Assembly (NCBI RefSeq): GCF_000422885.1
Contig: NZ_AUGX01000020.1
Location: 1-64,000, forward strand
Length of the DNA stretch: 64,000 nucleotides
From: Ottowia thiooxydans DSM 14619
GTDB taxonomy: Bacteria > Pseudomonadota > Gammaproteobacteria > Burkholderiales > Burkholderiaceae_C
Direction of reading: 5' to 3'
Shown here: one piece after another, positions 1-64,000 of the stretch
Numbering within the stretch: position 1 is the first letter of the stretch
Layout of the letters: the number at the start of each line of letters is the position of its first letter
Notes under the pieces: generated by a model
Databases searched by the model: none
The model's input: only the letters and a program-made list of their open reading frames with translations
Told to the model about the DNA's origin: nothing
Program-made: the position numbers and the translations under genes

Positions 1-266
1 ACTGCCTCGATCTTGATGCGCACAACTTGGGCCTGCTGAAGCTCGGCAAACACACGATCGAGCACGCCACTCTTGGACCAGCGACTCATGCGCGTGTAGA
101 TGGTGTGCCAGTTGCCCAAGCGCGCGGGCAGGCCACGCCATTTGCACCCGTGCTCAGCAACATAAAGAATCGCATTCAACACGTCCAAATTCGAGACACC
201 TACATTGCCGCGCTGTACAGGAAGGCAGTGCTCGATCTGGGCAAACTGGGCTGGTGTGATTTCCAT
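1..266 (-). CDS. IS5-family transposase, N-terminal part (cut by window edge)
   Basis: The minus strand reads from an ATG at 266 through the window edge and starts MEITPAQFAQIEHCLP, followed by a tryptophan-rich helical segment including GCKWRGLP and a conserved NWHTIYTRM. This is the N-terminal DUF4096-type domain of IS5-family (IS427-like) transposases, which bind the element ends and carry out DDE transposition. Only about 88 residues are visible, so the catalytic DDE part lies outside and I cannot say whether the copy is intact. The likely end of the element is near 300-318, where the sequence runs into repeat family A; no terminal repeat can be confirmed without the other end. It marks the start of an accessory region. 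Confidence 0.8.
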   Translation of the reverse strand, partial: MEITPAQFAQIEHCLPVQRGNVGVSNLDVLNAILYVAEHGCKWRGLPARLGNWHTIYTRMSRWSKSGVLDRVFAELQQAQVVRIKIEA

Positions 267-318
267 GGATGAAGTATCTCTGGCCACCCAGGGGTAACTC
301 AATTAGTGTTAACACGCC

Positions 319-583
319 CTAGCTTGCAGCCGCTGTTTGAACGTAGAGAACGAAGTGAACGCAGTGAGTTCGGCTGCACCGCCCCTTGACCGAGCATCGC
401 AAGTTGCCCGGAGCGCAGCGCAGGGACGCGTCCGGTGGGGCGCCTTTTCTTTGGTTCCTTACTTTGGGCGAGCAAAGAAAGGGACTGCGCAGCCGGGCGC
501 AATCCCGGCCTCCGACCTCAATCGAAGAACAGAAGCTAGTTAAAGAGCGCGTAGTAACACAATCAAACACTACGCTCCTCACT
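319..583 (+). repeat. Repeat family A, copy 1 (5'-truncated)
   Basis: This copy starts at CTAGCTTGC and holds the 3' half of the family A element. Its first stem pairs GCAGCCG (326-332) with CGGCTGC (371-377). A second hairpin pairs GTTCC..CTTTG with CAAAG..GGGAC around 454-485. A third is the small GCCGGG/CCCGGC stem near 491-510. The 5' half present in other copies is missing, possibly removed by the IS5 insertion whose end lies just to the left. It shares its tail (about 530-583) with copy 2 rather than with copies 3-6. The stretch from 267 to 646 contains no gene that I can support. Confidence 0.8.
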
Positions 584-646
584 CCACCGTTGACAGTCGG
601 TTCATTGGGTATTTAATGAGCATCAAATACTCTGAACAGGTCGACG

Positions 647-2818
647 ATGATCACTCAGCACAGCCTCAACATCGAGATCGGTGCCGGACGCCACCTGAGT
701 CGAGGGCGCTTCAGTTTTTCGCGTAACGTTCAGGCTTGCGGGATTGGACTTTCGGGCTACAACGCACGCTTGCTGGGCAGTGACGACGATGAGCTGGGCA
801 TGCTGTCCATCCTGCTGGATGTCAAGGTGACGCCTGATGACAAGAGCGCGGTCGAAGTAACCATCGATGTCGAAGTTCGCGATGTGGACCTCAGCGCACG
901 CTATACGGCACTGATTGAATTCGTCATCTTCGCGGAGCTTGAGCCGGTCGGCGCATTAGTACCCGGTGAGCCGAGGCCTGACATCTGGGTAACCGGGATC
1001 GAATTCAATCAAGCCATCCAGGCTTTCCGGAGCAGCCAACATCTGGCCATACAGCATGCACTTCCGGATAACGCCATTCCATTGGTTGAGGGTAAACCCA
1101 CCTGTGCACGTGTCTATGTGGACCTCGATGGGAGCTCCACCCATCCAATGTCACCGCTTTCAGGCACATTGACTATTCGCAATGGAAACCAGGAAATTAC
1201 CGTGTCTCCGGTCGCCTTCACTGGCGTTGATGGCGTGGCAATCGACGCGCCAGTTGCTGAAATTACGCCACATCCTGATGGCATCGTGTCTCGCCAACGC
1301 GCTGATCGAACGCTCAATTTCTTGCTCCCCACCACGCTGTGCGAAGGTGAACCGACCATCACGGTCAACCTCGTGCTTGTGAATCGTCCAGGTGAGTTCG
1401 TGCGTGAGTACCGTTCCCAGACCAAGTTCGTCAAAACAACGCCACCACCGATCCATCTCGTCGGAGTGCGTTACACCGGGCCGGATGTTGGACCGCACCG
1501 CATTCCAGGTGCATCCACGTTCTACCCACTTCCTTCCGAATGTCGTAACGAGATGGCCTTTGCAAATCGGTTGTACCCGATGGCCCCGATCACATCCAGC
1601 TACGACTACATGGATTGGTCAGAGGCGCCCGACCCCGATGGAAATTCGCCTGTCTGCGACTCGTTTGGTGGCATTGTTAGCGCGCTGTTGGACATGCTCG
1701 GTGATAGACGCGGGGTCATCGTCGGCTTCATGCCGCCTGGTTACCCACGGGCCGGTGGATGTGGCGGAGATGGCGGCTGTGTTAGCCGGATCGACAGCGG
1801 CAGCGACGCTAGGTTCGCGCATGAGTTCGGGCACGCCCTGGGTTTCGATCACGCGCCCTGCCAGCCTGGGGAGTGTGTACGCATGCCTCCAAACCCGGAT
1901 GACAACTATCCAAACTATCAGCCTTATGCGATTGGCAGCATTGGTGAGTTTGGGGTGGAGATCAATGGCTCAAACATCACCCTTCGGACCCCTCAGGTTT
2001 CCCGCGACGTGCTTGGCTATGCTCCAACTCAGTGGGTGAGTCCATACACCTATCTGAACGCGTTCAACCAGTGGTCTGCACACTATATGAACCCCTCCCC
2101 GATGAGCATGACTGTGGGAGAGCCGGTGTCCGGCAAACGCGAGAACTTGTTTCTTGACATCCAGATTGATCGGCAAAGGCAAGTCACGCTCGCTTCAACT
2201 TTCCATTTTCCAGTCCGTCCGCGCACGTTGCAGAAGCGCTCAACTGCTTTTTCCATTGAATTCTCGGGTGAGGACGGGCGTGTGCTGGTGTCAAGCCCTA
2301 TCTATGATGAAACGTACAAGGATGGCGGCGGTTGTGGATGCTGTGGCTCATCGAAATGGCCAATCAGGTATCGCCATCCTGTGCCCTACGATGTACGGGC
2401 TAAGAAACTGTCGATCTATGAATGCGACGAGCTTATTCATGAGGAGTGCATCCCCGCCGCCCCTGTCGTCCAAGTGACGGCGACTGGCCATGACGACGAG
2501 TGCTCACCGCACGTTGTATTGGAGTGGAGCGTTGAGCAGCCTCAGGGGTGCGCGGCCGATCTGATCTACGTGGTACAGGTTCAGGTTGACGGCGGGGATT
2601 GGGCTGGCCTCGCTCCCCGCAGTACGAAGCCGTTCCTCATCATTGACAAGACCCGTTTGCTTGACAGCTTGAAGTTGACCAAGCTGCGGGTGCTCGCCTC
2701 AAGCGGCATTGCGACGGGCATTGGTTACTGGGAGAGTCCCATTGCCTACGAACCCTGTGCGCCTGAGCGACACGTCAAGAGAATTCAGACGCAGCGCGTA
2801 ATGCATGGGCCGCAATAG
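647..2818 (+). CDS. Putative metzincin-type zinc metalloprotease, 723 aa
   Basis: The key feature is HEFGHALGFDH at residues 392-402, the long zinc-binding HExxHxxGxxH motif of metzincins, where three histidines hold zinc and the glutamate is the catalytic base. No signal peptide is visible, so if it is secreted another route is needed. Residues about 1-100 are beta-rich and resemble, in a diverged form, the whole of the small protein encoded just downstream. Cysteine/glycine clusters lie just before the zinc site (GGCGGDGGCVSR) and in the C-terminal third (GGGCGCCGSS). The C-terminal part (about 605-700) looks like a fibronectin-III-type beta domain, with alternating hydrophobic strands and WSVEQP. 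The start at 647 is the first ATG of the frame and has only a weak ribosome site. Its place beside an IS end suggests an acquired gene. The substrate is unknown; the protease call is firm, the family assignment less so. Confidence 0.75.
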   Translation: MITQHSLNIEIGAGRHLSRGRFSFSRNVQACGIGLSGYNARLLGSDDDELGMLSILLDVKVTPDDKSAVEVTIDVEVRDVDLSARYTALIEFVIFAELEPVGALVPGEPRPDIWVTGIEFNQAIQAFRSSQHLAIQHALPDNAIPLVEGKPTCARVYVDLDGSSTHPMSPLSGTLTIRNGNQEITVSPVAFTGVDGVAIDAPVAEITPHPDGIVSRQRADRTLNFLLPTTLCEGEPTITVNLVLVNRPGEFVREYRSQTKFVKTTPPPIHLVGVRYTGPDVGPHRIPGASTFYPLPSECRNEMAFANRLYPMAPITSSYDYMDWSEAPDPDGNSPVCDSFGGIVSALLDMLGDRRGVIVGFMPPGYPRAGGCGGDGGCVSRIDSGSDARFAHEFGHALGFDHAPCQPGECVRMPPNPDDNYPNYQPYAIGSIGEFGVEINGSNITLRTPQVSRDVLGYAPTQWVSPYTYLNAFNQWSAHYMNPSPMSMTVGEPVSGKRENLFLDIQIDRQRQVTLASTFHFPVRPRTLQKRSTAFSIEFSGEDGRVLVSSPIYDETYKDGGGCGCCGSSKWPIRYRHPVPYDVRAKKLSIYECDELIHEECIPAAPVVQVTATGHDDECSPHVVLEWSVEQPQGCAADLIYVVQVQVDGGDWAGLAPRSTKPFLIIDKTRLLDSLKLTKLRVLASSGIATGIGYWESPIAYEPCAPERHVKRIQTQRVMHGPQ

Positions 2819-2853
2819 GTCTGTCTTTGTCATTCTTCGGGAGATTCAGCACC

Positions 2854-3162
2854 ATGCAAATCCATCAAGGTCAGTTCGACTTCTCGTTGCAGACTGGAGG
2901 GCCGGCAAGCACCGCGCCCCAGGTTCATACGTTCCCCAACCCAGTTGATCGGGTGTTCGTAGTTTTGAGGGGCTTCAGAGTAGGTTTCGCCAATGGTGAG
3001 GATCATCATTTCGGGCAAGTGCTCGTGGACCTCAATAGCAGCGTGGACACTGGCACTCGGACCGCCACCATCAATTGCGTTTTAGGCCTGCGCGACAAGT
3101 CGATGGACTTCGATGACGCCTATAGTGGCCAAGTGCTTTACACGCTGATCGCTGAGCCTTGA
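2854..3162 (+). CDS. Small beta-rich protein, partner of the upstream metalloprotease, 102 aa
   Basis: I choose the ATG at 2854 (MQIHQGQFDFSL) because GGGAGA lies about 10 bases upstream; a TTG at 2827 in the same frame is less likely. The protein has no signal peptide or membrane segment. Features are a FPNPVDRVFVVLRGFRVGF strand pair, DHH, a central VDLNSSV strand and a C-terminal LRDKSMDFDDAYSGQV ending in VLYTLIAEP. The N-terminal 100 residues of the metalloprotease have the same order of elements (GYNARLLGSDDDE, VTIDVEVRDVDLS, LIEFVIFAELEP), so the two genes appear to share a domain. It lies 35 bases after the protease and is probably cotranscribed. I do not recognise a characterised family; carbohydrate or protein binding is only a guess. 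Confidence 0.65.
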   Translation: MQIHQGQFDFSLQTGGPASTAPQVHTFPNPVDRVFVVLRGFRVGFANGEDHHFGQVLVDLNSSVDTGTRTATINCVLGLRDKSMDFDDAYSGQVLYTLIAEP

Positions 3163-3166
3163 TTGC

Positions 3167-3275
3167 TAGTTCCCCCTGAGTCGCTTCGCGCCATCCCCCT
3201 GAGGGGGACGCAGCCAGCGGCCTGGCAAAGCCAGCTCCGCGGCTACCCCGCATGGCCTGCTCCGCGGCCTTCTGA
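3167..3275 (+). repeat. Repeat family B, copy 1
   Basis: A GC-rich intergenic element beginning with a CCCCCTGAGTCGCTTCGCG hairpin. It continues through GGGGGACGCAGCCAGCGGCC, CTGGCAAAGCCAG and CTCCGCGGC, and ends in GCTCCGCGGCCTT. The same series occurs in reverse at 13334-13482 and in diverged form at 23545-23672. It follows the stop codon of the small gene directly and could serve as a terminator-like structure, but it has no U-run. It contains no reading frame with protein-like composition. Confidence 0.75.
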
Positions 3276-3282
3276 TCTTGCT

Positions 3283-3457
3283 CCCTCTCCCGCAGGCGGG
3301 AGAGGGCTGGGGTGAGGGTTGGCAGCGCGTCTATTACGAATGAGTTCTTTTTTTGGCGCATGAAGTCGTAGATATTCCTGCCGATGTAGGCCTGAAAAGG
3401 TCGGTTGTGATTGAGGCGCTGACCCTCACCCCACCCTCTCCCGCCTGCGGGAGAGGG
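3283..3457. repeat. 175-bp inverted-repeat element (MITE-like)
   Basis: The left arm (3283-3328) and the right arm (3416-3457) are near-perfect reverse complements of each other. Each arm itself contains the hairpin CCCTCTCCCGC/GCGGGAGAGGG followed by a GGGGTGAGGG block. About 87 bp of unrelated sequence separates the arms. This architecture fits a non-coding miniature element. I see no transposase and cannot identify a target-site duplication. Confidence 0.6.
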
Positions 3458-3490
3458 TGTAAAACCATTCGCGCGCGACTGACAGTTTCA

Positions 3491-3875
3491 GGGCCGAGCG
3501 CAGCAATGGCCCGAGTGGGTATCCCACCCCTTGAGGCCGTGCCGAGGAGCGCAGGGCAAGGGGCGTGCAAGAGCACTGCAAGATGCTCTTGCTTCAAGAA
3601 CTAGCTTGCGGCAGCTGTTTGAACGTAGTGAGCGAAGCGAACGGAGCGAGTTCTGCCGCACCGCCCCTTGACTGAGCACCGGAGGGTGCCCGGAGCGCAG
3701 CGCAGGGACACGGACTTGGGGTCGCATTTCTTTGGTTCCTTACTTTGGGCGAGCAAAGAAAGGGACTGCGCAGCCGGGCGCAATCCCGGCCTCCGACCTA
3801 AATTGAAGAACAGAAGGTCGTTACAAAGCGCGTACTAACCCAATCAAATGTCGTCGCTCCTAACTCAGCAGCAAA
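3491..3875 (+). repeat. Repeat family A, copy 2
   Basis: The copy starts at GGGCCGAGCGCAGCAATGGCCC, lacking the first (CTTTCCC-type) hairpin. It contains the CAAGAGCA/TGCTCTTG hairpin near 3568-3591. The main stem pairs GCGGCAG (3608-3614) with CTGCCGC (3653-3659), two base pairs of which differ from copy 1 in a compensated way. The CTTTG/CAAAG hairpin lies around 3742-3763 and the GCCGGG/CCCGGC stem around 3774-3790. Its tail matches copy 1. Together with the two preceding repeats it fills the gap from 3163 to 4029, where I find no gene. Confidence 0.8.
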
Positions 3876-4029
3876 CCCGGCACTAGCCCGCGTACTGAAG
3901 GACCAGCCCGCCCGGCGAGGCCGAAGGCAATCAGCCCACGATGCCAAGCAATACCCCTCATCCCCACCTCCCCATTTGACCCCAGCCCCCACCCGATCAA
4001 AAATCCGCACCACCAAAAGGAGCAAGGGC

Positions 4030-4617
4030 ATGACCAGCAAACGACAATTCCTAGCAGCCACCACACTGGCAGCAATCGGTGGAACCGCAGGCGCGGCGAC
4101 AACCAAGGCCGGAGGCGGCGCAGGCCCAGGCTTGTTGACGGTGACCGGCTCGGTGCGCAACACCAACCGCGGACCTCTAGACAAAGCCCTCGACCAGATG
4201 ATGGTCAAGCAGCAGCAGAACTTTACTCGTGCCCACGTCTTCGATTTCGCGGCGCTGCAGAAGTTGCCTGCCCGAACCATCCGCCCCACGCTCGAATATG
4301 ACAACAAGGTGCACGCCCTGCGCGGCCCCTTGTTGACAGAGGTGCTTCGCGCCGCTGGGGCCCCCGAAGACGCGGCCACACCATTGGCGATGCGCGCCAT
4401 CGACGGCTACACGATCGAGCTTTCCCTGGGCGAAGCCCGCAAACTTGAGCTGATTGTGGCCACGCATCTCGATGGCAAACCCATGCCTTTGGGCGGCCTG
4501 GGGCCCTTATGGGCGGTGCTTGACGCCGACCGAAATCCTGAACTGGCCGCCAAACCTGTGACCGAGCGCTTTGCGAAGTGTCCTTGGGGCTTGTATCACG
4601 TGGTCGTTGGGACCTGA
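4030..4617 (+). CDS. Small exported protein with molybdopterin-oxidoreductase (sulfite oxidase-type) fold, 195 aa
   Basis: The ATG at 4030 is preceded by AGGAG, which fixes the start better than the in-frame ATG at 3976. The N-terminus MTSKRQFLAATTLAAIGG is a signal peptide with a single arginine, Tat-like in its spacing. The mature part has the strand-and-loop order typical of short oxidoreductase molybdopterin-binding domain proteins: LLTVTGSV, FDFAALQKLP, then LRGPLLTEVLRAAGA, AIDGYTIELS and GKPMPLGGLGPLW. These lack the cofactor cysteine of sulfite oxidase, so catalysis cannot be assumed. Such proteins often sit beside diguanylate cyclases or sensor proteins; here no such partner is present. 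The gene stands alone after two repeat elements. Function unknown. Confidence 0.65.
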   Translation: MTSKRQFLAATTLAAIGGTAGAATTKAGGGAGPGLLTVTGSVRNTNRGPLDKALDQMMVKQQQNFTRAHVFDFAALQKLPARTIRPTLEYDNKVHALRGPLLTEVLRAAGAPEDAATPLAMRAIDGYTIELSLGEARKLELIVATHLDGKPMPLGGLGPLWAVLDADRNPELAAKPVTERFAKCPWGLYHVVVGT

Positions 4618-4663
4618 TGTTCTGCAGGCTTCAGACCTAAGGTACGAAGAGTCTGTCGGGCGC

Positions 4664-4996
4664 TCAGCGCCTGAAGCCAGCTTGCCCTGTGGTGGTCACT
4701 ATCTTGATCCGCAGCTTCGTCACGGCATGACCTCTCGCCTGCAACACTTCCAGCAGCGAGGGGGTCATTTGGCGCAGCTTGGCGGCGGCCGCGCTATTGG
4801 GAACCAGCAGGCACCAGCTACCTTCTTCGAGCGCACCTGCCTGCACAGCGCCCTGCAAGGCCTTGGGAATCAAGGGCCGGATGAGTGCCAACCGGATGGC
4901 CGACTGGCTGGCCATCTGGCTCAGGTGGGCGAGGGTGGGGGCGCTCTCAACCGCTTGAAGCACAGAAACAGCAGAGGGACGGCGGGGAGTGTGCAT
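4664..4996 (-). CDS. DciA-like DUF721 protein, 110 aa
   Basis: This short protein matches DUF721 in length and pattern: an N-terminal helix-rich half (ALIRPLIPKALQGAVQAGAL), then GSWCLLVPNSAAAAKLRQMT, a LLEVLQARG helix and a closing KLRIKIVTT strand. DciA proteins of this family load the replicative helicase DnaB in bacteria that lack DnaC. Short versions are common divergent to or next to secA in betaproteobacteria, as here, where the two genes diverge from a 463-bp gap. The helicase-loading role is taken from the family and is not proven for this short form. Confidence 0.75.
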   Translation of the reverse strand: MHTPRRPSAVSVLQAVESAPTLAHLSQMASQSAIRLALIRPLIPKALQGAVQAGALEEGSWCLLVPNSAAAAKLRQMTPSLLEVLQARGHAVTKLRIKIVTTTGQAGFRR

Positions 4997-5459
4997 TGAA
5001 CCTGGGAAACTTATTGGGTTAATCGCTTGAAATCTTTAGGAAATCCCACGAACGGCAATTTGCGAATGGTTGTAGGACCCGGTCCCACCGAGTGAAGGCG
5101 TTAAACGGCTAAGTACGCCTATTCAAGGGAGCCCAGCCCTTTCTAACACGTCCTGACTGTACCTCCCGTCCCGCCCTGTTCGCAGCAAGAATTCATCGGT
5201 AAATACGCTCTCAGAGTGAGCTCCATTTTCGTTTCCAGATTGAAGCGGAATTATCGTGTCAACGGGGTCTCTTGTAGCGCAGGTAAAATGTTTGGTTACT
5301 CGCGCGAGCGAAGGGTGGTCAGTTTATGGGTTTGTGAGGTACGTTAGTGCCTCCAGACTTGTATTTCAGGCTGATCGCCCTCAGTTTCCGTATTCATTTC
5401 TGACGTCTTAGGGGTTTTGGCCGTCTGCTTGTGTCAACGAGCAAGGCGGCCGTGCACGC
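4997..5459. other. Divergent intergenic region between the dciA-like gene and secA
   Basis: This 463-bp gap must hold the promoters of both divergent genes. It is more AT-rich than the neighbouring genes. A TAAAAT hexamer at 5284-5289 could be a -10 box towards secA, but I find no well-spaced -35 partner. I see no SecM-like leader peptide, repeat or RNA gene here. Confidence 0.4.
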
Positions 5460-8228
5460 ATGGCCACCAATTTCCTCACCAAGATTTTTGGCAGTCGCAA
5501 TGACCGTCTGCTCAAACAATTCCGCAAAGTTGCGGCCCGCATCAATGCTCTTGAACCTGATTTCGAGAAGCTGAGCGACGATGACCTGCGCGCAAAAACG
5601 CAGGAATTCAAAGACAGGATTGAGAAGGGCGAAACCCTGGATCAACTCCTGCCTGAAGCCTTCGCAGTTGTGCGAGAGGGCTCCAAACGCGTGATGAAGA
5701 TGCGCCATTTCGATGCGCAGCTCATTGGCGGCATGGCGCTGCACGAGGGGAAAATCGCCGAAATGCGTACGGGCGAGGGCAAGACGCTCACCGCCACGCT
5801 TCCCGTTTATCTCAATGCCCTGGCAGGCAATGGCGTTCACGTGGTCACGGTGAACGACTACCTCGCCAACCGGGATGCCCAGTGGATGGGCCGACTCTAT
5901 TCCTTCCTCGGCCTGGCAGTGGGTGTCAACCTGCCCCAGATGTCGCGTGAGGAGAAGCAGGCTGCGTACGGCTCTGACATCACCTACGGCACCAATAACG
6001 AATACGGCTTTGACTACCTGCGCGACAACATGGTCTACGAGCCGGGTGAGCGCGTGCAGCGCAAGCTCAACTACGCCATTGTCGATGAGGTGGATTCGAT
6101 CCTGATCGATGAAGCCCGCACGCCGCTGATCATCAGCGGTCAGGCTGAAGACCACACGGCCACCTACGTGGCCATCAACAAGGTCATCCCCGCTTTGACC
6201 CGCCAGGAAGGCGAAGCCGACCCCCGTACCGGCGCAGGTGTCACCAAGCCGGGCGACTTTACGGTCGATGAAAAAGCCCATCAGGTGTACCTGACAGAGC
6301 AGGGGCATGAGACCGCTGAGCGCGTTTTGGCCGAGCAAGGTCTGATCGCGCCTGGCGCCAGCCTCTACGACCCAGCCAATATCTCGCTCATGCACCATCT
6401 GTATGCAGCGCTGCGGGCCAACCACCTCTACCATCGTGATCAGCATTACGTGGTGCAGGAAGGCGAGCGTGGGCCAGAGATCGTAATCGTCGACGAATTC
6501 ACCGGCCGTCTCATGAGTGGTCGCCGCTGGAGCGATGGTCTGCATCAAGCCGTGGAAGCCAAAGAAGGCGTACAGATCCAGGCTGAGAACCAGACGCTCG
6601 CCTCCATCACCTTCCAGAACTATTTCCGCCTCTATAAGAAGCTTTCGGGCATGACCGGCACGGCCGACACCGAAGCTTATGAGTTTCAGGAAATCTACGG
6701 TCTGGAAACCGTAGTGATCCCGCCCAACAAGCCAAGCCGACGCGACGACCAACTCGATCGGGTTTACAAAACCACCGAGGAAAAGTACGCCGCCGCGATT
6801 GCGGATATCCGTGAGTGCTACGAACGCGGGCAGCCGGTGCTGGTGGGCACGACCTCGATTGAGAACTCCGAAGTCATCGACGAGTTGCTGCAAAAGGAAA
6901 AGCTGCCTCACCAGGTGCTCAACGCCAAGCAGCATGCGCGGGAAGCTGACATCGTGGCCCAGGCCGGGCGTCCAAAGATGATCACCATCGCCACCAACAT
7001 GGCGGGCCGGGGTACGGACATTGTTCTCGGCGGCAACGTCGAAAAAGCGATCGAGGCCCTGGAGGCCGATCCTTCCCTGGACGAAGCAGGCCGTGAGGCA
7101 ATGCGCGCCAAGCTGCGTGAGCAGTGGCAGGCAGATCATGAGCATGTCAAATCTCTGGGCGGTTTGCGCATCATTGCCACCGAGCGCCATGAGAGCCGCC
7201 GGATCGACAACCAACTGCGCGGCCGTTCAGGCCGTCAGGGCGACAACGGTTCTTCACGCTTTTATCTGAGCCTGGATGACGCACTCATGCGCATCTTCGC
7301 TGGTGACCGCGTGCGCTCCATCATGGACCGCCTGAAAATGCCCGAAGGCGAGGCCATTGAAGCCGGCATCGTCACGCGCAGCATCGAAAGCGCGCAGCGC
7401 AAGGTTGAGGCTCGCAACTTCGATGTACGCAAGCAATTGCTTGAGTATGACGACGTGTCCAATGACCAGCGCAAGGTCATCTACCAGCAGCGCAATGAGA
7501 TCCTGGACGCGATCGATCTCGAAGCCCAGATTGCATCCTTGCGGCAGGGCTGCTTCACGGATCTGGTGCGTCAGTACGTGCCGGCAGATTCGGTGGAAGA
7601 GCAGTGGGACATACCTGCTCTGGAGAAGGTGCTGGCAGATGAATGGCATATCGATTTGCCTTTGCAAAAGGAAATCGAAGCTTCAGCGGCCATGACCGAT
7701 GAAGAAATCCTGGAAAAAGTACTCAAGGCTGCAGACGAGGCCTACGCGGCCAAGCGGGAGCTGGTCGGGGTAGAAAATTTCCGTCCGTTCGAGCGTGCAG
7801 TGCTACTGCAAAACATTGATAGCCACTGGCGTGAGCACCTGAGTGCGCTGGACTACCTGCGCCAAGGCATCCATTTGCGCGGTTACGCGCAAAAGCAGCC
7901 TAAGCAAGAGTACAAGCGGGAAGCCTTCGCGCTGTTCGGCCAATTGTTGGACATCGTGAAAAACGAAGTCACGCGTACGCTGATGACGGTGAAAATCCAG
8001 TCTAGCGAGGAGATCGAGCAAGCGGCTGAGAATCTGGAGCAGCGCGCCGAGAAGTTCAGCAACGTGACTTACACCGCGCCTACTGAAACCGGCGAAGCCG
8101 AGACCGTTCCAGCGTCTGCCCTGGCCCTGGGCGCCGCCGCGGGGGATTTACCTCGCGTAGGCCGCAATGAGCCCTGCCCTTGCGGTAGCGGCAAAAAGTA
8201 CAAGCAGTGCCATGGCGCTTTAAGCTGA
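5460..8228 (+). CDS. secA: Protein translocase ATPase SecA, 922 aa
   Basis: SecA is the motor that pushes unfolded preproteins through the SecYEG channel using ATP at the inner membrane. Walker A is MRTGEGKT (residues 102-109) and Walker B is [13 protein letters not shown] (about 208-220). The helicase-type motif [14 protein letters not shown] and the [13 protein letters not shown] segment are intact. The C-terminus carries the zinc-binding SecB-docking tail with CPCGSG (C906, C908) and the C917/H918 pair. Length is normal for proteobacterial SecA. It leads a same-strand run with argJ 29 bp downstream. The start is the ATG at 5460 ([12 protein letters not shown]), typical of the family. Confidence 0.97.
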
Positions 8229-8257
8229 CGCGCAGACTCATTTCTAGAAAGCCCAGC

Positions 8258-9493
8258 ATGCCTGTCAACCTCGCTGCTCCTGATCCTTCTCGCCTATTTC
8301 CTGTAGCCGGCGTGCGCATCGGCGTTGCTGAAGCAGGCGTGCGCAAGGCGAACCGAAAAGACCTCACGGTTTTCCTGATCGATGAAGGGGCCAGCATCGG
8401 CGGCGTCTTCACCAGCAACCGCTTTTGCGCCGCGCCGGTGCAGGTTTGCCGCGAACACCTGCAAAATCAGAAGGGCTTACCCATCCGGGCGCTGGTGGTG
8501 AACACCGGCAATGCCAATGCCGGCACCGGTGAAGATGGTTTGAAGCGTGCACGCCAGACCAGCGCCGCCCTGGCCGATTTGCTCAAGGTTTCCCCCGAAC
8601 AGGTGCTGCCGTTTTCAACCGGTGTCATCATGGAGCCGCTTCCGGTGGACCGCATCATCGCTGGCCTCCCAGCTGCCTTGGCGGATGCCCAAGTTGCTCA
8701 CTGGGGCCGGGCTGCCGAGGCCATCATGACCACCGACACCTTGCCCAAGGCCTTCAGTGCCAAGGCCATGGTGGGCGGTGTGGAAATCACCATCACCGGC
8801 ATCAGCAAAGGGGCTGGCATGATCCGCCCCAACATGGCGACCATGCTTGGATTCCTCGCCACGGATGCGCGTGTTGACCCGGCCGTGATGCACCAGCTGG
8901 CGCTGGAGTTGGCGGAAGGCTCATTCAATCGCGTGACGATTGACGGGGACACATCCACCAATGATTCCTTCATTGTCATCGCTTCGAATCAGGCCGCCCA
9001 CGCACCAGTGACCTCGCTTGACTCGGCAGATGGCCGCGCCCTGAAAGAGGCGCTGCTTGGCGTGGCTCGCCAGTTGGCGCAAGCCATTGTGCGAGATGGC
9101 GAGGGCGCCACCAAGTTCATTACTGTCCGCGTTGAAGGGGGCAAGACCGCCGCTGAATGCCGTCAGGTGGCTTACTCGATAGCGCACTCCCCTCTGGTCA
9201 AAACAGCGTTTTTCGCCAGCGATCCTAATCTTGGTCGCATTTTGGCCGCCGTAGGCTACGCGGGCATCAACGATCTCGAACAGACCTTGATCGACCTCTA
9301 TCTGGACGACGTGCACGTGGCCATCAAAGGCGGCCGCAATCCCGCCTACCGCGAGGAAGATGGTCAGCGCGTCATGAAACAATCCGAGATTACGGTGCGG
9401 GTCTTGCTTGGCCGAGGCACGGCGACCGACACGGTCTGGACTTGCGACTTCAGCCACGAATACGTGAGCATCAACGCGGATTACAGGTCCTGA
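8258..9493 (+). CDS. argJ: Arginine biosynthesis bifunctional protein ArgJ, 411 aa
   Basis: ArgJ moves the acetyl group from N-acetylornithine to glutamate, closing the cyclic arginine pathway; bifunctional forms also make N-acetylglutamate from acetyl-CoA. The protein cleaves itself before a threonine, here Thr195 in [15 protein letters not shown], which becomes the nucleophile of the beta chain. NTGNANAGTG and DTSTNDSF are further family motifs. I take the ATG at 8258 ([16 protein letters not shown]); an upstream in-frame ATG at 8207 lies inside secA. Position after secA is a common betaproteobacterial arrangement. Confidence 0.95.
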
Positions 9494-9528
9494 TAAATCT
9501 CAGGTCGAGTTGCTGTTAATCGAAAAAC

Positions 9529-9618
9529 ACCGTTCGGGCTGAGTCTGTTGAAGCCTCGCGCGGTGCTTCGACCCTTCGACCAGGCTCAGGACATGCCAAG
9601 CTCAGCGTGAACGGGTGT
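9529..9618. repeat. REP-like repeat family C, copy 1
   Basis: This imperfect palindrome runs from ACCGTTCGGGCTGAG to GCTCAGCGTGAACGGG with inner halves GTGCTTCGACC and AGGCTCAGGACATGCC. Related copies lie at 41229-41295 and 47490-47605. The TTCGGGCTGAG / CTTCGAC sequence type is widespread in beta- and gammaproteobacteria as intergenic palindromes. It lies between argJ and the ATPase gene and may act as a transcription or mRNA-stability element. Confidence 0.7.
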
Positions 9619-9687
9619 GTTTTTGAAGGCGACTTGGCACCACTCTTGATCCTTGATCTTGTAACGATCAATTTTTGACGGATTCTT

Positions 9688-10566
9688 ATGGACTCGATGG
9701 TTTCCAAGCTGATTGACCGGCTCGATAGCCTCATCACGCGAATCGAAACGGTGCTTCCCCGGCCTTTGTCGGCGCCGGATTGGAGCCAATCTGTAGCCTG
9801 GCGCTATCGCAAACGGTCCTCGGGGCACGGCTCCCTGGAGCCTGTGCGCCACGTGGCTGCCATGTCGCTCGATGACCTGAAGGAAATCGACCAGCAGAAG
9901 GAAAAGATCGATCGCAATACGCGCCAGTTTGTGGAAGGGCGCCCCGCCAACAACGTGCTGCTCACCGGGGCACGCGGTACAGGTAAGTCTTCGCTCATCA
10001 AGGCTTGCTTGAGCACTTATTCACCACAGGGTCTCAGGCTGATTGAGGTCGACAAAGCCGATCTGATCGATCTGCCTGACATTGTGGAAATCGTGGCCGG
10101 GCTGCCTGAGAAATTCATCGTTTACTGCGATGACATCAGCTTTGAAGAGGGCGATGGTTCCTACAAGGCGCTGAAATCCATTCTCGATGGCTCCGTGGCC
10201 GCTAGCACGCCGAATGTGTTGATCTATGCCACCAGTAATCGGCGGCATCTGCTGCCGGAGTACATGAAGGAAAACCTCAGCTATCAGCACACCGAAGATG
10301 GTGAGGTACACCCGGGCGAAGTTATCGAAGAAAAGATATCGCTTTCTGAGCGGTTTGGCCTCTGGGTCAGCTTTTATCCCTTCAGCCAGGACGAATACTT
10401 GGTCATCGTGGCCCAATGGCTGTCGTCGCTTGGGGCTTCGCAGCAAGAGATTGCGGCGTCGCGGCCAGAGGCCCTGGTGTGGGCGTTGGAACGCGGTTCG
10501 CGCTCAGGCCGAGTGGCTTACCAGTTCGCCCGCGATTTCGTCGGGCGCAGCGCTGAGAAGCGGTGA
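9688..10566 (+). CDS. DUF815 family AAA+ ATPase, 292 aa
   Basis: Walker A is GARGTGKS (residues 94-101) and Walker B is FIVYCDDISFE (D148/D149). A sensor-like IYATSNRRHLLPE segment follows and then ERFGLWVSFYPFSQDEYL, which is characteristic of DUF815 proteins. The family is related to AAA+ loaders, but its cellular role is not established. It lies between argJ and a mutT homologue, an order common in betaproteobacteria, and its last four bases overlap the GTG start of mutT, so the two are probably translated together. The ATG at 9697 is an equally possible start. Confidence 0.88.
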   Translation: MDSMVSKLIDRLDSLITRIETVLPRPLSAPDWSQSVAWRYRKRSSGHGSLEPVRHVAAMSLDDLKEIDQQKEKIDRNTRQFVEGRPANNVLLTGARGTGKSSLIKACLSTYSPQGLRLIEVDKADLIDLPDIVEIVAGLPEKFIVYCDDISFEEGDGSYKALKSILDGSVAASTPNVLIYATSNRRHLLPEYMKENLSYQHTEDGEVHPGEVIEEKISLSERFGLWVSFYPFSQDEYLVIVAQWLSSLGASQQEIAASRPEALVWALERGSRSGRVAYQFARDFVGRSAEKR

Positions 10567-11018
10567 ACGATCCCCTCATCAAAGCCGACACGCACTTGCC
10601 GCGTGCGCAGGGCGGGGAGCGGCCTGTAGTGGATGTGGGCGTGGGTGTCCTGTTCAGAGCAGACGGCGCGTTCTTGCTCACCTCACGGCCCGCAGGCAAG
10701 GTCTACGAAGGGTACTGGGAGTTTCCTGGCGGCAAGCTGGAGGCGGGCGAAACCGTGGAGCAGGCTCTGGCGCGCGAGCTGCACGAAGAGCTGGGTATTC
10801 AGGTGGAGCCTGCGCAAGTCATCCGTTGGCGGGAACAAATGGTGGACTATCCACACGCCTTGGTACGGCTGTATTTTTGCAAGGTGACCACCTGGCAAGG
10901 CGAGCTTTCAATGCGCGAAGGCCAGGCTTTTGCCTGGGAGAGCTTGCCAGTACAGGCAACTCCGGTATTGCCCGGCGCGCTCCCCGTTCTACGATGGTTA
11001 GAAGAAGAGACTCCCTGA
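10563..11018 (+). CDS. mutT: MutT-type Nudix hydrolase (8-oxo-dGTP diphosphatase), 151 aa
   Basis: The Nudix box runs from G57 to about residue 79 (GGKLEAGET then RELHEELGI), preceded by YEGYWEFPGG, the sequence typical of true MutT proteins that remove 8-oxo-dGTP from the nucleotide pool and so prevent A:T to C:G mutations. The start is GTG at 10563, overlapping the preceding stop in GTGA. The N-terminal 20 residues are longer than in E. coli MutT. An 11-bp gap separates the stop from repeat A copy 3. Confidence 0.88.
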   Translation: MNDPLIKADTHLPRAQGGERPVVDVGVGVLFRADGAFLLTSRPAGKVYEGYWEFPGGKLEAGETVEQALARELHEELGIQVEPAQVIRWREQMVDYPHALVRLYFCKVTTWQGELSMREGQAFAWESLPVQATPVLPGALPVLRWLEEETP

Positions 11019-11028
11019 CAGCCTCCAC

Positions 11029-11664
11029 AAGAACCGTGACAAGGCGCTGATTTTTCATGCTGATGTGAATATATGAGCCTGCGCGGATCTTGAACGTGTT
11101 GCTAGAGCCCACTCTGCCAAAGCCTTGAATTTTTCTTTCCCGATTGGGAAAGACGAGCATCCTGAGGGCCGAGCGCAGCGATGGCCCGAATGGGTATCCC
11201 ACCCCTCTGGCCGCGCTGAGAAGCGCAGGGCAAGGGGCGGGCAAGAGCACTGAAAGATGCTCTTGCTTCGTGAACTAGCTTGCAGCCGTTGTTTGAACGT
11301 AGAGAACGAAGTGAACGCAGTGAGTTCGGCTGCACCGCCCCTTGGCTGAGCATCGCAAGTTGCCCGGAGCGCAGCGCAGGGACGCGTCCGGTGGGGCCGC
11401 CCTTTCTTTGGTTACTTTCTTTGGGCCGGCCATCCGGCGGCGGAGCGAACGAAAGTGACTGCGCTGCCGGGTGCAATTCCCGGCCTCTGACTTCGGGAGA
11501 AGAGCAGGGGGTAACTCGCAACGCAGCGCTCAATCAACCGCCGCTTGCCCCCACCGGTTGGCCGGCCCCGCCCCACCTTCCCCCAGAGGGGGAAGGAGTA
11601 ACCCAGCTCACAGCCTCGGGTTCTGGGGCTCAAGTCGGCAGGCGCACCTGCATCAGCCTCTCCC
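11029..11664 (+). repeat. Repeat family A, copy 3 (full length, about 636 bp)
   Basis: This and copy 6 are the longest versions, alike from AAGAACC (11029) to the closing CTCTCCC. Hairpins in order are CTTTCCC/GGGAAAG (11135-11152), GGGCC/GGCCC, CAAGAGCA/TGCTCTTG, the main stem GCAGCCG/CGGCTGC, GTTACTTTC (11411-11419) with GAAAGTGAC (11451-11459), GCCGGG/CCCGGC and CCTTCCCCC/GGGGGAAGG (11576-11596). The loop of the fifth hairpin contains the 14-bp module GGCCGGCCATCCGG, which recurs in the tail as CCGGTTGGCCGGCC. It fills the whole gap between mutT and the converging yacG gene and contains no gene. Confidence 0.85.
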
Positions 11665-11671
11665 AGGGCGG

Positions 11672-11899
11672 CTATTGAAGAGGCACTCCGCTTTCTGGCG
11701 TAGTGGCGCCATCGTCCTCTTGCACCTCCATGCGGAAACTCTCGCTGGCCCAGGCGCCGAGGTCATGCATTTTGCAGCGCTCGCTGCAAAAAGGCCTGAA
11801 GATGTTCTCCGGTGAGTAGAGGCTGGGGCCGCTACAGGCCGGGCAGCGCACGGTGCGAGGCTTGTCTGCCTTCTGCGGAGGGGTAGGCGGGGTGCTCAT
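11672..11899 (-). CDS. yacG: DNA gyrase inhibitor YacG (zinc-binding), 75 aa
   Basis: YacG is a small zinc protein that binds GyrB and blocks DNA binding by gyrase. The zinc site is C19-x2-C22 and C38-x3-C42 (CPAC and FCSERCK), followed by [12 protein letters not shown], the normal C-terminal motif. I use the ATG at 11899 because it overlaps the zapD stop in ATGA; an in-frame ATG at 11905 lies inside zapD. It is the last gene of the pil-coaE-zapD-yacG run. Confidence 0.93.
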
Positions 11900-12651
11900 G
11901 CGCAAAGAGTGAGTTCGAATGGCACTTCTTCGCGCGCCGTGTGCAGCTTGCCGTCATCCCCGTGTCGCATGAGGCGCACAGAGGTCACTAACCGGTTGCC
12001 GCTGATTTCCGGGACCAGGCCCAGCGATTCGTCGATCCGCAGGCGAAGCAATTGAAAACTGCGGCCCTGCGGAAGCGTCTGTTGGAATTGCCCGGCCGTG
12101 GACATCACCTTTTGTGGTTTCCCGGAGTCACGCAGAATCTGCATCAGCAGCGCTAGAGCGCGTGCAAGCGGTCCCAGGGTGTTGGCCCATCGATCAAGAT
12201 CGGCTCTCCGGTTGGCCGAAGCGCCGTGCTGCCAGGCATGGTAGGCCGGCAAGTCAAACTCGCATGTCCCGCCTGGAATAACGGCTCGACTACGAATGCT
12301 CATGAGCCACTCGTTGTCTGTCAGTTCATGGCCGGGTTTGCCGATCTGCTGGCTGAACTGTGTGAATGCGTTTTCGATTTGTCCAAGGATGAAGTCGAGT
12401 GAAGTTTCTGAAATAGCCGGGTTGCCGCGAAACGCAGACATATGGCTTTTCAGCTTCTCCAGATCTTTGAGTACGTCCGATTTCAAATCGGCGCGGCTGC
12501 TCACATCCATGATCTCGAAGATCGTGATGAGGGCGAAATGATGATCGAGCGCCGCTTCGCGCGGCAGCAATTGGCCGAGACGTCCAAACAGATGTTCGAG
12601 TCTGAGGTATGTGCGAATGCGCTCGTTAAATGGATATTCGTAAAGTATCAC
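11896..12651 (-). CDS. zapD: Cell division protein ZapD, 251 aa
   Basis: ZapD bundles FtsZ filaments at the division ring in the cytoplasm. The sequence opens with [20 protein letters not shown], a hallmark of the family (formerly DUF1342), and continues with [17 protein letters not shown] and a C-terminal beta part rich in R and L. Length is normal. It lies 31 bp after coaE and overlaps yacG by 4 bp, consistent with one transcript. Confidence 0.95.
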
Positions 12652-12682
12652 GCGGGTGTTGCCATGGCTGGGGCGGCCACCA

Positions 12683-13297
12683 TCATAGTCCCAAGCTGGT
12701 GACTACGTTTTCCACGCTTTCGTGCAATGTGGAAAGTGACACGCCAGAGCCGTTGTAGATCACGATATCTGCAGCCGAAAGGCGCGCTTCGCGAGACGCC
12801 TGGGCATCGATGACGCGCTGCACTTCCTCGCTCGTGAGACCGCTGCGCACCATCACGCGCTCAATCTGTGTCTGGGCAGGGCAGTCAACCACCAGCACAC
12901 GGTCGACTTTACTTCGCCAGCGCGCGCCGGATTCCACAAGCAGAGGTACATCGAACACCAGGAATTTCTTGCCTTGCTCCACGCCAAGCGAAGCTTGCCG
13001 GTCAACCTCATGGCTGATCAGTGGATGAACGATAGCTTCAAGCCTTTGCCGGGCCGAAGGATCGCTGAACACCAACTGGCGCATGGTGGCGCGATCCAGC
13101 GCACCATCCATCCCTATCATCTGTGAGCCAAAAGCAGCTTCAATGGCCGGTAAGGCCACGCCACCGACCGCCGTGGTGGCCCGCGAAATAGCATCTGAAT
13201 CAATGATGGCCGCGCCGTACTCGGCGAGCATCCCGGCCACAGTGCTTTTCCCGCTACCGATACCGCCGGTAAGTCCAAGACGCAAAGGCTGGTTCAT
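12683..13297 (-). CDS. coaE: Dephospho-CoA kinase CoaE, 204 aa
   Basis: CoaE phosphorylates the ribose 3'-hydroxyl of dephospho-CoA, the last step of coenzyme A synthesis. The P-loop is GGIGSGKST (residues 11-19), followed by DSDAISR, the lid region around VHPLISHEV and FDVPLLVESG. Full length. In Burkholderiales it regularly follows pilD, here separated from it by repeat B copy 2. Confidence 0.96.
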   Translation of the reverse strand: MNQPLRLGLTGGIGSGKSTVAGMLAEYGAAIIDSDAISRATTAVGGVALPAIEAAFGSQMIGMDGALDRATMRQLVFSDPSARQRLEAIVHPLISHEVDRQASLGVEQGKKFLVFDVPLLVESGARWRSKVDRVLVVDCPAQTQIERVMVRSGLTSEEVQRVIDAQASREARLSAADIVIYNGSGVSLSTLHESVENVVTSLGL

Positions 13298-13333
13298 TTC
13301 AGTTGTCCATCACACCACATAAGAGGAGTGTAA

Positions 13334-13482
13334 GCCCCCCTGTGTCACCTTCGGTGCCTTCCCCATAGGGGGACAACGCTGAAGGCCGCGGAGCACGCCA
13401 TGCCAGGGCAGCCGCGGAGCTGGCTTTGCCAGGCCGCTGGCTGCGTCCCCCTTGGGGGAAGGCGCGAAAGCGCCTCAGGGGG
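13334..13482 (-). repeat. Repeat family B, copy 2 (longest copy)
   Basis: Read on the minus strand, this begins with CCCCCTGAGGCGC and a GCGCTTTCGCGC hairpin. It then gives GGGGGACGCAGCCAGCGGCC and CTGGCAAAGCCAGCTCCGCG as in copy 1, and closes with a second hairpin of opposite polarity (GTCCCCCTATGGGGAAGGC then GGTGACACAGGGGGG). The two ends are therefore both hairpins. It starts right at the pilD stop and fills the gap to coaE. Confidence 0.75.
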
Positions 13483-14328
13483 TTACCCCAGCCCAATCAC
13501 ACGCAAGATGGTTTGAGGGCCAAACAGCATGGCGGTTATGCCACCCATGGCCAGGAATGGGCCGAAGGGCACCACACCGCCCTCACGCAGCGAGCTGTTC
13601 ATCTTCATGCCTATGCCCACCAACGCACCGATTACGGAGGCCATCAGGATGATGGGTACCAGAGCCTGCCATCCAAACCAGGCCCCCAGAGCTGCGAACA
13701 GCTTGAAATCGCCGTAGCCCATGCCCTCTTTGCCGGTAGCCAGCTTGAAGCCCCAGAACACCAACCATAGTGACATATAACCAGCTACCGCACCCCACAA
13801 GGCGCTCGATATCTCGACGCCTGTCCAGCCCAGCACCGAGGCGATCAGGCCCGCCCAGAGCAGGGGTAAAGTGATGTCATCCGGCAGCAACGTGGTGTCC
13901 CAGTCGATCAGCGTGAGAGCCACCAGAGCCGCCGAAAAGAGGCACCAGGCGCCGGCGATGGGTGTCCAGCCCCAGGTCCAGGCACACCAGGCGAACAAGC
14001 CGCCGGTCACCAACTCTACCAATGGGTAGCGGGCACTGATGGGCTTGCTGCAGGCAGAGCACTTACCGCGAAGGAACACATAGCTCAGCACCGGAATGTT
14101 TTCATGCCAGCCGATCTGATGCCCGCAGTGCGGGCAGCGCGAACGCGGGGCCACCAGGCTGAAGGGTTCTTGCGACGCCGGCTCCTGGCCAGACAGCTCA
14201 GCGCATTCGGCAGCCCACTTGCGCTCCATCATTTTGGGCAAACGATGGATAACTACATTCAGAAAACTACCGACGAGCAGCCCCATCAGGCCGCCAACGG
14301 CGGCGTGTAACCAACTAGAAAATTCCAT
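13483..14328 (-). CDS. pilD: Type IV prepilin peptidase/N-methyltransferase PilD, 281 aa
   Basis: PilD cuts the leader peptide from type IV prepilins and pseudopilins and methylates the new N-terminus, in the inner membrane. The zinc-binding four-cysteine cytoplasmic loop is present (CPHCGHQ and CSACSKPI). Both catalytic aspartates are present in LTLIDWDTTLLPDD and GMGYGDFKLF. Several hydrophobic segments span the membrane. The start codon overlaps the pilC stop by one base (TGATG), so the two are coupled. Confidence 0.95.
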   Translation of the reverse strand: MEFSSWLHAAVGGLMGLLVGSFLNVVIHRLPKMMERKWAAECAELSGQEPASQEPFSLVAPRSRCPHCGHQIGWHENIPVLSYVFLRGKCSACSKPISARYPLVELVTGGLFAWCAWTWGWTPIAGAWCLFSAALVALTLIDWDTTLLPDDITLPLLWAGLIASVLGWTGVEISSALWGAVAGYMSLWLVFWGFKLATGKEGMGYGDFKLFAALGAWFGWQALVPIILMASVIGALVGIGMKMNSSLREGGVVPFGPFLAMGGITAMLFGPQTILRVIGLG

Positions 14329-15551
14329 CAGACGACCTGTCCAAGCTTGAAAATTGGAAGATACATGGAGATCACGATGCCCCCAATCAACGTACCCAGG
14401 ACCACGATGATGACGGGCTCCATGAGGCTGGAAAGCCCTGCAACCATCTCATCGACTTCCGCTTCGTAGAAATCTGCAGCCTTGCCCAGCATGTGGTCCA
14501 GCGAGCCTGATTCTTCGCCGATGGCTGCCATCTGTATCACCATGCTGGGAAACAAGTTCGCATTGGTCATGGCGGTGGTCAAGCTGGTACCGGTGGAGAC
14601 TTCCTGCTGAATGCTCTCCGTGGCGGTGAGGTAGACCGAGTTTCCGGCAGCGCCGCCCACTGAGTCCAGAGCTTCCACCAGCGGCACGCCAGCAGCGAAC
14701 ATCGTGGAGAGAGTGCGAGTCCAGCGGGCAACGACCGCTTTCTCCACCAGGGCGCCGAAAATAGGTACCTTCAGGAGCACTCGGTCCATGAATTTCTGCA
14801 TCTTCTCGCTGCGCTTCCAAGCCTGCATGAAAAAGTAGCCGCCTCCGCCCAGGATGCCGAAGATGAGCCACCAGTACTTGACGAAGAACTCGCTGATGGC
14901 GATGACGAGCAAAGTCGGAGCGGGGAGGTCTGCGCCGAACGAGGTGAACACATCCTTGAAAGATGGGATCACGAAGATCATGATGATGGTCACCACGATG
15001 AAGGCCACCACCAGCACGGCGATCGGGTACATCAGCGCCGATTTGATCTTTGATTTGATCGCCTCTGTTTTCTCCATGTAGGTGGCCAGGCGGTCGAGCA
15101 GAGACTCCAAAATACCCGCGGCTTCACCGGCTTCTACCAAGTTGCAGTAGAGGCTGTTGAAGTAAAGGGGGTACTTTCGGAACGCGCTCGAAAGAGAGCT
15201 GCCGGTCTCGACATCCAGGCGAATATCGTTGAGCAGCTTGGTGACGCTGGCGTTCGGGTTGCCTCGGCCCACAATATCGAAGGCCTGCAGCAACGGCACG
15301 CCAGCTTTCATCATTGTGGCCAGCTGACGGGTAAAAATGGCGATATCTTTGGGCTTGATCTTCTTGCCCGAGCGCATGCGCCGCTTCTTGATTTGGGTGG
15401 CCAGAACGCCTTGACGGCGCAGCATGGCCTGAACCTGCTTTTCGCCCGCCGCCCGGGTTTCGCCGCGAACGATTTTGCCATTGCGGTCTTTGCCTTTCCA
15501 CTCAAAGACAAATTCCTTGATCTGCTTGGCGGTAGCGGCTCGGGTTGCCAT
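14328..15551 (-). CDS. pilC: Type IV pilus inner-membrane platform protein PilC, 407 aa
   Basis: PilC is the GspF-fold platform on which PilB and PilT act to extend and retract the pilus. The N-terminal region FEWKGKDRNGKIVRGE and the two repeated GspF domains (each with an ALxAGVPLLxA or FAAGVPLVEAL start) are intact. Three membrane segments are visible, the last near the C-terminus (IIVVLGTLIGGIVISMYLP). It lies 29 bp after pilB. Confidence 0.95.
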   Translation of the reverse strand: MATRAATAKQIKEFVFEWKGKDRNGKIVRGETRAAGEKQVQAMLRRQGVLATQIKKRRMRSGKKIKPKDIAIFTRQLATMMKAGVPLLQAFDIVGRGNPNASVTKLLNDIRLDVETGSSLSSAFRKYPLYFNSLYCNLVEAGEAAGILESLLDRLATYMEKTEAIKSKIKSALMYPIAVLVVAFIVVTIIMIFVIPSFKDVFTSFGADLPAPTLLVIAISEFFVKYWWLIFGILGGGGYFFMQAWKRSEKMQKFMDRVLLKVPIFGALVEKAVVARWTRTLSTMFAAGVPLVEALDSVGGAAGNSVYLTATESIQQEVSTGTSLTTAMTNANLFPSMVIQMAAIGEESGSLDHMLGKAADFYEAEVDEMVAGLSSLMEPVIIVVLGTLIGGIVISMYLPIFKLGQVV

Positions 15552-15580
15552 ACGGGGTGATTCTTTCTAGTTATGCAGAT

Positions 15581-17314
15581 TTACAGGTTGGTCACAGCCT
15601 GGACCTCTTCCATCGAGGTGACCCCCAGCTTGACCTTGTGCAATCCCGAAGTGCGCAGCGAGCGCACGCCTTCTGTACGCGCCTGAGCGGCGATTTCCAA
15701 TGCGTTGCCGTCACGCAAGATGATGCGTTGCATTTCCTCACTGATCGGCATGACTTCATAAATGCCGACGCGGCCTTTGTAACCGTTATTGCAACTGGCG
15801 CAACCTACGGGTTTGTAGGGCGTCCAACTGCCGTCCAGCTCTGATTCCTGATAGCCAGCCTCCAGGAGGGCTTCGCGGGGAATATCAATTGGTGCTTTGC
15901 AATTAGGGCAAAGGCGCCGCGCCAGGCGTTGTGCCGTGATCAAGATCACGCTGGAGGCAATGTTGAAAGGGGCAATGCCCATGTTGCGCAAACGTGTGAG
16001 CGTGGTGGGCGCGTCGTTCGTGTGCAGCGTGGAGAGCACCAAATGCCCCGTTTGCGCAGCTTTGATGGAGATATCTGCGGTTTCCAGATCGCGGATCTCA
16101 CCCACCATGATGATGTCCGGATCTTGACGCAGGAACGACTTCAAGGCGACGGCAAAGGTGAGACCGGCCTTTTCATTGACGTTGACCTGATTGACCCCGG
16201 GGAGGTTGATCTCGGAGGGGTCTTCAGCCGTGGCGATGTTCACGCCGGGCTTGTTCAGCATGTTCAGGCAGGTGTAGAGCGAAACCGTCTTGCCTGAGCC
16301 GGTGGGGCCTGTCACCAGGATCATCCCATAGGGCCTCGCAATGGCTTTGATCAGGCGCTCTTTCTCTTCCGTTTCGTAGCCCAGTGCCTCAATACCCACC
16401 TTGGCACTGCTGGAGTCCAGAATCCGGATCACGATCTTTTCGCCAAACAGCGTCGGCAAGGTGCTCACCCGAAAGTCGATCACGCGATCAGGGCCGATCT
16501 TGAGCTTCATACGGCCGTCTTGGGGTACCCGCTTCTCGGAAATATCCAGCCGCGAGATCACCTTGATGCGCGAGGCCAGTTTCTCCTTGATGGCTACAGG
16601 TGGCGATGCAATTTCTCTCAGTTCGCCATCCACGCGAAAACGCACGCGGTAGGTATGCTCAAATGGCTCGAAATGCAAGTCTGATGCGCGCATATTGAAT
16701 GCATCAAGCAGCATCTTGTGCAAGAACTTGACGACCGGGGCGTCTTCTACATCGGTCTGTGGCGCCTCTTCTTCCGCCGGAACGTTGGTGTCCAGGGATG
16801 CCTCATCGAACTCGAACTCTGCCCCGACAAGGCCCTCCATCGCCTGAGTGGTCGACTGGTTGAGCGCTTCGATCAGGGTGGAAAGCTTGTCGAACTCGGC
16901 GATCACCCATTCCACGCCCATTTGCGTGGTGAACTTGATCTTTTCTGCCGCTTCGAGGTTCGATGGGTCTGCCGTGGCGATGATCAGGCGGTTGTTACGC
17001 TTGCCAAGCGCCAGCAGGCGATAGGACTGCGCCAGCTTGGCGTCAATCAGGTTGGCGGGTAGCTTTTGCGAATCCAGCGCATCAATATCTATCAGGGGCG
17101 CTGAAAACGCCGTGGACATCGTATGGGCCAGATCCGCCGCTGACACTGTGCCGGACCCTGTCAACTCGGCAATGAAGTTCTTATTGCCGGCCAGCGCCTT
17201 GCGGTAAATGTCATCTGCCGCCTGCTGGCTGAGTTTGCCAGCCATGACCAGAGCGCGACCCAGGCCAGGAAGTGCAGAAGCTGGAATCTTGGAAACGGGT
17301 TCGGCAGTGACCAT
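15581..17314 (-). CDS. pilB: Type IV pilus assembly ATPase PilB, 577 aa
   Basis: PilB powers pilus extension. The N-terminal MshEN-type domain occupies about residues 20-150. An acidic linker (about 165-192, rich in E and D) follows. The GspE ATPase domain has Walker A GPTGSGKT (336-343), an Asp box around TAEDPSEI, Walker B IIMVGEIRD and a His box TGHLVLSTLHTNDA. The tetracysteine zinc site (CPNC, CASC) is in the C-terminal part. Length is usual for the family. It is the first gene of the minus-strand run. Confidence 0.95.
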   Translation of the reverse strand: MVTAEPVSKIPASALPGLGRALVMAGKLSQQAADDIYRKALAGNKNFIAELTGSGTVSAADLAHTMSTAFSAPLIDIDALDSQKLPANLIDAKLAQSYRLLALGKRNNRLIIATADPSNLEAAEKIKFTTQMGVEWVIAEFDKLSTLIEALNQSTTQAMEGLVGAEFEFDEASLDTNVPAEEEAPQTDVEDAPVVKFLHKMLLDAFNMRASDLHFEPFEHTYRVRFRVDGELREIASPPVAIKEKLASRIKVISRLDISEKRVPQDGRMKLKIGPDRVIDFRVSTLPTLFGEKIVIRILDSSSAKVGIEALGYETEEKERLIKAIARPYGMILVTGPTGSGKTVSLYTCLNMLNKPGVNIATAEDPSEINLPGVNQVNVNEKAGLTFAVALKSFLRQDPDIIMVGEIRDLETADISIKAAQTGHLVLSTLHTNDAPTTLTRLRNMGIAPFNIASSVILITAQRLARRLCPNCKAPIDIPREALLEAGYQESELDGSWTPYKPVGCASCNNGYKGRVGIYEVMPISEEMQRIILRDGNALEIAAQARTEGVRSLRTSGLHKVKLGVTSMEEVQAVTNL

Positions 17315-17656
17315 GGGTGAAGAAATACTACTAAGTTACGCCTTCAATCATCGCCGATCAGTGTGTATCTGTAAACGGTGATGCAAGACCAAGCCACAGA
17401 CTGTATGGGTGAATCAACACATTGCGTCAGAAGACCCCGATTTTGGTGGTTCTAATCTTACGTTTTGTAAACTAATCGAGGGAGCCGTATCACCATGGAA
17501 ACTGTCTCGTAACTGAACGGGGATGTGAGCGGCCTTATGGCGTGCCGAGATGGTATGTCGGGCGCGTATAAGGTCCACCGCCTCTGCGACGAACATGACC
17601 TTCAAATTTCATCACGATGGCCCATTCGGCGCCACGGGAGGAGCATGAATACTCGC
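17315..17656. other. Intergenic region between the polyphosphate kinase gene and pilB
   Basis: This 342-bp gap lies upstream of pilB and downstream of the preceding minus-strand gene, so it should hold the pilB promoter and a terminator. I find no clear -35/-10 pair, no strong hairpin with a U-run and no repeat family member. A short open frame on the plus strand (17525-17719) has no supporting features. Confidence 0.4.
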
Positions 17657-18973
17657 TCAGATCAGCGCTTGCGGTTTCTCTCCTCGTTCATACACTACGT
17701 GCGCCCGGCCGACCACTAACGGGTCGAGTTTCCCTATCAACTTCATCTCCTTGCTGGCGTAGGGGAGTTTGTGGAGTACATAGCGCATGGCGTTGAGACG
17801 GGCGCGCTTCTTGCAGTCGCTCTTGATCACGGTCCAAGGGCTGTCAGCGGTGTCGGTATCAAAGAACATCTGCTCTTTGGCACGCGTGTAGTCTTCCCAT
17901 TTGTCGAGGCTGGCCTTGTCGATGGGGCTCAGCTTCCACTGTTTGAGTGGGTGGCCTTCTCGCTCTTTGAACCGCCGGCGCTGCTCGGCACGGCTGACGC
18001 TGAACCAGAACTTGATCAGATAAACGCCGCTGCTGACCAGGTGGCGCTCGAACTCGGGCGCCTGTCGCATGAACGCCTGATATTCCTGCTCTTCGCAAAA
18101 TCCCATGACGCGCTCAACGCCGGCACGGTTGTACCAGCTGCGATCGAACAGCACGATCTCGCCGTGGGTGGGCAGATGCTGCACATAACGTTGGAAGTAC
18201 CATTGGCCGCGCTCGGTGTCGGTGGGCTTTTCAAGCGCCACCACGCGGGCGCCGCGTGGGTTCAAATGCTCCATGAAGCGCTTGATAGTGCCCCCTTTTC
18301 CCGCGGCGTCTCGGCCCTCAAACAAGATGACGACCCGCGCCCCGGTCTCCTTGACCCAGTTCTGCAGCTTGAGCAACTCCACCTGCAGCTTGAATTTTTC
18401 TTGCTCATAGACTGAGCGGCGTAGCAGGTTTTTGTAAGGGTAGCCACCGTCGCGCCAGCCCTCAACCAGTTCTTCGTCGGGGTTGGATGCGTTGCGCAGG
18501 GGTGCATCGACCGGTGAGCGGAGCGCTTTGCGTAAGGCCTTACGGTCGTCCGAAGATGCACCATCAAGGATGGCGCGCAGTCCGCTGGCGCGCTCGGTCG
18601 TGGTGCCGGCAGACGGGTCGTTGAGCAGGTGCCGGGCCGCAGCCAGTTGCTTGTCGCGAGCGGAAGAGGTGGCGCTTTCAACCACGAACTGTTCCATTGC
18701 GCGGGGCGCCAGCGAAGGCGAGACGTCTCCCCGGCTGGTTGGGCGAGCCAGGTTGTTCAGATCTTTCTTGGTGCCGGTCTTGCGACCAGCTGGCTGCGCC
18801 GTCTTGCGAATGACTTTGGCAGGCACGGATTTTTTTGCGGCAGCGGCTTTTTCTCGCATGGTTGTGCTCGGTTGTGATTGAACTAGTGGCGGTGCGGCGC
18901 CCTCTGTAATCACTATCGGCTGCTGCGACGGCGGCAAATTGATCTTGGTCAATAAGCGCCTGGGTTGAGACAT
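17657..18973 (-). CDS. Polyphosphate kinase 2 (class I PPK2-like), 438 aa with long N-terminal extension
   Basis: PPK2 enzymes phosphorylate nucleoside diphosphates from polyphosphate, or the reverse. Walker A is GRDAAGKGG (residues 220-228) in FEGRDAAGKGG, and the lid/Walker B region reads VLFDRSWYNRAGVERVMGF. KFWFSVSRAEQRRRF and WKLSPIDKASLDKW are further PPK2 motifs. The core (about 165-430) is complete. The first 160 residues are an alanine/lysine/proline-rich extension without recognisable domain (for example TTMREKAAAAKKSVPAKV). The gene stands alone; its substrate preference (ADP, GDP or AMP) cannot be read from the sequence. Confidence 0.9.
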   Translation of the reverse strand: MSQPRRLLTKINLPPSQQPIVITEGAAPPLVQSQPSTTMREKAAAAKKSVPAKVIRKTAQPAGRKTGTKKDLNNLARPTSRGDVSPSLAPRAMEQFVVESATSSARDKQLAAARHLLNDPSAGTTTERASGLRAILDGASSDDRKALRKALRSPVDAPLRNASNPDEELVEGWRDGGYPYKNLLRRSVYEQEKFKLQVELLKLQNWVKETGARVVILFEGRDAAGKGGTIKRFMEHLNPRGARVVALEKPTDTERGQWYFQRYVQHLPTHGEIVLFDRSWYNRAGVERVMGFCEEQEYQAFMRQAPEFERHLVSSGVYLIKFWFSVSRAEQRRRFKEREGHPLKQWKLSPIDKASLDKWEDYTRAKEQMFFDTDTADSPWTVIKSDCKKRARLNAMRYVLHKLPYASKEMKLIGKLDPLVVGRAHVVYERGEKPQALI

Positions 18974-19384
18974 TGCACGGTGTTATGTCACAACGATGTC
19001 ACCTTGCCGCAACGCACCATATTGCGACTTTCAAAGGGCGTTTGAGCCTGGATTTGGCAAGGCGCCTCTAGCCTTGACGAAGCAGCGCCCGCCTTATTGA
19101 CGTTGGGAGCGCGAGCTGGAGGTCGGGGGGCGCTGGCTTCAGGGAAGCGCCTCCCCGTCAGGAGCGGGCAGGCAGCCGGGTTTCGGGGTTCACTGGGCTC
19201 CGTACTCTTGGTGAGCGTCACGCTGCTTTCGGATATAGAGCGCCCATAGAACTCGTCACCCACATTGGTTACTTACGGTCGGGGTCTCAGAGAGATTGCG
19301 CCGTTCTGCCGTCTCGCGGATTGCCTAAGAGGTCGCAATCGCTCGAATCCCGCCTCATTGTTGAATAACCTGGAGAACTTTCCG
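18974..19384. other. Intergenic region upstream of an exported unknown protein
   Basis: This stretch of about 410 bp separates divergent genes. A minus-strand open frame (18988-19263) is proline/serine-rich and lacks a ribosome site and any recognisable pattern, so I do not call it. A plus-strand frame joins the next gene from 19265, but its first 40 codons lack a plausible start context compared with the TTG at 19385. No repeat or RNA is seen. Confidence 0.4.
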
Positions 19385-20134
19385 TTGAATCGCCTGCTAT
19401 TTTCTTTTCTTGCATTTCTTCTTGCGTGCTCTTGCGGGATCGCCAGCGCAAATGGCCAGGGCGGTAGAGCGGCGCCCCAGCCCATTTACGCCGTTTGGCT
19501 CATCAGTCAAAGCTGTAGGGGGCCAGCTTCCGAAACCATGACTCGATCACCAGACGCAGAGAGGATCAAGGCCGATGGGGCGGTTGAGCTGCATAAACTT
19601 GGTGTGCGCTACCAAATTCCCCACATTCCAAAGGTCGATGAATTTGCACTCAAGCTTGCTTTCGACGATAAGTCACGCGGCCTTACCGACAACTACGTAC
19701 TGATTTCGGACCATGACCTCGCGCCACCAATAGGCGCGCTGGTCGTAACTCAATTGCCACCTAACATTCCAAGCGCAAAAGCAGTGTTGGACGTGGTGGA
19801 CGGGATGCAGCGCAACCTCGCAAAATCCTCCCCCGTTCCTATCGAGCGCCGGCATATCGCTGACCTCAGATTAGGACAAGGTATTGAATACATAGCATCC
19901 AATCGGATAAGTAGTCCGTGCTTTCCGACCTCAGAGTTCAGGTTTTCTCCCCCTGAAAAGGGTGTGAAAACGGTCGGTATCGGAAGATTCTTTGTTCGGA
20001 ATGGCCTATTAATCGAGTTGTCTTATATCGTGAGCGTTCCAGACGCCATGACGCTCACAGAGCAAAACACCTTTGCTCGCGCTGAAATGGACAGGTACCT
20101 TGAAGGCCTTACTTTCACGGACTCTTCGCGCTGA
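19385..20134 (+). CDS. Exported protein of unknown function, 249 aa
   Basis: I take the TTG at 19385 because CTGGAGAA lies about 10 bases upstream and the reading then starts directly with a signal peptide (LNRLLFSFLAFLLACSCGIA). A cysteine after LLA may make it a lipoprotein, although the lipobox is weak; cleavage after ASA is the alternative. The mature part has mixed alpha/beta composition with AVWLISQSC, FALKLAFDDK, YVLISDHDLA and a C-terminal GRFFVRNGLLIELSYIVS. I do not recognise the family. The gene stands between two divergently or convergently placed housekeeping genes. Confidence 0.6.
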   Translation: MNRLLFSFLAFLLACSCGIASANGQGGRAAPQPIYAVWLISQSCRGPASETMTRSPDAERIKADGAVELHKLGVRYQIPHIPKVDEFALKLAFDDKSRGLTDNYVLISDHDLAPPIGALVVTQLPPNIPSAKAVLDVVDGMQRNLAKSSPVPIERRHIADLRLGQGIEYIASNRISSPCFPTSEFRFSPPEKGVKTVGIGRFFVRNGLLIELSYIVSVPDAMTLTEQNTFARAEMDRYLEGLTFTDSSR

Positions 20135-20285
20135 TCGGGTGCAAGCATCGGGTATTCACTAAACCTTTAGACGTGCGCCAAAGCTAAGCAGAACGCTTAG
20201 TCTGAATTCGAGCCCCCAGCTTCTTCGAGCCGAACCTCGCGCTCAGCCAGGCGAAGCCCACCCGGAAAAGCTCGGCAGTGCAGTG

Positions 20286-21269
20286 TTACGAGCGCCGTAG
20301 CAAAAGCTGAGAGGCCAATTCCAGCAGGCTGTCGGTGTATTCATTGGGCGGCAGCATGCGGGCTGCGTCGATGGCTCTTTGCGCCTGCTCTGCTGCAGCG
20401 GCGCGGGTGCGTTCAAGAGCGCCGGTCTGGCGCACGATGTCGGCAATTGCGGCGAGATTTTCAGTGCTGCCCGTTTCGATAGCTTGCTGCAGCAGGCTTG
20501 CCTGCTCTTTTGTACCCAGGCGCATGGCGAGGATCATGGGCAGCGTAGCTTTGCCTTCACGAAGATCGTCGCCCAGGTTTTTGCCCATCTCCGCCGCGTC
20601 ACCGTCGTAGTCGAGCACGTCGTCGATCACCTGAAAAGCCGTACCGAGCGATTGGCCGTATTCAGCGCAGGCGGCTTCGATATTGGCATCGGCGCCGGCA
20701 AGCACTGCGCCCAACCGGGCACTGGCCTCGAAGAGCTTCGCTGTTTTGGAGCGAATCACGCGAAGGTAGTCTTCCTCATCAAGCGCGGCATCATGCATGT
20801 TCATGAGTTGCAGCACTTCGCCTTCCGAGATGATGTTGGTGGCATCTGCCAGGATTTGCATTACCCGCATGCTGCCTGCGTCCACCATCATCTGGAAAGC
20901 ACGCGAATAGAGAAAGTCACCCACTAGCACGCTGGCGGGGTTGCCGAACACCTCGTTGGCGGTGCTGCGGCCTCGCCGGAGTGTGGATTCGTCCACTACG
21001 TCGTCGTGAAGCAGGGTAGCGGTATGGATGAATTCGACCACCGCAGCCAGATTAAAGCGCTGTTCGCTGCGGCAACCCAGCGCGCCGCACATCAGTAGCA
21101 ACAGCACGGGCCGCAGCCGCTTGCCACCTGCGGAGATGATGTAGCGTGCGACTTCCCCAACCAGCGGTACGCCTGAATCGAGTCGGCGGGCAATGGTGGC
21201 ATCGACCTCGCGCATGTCCGCAGCAACGAGATTCAAGGCCTGGCTGGTGGTCGTGGAGGTGGCTGACAA
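20286..21269 (-). CDS. ispB: Octaprenyl diphosphate synthase-type polyprenyl synthetase, 327 aa
   Basis: This trans-prenyltransferase builds the long isoprenoid tail of ubiquinone by adding isopentenyl diphosphate units. The first aspartate-rich motif is DDVVD (residues 89-93) in LLHDDVVDESTLRRG and the second is DDVLDYD (about 217). The chain-length region before the first motif has small residues, as in long-chain synthases. It lies divergent to rplU-rpmA-obgE, the standard arrangement in proteobacteria. Product length (C40 is usual) is inferred from the family. Confidence 0.93.
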   Translation of the reverse strand: MSATSTTTSQALNLVAADMREVDATIARRLDSGVPLVGEVARYIISAGGKRLRPVLLLLMCGALGCRSEQRFNLAAVVEFIHTATLLHDDVVDESTLRRGRSTANEVFGNPASVLVGDFLYSRAFQMMVDAGSMRVMQILADATNIISEGEVLQLMNMHDAALDEEDYLRVIRSKTAKLFEASARLGAVLAGADANIEAACAEYGQSLGTAFQVIDDVLDYDGDAAEMGKNLGDDLREGKATLPMILAMRLGTKEQASLLQQAIETGSTENLAAIADIVRQTGALERTRAAAAEQAQRAIDAARMLPPNEYTDSLLELASQLLLRRS

Positions 21270-21460
21270 GGGCTGAGACTACTGGGAAGTGAGAAGGCGC
21301 CGTGCACGAGCTGCGTGGCGATCGGCATTATCGCAAATGACCTCGTCACGTTGCGGTGCCGGGTTTTTACGTGAAGAAGTCACACCGGGTGTTGACCGAT
21401 GTCATCGAAGGTCTATGAACACGCTCTTAGGCGCAATTTGTAGGGGCGAAGCGCCTCTAT

Positions 21461-21489
21461 TTGGCGAAAACCCTAAGTGCTGCTAGAAT
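21461..21489 (+). promoter_or_regulatory. Predicted sigma-70 promoter of rplU-rpmA
   Basis: TTGGCG (21461-21466) and TAGAAT (21484-21489) are separated by exactly 17 bases and lie about 60 bases before the rplU start codon. Both hexamers differ from consensus at two positions or fewer. This is the best-spaced promoter I found in the window. Confidence 0.65.
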
Positions 21490-21548
21490 ACGCGGTTCTG
21501 CCGGAAATGGGTCTGGTAGAGGCTTTTCAAGTTTATGAAGAGGTTCAT

Positions 21549-21878
21549 ATGTACGCGGTCATAAAAACCGGCGGCAAGCAGTATCGCGTTGTCGCTGGCG
21601 AAAAAATTAAAATAGAACAGATTGCTGCGGACGTTGGCCAGGAAATCACCCTTGATCAGGTGCTGGCTGTCGGAAGCGGCAGTGAGTTGCAGATCGGGGC
21701 ACCCCTGGTGTCCGGCGCCACAGTGACGGCTACTGTCGTCGCTCAAGGCAAGCACGACAAAGTGCGCATTTTCAAAATGCGTCGTCGTAAGCATTATCAG
21801 AAGCGCCAAGGCCATCGCCAGTGCTTCACCGAAATCGAGATCGGCGCTATCAATGGCGTCGGCAAGTCCAAGGAGTAA
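21549..21878 (+). CDS. rplU: 50S ribosomal protein L21
   Basis: L21 binds 23S rRNA in the large subunit. The 109-residue protein begins [14 protein letters not shown] and contains KIRIEQ-type and [17 protein letters not shown] motifs that contact RNA. The ATG at 21549 follows an AGAGG ribosome site; upstream in-frame codons are not needed. rpmA follows after 6 bp. Confidence 0.98.
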
Positions 21879-21884
21879 AGAACC

Positions 21885-22145
21885 ATGGCACAGAAAAAAG
21901 GCGGCGGCTCAACGCGAAACGGGCGTGATTCCAAGCCCAAGATGCTGGGTGTGAAGATATTTGGTGGCCAGAGCATCAGCGCTGGCTCCATTATTGTTCG
22001 CCAGCGTGGTACGCGCTTCCATGCTGGCACCAATGTCGGCGTGGGCAAAGACCACACGCTCTTCGCATTGGTTGATGGCCACGTGTCATTCGCCATCAAG
22101 GGTGCATTGAATCGGCAGACGGTGTTTGTAACTCCAGCTGCCTGA
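21885..22145 (+). CDS. rpmA: 50S ribosomal protein L27
   Basis: L27 sits near the peptidyl-transferase centre, its N-terminus reaching the tRNA ends. The sequence [17 protein letters not shown] begins as in proteobacterial L27, which needs no leader cleavage. The GQRGTRFH-type segment reads [17 protein letters not shown] strong terminator follows immediately. Confidence 0.98.
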
Positions 22146-22168
22146 TCACTGACGCTCTATGCGCCGGA

Positions 22169-22196
22169 GCCCCGCCAAGCGGGGCTTTTGTGTTTT
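22169..22196 (+). terminator. Rho-independent terminator after rpmA
   Basis: The stem GCCCCGC / GCGGGGC with a CAA loop (22169-22185) is followed by TTTTGTGTTTT. It lies 24 bp after the rpmA stop, so obgE beyond it probably needs its own promoter. Confidence 0.85.
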
Positions 22197-22254
22197 AGAG
22201 CGTGTTCAAAGTCTCTGCGCAATGTGTAGTGCGGAGACTTTGAACACGCTCTAA
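22195..22254. repeat. 60-bp perfect hairpin with ends like the neighbouring MITE
   Basis: The 21-bp arms TTAGAGCGTGTTCAAAGTCTC (22195-22215) and its exact reverse complement (22234-22254) enclose 18 bases. The arm is a close variant of the terminal repeat of the next element (AGAGCCTGCTTAAAGTCTC). It may be a pair of element ends left after internal loss. Confidence 0.75.
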
Positions 22255-22415
22255 GAGCCTGCTTAAAGTCTCTGCGCGAGGACCATTGTGTTCGAAAAGC
22301 TGTGGATGCAAGGCGAAAAACGCAGGGATACCTTGTGGTATCGCGAGTATTTTTAACGCTGCAGACGCGGGTTTTCGGGTGCAATGGGGCCGCGAGGAGA
22401 CTTTGAGCAGGTTCT
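22254..22415. repeat. MITE-like element with 19-bp terminal inverted repeats
   Basis: The left end AGAGCCTGCTTAAAGTCTC (from 22254) matches the reverse complement of the right end (22397-22415) with two mismatches. The 162-bp element encodes nothing recognisable and has an internal GATACC/GGTATC palindrome near 22329-22343. With the preceding hairpin it accounts for most of the rpmA-obgE gap (22146-22482). Confidence 0.7.
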
Positions 22416-22473
22416 CAAGGCTTCCTCTTCTTGAGAGAGGTAGACCAAGGCGAAAATCTCAGCCTGAGGCTAG

Positions 22474-23538
<1,065 letters not shown>

Positions 23539-23544
23539 TGAGAC

Positions 23545-23672
23545 ACCCCCTGAATCAATGAGATCCCCCCTGAGTCGCTTACGCGCCTTCCCCCTGCGGG
23601 GGACGCTACTAGCGGCCGGGCGGAGCCCGCTCCGCGGTCGCACTGGTGTGGCTTGCTCCGCAGCCTCCGGAA
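23545..23672 (+). repeat. Repeat family B, copy 3 (diverged)
   Basis: CCCCCTGAGTCGCTTACGCG, CCTTCCCCCTGCGGGGGACG, GCGGCCGGGCGGAGCCCGCTC and GCTTGCTCCGCAGCC follow in the same order as in copies 1 and 2 but with several changes. As at 3.2 kb, it lies directly upstream of a family A copy on the same strand. Confidence 0.65.
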
Positions 23673-23731
23673 TGGGGGGCGATGGGTGGAGTTTTTTTGA
23701 GTCAGCTCCGAGATCCAGAGCCAGCGCTTTC

Positions 23732-24245
23732 CAAGATTTGAATTTATCTTTCCCCGCTAGGGGAAAGACTAATTACTCAAAGGCCGAGCGCAGCAATGGC
23801 CCGAGTGAGTCTCCCCACCCCTCTGGCCGTGCCGAGGAGCGCAGGGTAAGGGGCGGGCAAGAGCACTGCAAGATGCTCTTGCTTCGTGAACTAGCTTGCG
23901 GCAGCTGTTTGAACGTAGAGAGCGAAGTGAACGAAGAGAGTTCTGCCGCACCGCGCCTTGACCGAGCACCGCAGGTTGCCCGGAGCGTAGCGCAGGGACA
24001 CGGCAAGTGGGGTCGCCTTTCTTTTGCCTACGTTTCTTTGGCGAAGCAAAGAAAAGTAGGTGCGCTGCCGGGCGCAATTCCCGGCCTCCGACCTAAAGAG
24101 AAGCGCAGAAGGCCATTAGCAACTGCAGCGCTCAATCAACCGCCGCTTGCTCTCACGCCGCAGCCGGCCGCCGCCCCCGCCCTCTCCCAGAGGGAGAGGG
24201 AGTCAATACCCTCGCCCCAACCCTCCCAGAGGGAGAGGGGGTTAA
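23732..24245 (+). repeat. Repeat family A, copy 4
   Basis: Hairpins in order are CTTTCCCC/GGGGAAAG (23748-23767), CAAGAGCA/TGCTCTTG near 23857-23882, main stem GCGGCAG/CTGCCGC (about 23898-23949), and CCTACGTTTCTTTG (24027-24040) with CAAAGAAAAGTAGG (24047-24060), here with a minimal GCGAAG loop. The tail has two CCCTCTCCCAGAGGGAGAGGG-type hairpins in tandem. The element separates obgE from proB, genes that are often adjacent. Open frames across it are not gene-like. Confidence 0.82.
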
Positions 24246-24285
24246 CACCCTCAAGCTCAGGCCCCGTAGCCCCATGGACAACTGA

Positions 24286-25449
24286 ATGACTCAACAAGAT
24301 ACATCCGAATTGCTGCGCAACGCCCGCCGCATCGTCGTAAAAGTTGGCTCCAGCCTAGTGACCAATGACGGCCGTGGCCTGGACGAGCAGGCCATCGGCG
24401 AGTGGAGCCGGCAAATGGCGCAACTCGCACGCGGCGAGCCGGAGGCCGGTCTGGGTGGCGCTCGGCGCGAAGTCATCATGGTGTCCAGCGGGGCCATCGC
24501 AGAAGGCATGAAACGCCTGGGCTGGGCTAAGCGCCCCCGGGAGATCAATGAACTTCAGGCTGCCGCAGCTGTGGGGCAAATGGGTTTGGCGCAGATGTAC
24601 GAGACCAAGCTCCGCGAGCAAGGCCTGCGCAGTGCGCAGGTGCTGCTCACGCACGCCGATCTGGCTGACCGCGAACGCTACCTGAATGCGCGCTCCACCT
24701 TGCTGACGCTCCTGCAGCACCAGGTGCTGCCGGTGATCAATGAGAACGATACGGTCGTCAACGACGAGATCAAGTTTGGCGATAACGACACTTTGGGTGC
24801 GCTGGTGGCCAACCTCGTCGAAGCGGATCTGTTGGTGATTCTGACTGACCAGAAAGGCCTTTTTACTGCCGATCCACGCCAAAATCCCACTGCGGAGTTT
24901 GTGCACGAGGCCCGCGCGGGAGACCCGGCTCTGGAGTTGATGGCTGGCGGCGCAGGTTCTTCCATTGGCAAGGGCGGCATGCTGACCAAGATTGTGGCGG
25001 CGCGGCGCGCCGCAGGCTCCGGGGCTTCTACGGTGATCGCCTGGGGCCGCGAGCCGGATGCGCTTTTGCGGCTGGCACGCGGCGAGCGCATTGGTACGCT
25101 GCTCGTGGCGCCCACGCAGAAAACGCAGGCGCGCAAACAGTGGATGGCTGACCACCTGCAACTGCGTGGTGCCCTTGCCGTGGATGATGGCGCGGCCGTC
25201 AAACTCCGCGCCGAAGGTAAGAGTTTGCTGCCTGTAGGCATGACTGCAGTCGAAGGCGTGTTCTCGCGCGGTGACGTGGTGGCCATCCGAGATACCACCG
25301 GAGTGGAGATCGCGCGTGGTCTGGCCAATTACTCAAGTGCGGAAGCGCGCCTTCTATGCCGCAAGTCTTCCAGCCAGATTGAGGCGCTACTGGGGTATAC
25401 GGCCGAGCCAGAGATGGTTCACCGCGACAACTTGGTTCTTAGCCGCTGA
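24286..25449 (+). CDS. proB: Glutamate 5-kinase ProB, 387 aa
   Basis: ProB phosphorylates glutamate, the first step of proline synthesis, and is feedback-inhibited by proline. The amino-acid kinase domain (about 1-260) contains [45 protein letters not shown] and [14 protein letters not shown]-terminal PUA domain (about 285-375) is present. The start ATG at 24286 follows the end of the family A tail by about 40 bp. Confidence 0.96.
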
Positions 25450-25529
25450 AAACAAAGCGCTGAGCCTCTAAGCTCAATCCGCGCTGACCTTTGTAAGCTC
25501 CTGGGGCCATGACCCAGGTTCTTGGCCGT

Positions 25530-26108
25530 TTAATCTTCGTACAGCGTGCCCTTGGGCGATTTGAGTGCACGCACCATATCCTCATTGGTCTGAGCGGTAC
25601 CCGTGCCAATGCATATGCCGTTGCGTGCCAATCGGAACGGGTGTCGGTAGGTCGTTTGGCCCAGCATGCTGTTCCATTCGCTGGAGCTGTTTGGGGACCA
25701 TTCACCGCCTTGCGTTTGGCGGGCATACACACGGTACTCGCCAGTGGAGCAACGGATGCCCTCATACATGGCGTTCACGGCGCTAGGGCCGCGGGCGACC
25801 ACCACATAGCGAACGATACCGGTCGTGTGGTTGATCACGATGGTGCTCGGATCAATGCCGATCTTGACTGAAGATGCTCTGGGCATTTCCACTTCGATCA
25901 GGCCTTTGAGACTGTAGGGCAGCGGTGGAGGAACTGAATCTTCCTTCCAGTCGACACGATCCATATCAGCAGATTGAGCTGCGGAGGGCAACGGCAGGCA
26001 CAGCGTTGCCGCCATAGCCCCAGCGGCCGCGAGCGAAGGGAGGAGGGAATAGCGCGGTTTCTTCATTGGAGATCGGCAGGCATATTTCATGCGCTGCCTT
26101 TTATTCAT
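25530..26108 (-). CDS. CNP1-like exported protein, 192 aa
   Basis: The N-terminus holds a signal peptide ([21 protein letters not shown]...PSAAQSA). The mature part follows the CNP1-like family pattern: [40 protein letters not shown] and [14 protein letters not shown]. The function of that family is unknown. The ATG at 26108 overlaps the rppH stop in ATGA, suggesting coupling; the ATG at 26090, with AAGG upstream, is a close alternative and gives a shorter leader. Confidence 0.82.
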
Positions 26109-26791
26109 GCACTGCCTTGTTGCTTGGCCTCACCGCCGTCTGGCAGGCTCTCCAACGTGGCGTCAGGGGGGAGCGCGAAACCGGACATCCGGTTACGGTG
26201 CTCGAAAGCAGGGTGCTGCTCATGACCATCATGCACAGATGCCTGGGTCTGAATAGGCTCTAAATTGTCATGCTCGCGCGGACGCATACCGCCCCGCAAA
26301 TAGCGGTTGCGGTATTCATTGCGCGGGAGGTAGCGCGCCAATTCGGTCAGCGCCATTTCATAGACGCCGCGCTTGAACTCCACCACGACATCAAGCGGCA
26401 CCCAGTAGTCATTCCAACGCCAGGCGTCGAATTCCGGGTGGCTGGTGGCTCGCAGGTTGAGCTGCCAGTCGTAACCCGTCAGCTGAAGCAGATACCATAT
26501 CTGCTTCTGGCCTTTGTAGTGCCCGCGCGCATCGCGACGGATGAACCGGTCTGGCACCTCATAACGCAACCAGTCGCGGGTTCGGGCCACGATACGCACA
26601 TGCTCAGGCTGTAGCCCGACTTCCTCATGCAGTTCGCGGAACATGGCTTGTTCGGGCGATTCGCCTCGATCAATGCCTCCTTGCGGAAACTGCCAGGAAT
26701 GGGTGCGAATGCGCTTGCCCCAAAATACCTGATTTCGCTGGTTGAGTAAGATGATGCCGACATTCGGGCGAAAGCCTTCCCGGTCGAGCAT
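26105..26791 (-). CDS. rppH: RNA pyrophosphohydrolase RppH, 228 aa
   Basis: RppH removes pyrophosphate from the 5' end of mRNAs and so starts RNase E-dependent decay. The sequence begins [18 protein letters not shown] and has the Nudix box [23 protein letters not shown], with WQFPQGG before it. The C-terminal 60 residues past the catalytic domain are a charged tail usual in betaproteobacteria. It lies divergent to proS, the common arrangement. Confidence 0.95.
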
Positions 26792-26895
26792 AATCGGACC
26801 TCAATATTTCAATAATTGCAGTCATTATGCACGCTTAAACGGGCATGGAGGGGTGGCACTAACCCCATGGCTTGCGCAGACATTTTTTTGCTCTG

Positions 26896-28641
26896 ATGAA
26901 AGCATCCCAGTTCCTCATTTCCACACTCAAGGAAGCTCCGGCGGACGCCGAGGTTGTCAGCCACCAGCTGATGACCCGCGCCGGAATGATCAAACGCCTG
27001 TCAGCAGGTGTGTATACCTATATGCCGATGGGCTTGCGCGTCATACGCAAGGTTGAAGCCATTGTGCGAGAGGAAATGAACCGTGCAGGCGCCGTGGAGT
27101 GCGCCATGCCGGTGGTGCAACCGGCTGAATTGTGGCGGGAAACTGGCCGGTTCCAATCCATGGGTGCCGAATTGCTTCGCATCAAGGATAGGCACGAGCG
27201 TGATTTCGTCATCCAGCCTACTAGCGAAGAGGCCGTGACAGACATCGCGCGCCAGGATTTCCGCAGCTACAAGCAGTTGCCCAAGAACATCTATCAGATC
27301 CAGACCAAGTTTCGAGATGAACGCCGTCCGCGCTTCGGCTTGATGCGTGGACGTGAGTTCACCATGAAAGATGCCTACAGCTTCGACCGTGATGAAACCA
27401 GCGCCAAGGCCAGCTATCAGATCATGGCACGGGCTTACCGGGCCATCTTTGATCGTTTTGGGCTGAGCTATCGCGCGGTAGCGGCAGATTCCGGCGCCAT
27501 CGGCGGCGATATGAGTGAAGAGTTCCAGGTGATCGCCTCCACCGGTGAAGACGCCATCGTCTACAGCACCGGCAGTGAATACGCCGCCAATATGGAAAAG
27601 GCCGAAAGCGCTGCGCCAGCTGCATCGCGCCCGGCCGCCACGCAAGCCTTGACGAAAACTCCCACGCCCGCAAAGAGTACCTGCGCGGATGTGGCTGAGT
27701 TGCTGAACATCTCTTTGAGTGCCACGGTCAAATCGCTTGTGCTGGCCACGGATGCGCTTAATGATCAGGGTGAGATCGTAAAGACTCAGGTCTGGCTACT
27801 GCTGCTGCGCGGTGACCATGACATGAACGAGATCAAGGTTGGCAAGCTGCCAGGGCTGGATCAGGATTTCCGTTTTGCCACGGTCCCTGAAATCATCGAG
27901 CATTTCGGCACCAAACCTGGCTATCTCGGCCCGCTCCAGCTGAAAAAGCCCGTCAAGGTCATTGCTGACCGTGAGGTGGCCGTGATGGCGGACTGGGTCT
28001 GCGGCGCCAATGAAGAAGATTTTCACCTGACAGGTGTCAATTGGGGCCGTGATTTGCCCGAGCCTGATCTGGTGGCTGACATCCGCAATGTGGTGGCTGG
28101 CGATCCCTCGCCAGACGGGCAGGGCGAGCTGGCTATTCAGCGCGGCATCGAGGTGGGTCATATCTTTTTCCTGGGCACCAAATACAGCCAGCCCATGAAC
28201 GCTACCTTCCTCGACGAAGACGGCAAGCCCAAGCATTTCCAAATGGGCTGCTATGGCATTGGCATCACCCGCCTGCCAGCGGCGGCTATTGAGCAGAACC
28301 ACGACGAGCGCGGCATCATCTGGCCTGACGCCATTGCCCCATTCACCCTGGTGATCTGCCCTGTGGGCATGGACCGCAGCGAAGCGGTGAAAACCAGTGC
28401 TGAAAGCCTCTATCAGGAGCTGTTGGCTGCCGGTGTCGATGTCATCATTGATGATCGCGGCGAACGTCCTGGGGCCATGTTTGCCGATTGGGAACTCATC
28501 GGTGTGCCACACCGCGTGACCATCGGTGATCGCGGGCTGAAAGAAGGTCAGGTCGAGTACCAGCACCGTCGCGATGCCGCGCCCACCAAAGTGGCTGCCG
28601 GTGAGATCGCTGCTTTCGTGAAAGGCAAGCTGGGGGCATGA
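26896..28641 (+). CDS. proS: Prolyl-tRNA synthetase ProS (bacterial type), 581 aa
   Basis: ProS attaches proline to tRNA-Pro. It is the bacterial form with a YbaK-type editing domain inserted between class II motifs 2 and 3 (about residues 225-400). Motif 2 is [20 protein letters not shown] (divided around R/F), and the GCYGIGITR motif 3 and anticodon-binding C-terminal domain are complete. The start is the ATG at 26896 ([15 protein letters not shown]); an earlier in-frame ATG adds eight atypical residues. Confidence 0.97.
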
Positions 28642-29438
28642 GCGCAGCGCCGGGCCGCCCCAAGCAAGCTCTCACCGTAGGCGAAGCTGGAGGTGTGTCC
28701 ATCAGCGCAGCGCCGGGCCGCCCCAAGCAAGCTCGCACCGCAGGCGAAGCCGAAGGTACGTGCCAAATACGCGTGGGTGGCGGGCCGCTGATTGCGAGCG
28801 GAATTTCAAGGAGAAAACTCCTCTTATCGGCGCCCGTGATGGCCGGGCCGTTATTGATCCCAGAGCCGGCTTGGGCGGGCGGGCAGTTGGAAGAGCCGTT
28901 GATGGACTCGGTGCGCACTGCACTGAGTTCTGCCGTTGCCAACAGGGCGCCGCCCGTGCCAACCTTCAGCTCCACTGCCGCGCGCCTTTCCTATCTCCGA
29001 TGGCTTTCAAGCATGAGCGACCGGCTCTACGGACGCAAGAAAGAGTTTTCCAGCCGGATCGAGTTTCTGCAGACGGTTTGGTATGAGGCCCGGCGTGCGG
29101 GACTAGACATTTCCCTGGTGCTGGGCTTGATACAGGTGGAAAGCGCGTTTCGCAAGTTTGCAGTCTCCAGCGTAGGCGCTCGCGGATATATGCAAGTGAT
29201 GCCTTTCTGGACCAGAGTGATCGGCGATGGCGACCCCGGCAAGCTGTTCCATATGCAGACCAATCTTCGCTTTGGCTGCATCATCTTGCGGCATTACCTG
29301 GATCGTGAGCGGGGAGATACCTTCATGGCCCTGGGACGCTACAACGGCTCTCGCGGAAAACCGCAGTATCCCAACGCGGTCACAGGAGCGCAGAGCCGCT
29401 GGCTCTGGAGCGATCAAGCATCCCCAACCGGGGCTTGA
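28638..29438 (+). CDS. Lytic transglycosylase (SLT domain) with Tat-like signal, 266 aa
   Basis: The SLT domain (about residues 140-260) has the catalytic glutamate E168 in [15 protein letters not shown], then [12 protein letters not shown] and [10 protein letters not shown]. Such enzymes cut peptidoglycan glycan strands in the periplasm. A twin-arginine-like leader ([17 protein letters not shown]) begins only at residue 57. The ATG at 28638 overlaps the proS stop (ATGA). The first 45 residues come from a tandem repeat of a 63-bp unit, so the native start may be the GTG at 28773 just before the leader. The last 25 bp overlap the convergent CNNM gene. Confidence 0.85.
28641..28766 (+). repeat. 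Two tandem 63-bp units inside the start of the transglycosylase gene
   Basis: The unit beginning AGCGCAGCGCCGGGCCGCCC recurs exactly 63 bases later (28704) with a few changes. Both copies keep the reading frame and encode [10 protein letters not shown]-x-TxGEAxG twice. The unit is GC-rich, repetitive and unlike the rest of the gene. Confidence 0.8.
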
Positions 29439-30736
29439 GTCGCCGCGGCATCGCCAGGGGCGGTGACGAGCACCTGATCGATCCGGTAGTTATCCACGTC
29501 CAAGACCTCGAAGCGGTAGCCACCCCAATTTACGCTGTCCGTGCGGCGGGGCACGCGCCTCAGCATGACCATCAGGAAGCCGCCCAGGGTGTCGTACTCT
29601 TCAGGGTCGGGTAGATCCGAAAGATAGAGCGCACGCTGTACGTCCTGCATGGGGGTGTGACCGTCTATCAGCCACGAGCCGTCGTCCCTGCGCACAATCA
29701 GCTCTTCATCTTCCGGGGTGACGAGCTCTCCCATCACGGTGCTCATGACGTCGTTGAGCGTCACCACGCCTACCACGGTGCCGTATTCGTTGACGATGAC
29801 CGCAAAATCCTCGTGCTGGTGGCGAAACTGCAGCAGCACTTCGGAGAGCGTCAGGCGATCGGGTACGACCACTACTTTGTGCAAGAGGCTTGGATCGGTG
29901 AGGTGAATCGGCCGGCCATTGAGTACGCATTGGAAGAGATCCTTCGCATCCACATAGCCGAGCAAGCGGTCCAGTTGGCCGTCGCATACCGGATAGGTGG
30001 AAAAGGGCTCGGCGGCAATACGTGCGCGAACCACGGCGTCGGGGTCGTCCTTGCCAAGCCAGGCAATGCGATCGCGTGGTGTCATGGCGCTGGAGACCAC
30101 ACGTGTGTCCAGCTCGAACACGTTTTCGATCACTTGCTGTTCGCGGCGCGCCAGCACGCCCGCCTGTGCACCTGCCTCGGCCAGCGCGAGAATGTCTTCC
30201 GGCGTGATGCGCTCATCACGCTGAGTGGGCAGGCTGAACAATTTCATGGTGAGGTCTGAGGCCCTGGTGTAGAGCCACACCACGGGCTTGAAGGCGCGCA
30301 GGAATTGCTCCATGGGCCCCACTACCCACATCGCTACCCGTTCCGGCTCGGCCATGCCGAGACGCTTGGGTACAAGATCCGCGAACACCACGAACACCGA
30401 GGTGACCGCGATCACTGAGCCCACGAAGGCCAACGTACCTGCCGAGCCTTCGGACAGCCACAGACTCAACCACCGACTCAAATGGGGGCTGAGCAGCCCT
30501 TCGCCTACGATGCCGCCGAGAATGGAAATGGCGTTCACGCCAATCTGAACGGCAGTGAAGTAGTAGCCGGGTTGCTCTTGAACGCGCAACACGCGCAGCG
30601 CCCGTGCATCGCCTTCATCCGCAAATTGGCGCAGGCGCAACCGCCGCGATGCGGCCAGGGAAATTTCAGCTACAGAGAAAAACGCGCTGGCGCCAATCAG
30701 CAGGGCAATGACCAGAAGTTGTTGTGTAAAGCTCAT
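29414..30736 (-). CDS. CNNM/CBS-domain membrane protein (HlyC/CorC family), copy 1, 440 aa
   Basis: The order is a CNNM (DUF21) membrane domain with four segments (about 1-190), a CBS pair (about 205-340) containing STYPVCDGQLDRLLGYV and FAVIVNEYGTVVGVVTLNDV, and a CorC_HlyC domain (about 355-430). Members of this family (PaeA, YfjD, CorB) are linked to export of divalent cations or polyamines. A paralogue lies at 33832-35133. It starts close to a divergent control region shared with the DUF937-OmpA gene. The transported ion is unknown. Confidence 0.9.
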   Translation of the reverse strand: MSFTQQLLVIALLIGASAFFSVAEISLAASRRLRLRQFADEGDARALRVLRVQEQPGYYFTAVQIGVNAISILGGIVGEGLLSPHLSRWLSLWLSEGSAGTLAFVGSVIAVTSVFVVFADLVPKRLGMAEPERVAMWVVGPMEQFLRAFKPVVWLYTRASDLTMKLFSLPTQRDERITPEDILALAEAGAQAGVLARREQQVIENVFELDTRVVSSAMTPRDRIAWLGKDDPDAVVRARIAAEPFSTYPVCDGQLDRLLGYVDAKDLFQCVLNGRPIHLTDPSLLHKVVVVPDRLTLSEVLLQFRHQHEDFAVIVNEYGTVVGVVTLNDVMSTVMGELVTPEDEELIVRRDDGSWLIDGHTPMQDVQRALYLSDLPDPEEYDTLGGFLMVMLRRVPRRTDSVNWGGYRFEVLDVDNYRIDQVLVTAPGDAAATQAPVGDA

Positions 30737-30782
30737 GCGTGCCCAGGAAAAAAGAATGTCTCAAGGAGTTCGCACCGGAGAC

Positions 30783-30932
30783 AACTCAGCATGCTCTGTT
30801 TCACTGGACTAGTGATCAATTTTGCAAATTTTCATTGGGAAATTACCCAGGAAAACGCATGCGCTCTTGTAGGACCCGGATGACATGCTGAGTTCATTTC
30901 GCTCCCTATAATGAATTAAGGTAGCGACCTTA
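30783..30932 (+). promoter_or_regulatory. Divergent control region with inverted repeats and a TATAAT box
   Basis: TATAAT at 30907-30912 is a consensus -10 towards the DUF937-OmpA gene, though no clear -35 lies at the right distance. It is followed by the small palindrome TAAGGTAGCGACCTTA (30917-30932). An 11-bp exact inverted repeat, AACTCAGCATG (30783-30793) and CATGCTGAGTT (30884-30894), spans the region and could bring two bound proteins together by looping. Confidence 0.4.
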
Positions 30933-31035
30933 CGAAGATGTTTCCGGGGACACCTCTGCCCGCTGTGAACCATCACTGAAGTGCGAAATCGTGGGAGCAC
31001 CCGCGCAACTCGGTACCTGCAACTAAAGGTCTATT

Positions 31036-32085
31036 ATGTTTGAAATCTTAATTCGTGAAGCTGCCACGCGCTTTGGCGTGGGAGACAAGGCACTGCCACT
31101 GCTGCAAATGCTGCTGGCCTATATGACTGCCAAGGAAACGGGCGGCTTGGTCGGATTCCTGGAAAAATTCAAGGCAGCCGGTCTAGGGCCTATCGTGCAA
31201 TCGTGGCTCGGCGGCGGTCCCGCGGCACAGCCGGTCAGCAATAGCCAACTCGAAACGGTGGTTGGTGCCAGTGGCGGGCTGCTGTCGCTGCTGACTTCCA
31301 AGCTTGGCGTCGATCGCGAGAACGTCGCTTCAGCGGTAGGTTATTTGCTGCCCGCCGTGGTCGGCAAGTTGACGCCCGGCGGAAGCATCCCTTCCAGTTT
31401 GCCACCTGAGATCGCCAGTTTGGCTGCTGCCGGGCAAACGCTCCTGGCAGTTCCGGTCGTGGCCTCTTCGTCGGCTGCCGCAGGTGGCGGCGGGGCGATG
31501 AAGTGGTTGCCATGGATCATTGTGGCGATTGCCGCATTGTTCGGCTTGAACTACTGCTCGAAGAGCCGCACGGCTGAGCCTGTGCCAGCAGTGGCTCCGG
31601 CATCCGCACCTAGCTCCGGTGCATCTGGCCCGGTCGGTAGTTTTGGCCCCGGTCCGGCCATGGCGCCTGCCTCGGCTCCATCCACTGGTGCAAGCGTACC
31701 TGGCGGGGATGTTCAAGCGAGCGCAGAGCCCGCAGGCTCTGGGATATTGGCTTGGCTCTCCAGCGAAGCCCCGGCGCTTAAGGTGTACTTCGAATCCGGT
31801 AAAACAGAGGTTTCGAATGAACTCGGTGCCAAAGCCACTGAGCTGGTCAATTACTTGAAAGAGCACGCTGACGCCAAGGCGGTCATTTCAGGATTCAATG
31901 ACCCTACCGGAGACGCAGCGAAAAATGCCGAGCTTTCCAAGCAGCGTGCGGAGGCTGTGCAGGCCGCGCTCGTGGCTGCCGGGGTGCCGCAAGATCGCAC
32001 CGTGCTTGAAAAGCCCGCCGAACCTACGGGAACCGGTGCAACGAACTCTGCTTCCCGCCGCGTCGAAGTTGTGGTGCGCAAGTAA
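31036..32085 (+). CDS. DUF937 (YidB-like) and OmpA-domain fusion protein, 349 aa
   Basis: Residues 1-130 match a YidB/DUF937-like helical domain (LPLLQMLLAYM, GLVGFLEKFKAAGLGPIVQSWLGGG, VGKLTPGG). One membrane segment follows (about 154-172, KWLPWIIVAIAALFGLNY), then a proline/alanine/serine linker, then an OmpA C-terminal domain (about 245-348; VYFESGKTEVSNE, LSKQRAEAVQAAL, NSASRRVEVVV). The order puts the DUF937 part in the cytoplasm and the peptidoglycan-binding part in the periplasm. It is monocistronic with a strong terminator. The role is unknown; a link between envelope and cytoplasm is my inference. Confidence 0.82.
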   Translation: MFEILIREAATRFGVGDKALPLLQMLLAYMTAKETGGLVGFLEKFKAAGLGPIVQSWLGGGPAAQPVSNSQLETVVGASGGLLSLLTSKLGVDRENVASAVGYLLPAVVGKLTPGGSIPSSLPPEIASLAAAGQTLLAVPVVASSSAAAGGGGAMKWLPWIIVAIAALFGLNYCSKSRTAEPVPAVAPASAPSSGASGPVGSFGPGPAMAPASAPSTGASVPGGDVQASAEPAGSGILAWLSSEAPALKVYFESGKTEVSNELGAKATELVNYLKEHADAKAVISGFNDPTGDAAKNAELSKQRAEAVQAALVAAGVPQDRTVLEKPAEPTGTGATNSASRRVEVVVRK

Positions 32086-32101
32086 GAATCGCGCAACCCA
32101 T

Positions 32102-32133
32102 AAAAAAACGGACGCATTCGCGTCCGTTTTTTA
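32102..32133 (+). terminator. Rho-independent terminator after the DUF937-OmpA gene
   Basis: The stem ACGGACGC / GCGTCCGT with loop ATTC is flanked by A-run and T-run, giving a structure that would work in both directions. It lies 17 bp after the stop codon. Confidence 0.9.
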
Positions 32134-32220
32134 TGGCTAGCCAGTCTCAAACTAAAAGCACGCCCGCAGAGTACAGCGGACCTTGCCAAGAGCGGGCAGG
32201 GCTTTTAGATCAGCACGCGC

Positions 32221-32547
32221 TTAGTCGCTCGCACCCACCAACTGCTGCAATTCGCCAGATTCGTACATTTCCATCATGATATCTGAGCCGCCGACAAATT
32301 CGCCGTTGACATACAGCTGGGGAATCGTGGGCCAGTGGCTGTAGTCCTTGATGCCTTGACGAACGGCATCGTCTTCAAGCACGTTGAACGTGGTCAGACC
32401 CTGGGGGGTGACTCCGCAGGCTTTCAAGATCTGGATGGCGCGACCAGAAAAGCCGCACATGGGAAAACTCGCGTTGCCCTTCATGAACAAGACGACCTGG
32501 TTACTTTTGACCAATTGATCGATGCGTTGCTGTGTATCGTCGCTCAT
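32221..32547 (-). CDS. grxD: Monothiol glutaredoxin GrxD (CGFS type), 108 aa
   Basis: CGFS glutaredoxins carry a [2Fe-2S] cluster between two subunits and two glutathiones and pass it to target proteins. The motif is CGFS at residues 31-34 in NASFPMCGFSGRAIQ, and WPTIPQLYVNGEFVGG holds the glutathione-binding TVP-like loop. I use the ATG at 32547 (MSDDTQQRIDQLV); a longer in-frame reading to 32826 crosses repeat D and has no family support. Confidence 0.95.
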   Translation of the reverse strand: MSDDTQQRIDQLVKSNQVVLFMKGNASFPMCGFSGRAIQILKACGVTPQGLTTFNVLEDDAVRQGIKDYSHWPTIPQLYVNGEFVGGSDIMMEMYESGELQQLVGASD

Positions 32548-32718
32548 GGCGAAATTCCTAGTTGGATGCAATGGCCTAATTATCGTAGAAGCTGCGCAAA
32601 GATGTCGTTGCCCGATTTTTCTTGGGGTGAACCGATAGCCGCGTTGTGGAAAACGGTGTGCGTACAGCGCCCTTTTCTGGTTCCCCGTGGTGCTTGAGCG
32701 GCGTCCTACGCGCCTTGG

Positions 32719-32890
32719 GGCGCCTCTGCAGAACCCCTCGTGGCGCCGGATCGTCGGCCTCGGGCGGTCTGCGGGGTCGATTTTCTTGCCAATAGCGGAG
32801 CTATTGGCAAGAAAATCGCCTTGCATCCCATAGCTGGCCGCCAGACCCGATTCACCGCCAACGCTTCCCGATCGGTTTGTGCAGAGCGGC
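32719..32890. repeat. MITE-like family D, copy 1
   Basis: The ends GGCGCCTCTGCAGAACC and GGTTTGTGCAGAGCGGCC form imperfect inverted repeats. The middle has a perfect 19-bp palindrome (32778-32818): CGATTTTCTTGCCAATAGC, three bases, then its reverse complement. A second copy lies at 41032-41192. It accounts for most of the 32548-32977 gap. Confidence 0.72.
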
Positions 32891-32930
32891 CCTGGGTCTA
32901 TTTGAGTGCGCTAAAAACAAGCTTGAAATG

Positions 32931-32957
32931 AAAAAAGGTGCTCAAGGCACCTTTTTT
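32931..32957 (-). terminator. Rho-independent terminator after the H-NS-like gene
   Basis: AAAAAAGGTGC-TCAA-GGCACCTTTTTTT lies 20 bp beyond the minus-strand stop codon at 32978. The A/T flanks make it symmetrical, so it can act in either direction. Confidence 0.85.
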
Positions 32958-32977
32958 TGTTGAGTGACGTAAATCGC

Positions 32978-33274
32978 TCAGGCAATCACGAATTTCGCGC
33001 GGTCCTGACCGTCAATCCATTTTGGAGCCTTGCCACGGCCAGTCCATGTTTGGCCGGTAGCTGGGTCGCGGTATTTAGGGGCTACTTTGCCAGTAGGGCC
33101 GGAAGCTTTGCTGGCGCGGCGACCAGAGGGGAAAATGTCATTGGCGGTGAGGTTATATTCACCAACCAGTGTGCGGACGCGTTGAACAGCGTCAGAAATC
33201 TCGGCCTTGCGAGCTTCTTCGATACGTGATGCCAGTTCTTCCTGTTGTTTCAGAAGTTCTTTGTAAGTTGCCAT
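32978..33274 (-). CDS. H-NS family nucleoid protein (BpH3-type), 98 aa
   Basis: Short H-NS proteins bind curved AT-rich DNA and silence acquired genes. The N-terminal coiled coil (about 3-40, KELLKQQEELASRIEEARK) mediates dimer formation, and the DNA-binding part is residues 68-87 (YRDPATGQTWTGRGKAPKWI), the standard core of the family. The linker is basic (SGRRASKASG). It has its own terminator and a potential operator upstream. Confidence 0.94.
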   Translation of the reverse strand: MATYKELLKQQEELASRIEEARKAEISDAVQRVRTLVGEYNLTANDIFPSGRRASKASGPTGKVAPKYRDPATGQTWTGRGKAPKWIDGQDRAKFVIA

Positions 33275-33287
33275 GATTCGAAGGTGT

Positions 33288-33315
33288 GTGATATTAGGGT
33301 CCCATTAATATATCA
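33288..33315 (-). promoter_or_regulatory. AT-rich inverted repeat upstream of the H-NS-like gene
   Basis: GTGATATTA and TAATATATCAC (33288-33315) form an inverted repeat starting 14 bp before the start codon on the 5' side. The AT-rich spacer would suit a promoter and binding of H-NS itself, which often controls its own gene. No clear -35 is seen. Confidence 0.3.
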
Positions 33316-33784
33316 CTTTAGCGAGAGGTAAGTGCGCTTTGTGAAAGTAATCGGTAAACCCATGTCGTTGAAGAAAACGTGCAAGCCCTGCAATGTTCCT
33401 GGAAACGGCAGTTCATTGCTTGAGAGTTTGAAAAAATAGGCGCGAATACAGGCTTTGCGCGCTTCGCCCCAATTTCACTTGTCTGGCCGGAGCGCTACGC
33501 TCCCGATCAAACCGCCTTCAAAAGTGTTGGTGGCATTGCTCTGCCATGCAAGGGCTAGACGGAGCCAAAGGCCAGGGTGTAGCTGAGCGTGTTGACGCTT
33601 CCCAGAAGCATACAGGCGCCACTGAGCCTGCAGGGCTCCTGTTTGCCAGACGGATAGCCTGGCACGTCCGTTCGCCTTGCCAGCTCGCTAGATGCCAGCC
33701 GGCTCGGGCACGTTCAAGAGCCGTCCCAGGACGATTCAGCGAAGGAGCGGTTTCGCCAAGGTATCGCGTGCTTTGTCCTCAAAT
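33316..33784. other. Intergenic region without a supported gene
   Basis: About 470 bp between the H-NS-like gene and the second CNNM gene. An open frame (33546-33842, plus) has arginine/alanine-rich composition with no ribosome site and runs into the next gene's end. A minus-strand fragment around 33570-33690 is also unrecognised. No repeat family member from this window is present. Confidence 0.35.
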
Positions 33785-33811
33785 TGTTTTGCGAAATCTA
33801 TTCGCAAAACA
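33785..33811. terminator. Hairpin at the 3' end of CNNM copy 2
   Basis: TGTTTTGCGAA and TTCGCAAAACA form an 11-bp perfect stem with a five-base loop, 20 bp after the minus-strand stop codon. A CATTTTT run follows only on the plus side, so its action on the minus-strand gene is uncertain. Confidence 0.5.
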
Positions 33812-33831
33812 CATTTTTAAACATATTGTTT

Positions 33832-35133
33832 TCAGTTCTTAATCAAATGACTGGGTGTCGCGAGGATTTTCTCGATACGCCGGCCTTCAAGTTCGGTCAC
33901 CTCGAATATCCAGCCGGCACATTCGATCTTTTCACCAACAGTAGGCAAATGCCCGGCCACTGAGAGCAGCAGCCCGGCGAGTGTGTTGTAACGGCCTTTG
34001 TCTTCCTGCGGCAAATCCTTGATGTCCAGGCGCGCCTTCAATTCCCCGACCGGCATCAATCCGTCGAGAATCCATGAGCCGTCTGCACCGGGAATAGCCC
34101 AGGCATCCATGTGAGCATTCGGTTTCAATTCACCCGTAATGGCTTCGAGCAAATCCCTCGGCGTCATCATTCCTTGAACCACGCCATATTCATCTACCAC
34201 TAAGGCCAAACGTCCCGAATTGGAACGCAGTTGCTCCAGCATTTCCATGACGCTCAGAGTTTCTGGCAGAAATGCAGCCGGTGCCGCGTGATTTTGGAGC
34301 AAATCGTTCTCTTGGCGACTCAGTTCCAAAAGTCGTGCGACGCTGATAAGCCCCACAACATCGTCAAGGCCATCGTGGCAAACGGGGTACCACGAATGCG
34401 CCCCTTTCTCACCGCGCCCAGCGACATAATCCAGTGCTTCAGTGACGCTTTGGCTCGCATCCAGCCATTCGATATCGCTTCTAGGCACCATCAATGAGGT
34501 CAGTGGCCGGTCATCAAGGTGAAATACGTTTCTCACCATTTGATGTTCGTGTTCTTCGATCAGACCCGCATCTACGCCTTCTTCCAGGCTTGCTGAAATT
34601 TCCTCCGTGGTCATGCTGCGTTCCTGCGTGTTGTCGATTCGCAGGAGTTTCAAAGTGAGGTGGGTGCAGAGCGACAACAGTTTCACAAATGGTTTGGCAC
34701 CCGTGGCCAACCAACGCATGGGTTGTGAGACCCAGCGCGCGACCGTTTCCGGATATAACTGGCCTATGCGCTTAGGGACCAATTCACCGAATATGATGGT
34801 CGTGAAGGTGATGATGGTCACGACCAAGGCAGTGGCGATCACTGATGCAGCTGAGGTGCTGACGCCCATGGTCTCTACCCACGCCGCCACGGGGCCGCTG
34901 AAAGCCGCTTCACCTACGATCCCGTTGAGCATGCCGATGGAGGTGATACCAACCTGAACGGTTGAGAGGAACTGAGTGGGGTTGTCGAGAAGCTTGAGCG
35001 CTGCAGCCGCGCCCGCATCGCCACTTTCTGCCATCGCCGTTAGCCGGGCTTTGCGGCTCGACGCAAGAGCCAGTTCGGACATGGCGAACACGCCGTTAAG
35101 CAGCGTGAGGAAGGCAATCAGCAGAAAATTCAT
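33832..35133 (-). CDS. CNNM/CBS-domain membrane protein (HlyC/CorC family), copy 2, 433 aa
   Basis: It has the same domain order as the protein at 29414-30736: membrane domain (about 1-190, with TTIIFGELVPKRIGQLYPE), CBS pair (about 200-345, SWYPVCHDGLDDVVGLI and LALVVDEYGVVQGMMTPRDL) and CorC_HlyC domain to the end. The two proteins have clearly diverged. It is divergent to apaH with only 36 bp between the start codons. The ion or substrate is unknown. Confidence 0.9.
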   Translation of the reverse strand: MNFLLIAFLTLLNGVFAMSELALASSRKARLTAMAESGDAGAAAALKLLDNPTQFLSTVQVGITSIGMLNGIVGEAAFSGPVAAWVETMGVSTSAASVIATALVVTIITFTTIIFGELVPKRIGQLYPETVARWVSQPMRWLATGAKPFVKLLSLCTHLTLKLLRIDNTQERSMTTEEISASLEEGVDAGLIEEHEHQMVRNVFHLDDRPLTSLMVPRSDIEWLDASQSVTEALDYVAGRGEKGAHSWYPVCHDGLDDVVGLISVARLLELSRQENDLLQNHAAPAAFLPETLSVMEMLEQLRSNSGRLALVVDEYGVVQGMMTPRDLLEAITGELKPNAHMDAWAIPGADGSWILDGLMPVGELKARLDIKDLPQEDKGRYNTLAGLLLSVAGHLPTVGEKIECAGWIFEVTELEGRRIEKILATPSHLIKN

Positions 35134-35169
35134 ATAAACCGGGATCCTCCCCGGTGGGAAATTGACACC

Positions 35170-36012
35170 ATGGCACTCTACATGATTGGTGACGTACAGG
35201 GATGCGATGCCGCACTTGGCCGTTTATTGGATGAAATTGCTTTCTCTCCCAGCCGCGATCGAATCGTGTTGCTGGGCGATCTGGTTAACCGCGGTCCGGT
35301 CTCGCTTGGGGTGCTGCACCGCCTGATGGCATTGGGCGATGCCGCGCATTGCTTGCTAGGTAACCATGATCTGCATCTGCTGGCCGTGGCCAACGGCGTG
35401 CGCAAGCTTCATAAGGGCGACACCGTGGCCGACATCCTGCAATCACCCCAGCGTGATGCGCTGCTGGACTGGCTGCGATCACGCCCTCTGGCATGGCGCG
35501 AGCATGGTGTGTTGATGGTGCATGCCGGTGTGTTGCCGCAATGGAGCGCCGATCAGGTGCTCGCGCTTGCGGGAGAGGTTGAGGCCGTGCTGCGTGGGGA
35601 TGATTGGGGGGCGTTCATGCACCAGATGTACGGCAATCAACCCAATCAATGGCATGACGAATTGCAAGGCGCTGATCGCCTGCGGGTGATTGTCAACGCG
35701 CTCACGCGGCTGCGTTATTGCACGCCGGATGGCCGCATGGAGTTCGAAACCAAAGCGGGAGGCGCGCAGGACGCACCTCCGGGCCATCTGCCCTGGTTCG
35801 ACATCCCGAACCGCAAAACGGCGAACGACGTGGTCGCCTTTGGCCATTGGTCCACGCTGGGTTGGGTGAATCGGCCGGACATCCTGTCACTGGACACGGG
35901 CTGCGTTTGGGGCGGCTGCTTGAGCGCGGTGCGCTTGGGACGCGGAGCGCAGGAGCGCGAGCTGATTCAGGTGCGCTGCGAGCAAGCGCGGGTACCGGGC
36001 GCACGGGTATGA
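35170..36012 (+). CDS. apaH: Symmetrical bis(5'-nucleosyl)-tetraphosphatase ApaH, 280 aa
   Basis: ApaH splits Ap4A into two ADP and also removes Np4 caps from RNA. All metal-binding motifs of the phosphoesterase fold are visible: GDVQGC, GDLVNRG, GNHDLH and HAGVLPQW, followed by FGHWSTLGW and DTGCVWGG near the C-terminus. Its stop overlaps the next start in ATGA, so it is coupled with the DUF445 gene. Confidence 0.95.
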   Translation: MALYMIGDVQGCDAALGRLLDEIAFSPSRDRIVLLGDLVNRGPVSLGVLHRLMALGDAAHCLLGNHDLHLLAVANGVRKLHKGDTVADILQSPQRDALLDWLRSRPLAWREHGVLMVHAGVLPQWSADQVLALAGEVEAVLRGDDWGAFMHQMYGNQPNQWHDELQGADRLRVIVNALTRLRYCTPDGRMEFETKAGGAQDAPPGHLPWFDIPNRKTANDVVAFGHWSTLGWVNRPDILSLDTGCVWGGCLSAVRLGRGAQERELIQVRCEQARVPGARV

Positions 36013-37268
36013 GTGCAGGTGTAGGTCAGTCTCCTGCCGGCATGAAGCGCTTGGCGCTGGGCTTGCTGGTAGCCGCTGCGGCCCTGTACATGCTGGCCAC
36101 CTGGCAAACGCCGCACCACTCGGCCTGGGGCTATGTGGCGGCCTTTGCCGAGGCCGCGATGGTGGGCGCGATCGCCGATTGGTTTGCCGTGGTGGCGCTG
36201 TTTCGGCACCCCATGGGGCTCCCCATTCCCCACACTGCCATCATCCCGGAGAACAAGGACCGCATAGGCGAGAACCTGGCTAACTTTCTTTGCGAGCATT
36301 TTCTCGCGACGGATCAGGTACTGGCGCGCTTGCGAGAGTTCGACGCCGCGGGGCGTGTGGCCACCTGGCTTTCCGCGCCGGCCAACGCGGAGCGCGTGAG
36401 TGAGCGGCTTGTGGAGGTGGTTCGCTGGACCGTGGGCGCGCTGGATGATGAGCACGTTCGCCAGTTCGTGGCGGAACTGGCCAAAGGAGGGCTGCGCCAG
36501 ATCGAGCTCACGCGTGTTTCGGGACAGGTGTTTGAAGCCATGACGCAGGATAGGCGCCATCAGGAACTGCTGGATGGCGTGCTGCTGCAATTGGCCAAGC
36601 TGCTGGGAGAGGATGTCGTTCAGGAGAGCATCACCGAGGCCATAGCGCGCGAGATCAAAGCGCTTAAATACGTGGGTCTCGATCAGATGGCCGCCCGCAT
36701 GGCGACTCGCAAAGTGGTGGTGATCATCGCCAAGACCATCATCGACATGGCGGATGATCCTCAGCACAGTATGCGATTGCGTTTCGATGAGATGGTCACC
36801 GGCTTTGTGCAGCGCCTGAAGGACGATCCCTCTTTGCTGGAACGAGGCGAACGGCTCAAGGCCGAGTTGCTGGACAACCCGGCCGTGGGCTCCTACGTGA
36901 ACCAGTTGTGGACGCAATTGCTCGGTTGGCTGGTATCCGATATTGGGCGAGCTGATTCATCGATCCGTGCACGCATTACTCAGGCTGCGCAGACACTCGG
37001 CGAAAGGCTTGCTGGCGACGAAGCTATCCGCAGCTGGATCAACGGCGAGCTGCAGACGGCTGCGCCGCAACTCATAGCGCGCTACCGCGAGGATATCCGT
37101 CGCTACATCGTTGCCCGCGTGCAGGCCTGGGACGCTAAGGAAATGACTTCTGAGCTGGAGCATCATATTGGGCGCGATCTCCAGTTTATCCGCATCAATG
37201 GTACGTTGGTGGGGGGGGTGGTCGGGCTGGTGATCCACGCCCTGACGAATTTATGGAAGGCAGGGTGA
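36009..37268 (+). CDS. DUF445 membrane protein, 419 aa
   Basis: The ATG at 36009 overlaps the apaH stop. A hydrophobic N-terminus (KRLALGLLVAAAALYMLATW and YVAAFAEAAMVGAIADWFAVVALF) and a C-terminal segment (VGGVVGLVIHAL) bracket a long helical part. RHPMGLPIPHTAIIPENKDRIGENL is the conserved DUF445 signature. Relatives include yjiN of E. coli and SpoIVFB-unrelated YheB; function is not known. It ends at repeat A copy 5. Confidence 0.88.
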   Translation: MSAGVGQSPAGMKRLALGLLVAAAALYMLATWQTPHHSAWGYVAAFAEAAMVGAIADWFAVVALFRHPMGLPIPHTAIIPENKDRIGENLANFLCEHFLATDQVLARLREFDAAGRVATWLSAPANAERVSERLVEVVRWTVGALDDEHVRQFVAELAKGGLRQIELTRVSGQVFEAMTQDRRHQELLDGVLLQLAKLLGEDVVQESITEAIAREIKALKYVGLDQMAARMATRKVVVIIAKTIIDMADDPQHSMRLRFDEMVTGFVQRLKDDPSLLERGERLKAELLDNPAVGSYVNQLWTQLLGWLVSDIGRADSSIRARITQAAQTLGERLAGDEAIRSWINGELQTAAPQLIARYREDIRRYIVARVQAWDAKEMTSELEHHIGRDLQFIRINGTLVGGVVGLVIHALTNLWKAG

Positions 37269-37344
37269 GGGGAGATTTCTGCGAGCGCAAATGAAATTGG
37301 GCGCCAGTCAAGAATGTGAGTAACTTCTTGAAGACATGTCTTTC

Positions 37345-37812
37345 AAGGTCTTCAATTTATCTTTTCACGGCACGGAAAAGACGAACCATTCGAGGGCCGA
37401 GCGAAGCAATGGCCCGAATGGGTATCCCACCCCTTTAGGCCGTGCCGAGGAGCGCAGTGCAAGGGGCGGGCAAGAGCACTGAAAGATGCTCTTGCTTCGT
37501 GAACTAGCTTGCGGCAGCTGTTTGAACGTAGAGAGCGAAGCGAAAGAAGAGAGTTCTGCCGCACCGCATCTTGACTGAGCACCGGAGGGTGCCCGGAGCG
37601 CAGCGTAGGGACACGGACTTGGGGTCGCCTTTTTTGTGCATACTATTTTTGGGCCGGCCATCCGGTGGCGACGCAAAAAATAGTATGTGCGCCGCCGGGC
37701 GCAATTCCCGGCCTCCGACTTCGATACAAGCGCAGAAGGTAATTAGCAACCACAGCGCTCAATCAACCGCCGCTTGCCCTCACCCCAGCCCTCTCCCAGA
37801 GGGAGAGGGAGT
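37345..37812 (+). repeat. Repeat family A, copy 5
   Basis: Hairpins in order are TCTTTTC/GAAAAGA, CAAGAGCA/TGCTCTTG, main stem GCGGCAG/CTGCCGC and CATACTATTTTT (37639-37650) with AAAAATAGTATG (37676-37687), a stem whose sequence is unlike the other copies yet fully paired. The loop holds GGCCGGCCATCCGG. The tail ends with CCCTCTCCCAGAGGGAGAGGG. The gap from 37269 to 37858 contains no gene and lies between convergent genes. Confidence 0.85.
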
Positions 37813-37858
37813 GAAGCCCGCCGCTCCGGCGTCCCCAGTGGGAGAGGAGGCCCGCAAT

Positions 37859-39283
37859 CTAAGAAGACGTCTCACTAGCCTTAAACAAGGCCGCAATCTT
37901 ACGTTTAGGCTTGATATTCGCCGAAATCCCCGACCGCGCAGGCCGTGCAGCCGATTCCCAGGTCGCAGGCTGCTCCTGGGCTTCGCTAGGTGACTCATAA
38001 GGCCGGTCAAAAAACGGATCGGCAGGTGGTGCCGAGGGCGTGAACGAACGGCGTTCATTGCCGCCCCTGCGTTCGCGAGGCGCCTCTCCCTCTTCCTGCC
38101 ATGCTCGCCGACCATCATTGAAGCGGCCGCGTGGTTTTTCCTCTTCGAACGCGATGTGCTCGAGCTCAATTTTTTTCTTGAGCAGCTTTTCCAGATCACC
38201 CATCAAGCGGCTATCGGACTTGGTGACCATGGTCACGGCCAGCCCGGAAGCACCTGCTCGGCCAGTGCGGCCGATACGGTGAACATAGTCTTCGGCGTTG
38301 AAGGGGACGTCGAAGTTAAATACGGCCGGGACATCCTTGATGTCCAAACCGCGCGCGGCGACATCAGTAGCTACCAGCAGATCGACTTCGCCGGCCTTGA
38401 AGGCGGCCAGTGCTTTCAGGCGTTCGTCCTGGGTCTTGTCGCCATGCAGCGCAGTAGTCTTCAGTCCTTCGCGCTCCAGCGTACGGGCAAGTCGAGCGCA
38501 ACCGAGTTTGCTGTTGACGAAAACAAAGGCCTGGCGCACGCCACGGTCTTTCAGCACCTGGTGCAACGCACGGCGTTTGTCTTCATCTGAGACCAGGTAG
38601 AAATGTTGCTCTACCGTTGAGGCAGTTTCATTCGGGCGTGCGACCTCGATCGTGACCGGATCTTGCAGATAGCTGCCGGCCAGCCGTTTGATCTCAGGGG
38701 AGAACGTGGCCGAAAACAGCAGGGTGATGCGTTCTTTGGGCAAATAGCTCAAGATGCGCTGCAGATCGGGCAGAAAACCGATGTCGAGCATGCGGTCGGC
38801 TTCATCCAGAACCACGTACTCAACTTGGCTCAGCACGGCCGTCTTGGCTTCGATATGGTCCAGGAGCCGACCAGGCGTGGCCACCAGGACCTCCACACCT
38901 TTTTTCAGCTCGGCCGTTTGCGGCTTCATGTCCATACCGCCGAACACGACCGCGCTGCGGAGTTGGGTGTATTTGGCGTATTGCTTGATTTGGCCGGCCA
39001 CCTGATCGGCCAGCTCGCGCGTGGGCAGAAGCACCAGGGCGCGTACAGGGTGGCGGGCGGGCGAGGTGCTGGCGTTTTCGTGCTTGAGCATGCGCTGAAG
39101 CAGAGGCAGCGAGAAAGCGGCGGTTTTACCTGTGCCGGTTTGTGCGGCGCCCATGACGTCGCGGCCTTCGAGGACCACCGGAATCGCTTCAGCCTGGATG
39201 GGCGTCAGGGTTTCGTAGCCCATTTCGGCCACGGCGCGCTTCAAGGGTTCAGCTAGCGAGAGATTGGAGTATGAGTTGCTCAT
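37859..39283 (-). CDS. DEAD-box RNA helicase, RhlE-like, 474 aa
   Basis: RhlE-type helicases unwind short RNA duplexes during ribosome assembly and RNA decay. Visible motifs are the Q motif (GYETLTPIQ), I (AQTGTGKT), Ia (PTRELADQV), II (DEAD in VLDEADRML), III (SAT), V (ATDVAARGLDI) and VI (HRIGRTGRAG). The C-terminal tail after residue 380 is charged and ends with KPKRKIAALFK. The RhlE assignment rests on overall pattern and length; another DEAD subfamily is possible. Confidence 0.92.
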   Translation of the reverse strand: MSNSYSNLSLAEPLKRAVAEMGYETLTPIQAEAIPVVLEGRDVMGAAQTGTGKTAAFSLPLLQRMLKHENASTSPARHPVRALVLLPTRELADQVAGQIKQYAKYTQLRSAVVFGGMDMKPQTAELKKGVEVLVATPGRLLDHIEAKTAVLSQVEYVVLDEADRMLDIGFLPDLQRILSYLPKERITLLFSATFSPEIKRLAGSYLQDPVTIEVARPNETASTVEQHFYLVSDEDKRRALHQVLKDRGVRQAFVFVNSKLGCARLARTLEREGLKTTALHGDKTQDERLKALAAFKAGEVDLLVATDVAARGLDIKDVPAVFNFDVPFNAEDYVHRIGRTGRAGASGLAVTMVTKSDSRLMGDLEKLLKKKIELEHIAFEEEKPRGRFNDGRRAWQEEGEAPRERRGGNERRSFTPSAPPADPFFDRPYESPSEAQEQPATWESAARPARSGISANIKPKRKIAALFKASETSS

Positions 39284-39310
39284 TAACCCAGCATTATCCC
39301 CCTTTGACGC

Positions 39311-39347
39311 GTGAACACCGTCTTAAGACGTGTTCACCGCCTTTTTT
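39311..39347. repeat. Long palindrome with one-sided T-run
   Basis: GTGAACAC, then GTCTTAAGAC, then GTGTTCAC form a 27-base palindrome (39311-39337), followed on the plus side by CGCCTTTTTT. It looks like a terminator reading on the plus strand, yet both neighbouring genes are on the minus strand. It may be a relict of another element; the GTGTTCA arm resembles the ends near 22.2 kb. Confidence 0.5.
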
Positions 39348-39409
39348 GAGGCCCTGAAGAACTCAGGAACCCGTTCTGATTGCCCAGCGGGCTCTAGATG
39401 AGTGCGAAC

Positions 39410-40294
39410 TCAAAGTGCCTGGGTATTGAAGGTGTCGCAGGCTTGCACGTTGCCGGTCTTCAGGCCGGTGGTGAACCAACGCTGGCGTTGGGCACTGGAG
39501 CCGTGAGTGAAGCTATCGGGGCGCACTGTACCGGTTTGCTGGCGCTGAATGGCATCATCACCAATACGGGCTGCCGCGTTCATCGCTGATTCAATATCGC
39601 CTTGTTCCAGCCAATTTTTGGCTTGCTGCGATTTATTGGCCCAGATGCCCGCAAAGCAGTCGGCCTGCAACTCCACCCGCACACTGAGCGCGTTTTGCTG
39701 AGACTGGCTGGTTCGCCCTCTCATCGCATCTACTTTCTGCGTGATTCCCAGCAAGGTCTGTACATGGTGGGCCACCTCGTGTGCAATCACATAGGCCTGA
39801 GCGAAGTCGCCTGGAGCGCCCAGCTGGCGGCTAAGCGTGTCGAAGAAATTCATGTCCAGGTAGACTTTTTGGTCACCGGGGCAATAAAACGGTCCCATGG
39901 CCGCCTGACCTGTGCCGCAAGCCGTGGGCGTGACCCCGCGATAGAGCACCAGACGAGGCGCTCGATACTGTGCACCGCCATCGCGGAAGACTTGAGCCCA
40001 CGCGTCCTCGGTGGACGCCAGCACGGTGGAGACAAAGGCCGCTTTGGTATCTCCAGCGGGTGGTTTTTGTGCCGGCCCCTGCTGTTGTACCTGCGCGGGC
40101 TGGCCCCCGCCACCAAGCACACCTATCGTGGTCAGTGGGTTGATGCCGAATACACCCCAGGCGATCAAGGCGATCACGATGGTGCCAATACCGATCGACT
40201 TTCCGCCAAAGCCAAACCCTCCACCGCCGCCACCGCCGCTCCCAGAGCGTCGGTCTTCTACGTTGTCCGACTGCCGATTGCCTTCCCATCTCAT
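39410..40294 (-). CDS. YpfJ-type neutral zinc metallopeptidase, 294 aa
   Basis: The ATG at 40294 follows GGAG. The cytoplasmic N-terminus is short and glycine-rich (SGSGGGGGGGFGFG), followed by one membrane segment (about 35-52). The periplasmic domain has C126 and C138, likely a disulfide pair, and HEVAHH at 172-177 with a downstream ELQADCFAGIWA carrying the third ligand. Length and motif order match the YpfJ/KPN_02809 family. Substrate unknown. Confidence 0.92.
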   Translation of the reverse strand: MRWEGNRQSDNVEDRRSGSGGGGGGGFGFGGKSIGIGTIVIALIAWGVFGINPLTTIGVLGGGGQPAQVQQQGPAQKPPAGDTKAAFVSTVLASTEDAWAQVFRDGGAQYRAPRLVLYRGVTPTACGTGQAAMGPFYCPGDQKVYLDMNFFDTLSRQLGAPGDFAQAYVIAHEVAHHVQTLLGITQKVDAMRGRTSQSQQNALSVRVELQADCFAGIWANKSQQAKNWLEQGDIESAMNAAARIGDDAIQRQQTGTVRPDSFTHGSSAQRQRWFTTGLKTGNVQACDTFNTQAL

Positions 40295-40339
40295 GGGTGA
40301 ACTCCTCGCCAAAACGCGCTGATGCGCTAAATTACCCCA

Positions 40340-41023
40340 ATGGTATCCCTAACCAAGCCCGCTGCGTCACGCTTGCATGCTGTTTCGCGGTCGGTGTTGC
40401 TGACTGGGTTCGATCCCTTTGGGGGCCATGCCCTCAATCCAAGCTGGCTACTCGCCCAGAACCTGCATGGCAGCCGCGTGGCGGGGCACCGCTTGGTGGC
40501 GGCGCAACTTCCCACCGTTTTCGGCCATTCGTTGGTGATGTTGCGTGCATTGGTTCGCCAGCATCGTCCGTCACTGGTGATCTGCCTGGGTTTGGCGGGG
40601 GAAAGCCGCGCGATATCCATTGAGCGTGTTGCGATCAACGTGGATGACGCCCGTATCACAGACAACGCTGGCTATCAGCCCATCGATGAGCCGGTGGTCG
40701 AAGGTGCGCCGGCAGCTTATTTCAGCAGCTTGCCCATCAAAGCCATGAGGGCGGCAATTAACGCCAAAGGTATTCCTGCCGAAATCTCACAGACAGCGGG
40801 TACCTTTGTCTGCAACCATGTGTTTTTTGGCCTGATGCATCTGCTGGCAACTGACCCCAGCTTGCAAGCCGTGCGAGGCGGCTTCGTTCACGTGCCGCCC
40901 TTGTCCGAAAGGGAGGGTACTGGCTTGCCCCTGGCTCAATTGGTTGAGGGTATTCGCACTGGTATCCATACCGCGCTGACGGCGGATACGGATATTCGTG
41001 AAGAAGGCGGAAGTCTCAGCTGA
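40340..41023 (+). CDS. pcp: Pyroglutamyl-peptidase I, 227 aa
   Basis: This cysteine peptidase removes N-terminal pyroglutamate. The catalytic triad can be read as E95 (SIERVAIN), C158 (TFVCNHVFFGLMH) and H184 (GFVHVPP), with FDPFGGHALNPSW at the substrate side; the spacing matches the family. It is divergent to the ypfJ-like gene over 45 bp and followed by repeats D and C. Confidence 0.92.
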   Translation: MVSLTKPAASRLHAVSRSVLLTGFDPFGGHALNPSWLLAQNLHGSRVAGHRLVAAQLPTVFGHSLVMLRALVRQHRPSLVICLGLAGESRAISIERVAINVDDARITDNAGYQPIDEPVVEGAPAAYFSSLPIKAMRAAINAKGIPAEISQTAGTFVCNHVFFGLMHLLATDPSLQAVRGGFVHVPPLSEREGTGLPLAQLVEGIRTGIHTALTADTDIREEGGSLS

Positions 41024-41031
41024 GGGGCTAA

Positions 41032-41192
41032 GGAACCTCTGCAAAACCCCTCGCGACGCCAGATCACTGCCCCCGGGCAGTCTGCTGCGTTGATTTTTTT
41101 GCCAATAGCACGCGGTATTGGCTGCAAAACTCGCCTTGCAGCCCATCCCGTGGCCAGCGCCCGGCATCTGCGATAGGTTTTGCAGAGGCTCC
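41032..41192. repeat. MITE-like family D, copy 2
   Basis: Terminal inverted repeats GGAACCTCTGCAAAACC (41032-41048) and GGTTTTGCAGAGGCTCC (41176-41192) match with one mismatch. The 161-bp element has an internal imperfect palindrome TTTTTTGCCAATA/TATTGGCTGCAAAA. It shares the order of blocks with copy 1 at 32.7 kb and begins 8 bp after the pcp stop. Confidence 0.75.
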
Positions 41193-41228
41193 CTGGCTGA
41201 TACCGAACTGCGTTAAACCTATAAACAC

Positions 41229-41295
41229 CGTTCGGGCTGAGCTTGTCGAAGCCTTGCGCAGAACTTCGACCCGTCGAACTTACGCCAAGCTCAAG
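41229..41295. repeat. REP-like repeat family C, copy 2
   Basis: CACCGTTCGGGCTGAGCTTG, then CTTCGACCCGTCGAAC, then CCAAGCTCAAG. It starts as copy 1 does but is shorter. It lies at the 3' end of dcd and overlaps its last codons. Confidence 0.6.
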
Positions 41296-41866
41296 TCTTG
41301 GGAAGGGTAACGCCGACTTGGCCCTGGTACTTACCGCCGCGGTCCTTGTAGCTGGTTTCGCAGACGTCGTCGGGGTCGCTCTCGAAAAACAACACCTGCG
41401 CACATCCTTCACCCGCATAGATTTTGGCTGGGAGAGGGGTGGTGTTGGAAAACTCCAGCGTAACGTAGCCTTCCCACTCAGGTTCGAAGGGCGTAACGTT
41501 CACGATGATGCCGCAGCGGGCATAGGTGCTTTTGCCCAGGCAGATGGTCAGCACATTGCGTGGAATGCGGAAGTATTCCATCGTGCGGGCCAGAGCGAAG
41601 CTGTTGGGCGGAATGACGCAGACCGGGGCGTTGATGTCTACAAAGCTTCTTTCGTCGAAATTCTTGGGGTCCACCACAGTCGAATAGATGTTGGTGAATA
41701 CCTTGAATTCGGGGGCACAGCGGATGTCGTAGCCATAGCTGGAAGTGCCGTAGCTGACGATCTTCTCGCCAGTGGGCGAGTGCCGTACTTGTCCGGGTTC
41801 GAAAGGCTCGATCATGCCGTGTTGCTCGGCCATGCGGCGGATCCATTTGTCGCTCTTGATGCTCAT
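41291..41866 (-). CDS. dcd: dCTP deaminase Dcd, 191 aa
   Basis: Dcd converts dCTP to dUTP, the main source of dUMP for thymidylate in proteobacteria. The start is the ATG at 41866 ([13 protein letters not shown]). Conserved motifs are [19 protein letters not shown] with the loop that binds nucleotide, and [16 protein letters not shown] containing the catalytic glutamate. Length is normal. Confidence 0.96.
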
Positions 41867-42147
41867 TGCGCGAGTCTGTCTGATGTGCTGGAAAGGCTTA
41901 TTGTAGGAAGGGTGAGAGCTATCGCAGCGTAGCACCTTTCGGGATGCCTCGACGACCGAACGTTCTATCACCCAATCGGCAGTTAGAACGTGCGCAGAGT
42001 CTTTGAGCGAGGGCTATCAATGGACTTAGAACACGAGAATATCTTTACGCGCTGATGTAATTTGTTGCGAATTATGCGGAAAAGTTCACCTTTTAAGCCG
42101 TTGGGCACAGATACTGCTGATAACTTCAAGCTCATTGGAAGAACGCC

Positions 42148-42732
42148 ATGTCCGCATTAAAAAATCTTTTGGCCACCGTTGCAATGGCTTCCTGCGCTCT
42201 GTCCGCACAGGCCCAGGTGACTACCAACTTGAGCTACAGCCTGGCGCTCACAGATGCTCCAATGTTCAACCGCTACTCCGGTGGTCAGCCTTGCGACATT
42301 GATAGCACGCCTATAGACAATCGATATCGCACCATGCCCATGACGGTGACAGCGACGGGCGCCTATAGTTTCAGCGATGTGAGCGGTTCGAACGGCACGA
42401 TGGCCGTCTACTCTGGGCCTTTCAATCCCGCGTCCCTCGGAACCAACTGCGTGGCAAGTGTGGATGACGGCAGCACGCTAACTTTGGCCGCCGGAACATA
42501 TACCCTGGTCATGACAAGCTTCGGCGGCGTCTCCCCTGGAGAAGGGGCGCCTGATATCCCCGGTAACTTTGCGTACAGGATCGAAGGACCTGCGGCCATC
42601 AGCTTGAACGTGCAACCAGTAAATCCAACACCAACCGTGACGGCCGTGCCCACACTTTCCGAATGGACTTTGCTGTTGCTGGCCATCTCCGCCGCAGGAT
42701 TTGGAGCGAGCCGCTTACGCCGCGAGTCGTGA
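42148..42732 (+). CDS. Exported IPTL-CTERM sorting-domain protein, 194 aa
   Basis: A signal peptide (MSALKNLLATVAMASCALSAQAQ) leads a beta-rich domain (TVTATGAYSFSDVSGSNGTM, TLAAGTYTLVM). The C-terminus reads VPTLSEW (167-173), then a hydrophobic segment and the basic end RLRRES. This is the IPTL-CTERM signal, recognised by an exosortase-like enzyme (XrtH family) that cuts and attaches such proteins at the surface, as known for this class. No sortase gene is in the window. GGAAGA precedes the start. Specific function unknown. Confidence 0.85.
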   Translation: MSALKNLLATVAMASCALSAQAQVTTNLSYSLALTDAPMFNRYSGGQPCDIDSTPIDNRYRTMPMTVTATGAYSFSDVSGSNGTMAVYSGPFNPASLGTNCVASVDDGSTLTLAAGTYTLVMTSFGGVSPGEGAPDIPGNFAYRIEGPAAISLNVQPVNPTPTVTAVPTLSEWTLLLLAISAAGFGASRLRRES

Positions 42733-42791
42733 GGTCGTGGGGCTCGCCACAACTCCAGCTGTTGGCTGCGCCACTGATAGATCGTAGATAC

Positions 42792-43700
42792 CTAGGCCTC
42801 CGGCGATAGTTCGCCTTGCCTCTGTTGAGCCTGAGTTGCTTTCATCTGCATCAGCAGGCAGTGCAGCATCTCGGTAGATAGCCCGTGCAGCACCAGCCGG
42901 TAGCCGGCACGCAGGGTGCTCATGGGGACCAGCGGGTGTTTGTTGTTGAGCAAAATCAGGTGTTCAGGGCTGTTCAAAATGGTGGCGCAGTAGATGCCGA
43001 TGGTCTCATCCAGCTGCAAGGAGTTGGAGGCGCGCCAGAAATCGTTGTCGGTCAGAAAGAGCTGGTAGACCGGCGTAAAGATTTCAATGGCCGATTGCAG
43101 GTCTATGGCATTGAGCCGGCCGTTGGGCATATCGGCCAAGTGCAGCTCCGGCTGCTCCAGCATGCTGAAATCAACCTGATCAAGTGGCACGGGCGCGAGC
43201 GTGCTGCCGTTGGCCCGCAGCGCCGTGTTCAGGTTGATGATGAAGTTGTACAGGTTCAGGTCGTGCTTCAGGAACAGCTCTTCCTTCAGGTCATCGATGT
43301 CCATGGGCGTGAGCGGGCTGAGTTGCACCTTCACGCCGGAGTTCGCTGCAATGAAGGCCAGGATCTGCGAGCCCAGGTGGAAGTGCCGCATGATTAACCA
43401 GTTGGCTCGCGGAGACAGCGTGCGGCGCATGCCTCGCGCCAAAATACTGTGCAACGCGCGTGAGGCAGACCAGTTGCGTGGCAATGGGATTTTCAGCAGT
43501 TGGATCAGCACGATGCAGGTGCGTGCCAGCGGCCGGATGAGTGGCAGCAAATACTGGCGTGACCCTGAAGCAGCATCAGCCAACCATGCTCGCTTGACGC
43601 CGTCTTCGAGCGGCGTGCTCTGATCGAGATAGCTGGCCAGCCATGGGCTGGGGTCGCGGGGGTCGTGCGAGAGTTCCTTGGGGTCCAGGCTTGGGCTCAC
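42792..43700 (-). CDS. Unknown protein, last gene of a lipid-type operon, 302 aa
   Basis: I do not recognise the family. Notable segments are SGSRQYLLPLIRPLARTCIVL, LSPRANWLIMRHFHLGSQIL and TPMDIDDLKEELFLKHDLNLY; a C-terminal part is rich in leucine (LRAGYRLVLHGLSTEMLHCLLMQMK). There is no signal peptide; one stretch near residues 55-72 is hydrophobic but not clearly membrane-spanning. It starts 22 bp after the KAS III-oxidase fusion gene, so it is very likely cotranscribed and works with that enzyme. Confidence 0.6.
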   Translation of the reverse strand: MSPSLDPKELSHDPRDPSPWLASYLDQSTPLEDGVKRAWLADAASGSRQYLLPLIRPLARTCIVLIQLLKIPLPRNWSASRALHSILARGMRRTLSPRANWLIMRHFHLGSQILAFIAANSGVKVQLSPLTPMDIDDLKEELFLKHDLNLYNFIINLNTALRANGSTLAPVPLDQVDFSMLEQPELHLADMPNGRLNAIDLQSAIEIFTPVYQLFLTDNDFWRASNSLQLDETIGIYCATILNSPEHLILLNNKHPLVPMSTLRAGYRLVLHGLSTEMLHCLLMQMKATQAQQRQGELSPEA

Positions 43701-43722
43701 AATTTTTGTACCGTAAGGTCAG

Positions 43723-45609
43723 TCAAATGGATTCAAACTGCAGGGCGTAGAGCTGTGCGGTGTGGCGGGCAGTTTGCACGATCTTGTCGGCTGCGGACGG
43801 TTCGATCTCCAGAACCATTTTCACTGCCTGTAGCCAACGCTCCAGATGGTGCTCGTCATTGGCGCCATGGTAGGCCAGGAAGCGGAAGGCGCTGGCGGGG
43901 AGGTCGACTTGCGCGCGCAGCAGGGGCAGCAACGCCGGTACGATGCGCTGGCCAGTGCCTTCGATGATGTAGATGGCCCCCAGCAAACCCAGCGGATTGG
44001 GCGTGGCAGCCAGCCCGTGCAAGTAGGCGTTGAGTGCTTCGCCGCCGGGATTTCGTTTGAGCTGGTCTATGGGCATCTGACCACCCGCGGCCAGGTAGTC
44101 CTCATAAAGGATCTGAAAGTCGTTCTGCTCTTCGCCAGCATGTTGGCCGATCAAGGCGGCCAGCGGAATAAAACGGCTATCGAGCGAAGCCGCCCCTTCG
44201 CGCATCCACTTGCTGCCTTCACGCACCTGCGGCACCCAGTTGGCTGTCCAGCGCTGGTAGGCCTCGGTATTGAAGCGTCCGTGCACGAGTTGCTGCATCA
44301 CGGGCGCGCGCCACACGCGGGAGCGATAGTCTTGCCAGGCGCTCGCCAGGGCAGTCAGCACAGGGCGAAGCACATCGCCGCCGCTGTCGGCCGCATGCGG
44401 TGCCGCAAAGGTTTCGGGCAAAAGCTGAGGGGGTGGGGCTACGGTGGCCTTGGGTGCAGAGGGTTTGGCAAGCGCGCCGTGTGCTGGCACCACCTCAAAG
44501 CACATGAAAGCCGCTGTCATGCGGCCAGACTCTGGAATGAAGCAGAGCACGGTGTCGCCGGCCTTGGGCGCACGGGTGGCGAACCACTCCGCCAGCATCA
44601 CGAAGATGGAGGCCGCGCCCGTATTTCCGCGTGTGGAGAGATTGCTATACCAGCGTTCCTGCGGAATTCGCAAGCCCGCTTTTTCCAGCAGATCATCGAT
44701 CACGGGGGCGAACTTGGCCGAGGAGTAGTGGCACAGAAAATGATCCACTTGGCCGGGAGCGATCCATCCTTCGTGCGCCAGCTTCACGTACTCGTGAATA
44801 CCCACGTCAAATACGTGCGGCAGCAAACGGATGTCCTGACGCAAAGAGAGCGCGCCGGCGGCCTCAGCTTCGGCAGAGGTGGCGAAATCCAGGAACGATT
44901 TGGAGCGGTCATGTGTGAGGCCGAGCTGCATGCAGACCGGGTAATCACCCGAGAAGCTCTTCTGATGCGTCCATTTGAGTTGCAAAGCCAGCCCGCTGCT
45001 GCCAATCGCCGCCGGAGCATGGCTCACCAGGCAGGCGCCAGCGCCGTCTGAGAGCATCCAGCGCAGGAAGTGGGCGTCGAAGTCGATGTTGTAGCCTGAC
45101 GGCCCGAAGCGCGAATGCTTGAAAAGGCGCGAGGGCAACTCCACCCCGACCGCCAGTGCTTGCGAGTGACTTCCCAGTTCCACGGCCTGTGCGGCAAACT
45201 CCAGTGCCGAAACGCCGGCGACGCAGATGCCTTGGGATGACAGCGTTTGCATGGGCGGAGCGCCTAGTTCGCCCTGGATCATGTTGGCGAAGCCTGGCAT
45301 GAGCGCATCACCACCGGAGGAGCCCACGGCCAGCAAGGACACCGTGTCCAGCGCCGAGGAGGCGCTACTCAGGCAGGCGCGAATGGCCTGCGCCGCCAGA
45401 TGTGCATGACTTTCCCGCGTTTCCCCGCCTGGATCAATGGCGTAGTGGCGTGTGTGGATGCCGTTTTCTGCCAGGATGCGCTGCTTGATACGTTGCGATG
45501 CGCGGTTGAGCGGCGCCACATAGGCGTCCATCTCGTCATTGCTGATGGGCTCTCCCGGCAGGTAATGGCCAAGGCCGGTGATATAGGCGCTTCGGTAGGC
45601 GGTGGGCAA
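43723..45609 (-). CDS. Fusion: ketoacyl synthase III domain plus heme-oxygenase-like diiron oxidase domain, 628 aa
   Basis: Residues 1-375 form a thiolase-fold KAS III (FabH-like) domain: C129 in SSQGICVAGVSA, H294 in FLCHYSSAKF and N329 in STRGNTGAAS make the Cys-His-Asn triad, so condensation or acyl transfer is likely. A proline/alanine linker (about 378-410) follows. Residues 415-628 are helical and have the pattern of heme-oxygenase-like diiron oxidases: H490 and E493 (GQHAGEEQND), E550 (IYIIEGTG), and H581-x3-D585-x2-H588 (YHGANDEHHLERW). The H-x3-D-x2-H spacing is that of CADD-type proteins as I recall it. The product is unknown. The gene is third in an operon with two lipid-modifying membrane enzymes. 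Confidence 0.8.
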   Translation of the reverse strand: MPTAYRSAYITGLGHYLPGEPISNDEMDAYVAPLNRASQRIKQRILAENGIHTRHYAIDPGGETRESHAHLAAQAIRACLSSASSALDTVSLLAVGSSGGDALMPGFANMIQGELGAPPMQTLSSQGICVAGVSALEFAAQAVELGSHSQALAVGVELPSRLFKHSRFGPSGYNIDFDAHFLRWMLSDGAGACLVSHAPAAIGSSGLALQLKWTHQKSFSGDYPVCMQLGLTHDRSKSFLDFATSAEAEAAGALSLRQDIRLLPHVFDVGIHEYVKLAHEGWIAPGQVDHFLCHYSSAKFAPVIDDLLEKAGLRIPQERWYSNLSTRGNTGAASIFVMLAEWFATRAPKAGDTVLCFIPESGRMTAAFMCFEVVPAHGALAKPSAPKATVAPPPQLLPETFAAPHAADSGGDVLRPVLTALASAWQDYRSRVWRAPVMQQLVHGRFNTEAYQRWTANWVPQVREGSKWMREGAASLDSRFIPLAALIGQHAGEEQNDFQILYEDYLAAGGQMPIDQLKRNPGGEALNAYLHGLAATPNPLGLLGAIYIIEGTGQRIVPALLPLLRAQVDLPASAFRFLAYHGANDEHHLERWLQAVKMVLEIEPSAADKIVQTARHTAQLYALQFESI

Positions 45610-45630
45610 GAAAGGTGCTCCTTGGAGAGA

Positions 45631-46590
45631 TCAGGGGGTAGGCAGGCTCGGACGAGCTTGTTCGCCTTCTTTGTCGGTGGAGGTCATCAGCGTACGGCTG
45701 GCCATGCCCGGCCATACCATTCCCAGCGTGAGCGTGACCCAGAAATAGCGCAGCAATGAGGCTTCGATCAGGCTGGCGTGCAGTCGCTGGGCATAGAGCA
45801 GGTGATATTTGGGCAACTCGCTCCAGTGGACCCTGGGGTGCAGATGATGAGCGGTGTGATAGCCAATGTTGAAGAACAGCCGATTCACGCCACCAGTGAA
45901 ATTGCGCGCGAATTGCAGGCGAGAGCGACCGTCCGCATGAGCGTGTTGCAGGTAGTTGGCCCCTAGCAGCCAATGCAACGCCAATAACTGGGGCACCAGC
46001 ACATAGAGGCCCCAGGCCACGGGATCAAGGGTGGCCAGCACCCCATGAAAACCCAGCACCCACAGCCACTGGCGCTGGTAGTAGCGGTGCACGGCGGGAG
46101 CGCGCGCCTTCAGGCGTGCGTGCCACTGGTGAATCAATGGCCACAGCACGCTGAGCGCCTGGGCCGGATGCAGCAAATAGCCGGCCAGGTGATTGGTATC
46201 GCCAAAACTGAAACGATAGGTGCGGGCTGCATCCAGCGGGCCATGGTGATACCGGTGGTGGTTGGCGTTGTGCGTGGCGTGGAACACATGGCTGGCATGG
46301 CCTGTGAACATGGACAGCACAGTATCTGTAACCCGGTTCAAACCGCGCTGGCGCCAGATGCGAAGGTGCATATGGTTGTGCTCGATCACCACCAGCGCCA
46401 GGCTTAGATAAACGAGCAGTGCGTAGGCTACGGCGTGCGCCCAGGCGCCCAGTTGTCCGCTATACAGCAGCGCCAGCAGCAGAGGCCACGCCAGAAGGTA
46501 GGCCAGGCTGACCATGTCCGCGCGATGACGAAGCGCTGAAGTTCGCAATCTCGCAGAGCTTGTTCCGAACGACTCAGGGGCGAGGTTCAT
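45631..46590 (-). CDS. Membrane fatty-acid desaturase family protein, 319 aa
   Basis: Three histidine boxes of the membrane desaturase/hydroxylase class are visible: HNHMH (71-75), HATHNANHH (104-112, with HxxHH) and YHTAHH (H245, H248, H249). Membrane segments lie around 28-44, 52-70 and 180-210. Such enzymes hold two irons and insert double bonds or hydroxyl groups in lipid chains. Its start overlaps the end of the upstream gene by 17 bp, and the KAS III fusion follows after 21 bp. The substrate is not predictable. Confidence 0.85.
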   Translation of the reverse strand: MNLAPESFGTSSARLRTSALRHRADMVSLAYLLAWPLLLALLYSGQLGAWAHAVAYALLVYLSLALVVIEHNHMHLRIWRQRGLNRVTDTVLSMFTGHASHVFHATHNANHHRYHHGPLDAARTYRFSFGDTNHLAGYLLHPAQALSVLWPLIHQWHARLKARAPAVHRYYQRQWLWVLGFHGVLATLDPVAWGLYVLVPQLLALHWLLGANYLQHAHADGRSRLQFARNFTGGVNRLFFNIGYHTAHHLHPRVHWSELPKYHLLYAQRLHASLIEASLLRYFWVTLTLGMVWPGMASRTLMTSTDKEGEQARPSLPTP

Positions 46591-47362
46591 TCTTTAGATC
46601 GGTTCGGAGCCAGCGATCCATGAAGGGGAGCATGAAGCCAAAGTTGCCCTTGTAGCGCACATGGTGCATGTGGTGCCGGCGTGCGCCGTTGAGCCACCAA
46701 CGATCATGCGCCGCACCGGGCAGAAAGTCGTAATTGGAGTGCCCGATGTTGTTGAACAGGATGCTGATGACCGGCAGCATGAGCAACGAAGTGAGGCTGA
46801 AATGGTGCACCAGCATAGGTGGCACGATCACGCTACCCAACAAAGCAGCCTCCAGGGGGTGGAAGCTGAAGGTGGCCCAGGGTGTGGTGATCACCGAGCG
46901 GTGGTGATCTAGATGAAAGCGCTTTAGCCGATCGGTGTGCAGCAGGCGGTGGCAGAGGTAGAAATGCACCTCGTTCCACAGGGTAAGCACCACGATTTCT
47001 GCAACGATGCGGGCGCCGCTTGCGTCTTCGGCCACGCGAGACCAGCCCCATTTCAGTACCAGCCAGGGCGCGACCAGGCCAGTGCCAAAGATGAATATGG
47101 AGAGCGCTGATTGCCGCCATTCACGTGCCCTTTGGCCAGCGGGAAGGGGGCGCGGATCTAGCACTGATCCATGCTGTAAACGCGGCAATACATGCTTTGT
47201 GAGTGCCAAAGTCAACAAAGCGCCACCGAGGTACAACGCGCTGAAATAAAACAGACCGAACGCCATCACCTGGTAGAAGGCCAGGTTCACGAGGTCAGCA
47301 TTGGTCAGGTCGAAAAACGGCACGGCAATATTAAAAGCGAGGGCTTGAAACGCTATTGTCAT
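46574..47362 (-). CDS. Fatty acid hydroxylase (sterol desaturase) superfamily protein, 262 aa
   Basis: This is a second, separate diiron membrane family. The histidine clusters are HFYLCHRLLH (133-142), FHLDHH (149-154), H208 in IGHSNYDF and RRHHMHH (228-234). Membrane segments lie near 28-52, 88-104, 120-130 and 176-206. Members hydroxylate or desaturate sterols, fatty acids or carotenoids. It is the first gene of the operon running to 42792; its start is divergent from no gene, with the BMP receptor gene beyond a 289-bp gap. Confidence 0.86.
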   Translation of the reverse strand: MTIAFQALAFNIAVPFFDLTNADLVNLAFYQVMAFGLFYFSALYLGGALLTLALTKHVLPRLQHGSVLDPRPLPAGQRAREWRQSALSIFIFGTGLVAPWLVLKWGWSRVAEDASGARIVAEIVVLTLWNEVHFYLCHRLLHTDRLKRFHLDHHRSVITTPWATFSFHPLEAALLGSVIVPPMLVHHFSLTSLLMLPVISILFNNIGHSNYDFLPGAAHDRWWLNGARRHHMHHVRYKGNFGFMLPFMDRWLRTDLKNEPRP

Positions 47363-47489
47363 CGCAAGCGTGTGGCTTACGTTCGCGCGATGCTTGGGTA
47401 TCAGCAGGTGCTACTGGCTGGGGCGTTGCAGGGTACGCGAGTTTTCTGGTCATCGTGCTCTGCTGGTGGCTCCGGCCCTGTGACTTATT

Positions 47490-47605
47490 GACCGTTCACC
47501 CTGACTTTGTCGAAGCGTTGCGCAAGGCTTCGAGCTTTCGACCTGCTCAGGACGCGCCCGAGCGGGTTTCAAGCTTCACAGGGTGGATTGAAGTTCACCC
47601 TGAGT
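47490..47605. repeat. REP-like repeat family C, copy 3
   Basis: ACCGTTCACCCTGACTTTGTCGAAG, CTTCGAGCTTTCGACCTGCTC and CAGGACGCG follow the order of copy 1, ending in GTTCACCCTGAG. The two ends (TTCACCCTGA and its variant) flank the palindrome. It is the most diverged copy. Confidence 0.55.
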
Positions 47606-47615
47606 TGGGCTGGGA

Positions 47616-47641
47616 GTGGCATGCGCCCCTTTGCATGCCAC
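47616..47641. terminator. Hairpin after the BMP receptor gene
   Basis: GTGGCATGC and GCATGCCAC (9-bp perfect stem, eight-base loop) lie 11 bp beyond the minus-strand stop codon. No U-run follows, so a factor-independent terminator is doubtful; it may protect the mRNA end. Confidence 0.4.
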
Positions 47642-47651
47642 CCTCGTTTGC

Positions 47652-48821
47652 TTACTTCTGTTCGCCTGGCACTTTGCCTTCTACGCCTTTGACGTAGAAC
47701 ATGATGCCGCGCAAGAACTTATCGTCAGCTACCTGGTCTTTTGCCATCACCTCTTTGCCGGTGTTGTCGAGAATGGGGCCTTTCCAGATGTTGAAGCTGC
47801 CATCCTTCAGGCCGGCCTTGATGGTGTCCAGCTTGGCTTTGATGTTGTCAGGCACGTCGGCTGCCAGCGAGACCAGGTCCATGGCGCCATCTTTCACGCC
47901 ATACCAGCTCTCACCAGTGGCCCATTTGCCATCCAACACTTCGCTCACGGTCTTGGTGTAGTACGGGGTCCAGTTGATGATGGCGGAGCCCAGGTGAGCT
48001 TTGGGGCCGTAGGCGGTCATATCGCTGTCCCAGCCGAAAGCGCGCTTACCCATGGATTCCGCGGTCTTGAGCACGGCGGGTGAGTCGGTGTTCTGGAACA
48101 GAACGTCAGCGCCACCGTTGATGAGCGAGGTGGCTGCTTCAGTTTCCTTGGGTGGGTTGTTCCAGTCGTTGACCCAGACCACCTTGGTTTTGATCTTGGG
48201 GTTGGTGGACTGGGCGCCCAGCGTGAAGCTGTTGATGTTGCGAAGCACTTCAGGAATTGGCACCGAACCGACCACGCCCAGTGTGTCGGATTTGGTCATG
48301 GCGCCAGCGACCACGCCCGCCAGATAGGCGCCCTCGTAGGTGCGGCTATCGTAGGTGCGCATGTTGGGCGCTGTCTTGTAGCCGGTGGCATGCTCGAACT
48401 TCACGTCTGGAGTGTCTTGCGCCACCTTCAGCGTGGGCTCCATGAAGCCAAAACTGGTGGTGAAAACGAGCTTGGAGCCTTGGCTCACCAAGTCGCGGAC
48501 CACGCGCTCGGCATCCGGGCCTTCATGCACGTTTTCCACGAAGGTGGTGCTGATGCGATCACCGAATTCTTTCTCCAATGCCTTGCGGGCATTGTCATGG
48601 GCGAAAGTCCAGCCGCCATCGCCAACCGGGCCAACGTACACAAAGCCGATCTTCAGCGGCTCAGGTTTGGCAGGGGCCGGGGCGCTGGCCACTGCAGGCT
48701 CCGGAGCGGGCGCGGCGGCTGCTGGCGCTTCCTCTTTTTTGCCACACGCAGCCAGCGCGGCCGCAGCCAAGGCCGAGAGAGCGACGGCTTTGAATAGCGA
48801 GCGTTTTTTTAGATCGGTCAT
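47652..48821 (-). CDS. BMP-family ABC transporter substrate-binding lipoprotein, 389 aa
   Basis: The N-terminus is a lipoprotein signal with LAAC (cysteine 26), then an alanine/proline linker. The receptor domain (about 55-375) contains KIGFVYVGPVGDGGWTF, TYEGAYLAGVVAGAMTK and ADVLFQNTDSPAVLKTA, as in BmpA/PnrA proteins that bind purine nucleosides. The permease and ATPase genes lie on the same strand just upstream (49370-52900), separated by a small opposite-strand gene, so the receptor may have its own promoter. Nucleoside specificity is inferred. Confidence 0.92.
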   Translation of the reverse strand: MTDLKKRSLFKAVALSALAAAALAACGKKEEAPAAAAPAPEPAVASAPAPAKPEPLKIGFVYVGPVGDGGWTFAHDNARKALEKEFGDRISTTFVENVHEGPDAERVVRDLVSQGSKLVFTTSFGFMEPTLKVAQDTPDVKFEHATGYKTAPNMRTYDSRTYEGAYLAGVVAGAMTKSDTLGVVGSVPIPEVLRNINSFTLGAQSTNPKIKTKVVWVNDWNNPPKETEAATSLINGGADVLFQNTDSPAVLKTAESMGKRAFGWDSDMTAYGPKAHLGSAIINWTPYYTKTVSEVLDGKWATGESWYGVKDGAMDLVSLAADVPDNIKAKLDTIKAGLKDGSFNIWKGPILDNTGKEVMAKDQVADDKFLRGIMFYVKGVEGKVPGEQK

Positions 48822-48943
48822 GGTTTCCTCGGATGCTTTGGAGGGAGTGGAAAAGCTAGCATTCTAGAAGTGCGGAGGCCGTAGTCCGAAAGTTCGGCAA
48901 CAAGACTCGATTTCCAGTGAACAAAAATCTTGAAGGGGATATC

Positions 48944-49312
48944 TTGAAAACATCCTTGATGGTGGCGGCCGCCGTAATGGCTTTCAGCGTCAATGCCCTT
49001 GCGCAACCCCTGACTGCGTTCCCCGAAGGCGCTGAGGCGATAACCCCCGAGGTTCTTCGCGAAGCCTTGTCAGGAAAAGTGTTCGCTATTAAACCCGCTA
49101 ATGGCCAGCCGTGGCGGTGGCGTTTTGATGCCAACGGTGATTTCTTGCTCAATATCGCTTCATACAGCAACGCCGGAAAGTGGAGCACGAAGGAGAGCAG
49201 CGTTTGCCAGGACTCGGGCAAAAACCCGGGATGCAATGAAATGAAGAAAAAGGACAACGTCCTTTATTTGAAGCGTGACAGCGGCGAGGTGGTGACCTTC
49301 CAGCCTCAGTAG
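48944..49312 (+). CDS. Small secreted protein of unknown function, 122 aa
   Basis: I take the TTG at 48944 because GAAGGGG lies 8-9 bases upstream and the reading then starts LKTSLMVAAAVMAFSVNALA, a clean signal peptide with cleavage after ALA. A GTG at 48917 adds nine residues without benefit. The mature 100 residues contain GKVFAIKPANGQPWRWRFDANGDF, two cysteines (SVCQDSGKNPGC) likely paired, and VLYLKRDSGEVVTF. The pattern resembles small beta-barrel periplasmic proteins but I know no name. It lies inside the nucleoside importer locus on the opposite strand. Confidence 0.68.
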   Translation: MKTSLMVAAAVMAFSVNALAQPLTAFPEGAEAITPEVLREALSGKVFAIKPANGQPWRWRFDANGDFLLNIASYSNAGKWSTKESSVCQDSGKNPGCNEMKKKDNVLYLKRDSGEVVTFQPQ

Positions 49313-49369
49313 TGGCTGGATTCGTAGATGTCAGGCGGATCGGTTCATGAGCAGCGTTGAGGCACTGCT

Positions 49370-50290
49370 TCAAGTACCTGGATAGAACGGCTTACCCAGC
49401 GATGCCGGCATATTGAGGCGAATCCACGTGGGATTTCGCGAAATTAGCGCCAAAACGACGATGGTGGCCACATAGGGCAGCATGGTCAGGAACTGGCTGG
49501 CGATGTGTACGCCCTGGCCTTGAAGGTGAAACTGCAGCATGGTCACGCCCCCAAACAGATAAGCGCCCAGCAACACGCGCCCTGGTCGCCATGTGGCAAA
49601 GGTGGTTAACGCGAGCGCGATCCAACCCTTACCGGCAACCATGCCTTCCACCCAGAGCGGCGTGTAAATTACCGACAAGTAGGCGCCAGCCAGCCCGCAA
49701 AGTGCGCCACCAAATACGACCGCTGCCAACCGGATGCGCCGTACCGGATAGCCTAGCGCGTGAGCCGAGGTGGGTGATTCACCTACCGAGCGCAAGACCA
49801 GACCAGCACGCGTGCGATAGAGAAACCAGACCATCCCGGCCGCCAGAAGCATCGCACCATAAACCAGGGGGTGCTGGCGGAACAAGGCGGGCCCTACGAA
49901 GGGCAGGTTTTCCAGGAACGGAATGGCAAAGCGAGGGCGCTCCGGCAGCTTGGCCTGTACATAGCCGATGCCGACGAACGCAGAAAATCCTACCCCGAAA
50001 AGGCTCAGGGCCAACCCCGTGGCGTATTGATTGGTGTTGAGCCAGATCACCAGTACGCCCAGAATGGCGGCGAGCAACGCACCAGCGCCCATGCCGGCCA
50101 GGAACCCAAGCCAATCACTGCCTGTATGCACCACCGCGGCGAAACCGGCAATGGCGGCGCAGAGCATCATGCCCTCCGCCCCGAGGTTGACGATGCCCGC
50201 TTTTTCGTTGATCAACAGGCCCAGGGAGGCAATGGCCAGCACAGTGCCTGCATTCAAAGACGCGGCGATAAGAAGGGCGTAACTTTCCAT
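49370..50290 (-). CDS. BMP-type ABC transporter permease, second subunit, 306 aa
   Basis: Eight or more hydrophobic segments, with NEKAGIVNLGAEGMMLCAAIAG near residues 28-50, which is the conserved motif of the RbsC/BMP permease family. GESPTSAHALGYPVRRIR is the cytoplasmic coupling segment facing the ATPase. The start overlaps the preceding stop by one base (TGATG). It forms the channel with the next upstream permease. Confidence 0.92.
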   Translation of the reverse strand: MESYALLIAASLNAGTVLAIASLGLLINEKAGIVNLGAEGMMLCAAIAGFAAVVHTGSDWLGFLAGMGAGALLAAILGVLVIWLNTNQYATGLALSLFGVGFSAFVGIGYVQAKLPERPRFAIPFLENLPFVGPALFRQHPLVYGAMLLAAGMVWFLYRTRAGLVLRSVGESPTSAHALGYPVRRIRLAAVVFGGALCGLAGAYLSVIYTPLWVEGMVAGKGWIALALTTFATWRPGRVLLGAYLFGGVTMLQFHLQGQGVHIASQFLTMLPYVATIVVLALISRNPTWIRLNMPASLGKPFYPGT

Positions 50291-51351
50291 CAGGCTGACC
50301 TTCCCAGGCGGATACGGTAGTTGACCATGGTGTCACAGGCGAGCAGCATGAACAGCAGCAAGCCCTGGAATACGCCAGAGATTGATTTTGGCAGGCCCAA
50401 CCGCGATTGCGCCAGCTCGCCACCTATATAGAACATGCTGAGCAAAATAGCCGACAGAACCATGCCAAGCGGGTGCAGTCGTCCCACAAAGGCGACGATG
50501 ATGGCTGCGAAGCCGTATCCCGCCGGGATGTGAGGTGTGAGCTGGCCGACAGGACCCGCCACCTCAAGCGCTCCCGCAAGGCCCGCTGCGCCGCCAGAAA
50601 TCAATAACGCCACCCACAAGGCCTTGCGGGAAGAAAAGCCGGCGTAGCGCGCGGCCGCCGGAGCAAGGCCCCCCACCTGTTGAGCGAAACCGCTGCGGGT
50701 ACGAAACAAGTAAAGCCATAAAAACACCGCGCTGGCCAGTGCAATCAGCAAACCGATGCTGGCGCGGGAACCTGCCATCAGACGCGGCACGAGCGCGGCG
50801 CTGTCAAAGGTGCGCGTCTGCGGGAAGTTGTAGCCTGCAGGGTCTTTCCACGGGCCATAGACCAGAAAGCCCAGCAATTGGATGGCCACGTACACCAGCA
50901 TCAGGCTGACGAGAATTTCACCCGCGTTGAACTTGTCGCGCAGGAATGCCGTGATGGCGGCCCAGGCCATACCGCCCAGAGTGCCGGCCAGCAATACGAT
51001 CACGAAGATCCACCGTCCCGTGTCCTTGTCGGCCAGCAAGGCGGCGCCGCCCGCGGCAACGGCGCCAACGATGAACTGGCCTTCCGCGCCAATATTCCAT
51101 ATGTTGGAGCGAAAGCAAACGGCGAGCCCGAGCGCGATCAACAACAGCGGAGTCGCTTTCAGGCTCAGCTCGCCCAGCGCGTAAGCGGATTTGATGGGTT
51201 CCCAGAAGAAAACCTGCAGGCCTCTCAAAGGGTCTTTGCCCAGCGCAACGAAGAGCAGAACGCCGAGCAACACCGTGAGCGTGAGCGCAAGCAAGGGGGA
51301 GCCGTAGGTCCACCACCTGGAGGGGGTTGGCCGTGGTTCAAGCCGCAGCAT
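50290..51351 (-). CDS. BMP-type ABC transporter permease, first subunit, 353 aa
   Basis: Membrane segments are spread over the whole length. FRSNIWNIGAEGQFIVGAVAA (about 80-100) is the hallmark of the family, and GGLAPAAARYAGFSSRK is the ATPase-coupling loop. Its start overlaps the ATPase gene end by 14 bp. With the other permease and ATPase it forms the translocator of the nucleoside importer. Confidence 0.92.
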   Translation of the reverse strand: MLRLEPRPTPSRWWTYGSPLLALTLTVLLGVLLFVALGKDPLRGLQVFFWEPIKSAYALGELSLKATPLLLIALGLAVCFRSNIWNIGAEGQFIVGAVAAGGAALLADKDTGRWIFVIVLLAGTLGGMAWAAITAFLRDKFNAGEILVSLMLVYVAIQLLGFLVYGPWKDPAGYNFPQTRTFDSAALVPRLMAGSRASIGLLIALASAVFLWLYLFRTRSGFAQQVGGLAPAAARYAGFSSRKALWVALLISGGAAGLAGALEVAGPVGQLTPHIPAGYGFAAIIVAFVGRLHPLGMVLSAILLSMFYIGGELAQSRLGLPKSISGVFQGLLLFMLLACDTMVNYRIRLGRSA

Positions 51352-52900
51352 GGTCGCTCTCCCGCTGCATCTGGTTCAGGCTCGACTGCACATCTTCGTG
51401 CCAGAGCCCGCTCATCCACTGACCTATTTTTTCCACCGTGGCTTCTCGCCTCGAGATGGCAGGCGAGAGCTGCCCTTTGGCGATCACATGCAGGCGATCG
51501 CAGATTTCGAAGAGTTCCTCCAACTCCTCGCTGACGACCAGCACTGCGCACCCTGAATCGCGCAAAGCGAGGAGCTCGCTGCGGATCTGGGAGGCCGCGC
51601 CCACATCAACCCCCCAGGTGGGTTGAGCCACGATGAGCAGGCGGGGCTTGGCGTCTATCTCGCGTCCCATGATGAATTTCTGCAGATTACCGCCTGAGAG
51701 GGAGCGAGCAGGTGCCTGTGGCCCGGCTGCTTTGACCTTGAAGCGTTCAATGATTCCTGTGGCCTGCTGAGTGAGCTCTCTTGTCCTCAACCAACCGAGC
51801 TTGCCCACCGATTCATGGCGAGTGAGCAGCAAGTTGTGCGCCAAAGGCAGCTCCGGTACGGCGCCACGGCCCAGCCGCTCTTCAGGCACGAAGTGCAGGC
51901 CAGACGCGCGCCGTTTGCCTGGCGACATCCTGGCTGCAGCCTGCCCGCACAGGGAGATGGCTGAAGCTGGGGCTCGCTGGTCTTCTCCCGAAAGCGCGAA
52001 CATCAATTCACGCTGGCCGTTGCCTGATACGCCGGCAATGCCGACGATCTCACCCGCCCGGACGTCAAGTGACATATCGACCAAATCAGTTCCAAAGGGA
52101 GATTCACGTTTCAGATTCAGTCCCTGCACCTGCAACACGACTTCACCTGGAGTCCGTTCGTGGTGCTCCAACGCAGGGGGCTCAGCACCAATCATCATGC
52201 GGCTGAGGGATGCGTTGCTTTCCTGGCGCGGATCACATAGGCCCGTCACGCGGCCTCCGCGAATGACCGTGCAGGCTGTGCACAGTGCGCGGATCTCATG
52301 AAGCTTGTGGCTGATATAAAGAATGCTGCAGCCTTCGGCAGCCAACTGCCGCAAGGTGACGAAGAGCTTGTCGACTGCTTGAGGGGTCAGTACAGAGGTG
52401 GGTTCATCCAGAATCAGCAGGCGCGGGCGCGCCAGCAACGCGCGGATGATTTCCACTCGCTGCATCTCACCGACACCCAGCGTGTGCACAGGCCGCTGTG
52501 GATCGACCTCCAGCCCGTAAGCACTTGCCACTTCGGCAATGCGGCGGGACACATCGACCAGGGTCAGGCTCTTGTCCAATCCCAACCAGACATTTTCGGC
52601 CACGCTCAAGGTCTCAAACAGGCTGAAATGCTGGAACACCATGGAAATTCCCAGGGCCCGTGCTTCCTGAGGGTTGTGAATATGCACGGGCACGCCGTCG
52701 AACAAGACTTCACCCGCGTCCGGTTTGACCGAACCGTAGATGATTTTCATCAGCGTGCTCTTGCCCGCGCCGTTCTCGCCCAGCACGGCGTGGATTTCAC
52801 CCGGCCGTACGGCGAGCGAAATGTCATCATTGGCCACCACCCCAGGGTAATGCTTGGTAATGCCGGAGAGCTGAAGTCGAAAAGGCGCGTCGGAGGTCAT
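51338..52900 (-). CDS. BMP-type ABC transporter ATPase with two nucleotide-binding domains, 520 aa
   Basis: The first domain has Walker A GENGAGKS (41-48), signature LGVGEMQRVEI and Walker B LLILDEPTSVL. The second has the degenerate Walker A GVSGNGQRE and signature LSGGNLQKFIMGRE, as in RbsA/MglA-type paired ATPases. I prefer the ATG at 52900 (MTSDAPFRLQLS) over an in-frame TTG at 52912. It is 8 bp after the preceding membrane-protein gene. Confidence 0.93.
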   Translation of the reverse strand: MTSDAPFRLQLSGITKHYPGVVANDDISLAVRPGEIHAVLGENGAGKSTLMKIIYGSVKPDAGEVLFDGVPVHIHNPQEARALGISMVFQHFSLFETLSVAENVWLGLDKSLTLVDVSRRIAEVASAYGLEVDPQRPVHTLGVGEMQRVEIIRALLARPRLLILDEPTSVLTPQAVDKLFVTLRQLAAEGCSILYISHKLHEIRALCTACTVIRGGRVTGLCDPRQESNASLSRMMIGAEPPALEHHERTPGEVVLQVQGLNLKRESPFGTDLVDMSLDVRAGEIVGIAGVSGNGQRELMFALSGEDQRAPASAISLCGQAAARMSPGKRRASGLHFVPEERLGRGAVPELPLAHNLLLTRHESVGKLGWLRTRELTQQATGIIERFKVKAAGPQAPARSLSGGNLQKFIMGREIDAKPRLLIVAQPTWGVDVGAASQIRSELLALRDSGCAVLVVSEELEELFEICDRLHVIAKGQLSPAISRREATVEKIGQWMSGLWHEDVQSSLNQMQRESDHAAA

Positions 52901-52908
52901 GTTGCGGT

Positions 52909-53583
52909 TCAATGTTCGTGATCAGCGTTGGCATTACCTCGCCAACTCCGGATCGCCTGGCCAATGGTTGCACGCTCGAACTCAGGATGCCAGCGGTAAC
53001 GCAGCACGTGTTCAATCACGAAAAACCCCAGCAGAGATGCTGGGGAGACGGCGAGTGTAAAGAATCCCCACGCCTTCAAGCCTCCCAAGACGTAAATGGC
53101 GATTGAAAGCAATGCCATGACCAGGAAGTAAATCGCCCAGGAGCGCGTGAGTTTGCGGGTGTAGATCTCCATGGCAGGAGTCAAGGGATGCACACGCCGG
53201 GCCACGCCCGTGATGAGTGGCTGCGAACGAAGCGAAGCTGCGAACCAGAGGCAAAGAGTCAGATAAACAGTGGAATATTCGGCAACGTAGAACAGTTCCG
53301 CCCGTTCGGCATTGTGCTGATAGATGACATAAAGCCCCAACGGCAGGAGCACAGCCAACGCGGCGCCAAGGAGCCTGTGCTGACGCCAGGCCCAGGAACA
53401 GGCAAACAGGATGCAGGGCGCAAGAAAGCTCAGGATGGCCAGAGGTGAGCGCGGTTGGAACCATAGTACGCCTATACACCACACGGCATAGGCGATAGCC
53501 AGCGCTGTTCCGAAGCCGTGCATAGACGCGCGTCTGGCGCGAGCCTTTGGTGCGATGGCGGATATTTCGGAACCGAGGGACAT
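52909..53583 (-). CDS. Polytopic membrane protein of unknown function, about 224 aa
   Basis: Five or six hydrophobic segments are visible (AIAYAVWCIGVLWF, PLAILSFLAPCILFACSW, GAALAVLLPLGLYVIY, YLTLCLWFAASL, IYFLVMALLSIAIYVLGGL and FFTLAVSPASLLGFFVIEHVL). The EIYTRKLTRSWAIYF region resembles COG4648-type membrane proteins, but this is a weak match from memory. I take the ATG at 53583; upstream in-frame ATGs at 53604 and 53730 lack ribosome sites. It lies 8 bp before the importer ATPase gene and may be cotranscribed. Confidence 0.65.
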   Translation of the reverse strand: MSLGSEISAIAPKARARRASMHGFGTALAIAYAVWCIGVLWFQPRSPLAILSFLAPCILFACSWAWRQHRLLGAALAVLLPLGLYVIYQHNAERAELFYVAEYSTVYLTLCLWFAASLRSQPLITGVARRVHPLTPAMEIYTRKLTRSWAIYFLVMALLSIAIYVLGGLKAWGFFTLAVSPASLLGFFVIEHVLRYRWHPEFERATIGQAIRSWRGNANADHEH

Positions 53584-53638
53584 CTGTCGATGATACTGGC
53601 GCATACCCACTTGAACTCGTTTCCGGCGGATCACTCCC

Positions 53639-53878
53639 GTGCGCCACTGGCGGTCACTGCATTTTTTATCCTTATTGAGTGTCCTGATGCTGAGTGCTTG
53701 TTCGACATGGAGTCCCCGGACCAAGAGCAATGCGGGAGAGACTGATGCAGGCGCGCCTGCCGACTTGAGCCCCAGAACCCGAGGCTGGTTTTACTCCTTC
53801 CCCCGCTGGGGGAAGGTTGGGAGGGGCCGGCCAACCGGTGGGGGCAAGCAGCGGTCGATTGAAGCGGTGCGGTTGTAA
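53639..53878 (+). CDS. Possible small lipoprotein whose 3' end runs into repeat A copy 6
   Basis: A GTG at 53639 opens RHWRSLHFLSLLSVLMLSAC, a good lipoprotein leader with lipobox LSAC. The first 32 codons lie outside the repeat and look genuine; codons after about 53734 read through family A sequence (GKVGRGRPTGGG) and are unlike protein. Either the gene was truncated and extended by the repeat, or the frame is chance. No clear ribosome site. Confidence 0.3.
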   Translation: MRHWRSLHFLSLLSVLMLSACSTWSPRTKSNAGETDAGAPADLSPRTRGWFYSFPRWGKVGRGRPTGGGKQRSIEAVRL

Positions 53879-54362
53879 GTCCCTTCTGCTCTTGTATTGA
53901 GGTCGGAGGCCGGGATTGCCCCCGGCAGCGCAGTCCCTTTCTTTGCTCGCACAAAGCAAGGAACCAAAGAAATGCGACCCCAAGTCCGTGTCCCTGCGCT
54001 GCGCTCCGGGCACCCTCCGGTGCTCGGTCAAGGGGGCCGGCCATCCGGGGCGGTGCGGCAGAACTCACTTCTTTCGCTTCGCTCACTACGTTCAAACAGC
54101 TGCCGCAAGCTAGTTCTTGAAGCAAGAGCATCTTTCAGTGCTCTTGTCCGCCCCTTACCCTGCGCTCCTCGGCACGGCCTCAAGGGGTGGGAGCCATGCT
54201 CGGGCCATTGCTGCGCTCGGCCTTCGGGAGGTTAGTCTTTTCCTATCGGAAAAGAAAAAAATTTAAGACTTTGACAGAGCGGACTCTAGCAACACGTTCA
54301 CGATCCGCGCAGGTTCATATATTCATCTCAACATGAAAAATCAGCGCGTTATCGGGGTTCTT
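53734..54362 (-). repeat. Repeat family A, copy 6 (full length, about 629 bp)
   Basis: This is the minus-strand counterpart of copy 3, alike along its whole length. Seen on its own strand, it has CTTTTCC/GGAAAAG near 54237-54254, CAAGAGCA/TGCTCTTG variants near 54121-54147, main stem GCGGCAG/CTGCCGC (about 54055-54106), GTTCCTTGCTTTG/CAAAGAAAGGGAC and a CCTTCCCCC/GGGGGAAGG tail hairpin (53796-53816). The GGCCGGCCATCCGG module is here inserted next to the main stem (about 54034-54051), a different place from copies 3 and 5, and again in the tail (53825-53838). With the flanks it fills 53584-54428. Confidence 0.85.
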
Positions 54363-54428
54363 GGGTAGGGTAGGGGGTGAGCGGCCCTCGAATCGTACGC
54401 CCCACCAAAACCAGCCCCCGGTTAATTC

Positions 54429-55661
54429 CTAGCCCCCAACCTGTCCCAACGCCTTCAATAATTTCTGTCCCCCACGCCCATCCGCCTTGTGCCCAAGCCG
54501 TTGCTGCTCGGCCTTAATGGCCTCCCGTGTCTTGGCGCCGATCATGCCGTCGGCACTCCCAATGTCGTGACCGCGTGCCAGCAACAAAGTTTGCAGCTCC
54601 CGGTTCTGCGCGCGGCTGAGTCCGGGGTCGTCAGTAGGCCACGGCGTTGCGAAGGCGGTGCCGGTTCCCGATCGCCCAACGAGATCAGAAAGGTGGGCGA
54701 TGGCGAGCGCGTAGTTCTCGCTCGCGTTGTAGCTATAGAGCGCGTCGAAATTTCGTCCCACCAGAAACGCCGGGCCACCGCGCGCCGGAATCAACAAACC
54801 TGCGGTGCTCACACTGCCCGGCAGAGGCGAGCCGTCTACCAGTGTGAGCCCAGCCGCACGCCAATTACTGATGGGCTGCTTATTCTTGCGCCCCGCGCTG
54901 CTCGTATCGATGCCAGCGGGCAACCGGACTTCAAACCCCCAGGACTCGCCGCGCCGATAACCCGCGTTTTGCAGGAAGCGTGCAGTGGAGGCCAGGGCAT
55001 CCGGTACGCTGTCTACGATGTCCCGGCGTCCGTCACCGTCGAAATCCACTGCGCTACGGAAAAACGTGCTGGGCATGAACTGCGTTTGCCCAAACGCACC
55101 CGCCCAGGATCCGGCCAGCTTCTCGGGCGCGATGTGGCCTTCTTGCAAGATCCGCAGGGCAGCGGCGAACTCTCCACGGAAATACGCTTGCCGGCGCCCG
55201 AAGCAGCTCAGTGTGGCCAGCGATTGAACCAGTGACCTGCCACCCAGGTTTTGGCCAAAGTTGCTCTCCACTCCCCACACACCAACCACTACATTGGCCG
55301 CCACGCCGGTCTGCTGCTCAATCTGTTGCAGTGTCTCGTTCCATTTGGCAAATCCCGCACGGCCCGCCGCGACCCGCTCATCGTCCACGAGCACGGCCAG
55401 GTAGTCCCAAACGGGCATGGTGAATTCCGGCTGCCGATTGAGTAGCACCAGCACGGACGGATCAGGAGCCAGGGCATCCGTGAAACGAGTGAAGGTGGCT
55501 GGCGTGATGGCTTTGAAGGCGGCTGTACCTCGCAGCTCATTCAAGCAAGTGCTGAATTCCGCGGGATCCAGCTTGGGAGGAAGGTCTTGCGCCAGGGCAG
55601 CCGGGGCCACGAAAGCAGCGAGTGAGAGGGCGGAAAGTGTCGTTCGGACGAGTCGGTTCAT
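54429..55661 (-). CDS. Lytic murein transglycosylase, MltB family, 410 aa
   Basis: The signal peptide ends near ALAQ (about residue 25). The SLT_2 domain (about 32-325) has catalytic E132 in VVGVWGVESNFGQN, GAFGQTQFMPSTF and the DFDGDGRRDIVDSVPDALAS segment typical of MltB. A C-terminal peptidoglycan-binding domain (about 345-405, DDPGLSRAQNRELQTLLLARG) follows. It cuts glycan strands to 1,6-anhydro products in the periplasm. No lipobox, so it is soluble or peripherally bound. Confidence 0.92.
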   Translation of the reverse strand: MNRLVRTTLSALSLAAFVAPAALAQDLPPKLDPAEFSTCLNELRGTAAFKAITPATFTRFTDALAPDPSVLVLLNRQPEFTMPVWDYLAVLVDDERVAAGRAGFAKWNETLQQIEQQTGVAANVVVGVWGVESNFGQNLGGRSLVQSLATLSCFGRRQAYFRGEFAAALRILQEGHIAPEKLAGSWAGAFGQTQFMPSTFFRSAVDFDGDGRRDIVDSVPDALASTARFLQNAGYRRGESWGFEVRLPAGIDTSSAGRKNKQPISNWRAAGLTLVDGSPLPGSVSTAGLLIPARGGPAFLVGRNFDALYSYNASENYALAIAHLSDLVGRSGTGTAFATPWPTDDPGLSRAQNRELQTLLLARGHDIGSADGMIGAKTREAIKAEQQRLGHKADGRGGQKLLKALGQVGG

Positions 55662-55706
55662 GTAAAAAATGATAGCGTAGAGGTGAGTGCCGGAGCGACG
55701 GCTTCT

Positions 55707-58409
55707 TTAATCGTGTGTAGTCTGCAAATCCAGCGCCAGTATGGACGTGTTCGCGGAATCGGCGATGCGCTGCTCCACGAAGCCAAGCGCCTGCGCGAGT
55801 TGCCGCATGCGCTGGTTTTCGGTCAACACGGTGGCTGTAAGGCGCTGCGTGCCCGCAGCGCGTTGATAGCTGATCAGCTTATCCATGAGGATGCGGCCTA
55901 ATCCGGTTCCCTTGAGATCGGGGCGCAAGATGATGCCGAACTCCGCACCGATGTTGTCCGGATCAGCCTGTGCCCGCGCTACTCCCAGTGTTTTTTCAGC
56001 GCCATCAGCTTCCCGGATGGTCGCGACAAAGGCCATTTCGCGTGCGTAATCAATCTGCACCAGTCGTGCGAGCTCGCTGCGTTCCATGGTGCGGCGGCTG
56101 TAGAACACGCGCATGCGGATGTCGTCCGGATCCAGGCTTTCCAGGAAGGCACGATGCTGAGTTTCGTCTTCCGGACGAATGGGTCTCAGCGTCAAGCTCG
56201 TGCCTTGCCAAGGTATGGTTTCAATCAATTCATCGGGATAGGGCTGGATGGCGAAGTGGGCAGAACCAGCGGGCTCTTTCGCGCTCACGCGAACACGGGC
56301 GTCGAGGGCCATCGCTCCTGCGTGGTTCACGATCAGCGGATTGATGTCCAGTTCGGCAATCTCAGGGACATCCGCCAGCAACTGCGAAACAGCCTGCAGC
56401 ACCCGGATGATGGAATTCATATCGGCGGCTGGCACATCGCGATAGCCCGCGAGCAGGTGCGAAACGCGCGTGCGGCCTATGAGTGCGCGTGCCAGCGGCG
56501 CATTCAGGGGCGGCAAGGCCATGGCGCTGTCTTTCATGACTTCGACCGCCGTGCCGCCCTGGCCGAACAAAATCACGGGTCCGAAAGTCGGGTCCACGCT
56601 GGCGCCAATGATCAGTTCCTGAGCCTGTGGCATTTTCACCATCTGCTGTACGGTGAATCCATCGAGTTGGGCCTGCGGGTGGCTTTTACGGATACGCGTG
56701 AGCATCTCGCGCGCGGCGGTGCGCACGGCCTCGGCATCTTGCAGATTCAAGACCACGCCGCCAACGTCTGACTTATGGGTGATGTCTTCCGACAGAATTT
56801 TCATCACCACCGGAAACCCGATGTTCACCGCCTCGTTCGCTGCGGCATCCGGATTCGCCGGTACGCTGCGCGTGGCTACCACGGGAATGCGATAGGCCTC
56901 ACATACGGCTTTGGCCTCGGGCTCTGTCAGAAGCTCGCGGCCACTGTCCAGCACCTGCCTCACGATGGAGCGCACTTGGGCGGTGTCGGGCCGCCCTTCT
57001 TCCGGAAGAGATCCACTGAAAGGGTGACTAGGGGGCGCTTCAGACAACTCCGTCTGGTTGTCTCCGTAGCGCTGCAGCATGCCTATGGCCTGCACGGCTT
57101 GCTCAGGCATGTCGTAGCAGGCAATGCCCGCCTGGAGAAAAATCTCCCGCGCCTCGGCCACGGCGTGGCCACCTACCCAGGCGCTAACTACCGGCAAGGC
57201 CGGCTTGCCTGTCGGTTGGATGGAAGACACCATGGCGCGCGCGATATCGGAGGCTGGCACGATGGCTGTGGGTGCGTGGATGAAAAGAATAGTGCCGGTA
57301 TCACCGGGGTGGCGGGCCAGCGCGTCCAATGCGTCTACATAGCGTTGGGCGGGTGCATCACCAATGATGTCCACCGGGTTGCCTCGCGACCAGTTGGCGG
57401 GCAGTACCGCGTCCAGATCCTTGATCAGGGGGCTCCCCAGCTCAGCGAGTGACACCTTGCTGGCCGCAGCGGCATCGGCAGCCATCACGCCGGCGCCACC
57501 GCCGTTGGTCAGAATGGTCATGCGGTCCCCGATTGGCCCCTTGAACCGTGTGAGGACCTCGGCCGCGAGGAACAGCTCTTCAAGGCTGTCTACGCGCAGC
57601 ATCCCCGCCCGGGCGATGGCAGCGTCGTAAACGGCATCGGCACCAGCCAGCGCGCCTGTATGGGAGGTCGCAGCCTTTTGTCCCTGCGCGCTCCGCCCGG
57701 CTTTCACCACGATCACGGGCTTGTTGCGCGCCGCAGAGCGCGCCGCCGACATGAACTTGCGCGCCTGGTCAATCGATTCGATGTAGAGCAGGATGGCGCG
57801 CGTGCGCGCATCGCTGGCCAGGTAGTCGAGCATGTCGCCAAAATCAACGTCTGCATGCTCGCCCAGTGAAACAAAGTGCGAAAACCCAATGCGCCGCGCA
57901 TCCGCCCAATCCAGCATGGCCGTCACCAGCGCGCCCGATTGCGAGATGAATGCAAGCTCACCGGGCCGTGCCGGAATGTGGGCAAAGCTGGCGTTCAGCC
58001 CAGCGTGAGGCGCCAGTAAACCGACGCAGTTGGGTCCCAGGATACGCATCAGGGTGGGGCGGGCAGCGTCTAACATTGCCTGCTTCTGTTCTGCAGTGAG
58101 TCCCGCGCTGATGATCACCGCAGCCTGAGTGCCTCGCTTGGCCAATTGCCGGATCAGATCGACCACGGTGGAGGGCGGCGTGCAGATCACCGCGAGTTCA
58201 GGTGTCTCGGGTAGATCGCCTACGCTGGAGTAGCAGCGTTCACCTGTGAGATTCTTGTATTTGGGGTTGACCGGGTAGACGCGCTGCGCCTTACCGCCTG
58301 AGCGCATGTTGCGCCAAAGCGTGCCGCCCACTGAGAAAGGCCGCTCCGAAGCGCCGATAACGGCGACAGAGCGTGGATCGAACAGCGAGTCAAGGTTGCG
58401 AATGCTCAT
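55707..58409 (-). CDS. PatZ-like protein acetyltransferase (acyl-CoA synthetase-like plus GNAT), 900 aa
   Basis: N-terminal NDP-forming acyl-CoA synthetase-like parts are a CoA-binding domain (about 1-130, DPRSVAVIGASERPFSVGG), a succinyl-CoA ligase-like region (about 150-300, SHTGALAGADAVYDA) and an ATP-grasp-like region (about 490-705, GFPVVMKILSEDITHKSDVGG). The C-terminal GNAT domain (about 730-890) has DLKGTGLGRILMDKLI, where acetyl-CoA binds. Proteins of this build (PatZ/Pat) acetylate lysines, for example of acetyl-CoA synthetase. The synthetase part is thought to be regulatory. Targets here are unknown. Confidence 0.9.
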   Translation of the reverse strand: MSIRNLDSLFDPRSVAVIGASERPFSVGGTLWRNMRSGGKAQRVYPVNPKYKNLTGERCYSSVGDLPETPELAVICTPPSTVVDLIRQLAKRGTQAAVIISAGLTAEQKQAMLDAARPTLMRILGPNCVGLLAPHAGLNASFAHIPARPGELAFISQSGALVTAMLDWADARRIGFSHFVSLGEHADVDFGDMLDYLASDARTRAILLYIESIDQARKFMSAARSAARNKPVIVVKAGRSAQGQKAATSHTGALAGADAVYDAAIARAGMLRVDSLEELFLAAEVLTRFKGPIGDRMTILTNGGGAGVMAADAAAASKVSLAELGSPLIKDLDAVLPANWSRGNPVDIIGDAPAQRYVDALDALARHPGDTGTILFIHAPTAIVPASDIARAMVSSIQPTGKPALPVVSAWVGGHAVAEAREIFLQAGIACYDMPEQAVQAIGMLQRYGDNQTELSEAPPSHPFSGSLPEEGRPDTAQVRSIVRQVLDSGRELLTEPEAKAVCEAYRIPVVATRSVPANPDAAANEAVNIGFPVVMKILSEDITHKSDVGGVVLNLQDAEAVRTAAREMLTRIRKSHPQAQLDGFTVQQMVKMPQAQELIIGASVDPTFGPVILFGQGGTAVEVMKDSAMALPPLNAPLARALIGRTRVSHLLAGYRDVPAADMNSIIRVLQAVSQLLADVPEIAELDINPLIVNHAGAMALDARVRVSAKEPAGSAHFAIQPYPDELIETIPWQGTSLTLRPIRPEDETQHRAFLESLDPDDIRMRVFYSRRTMERSELARLVQIDYAREMAFVATIREADGAEKTLGVARAQADPDNIGAEFGIILRPDLKGTGLGRILMDKLISYQRAAGTQRLTATVLTENQRMRQLAQALGFVEQRIADSANTSILALDLQTTHD

Positions 58410-58614
58410 GGCCTAAGCATAACGGCGCTGCATGAAGTCGCTGTGAAGGCGTGTAAATCCCGACCTCCCCAGGCAATCTGAAGCAGGCGCCTGACCCGCC
58501 CCGTGCTGCAGAGGGCGGATGGCGGCTGCCACTATGGCCTAAGAGTGCGGGAGCTAGGCAACCGATTGAGAAGTCACCACTTGCTATGAGCCGTGCGCGC
58601 GGCCACCTTCGCCG

Positions 58615-59526
58615 TCATGAGCTGTGCAGGATGACCGGGTTGGACAAGATGCCGATCCCCTCGATCTCGCACTCCACCAGATCGCCGGAACGCAGGTAGC
58701 GCCCGTCCGCAACGGCGCAACCAGCGGGGGTACCTGTGGAAATGATGTCGCCCGGATTCAATGTCATCGCGCGCGAAATGCTGGCAAGCAGCTTGGGCAC
58801 CTTGTAGATCATTTGCGCCGTGGAAGCGTCTTGGCGGATTTCGCCATTGACGCGGCAGATGATTCGCAAGGGATAGGGGTCTGGCAATTCGTCGCTCAAG
58901 GCGATCGCTGGCCCCAATGGGCATGAATGGTCCAGGCTCTTGCCCTGTACCCAGTTCTGTCCGTAGCGACCGGTCAGTGTGCGTGCTGCCTCATTCGCCT
59001 GCAGGCCTCGATAGCTGATGTCGTTACAGATGGTGTAGCCGGCCACATGCTGATAAGCGTCGCTTTCGGCAATGTCCCTGCCTCCGCGTCCAATCACCAC
59101 CGCCAATTCGACCTCATAGTCCACTTTTTCGCCAAAGCTGTGGTCCGCAATCGGGTCTCCGTGGGCCACCGTGGTACCGGGCAGTTTCGTAAAAAAGAAG
59201 GGTTGCTCCGGCGGAATCAGTTTGCCTTCCGCGCCATGGTCGTCATAGTTGACTACGTGGGCCAGGATGCGCGAGCCGTTTTCTATGGGGGCCAACAGTT
59301 TCACGGAACCCAGCGGCACGAACCTGTTCCGGCTGGCACGCACCAGTTGGGAGGCTGCACTGCGCGCAGCCTCGTCAGCGGCCAGGAACAGCCGCAGATC
59401 TCGAAACAGGGGGGCAATCCAATCCATCCCGGCCTCGCAGGCGGCGAGACAGAGGTCCAACACTTGATCGCCCTCAACCACGCACACGTGCGGGCCGGCG
59501 ACAGTCGCCATGCGTGCTACTTTCAT
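58615..59526 (-). CDS. Fumarylacetoacetate hydrolase family protein, 303 aa
   Basis: The FAH fold contains YDDHGAEGKL, then DYEVELAVVIGRGGRDI with the metal-binding acidic residues, YTICNDISYRGLQ and a closing ISTGTPAGCAV. The family includes hydrolases, dehydratases and decarboxylases acting on 2-oxo acids. It begins 24 bp after the enolase-superfamily gene, so both probably act on successive intermediates of one acid. The exact reaction cannot be fixed. Confidence 0.9.
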   Translation of the reverse strand: MKVARMATVAGPHVCVVEGDQVLDLCLAACEAGMDWIAPLFRDLRLFLAADEAARSAASQLVRASRNRFVPLGSVKLLAPIENGSRILAHVVNYDDHGAEGKLIPPEQPFFFTKLPGTTVAHGDPIADHSFGEKVDYEVELAVVIGRGGRDIAESDAYQHVAGYTICNDISYRGLQANEAARTLTGRYGQNWVQGKSLDHSCPLGPAIALSDELPDPYPLRIICRVNGEIRQDASTAQMIYKVPKLLASISRAMTLNPGDIISTGTPAGCAVADGRYLRSGDLVECEIEGIGILSNPVILHSS

Positions 59527-59550
59527 TCATTGCTCCTTGGATAGGGCCGC

Positions 59551-60717
59551 TTAGGTGGCCAGTTCGCGCATTACGGAATAGAGGGACGGCTGCTGCTCAA
59601 AGCCAATGCCTGGAGTTTGCGGAAGCCTGGCGAGGCCAGCTTCGATCGTGACCTCGTTGCCGAAGCCGCTGAATATCCCGAAGGTGTCCGGGTAGGATTC
59701 GCAGGCCCCCAGCCCAAGGCCGCCGACCAGTTGAAGGCACATCAGGTTGCCTCCATGCGGATACATGGATCGCCGCTCAAATCCATGTCGCTCAGCGACC
59801 TTCAGCACCTTCAGATATTCAGTAATGCCGAAGGCAAGAGGGGGGTCGATCTGGATGATGTCGCGATCAGCGCGGAATCCGCCATAAGATAAAAAATGGT
59901 CCAACTCCAAGGCGCAGGCCATGTTCTCTCCGGTAGCCAGCGGCCCATCGTATGCAGCAGAGAGTTCAGCGAAGCTTTGGTAGTCGAGGCAATCGCACGG
60001 TTCTTCGAACCAGCGCAGCTGGTACGGCGCGATGGCTTGCGCATAGGAGAGTGCCTGGGCTCGGTCGAAGCTGCAACTGGCGTCCACGGCCAGATTGCGT
60101 CCCTCCCCCATGACACTCAAGATGGCCTCAATGCGACGGCAGTCTTCGCCCATCGACATGCCTCCTATCTTCATCTTGACCATGTTGTAACCCGCATCCA
60201 GGTGGCGCTGCATTTCTTCGCGCAGGTCTGCCGCCGTCTGTCCTGGAAAATACCAACCGCCACCAACATAGGTGGGGGCTTGCGTCATGGTCCTGCCTTC
60301 GTTGAAACGATCAGCCAAGAGCCGATGCAACGGTTGCTCAGCGACTTTGGCGACGAGATCCCACACGGCAACGTCGACGGTTCCCATGGGGATGGAGCGT
60401 TCGGCGTAACCACCACGGCGCTCCCGATATTGCCCTTGACGGGCGATCGCGAAGGGGTCGAAGTTGCTGTGGTCAGGCTCCAGCAGGCTATGCGGGGATG
60501 CGGCCAGAATACGCGGGGCGATGCGTTCGCGAATCTGCTCACCGCATGCGTAGCGACCGAAGGAGTTGAAGGCGTACCCCACCAGAGGCTGGCCGTCGCG
60601 GATAACGTCTGACACCACGGCGACCACGCTGGTGGTCATCTGACTGAAATCTGAGCGGGCGTTGGAGAGGTGGGTCTGCAGTGGTACAGAGCGCTCAACG
60701 ATGCGGGTGATGCGCAT
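59551..60717 (-). CDS. Mandelate racemase/muconate lactonizing enzyme family protein, 388 aa
   Basis: Enolase-superfamily residues are visible: K181-M-K183 (KMKIGG), metal ligands D212 (LAVDASCSFD), E238 (WFEEP) and E264 (ATGENMA), and a histidine near 328 (SMYPHGGN). These enzymes abstract a proton next to a carboxylate, usually for dehydration or racemisation of sugar acids. The adjacent FAH enzyme and solute receptor support an acid-sugar catabolic role. Specific substrate unknown. Confidence 0.88.
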   Translation of the reverse strand: MRITRIVERSVPLQTHLSNARSDFSQMTTSVVAVVSDVIRDGQPLVGYAFNSFGRYACGEQIRERIAPRILAASPHSLLEPDHSNFDPFAIARQGQYRERRGGYAERSIPMGTVDVAVWDLVAKVAEQPLHRLLADRFNEGRTMTQAPTYVGGGWYFPGQTAADLREEMQRHLDAGYNMVKMKIGGMSMGEDCRRIEAILSVMGEGRNLAVDASCSFDRAQALSYAQAIAPYQLRWFEEPCDCLDYQSFAELSAAYDGPLATGENMACALELDHFLSYGGFRADRDIIQIDPPLAFGITEYLKVLKVAERHGFERRSMYPHGGNLMCLQLVGGLGLGACESYPDTFGIFSGFGNEVTIEAGLARLPQTPGIGFEQQPSLYSVMRELAT

Positions 60718-60719
60718 GT

Positions 60720-61697
60720 TCAGTTGGGCGTAGCGCCAGAGGCTTTGACGGCGGCTGAAAACTTGCTCATCTGCTGCTCCACGAAGTTGATCGCGCGCGG
60801 AGCCGGAATCACTGTGGGTTCGAAGGAATTCTCAGCGAGCTTGGCCTGCACCTCGGGCTCCTCCATAGTCTTGCCTATGGCTTGCACAAGCCGCGCATGT
60901 ACATCCGCGGGTAGGCCCTTCGGGGTTGCGACTACCCATAGTGATGCGGCATCCACACCCGAATAGCCGGCTTCGGCGAACGTTGGGGTCTGGGGAAATA
61001 GCCGTGAGCGAGCTTGGCCGGTGACCGCGATCGGAGCGAGGGTGCCTGATTGCACCTGTTGGGTGACCAGGCCCGCCAAGTTGAACATCATGTCGACCTG
61101 TCCTCCGAGCAGGTCCGAAATGGCTGGTCCAGCGCCCTTGTAAGGCACATGCAAAAGTTTGATCCCCGCTGCACTTTTGAGTATTTCGCCGTGCAGGTGG
61201 ATGACAGTGCCAGAGCCTGCGGAAGCGAAGCTGAGTTGATCTGGTTGGGCCTTGGCCTGCGCTACCAATTCAGCGACAGTGCGCGCCTTCACTCGTTGCG
61301 TATTCACGACCAGCACCGCATTGGCGGTGGCGATGACGGACAGGAAGTCGAAGTCGCGCAGACTGTTATAGGGAATTTTGGCGTACAGGCTGGGATTGAT
61401 CGCGAAAGCGGTGTCGAGAAGGCCGAGGGTGTAGCCGTCTGGTGCGGCGCGCGCCACGAGCCCGCTGCCGATCATGCTGGCCGCACCGCCGTTGTTCTCC
61501 ACGATCACTGGTTGGCCCAATACGGTGCTGAGCCGCTGCGCAAAGATGCGTCCCAGGAGGTCGGTGCTACCGCCTGCGTTATAGGGCACGATCAGTCGAA
61601 GAGGGCGATTGGGAAAGTCGGCGGCGAAGCCAGACGCAGGCAGCATGGCGGCGAGCAAGGCGCTGGCGAGGTACGAGCGGCGCGTGCAATTGGGCAT
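60720..61697 (-). CDS. Bug/TctC-family extracytoplasmic solute receptor, 325 aa
   Basis: The ATG at 61697 follows AGGAG. The leader (RRSYLASALLAAMLPASGFAA) may be a Tat signal. The mature protein has FPNRPLRLIVPYNAGGSTDLLGR and AAPDGYTLGL, the signatures of tripartite tricarboxylate transporter receptors, which are very numerous in Burkholderiales. No membrane subunit (TctA/TctB) is encoded nearby, as is common for these receptors. It is 2 bp before the MR/MLE gene and leads the operon. Confidence 0.93.
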   Translation of the reverse strand: MPNCTRRSYLASALLAAMLPASGFAADFPNRPLRLIVPYNAGGSTDLLGRIFAQRLSTVLGQPVIVENNGGAASMIGSGLVARAAPDGYTLGLLDTAFAINPSLYAKIPYNSLRDFDFLSVIATANAVLVVNTQRVKARTVAELVAQAKAQPDQLSFASAGSGTVIHLHGEILKSAAGIKLLHVPYKGAGPAISDLLGGQVDMMFNLAGLVTQQVQSGTLAPIAVTGQARSRLFPQTPTFAEAGYSGVDAASLWVVATPKGLPADVHARLVQAIGKTMEEPEVQAKLAENSFEPTVIPAPRAINFVEQQMSKFSAAVKASGATPN

Positions 61698-61827
61698 CTG
61701 AACTCCTGTTGCTGAACCGGGAACGACTCCAGTATAGGAACGCCTATCCCGCACGCCCAATGGAGCGGATTGGGCAGAACTTGGACTTTTCGCCGTTCGG
61801 CGCTTAGATCGTGAACATGCGCCCAGT

Positions 61828-62754
61828 TCAGGCGATGCGCGCAAGCGTGGCTTGTTGCTGCTGGCGGAAGATGCTCGGGCTCAGTCCGCGCAACTGGCGG
61901 AAGCGGCGGGAGAAGTACGCCTCGTCCTCAAAGCCCACACGCACGGCGATTTCGGAAATAGGCCGATCAGTGGTTGCCAGCATACGGCAGGCAAGGTCCA
62001 TCCTCCGCGCGGTAACGATCTCTACAAACGTATTTCCCGTCTCGCGCTTGAGAAGGTGCGCGAGGTAACTCGGCGAGAGGAAGGCTGCCGCCGCCGCATC
62101 GCTCAAAGTGATTGGCTCAGCCAGATGAGCACGGATGTACCGGCTAACACGTGCCAGCGAGGCGCGCCGGCTGCCAGTCAATAGGTTTTGGGTTGCTAGC
62201 CGCTGCAACGCGGCATCCCAGCGGCGACAAACCAAGCCAATCAGGCGGGTCAGATCTGCGCGGATGAATTCAGTGGCGTAGAAGCCTCCCTGCTGTTGCT
62301 CTTTCAACATGCGCGCACACAGCAACGCCGCTTCCTGAAGTTCCGCACCTTCGAGCATGAAGTCCATGTGCTCCTGGTACATGAAGGGCGCAAGCTCAGG
62401 CAACTCGCCTAAAGGAAGGTCCTCAAGCTCCAGCAAGTTCAGAGAGCTCTCTGGGCGCAGGAAGCCCAGCCGGTAGTTGATCAGGAAAAAATCACCGCCC
62501 TCCACATGGTCGATGCGGTGCATGCGCATGGGCAGAATGAAGCTGACGGTGCCCGGCCGAATGGGAAGGGTGGTTGCCCCGAGCGTTTGCTGAGTACTGC
62601 CGGCCAGATTGACATGGATCTGGAAGTAGTCATGCCTATGCAGCGGCGGCTGCGGCATCTCGGTGGAGCCACTGTCGCGAATCAGGAAAGCGCCGGTGGG
62701 CAAGAAATCGTCGCTGCGATTCGTTCTTGTCGCAACGGTTGCTGATTTAGCCAT
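61828..62754 (-). CDS. AraC-family transcription regulator, 308 aa
   Basis: An N-terminal cupin-like sensor part (about 25-130; LHRHDYFQIHVNLAG, RPGTVSFILPMRMHRID) is followed by two helix-turn-helix motifs (about 205-300): ITLSDAAAAAFLSPSYLAHLLK and ISEIAVRVGFEDEAYFSRRF. I take the ATG at 62754 (MAKSAT) after AGGG; ATGs at 62772 and 62781 are possible. It lies 130 bp before the solute-receptor operon on the same strand and is its probable regulator. Confidence 0.9.
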   Translation of the reverse strand: MAKSATVATRTNRSDDFLPTGAFLIRDSGSTEMPQPPLHRHDYFQIHVNLAGSTQQTLGATTLPIRPGTVSFILPMRMHRIDHVEGGDFFLINYRLGFLRPESSLNLLELEDLPLGELPELAPFMYQEHMDFMLEGAELQEAALLCARMLKEQQQGGFYATEFIRADLTRLIGLVCRRWDAALQRLATQNLLTGSRRASLARVSRYIRAHLAEPITLSDAAAAAFLSPSYLAHLLKRETGNTFVEIVTARRMDLACRMLATTDRPISEIAVRVGFEDEAYFSRRFRQLRGLSPSIFRQQQQATLARIA

Positions 62755-62889
62755 CCCGGCCCTTCCGTTCATCCCGCGCAAGCAAGAAACCAGTCCCGCT
62801 GCACACGGGCTTTCTGGATCTTGCTCGGGCGAGGAGGGGGCTCATTCAGCGTTGTTCCCGGGAAGGTTTCGACTCCACCGGTGCAACGC

Positions 62890-64000
62890 TCAAGCGCTTC
62901 GCCGCGCCGCTGCCTCTGCCACTGAAAGCGCCGTCATGTTGACCAGCCTGCGCACCGTGGCTGAAGGCGTCAACACATGGGCTGGCGCTGCTGTGCCCAG
63001 CAGCATGGGTCCAATCGTCACACCATGGCCCACCGTGATCTTGAGCACGTTGAACAAGATGTTGGCTGCGTCCAGATTGGGGCACACCAGCAGGTTGGCT
63101 TCGCCAGTGAGCGTGCTATCTGCCACCGCGCGGTCGCGCAGGACGGAAGACAATGCCGTGTCGCCATGCATTTCACCATCGCACTCGATATCGGGTGCGA
63201 GTTCGCGGAACAGATCGCGGGCACGCCGCATCTTGAGTGCCGACCCACGCTTGGAGGTGCCGAAATTGGAGTGCGAGAGGAATGCCACCTTGGGTGGCAG
63301 GCCGAAGTTCTCCACTTCTTTGGCTGCCATTTTTGCGATGGCGGCCAGCAGCTCGGCGCTGGGGTCTTCATTGACGTAGGTGTCGGTCATGAACAGCGTG
63401 CGGTCTTCCAGCATCAGCGCGTTCAACGTGGCCAGGCCGGGCGCACCAGGTTCCACACCGATGATGGATTCGATGTGCTCCAGGTGCTGATCGAATCGCC
63501 CCAGTGTTCCGCACAGCATGGCATCGGCATCGCCCAGGTGCACCATCAGCGCGGCGATGATGGTGCTGGAGCGGCGTACTGCCGCCTTGGCCACTTCAGT
63601 GGTCACCCCATTGCGCCCCATCAGGCCGTGATAGGTTTCCCAGTACTGCCGAAAGCGTGGATCATCATCTGGGTTGACGTTTTCAACGTCTTTCCCCAGG
63701 CGGATGCGCAGACCGGCTTTCAGAATGCGTTGTTCGATAACCGCAGGGCGGCCGATGAGGATGGGCAGAGCCAGGTTATCGTCCACCGCGATCTGGGCTG
63801 CGCGCAGCACGCGCTCATCTTCACCTTCCGCATAGGCCACGCGCTTTTGCGCCTTCGGCACTGCTTTCGCGGCCGCAAACACCGGCTGCATCACCATGCC
63901 GGTTTGATAGACAAAGCGGCCCAGGCTGGCGCGGTAAGCATCCATGTCTTCGATTGGCCGTGTGGCCACGCCAGAAGCGACCGCTGCTTCTGCCACGGCG
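62890..64000 (-). CDS. maeB: NADP-dependent malic enzyme (MaeB type), phosphotransacetylase-like C-terminal part, cut by window edge
   Basis: About 370 residues are visible and the frame stays open at the right edge. GEDERVLRAAQIAVDDNLALPILIG and the phosphotransacetylase-like domain (STIIAALMVHLGDADAMLCG, FLSHSNFGTSKRGSALKM, GPMLLGTAAPAHVLTPSATV) make up the C-terminal half of long malic enzymes. The opening DMDAYRASLGRFVYQTGMVMQPVF fits the junction after the malic domain. A stand-alone phosphate acetyltransferase is less likely because of this junction. MaeB-type enzymes decarboxylate malate to pyruvate with NADP. Confidence 0.85.
   Translation of the reverse strand, partial: AVAEAAVASGVATRPIEDMDAYRASLGRFVYQTGMVMQPVFAAAKAVPKAQKRVAYAEGEDERVLRAAQIAVDDNLALPILIGRPAVIEQRILKAGLRIRLGKDVENVNPDDDPRFRQYWETYHGLMGRNGVTTEVAKAAVRRSSTIIAALMVHLGDADAMLCGTLGRFDQHLEHIESIIGVEPGAPGLATLNALMLEDRTLFMTDTYVNEDPSAELLAAIAKMAAKEVENFGLPPKVAFLSHSNFGTSKRGSALKMRRARDLFRELAPDIECDGEMHGDTALSSVLRDRAVADSTLTGEANLLVCPNLDAANILFNVLKITVGHGVTIGPMLLGTAAPAHVLTPSATVRRLVNMTALSVAEAAARRSA

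Follow-up and report, generated by a model that had tools for sequence, protein, structure and literature searches.

What is the element at positions 11029–11664 of the window, the whole 64,000-nucleotide stretch of Ottowia thiooxydans DSM 14619 DNA that was analysed, and in what form does it act? A preliminary description had counted six copies of it, had seen hairpins whose letters change while their stems stay paired, and had proposed a mobile or regulatory element selected as folded RNA or as a cruciform. The element now looks like a little-known kind of mobile DNA.

The six copies are present where they had been placed: all align with one another at those positions, and a profile search finds them again. 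A direct-repeat search of the window recovers five of the six, the sixth lying on the opposite strand. Their extents shrink, as only a unit of about 305 nt is strongly conserved. This unit, termed the arm and defined as a profile of 305 positions, is complete in five copies and truncated at its 5' end in the other. Copies 2 (3492–3791), 3 (11167–11485) and 4 (23782–24086) are complete single arms on the plus strand by alignment and profile search, as is copy 5 (37395–37713) by profile search; copy 6 (53908–54222, alignment and profile search) is a complete single arm on the minus strand. Copy 1 (316–510, plus strand), near the contig start, holds profile positions 107–305 only, its first third being absent. 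Window positions 1–166 are identical, reversed, to positions 3226–3391 of locus L098 near the end of contig C10, so that copy 1 is close to a repeated contig edge. Copy 3, the core of the finding, has in addition a plus-strand head (11029–11166), common to copy 6 and some further copies in the own genome, and a plus-strand tail (11486–11664) with a G+C-rich palindrome, both less conserved than the unit at 11167–11485. Two loci of the same genome carry internal deletions and retain head and tail, a tail similar to that of copy 3 being kept in the internally deleted L088 and L096 (both by eye). According to a home-made codon-usage gene caller all six copies are intergenic, as had been claimed. 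The window holds other repeats: one of CACCGTTCGGGCTGAGCnTGTCGAAGCC type, resembling a REP palindrome, has two copies 78% alike at 9506–9579 and 41204–41277, and at 28628–28753 a 63-nt unit stands twice in tandem, 86% alike, running over one gene's end and into the start of the following gene.

The stems quoted earlier are present as written, for example GCAGCCG/CGGCTGC in copies 1 and 3 and GCGGCAG/CTGCCGC in copies 2, 4, 5 and 6. They do not form the simple row of hairpins that had been described, since helix P1 closes a nested domain of P2, P3, P4, P5 and P6, outside which stand P0, a short GNA-capped hairpin, P7 and P8. The arm is thus one multi-branched domain with hairpins on either side. 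In copy 3, read along the plus strand, P0 (11167–11186) is a start hairpin with a GGCC stem and a GCGCAGC cap, GCGNAGC being found here in 116 of 119 arms. The 5' strand of P1 (11202–11215) contributes to the covarying pair 49-219 and joins a 3' strand at 11383–11396, assigned by covariation and the pair table; the two strands lie about 170 columns apart and covary nonetheless. Within P1, the 5' strand of P2 (11218–11228) carries the motif GAGNANCGNAG with regular mismatches and its 3' strand (11348–11359) the motif GAGNANCGCANG. P3 joins 11232–11240 to 11335–11343 (covarying pairs 67-178 and 73-172), and the hairpin P4 occupies 11241–11266 (78-99, 79-98, 81-96 and 85-91). P5, the main stem of the preliminary description, pairs 11282–11288 with 11327–11333 (119-166 and 122-163) and is followed on its 5' side by the variable hairpin P6 (11294–11324; 132-156, 138-150 and 141-147). 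The short hairpin region with GCGNAGC lies at 11363–11381, the motif occurring there in 101 of 119 arms. Beyond P1, the A/T-rich stem P7 pairs 11411–11419 with 11451–11459 (246-279, 247-278 and 249-276), and the terminal hairpin P8 (11466–11484), placed by sequence and coordinates, forms the arm's outer end.

This fold is conserved while its letters change. The evidence comes from 189 complete arms, of which 143 are distinct and 119 remain after collapsing at 95%. The covariation analysis that the preliminary description proposed compared these 119 arms with 40 structure-free alignments simulated on a fitted tree (smallest resolvable E 0.025), and 20 column pairs covary at E<0.05 against this phylogenetic null. 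Sixteen of the 20 join stem columns that are canonical in 76–100% of arms, and the other four (140-147, 138-147, 247-279 and 241-254) are canonical in 0–56%. Watson-Crick pairs fill 6775 of 7368 cells. In a second alignment of 30 chosen arms, 93.8% of cells are paired against 38–47% with slid partners, 34 of 59 pairs are changed on both sides, the covariation score is 0.355 against 0.036–0.081 when slid, and none of 500 shuffles attains the real pairing or covariation values; the slid control flatters the fold because the structure rests in part on the very sequences being tested, a fault from which the simulated null is free. The RNAalifold consensus of the 119-arm alignment is weak because hairpin lengths vary. 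Certain mismatches are as constant as the pairs: G.A and A.G in P6 (130.158 and 131.157) occur in 119 of 119 arms, and the A.G, A.A (57.187) and G.A mismatches of P2 in 98, 97 and 92 of 119, respectively.

Related arms extend far beyond this genome. A plain DNA search gives matches in 19 of 29 genomes of the same genus, the 10 without a match including several incomplete ones, in 132 of 250 genomes of the family, in 126 of 399 of the order, where matches beyond the family are mostly to the P7 hairpin, and, with another query, in 30 of 369 of the class, again mostly to P7. Copy numbers from the family, order and class searches are lower bounds, since two candidates per genome were scored. By eye, the class loci L395 and L399 have P2 motifs and P7 together, and in L396 to L398 P7 is present but P2 motifs are not clear. 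In loci ranging from the genus to other orders, 140 of 238 pairs of GAGNANCGNAG copies 50–200 nt apart enclose a complementary run of at least 6, against 6 of 238 with a random partner (loci partly redundant); P3 sequences differ widely across groups, and the P2 motif strands enclosing them are conserved. Among the matches listed (at least 115 loci), one exact pattern of the arm is held mainly by Polaromonas, Variovorax and Acidovorax, further holders listed being Paracidovorax, Rhodoferax, Simplicispira, Xenophilus, Xylophilus, Ottowia and Pseudorhodoferax. Judged by these matches, the element family spans the Comamonadaceae, its order and, in part, other orders. One window arm has no record in a phage collection and two records among plasmids, and one exact pattern has no match in viral contigs. 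Word and sequence-string searches of open-licence papers brought up no account of the element.

Many of these arms stand in pairs. Within 80 of at least 115 named loci there are 48 adjacent pairs no more than 400 nt apart, besides 36 single arms; 47 of the pairs are head to head, 1 is in the same direction and 0 are tail to tail. Raising the limit to 3 kb and taking the window with the loci as far as L230, a partly redundant set, gives 76 pairs: 65 head to head, 7 in the same direction and 4 tail to tail, of which a single genus supplies three. The tail-to-tail loci (L137/L190, L191 and L223) come from one genus and one other family. Head-to-head placing gives each DNA strand one arm in folding orientation and leaves the outer P8/P7 ends inverted relative to each other. 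The partners are 66–84% alike (median 73%, 25 complete pairs) and usually belong to two subtypes by eye. The listed head-to-head gaps measure at most 389 nt except at L217, L188 and L189. L188 and L189 have ORFs in long stretches between their arms; with every other listed gap so short, a cargo gene between arms was rejected as a general feature. At L217 (922–1419), a 165-aa ORF, a possible cargo, stands between two arms that belong to a different subfamily and are inverted to each other; against Pfam it has a sub-threshold match only (E 0.19).

The question of the folding molecule has been answered in part. The compensated fold withstands the null model and the slid and shuffled controls; its assignment to RNA, as first stated, finds no support in the orientation counts, the DNA-type caps and the head-to-head pairs. 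Hairpins of the arm end in GNA-loop caps, a kind of mini-hairpin whose RNA form is much weaker. In DNA such mini-hairpins are extraordinarily stable, with GCGAAGC melting near 78 C, and the relevant passages of one source name GNNA loops likewise (PMC4686876). GCGNAGC occurs 3.82 times per arm on the arm strand against 0.56 in shuffled sequence, a 6.9-fold enrichment that is not a probability, as cap repeats within one arm may share ancestry. Its reverse complement occurs 0.24 times per arm against 0.37, and RNA-type C-GNRA-G caps 0.66 times against 1.72. Folding energy does not separate the two molecules: the z values of 24 arms average -3.81 (arm strand) and -3.96 (opposite strand) as RNA and -4.13 and -3.53 as DNA, the difference on the arm strand having p=0.11. 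Folded alone as DNA, 2 of 4 short hairpins are no better than shuffles.

The main rival, unlikely and still a serious contender, takes the arm for a structured RNA of transcript 3' regions (an mRNA stabiliser, a decay block or a free small RNA) that spread as a repeat. Strong covariation and conserved mismatches would suit an RNA, as would the position of arms behind genes and also between the operon genes mdtB and mdtC, gene pairs that nevertheless occur elsewhere without the element. Stem cells with G.U exceed those with A.C (198 vs 64, or 2.7% vs 0.9%), which marks the arm strand as the folding strand and also counts in favour of RNA; the deficit of GNRA caps and the excess of GNA caps run the other way. 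Five of the six window copies are oriented like the preceding gene, but as a rule this failed on 37 single arms between co-directional genes, of which 21 have the same sense and 16 the opposite (8 and 9 in the own genome). The region 11018–11700 has 0 sigma-70-type promoter or intrinsic terminator patterns (terminator shuffles mean 0.7). The proposed Rfam search yielded no family: release 15 gives 0 matches at threshold in the window; around copy 3, five matches with E<=10 (best 0.2) stay below threshold, as do two with E<=1 in eight related loci, neither of these two over an arm. Near a head-to-head pair, L193 has a sub-threshold TPP riboswitch match (1827–1948, minus strand). Caps, orientation counts and head-to-head pairing together lean towards DNA, and not RNA, as the acting form, and the element may act as folded single-stranded DNA.

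The copies of the own genome (7.05 Mb, 78 contigs) bear on how the element spreads. The start-hairpin pattern with at most 2 mismatches has 85 sites there and the reversed control pattern 0; with copy 3 as query there are at least 41 matches (best 40 of 126 candidates scored). Forty distinct complete arms share 75–99.7% identity (median 87%), with at least 95% in 29 of 780 pairs, and by this measure most of the copies are judged not to be young. Of 41 listed sites on contigs of known length, 9 are no more than 600 nt from a contig end, against an expectation by length of 0.17. The loci fetched hold single arms and no head-to-head pair; four same-direction neighbours are listed, of which two are at one place. 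L004 and L005, two copies from different contigs, share 96% identity over 549 nt and 99.7% in their arms, between unrelated flanks, and both ends of the unit (about 1350–1990) lie within G+C-rich palindromes of CTCCCGCATGCGGGAG type. This suggests fairly recent copying of the unit as a whole, and this palindrome-ended unit could be what moves in this genome. No target duplication is evident at either place. Two near-identical copies at unrelated places, along with the filled and empty sites considered below, agree with the dispersed, mobile type of element first proposed.

Gene context is biased. By a home-made gene caller, with element-free gaps of at least 60 nt for comparison, divergent gaps make up 4 of 85 with the element vs 40 of 150 without it (p=1.8e-5), and convergent gaps 35 of 85 vs 17 of 150 (p=2.3e-7). 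In a larger, partly overlapping set of 131 gaps, 61 are convergent, 64 tandem and 6 divergent. Scanned for protein families, 20 flanking proteins gave ordinary genes or nothing. A RAYT was considered as mobiliser and rejected for want of a physical link: 0 of 16 fetched Y1 transposase loci have a credible arm, and repeats around three Y1 genes show nothing of note. Y1 genes are found in 15 of 19 arm-positive vs 3 of 10 arm-negative genomes (p=0.017) when short IS200-type matches (G022, G027) and the below-cut-off G025 are excluded, a co-occurrence that vanishes when any match is counted (15 of 19 vs 6 of 10, p=0.39). One complete genome of the genus (G028) has about 20 matches to PF01797, the Y1 transposase family, several split into two adjacent frames. 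At L106 a transposase-like gene (1604–2761), which we take to be IS30-like, is inserted in the A/T-rich hairpin region of an arm; this locus was rejected as an autonomous copy because the gene is an insertion into the arm.

Several known systems resemble the element in some features and differ in others. In integrons, attC recombination sites are recognised as one folded DNA strand that contains mismatches, with the core RYYYAAC ... GTTRRRY; this core is present on either strand in 0 of 119 arms, and the arm's fold is far larger and branched. The early promoters of phage N4 are GNA-capped DNA hairpins formable in the cell, single, small and read by a phage RNA polymerase; the arm shares their caps, and the one window arm compared has no match in the phage collection. 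MITEs resemble the element in being non-coding and dispersed, with inverted parts and filled and empty sites. For the element neither a target duplication, at the sites inspected, nor a parent transposase, among the flanking proteins scanned, was found, and its inverted parts are long and separately folded. REP and REPIN sequences are another parallel, described as intergenic, in many copies, occurring as inverted doublets with a spacer and as singles, predicted to fold as single-stranded DNA, and keeping their pairing by complementary changes (PMC3116915, PMC2817692). The intergenic multicopy habit, inverted doublets, singles and pair-preserving changes are common to both, the doublet being the rule among close pairs in relatives (47 of 48) and absent from the own-genome loci fetched. 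Four enterobacterial REP sequences of the published table have a GCGNAGC cap too (PMC2817692). The REPs tabulated there are roughly 20–40 nt long, have GT(A/G)G as their head and lie on the flanks of a rayt gene (PMC2817692). The arm, in contrast, is about 300 nt long and multi-branched, its partners are 66–84% alike, GT(A/G)G reaches no more than 57 of 119 arms at any column, and the Y1 loci fetched, 16 in all, were devoid of credible arms. The betaproteobacterial intergenic repeat BRE, about 90 bp long and often tandem, has features of a mobile element as well and occurs in some of the same genera and in Polaromonas sp. JS666 (PMC3110155). By length and arrangement BRE differs from an arm of about 300 nt that is rarely tandem (same direction in 1 of 48 and 7 of 76 pairs), though the two may overlap in part.

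Filled and empty sites are best seen at the junction of mdtB and mdtC in an efflux operon. Among the best 24 of 30 same-genus loci, both arms are present in 7 and one arm, at a contig edge, in 2; 1 keeps a short relic, and 14 have none, 2 of these being so near a contig end that an arm could have been missed. The junction is also filled in Variovorax (L338), Polaromonas (L286, L314, L389), Acidovorax (L341) and a Xylophilus MAG (L301), and mdt flanks lie on both sides of arms in 6 of at least 115 named loci and on one side in 3 more. In Polaromonas, Variovorax and Acidovorax the mdt arms are closer to arms of their own genus than to the mdt arms of other genera; in the window's genus 4 of 6 left-hand arms have an orthologue as their nearest arm, and of the 7 right-hand arms none has. 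These kinships mean that the site was hit repeatedly or that copies convert each other. One ancestral, conserved insertion was rejected, as the clustering by genus contradicts it; the left-hand arms of the window's genus partly group by locus, and the Xylophilus mdt arms and the MAG L293 fit neither pattern clearly. Likeness within a genome could reflect gene conversion in place of movement.

In a second genus, G252 has an arm pair where the same place is empty in G662, G664, G032 and G169; G665 has an arm piece farther off at a contig edge, and in G663 the corresponding place did not turn up. By eye, a small palindromic repeat is present at all four empty sites; in G252 it stands on both sides of the element as inverted copies, and it blurs the element's boundary on inspection for a target duplication. 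It is found no more than 150 nt from the outer end in 31 of 181 arms (4.3 expected), 28 of them in like orientation, and was not found in the window. Behind the gene next to copy 5, the stretch fetched from relatives that have this gene is without an arm in 17 of 17, although contig ends shorten it in several cases.

Arms at orthologous places in several species, together with the DNA-type caps, would fit an element that was formerly mobile and is now kept for a function as DNA: a folded single-stranded or cruciform site, one per strand when paired, bound by a host protein or marking gene ends. Pair changes between orthologous arms are mostly preserving (205 double and 148 single) vs breaking (128 single and 32 double) in 48 redundant pairwise comparisons with 163 gap cells set aside, and substitutions are about equally common in paired and unpaired columns (0.139 vs 0.161). 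Copying between loci could yield the same pair-preserving changes, so they are not proof of function in place, and since all 7 right-hand mdt arms of the genus are closer to arms at other loci than to their orthologues, such copying can account for some of the preserved pairing. At any one site the element is missing from many species, and 10 of 29 same-genus genomes, several of them incomplete, have no match; a retained DNA function is judged distinctly unlikely.

Hairpins are known substrates for template-switch correction. If template switching corrected imperfect palindromes and copies converted each other, compensated changes could arise with no selection at all, and homogenisation within the genome is visible. 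Against this very improbable origin stand stem mismatches that remain uncorrected at the same places in arm after arm (all at 130.158 and 131.157, most at 57.187), a P1 that covaries across its long span, and P2 motif strands conserved across groups while P3 between them changes freely. The last alternative, remnants of coding genes or real overlapping small ORFs, has been refuted: ORFs of 100–200 aa can be read through or into several copies, but six of the seven overlapping window ORFs have no Pfam match at E<=1 and the other a chance match (0.58), hairpin length differences among copies break the reading frame, and the stems covary beyond the phylogenetic null, so that the early denial of decayed coding DNA holds.

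The preferred reading, which we consider to have an even chance of being right, is that the copies form an old family of mobile DNA between genes, REPIN/MITE-like and non-autonomous, which would be read in the form of folded single strands of DNA. In its fuller form, seen in relatives, two arms of about 300 nt, akin yet not the same, face each other head to head across a short spacer, each folding as one multi-branched single strand with P0, P1 enclosing P2–P6, the short hairpin, P7 and P8. We infer movement by a transposase and the following course of events. The folded single strand would be exposed at replication forks or in an excised intermediate, where a transposase supplied in trans would recognise it. 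New copies would settle, or survive, behind genes and away from promoters, and in the own genome single-arm forms bounded by short palindromes would have multiplied.

A wider proposal can be offered only tentatively, as a guess that is more doubtful than probable. The arms may belong to an unnamed superfamily across orders of the class, selected as a branched single-stranded DNA fold. When paired, each strand would offer one folding arm; the fold would have an internal helix whose mismatches keep a conserved rhythm, with GAGNANCGNAG on both strands, and GNA-capped hairpins. Such a fold may be moved by an enzyme that reads it, or serve the host as a strand-neutral signal wherever single strands are exposed, for instance in replication restart at gene ends.

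Repeats of this type occur in many genomes; small ORFs can be read in them, and here they coincide with assembly breaks. Should the fold be under selection as DNA, they would form a large natural set of structured single-stranded DNAs, far more elaborate than REP hairpins, and the enzyme that reads them, as well as their action on forks, supercoiling or mRNA ends, would become testable.
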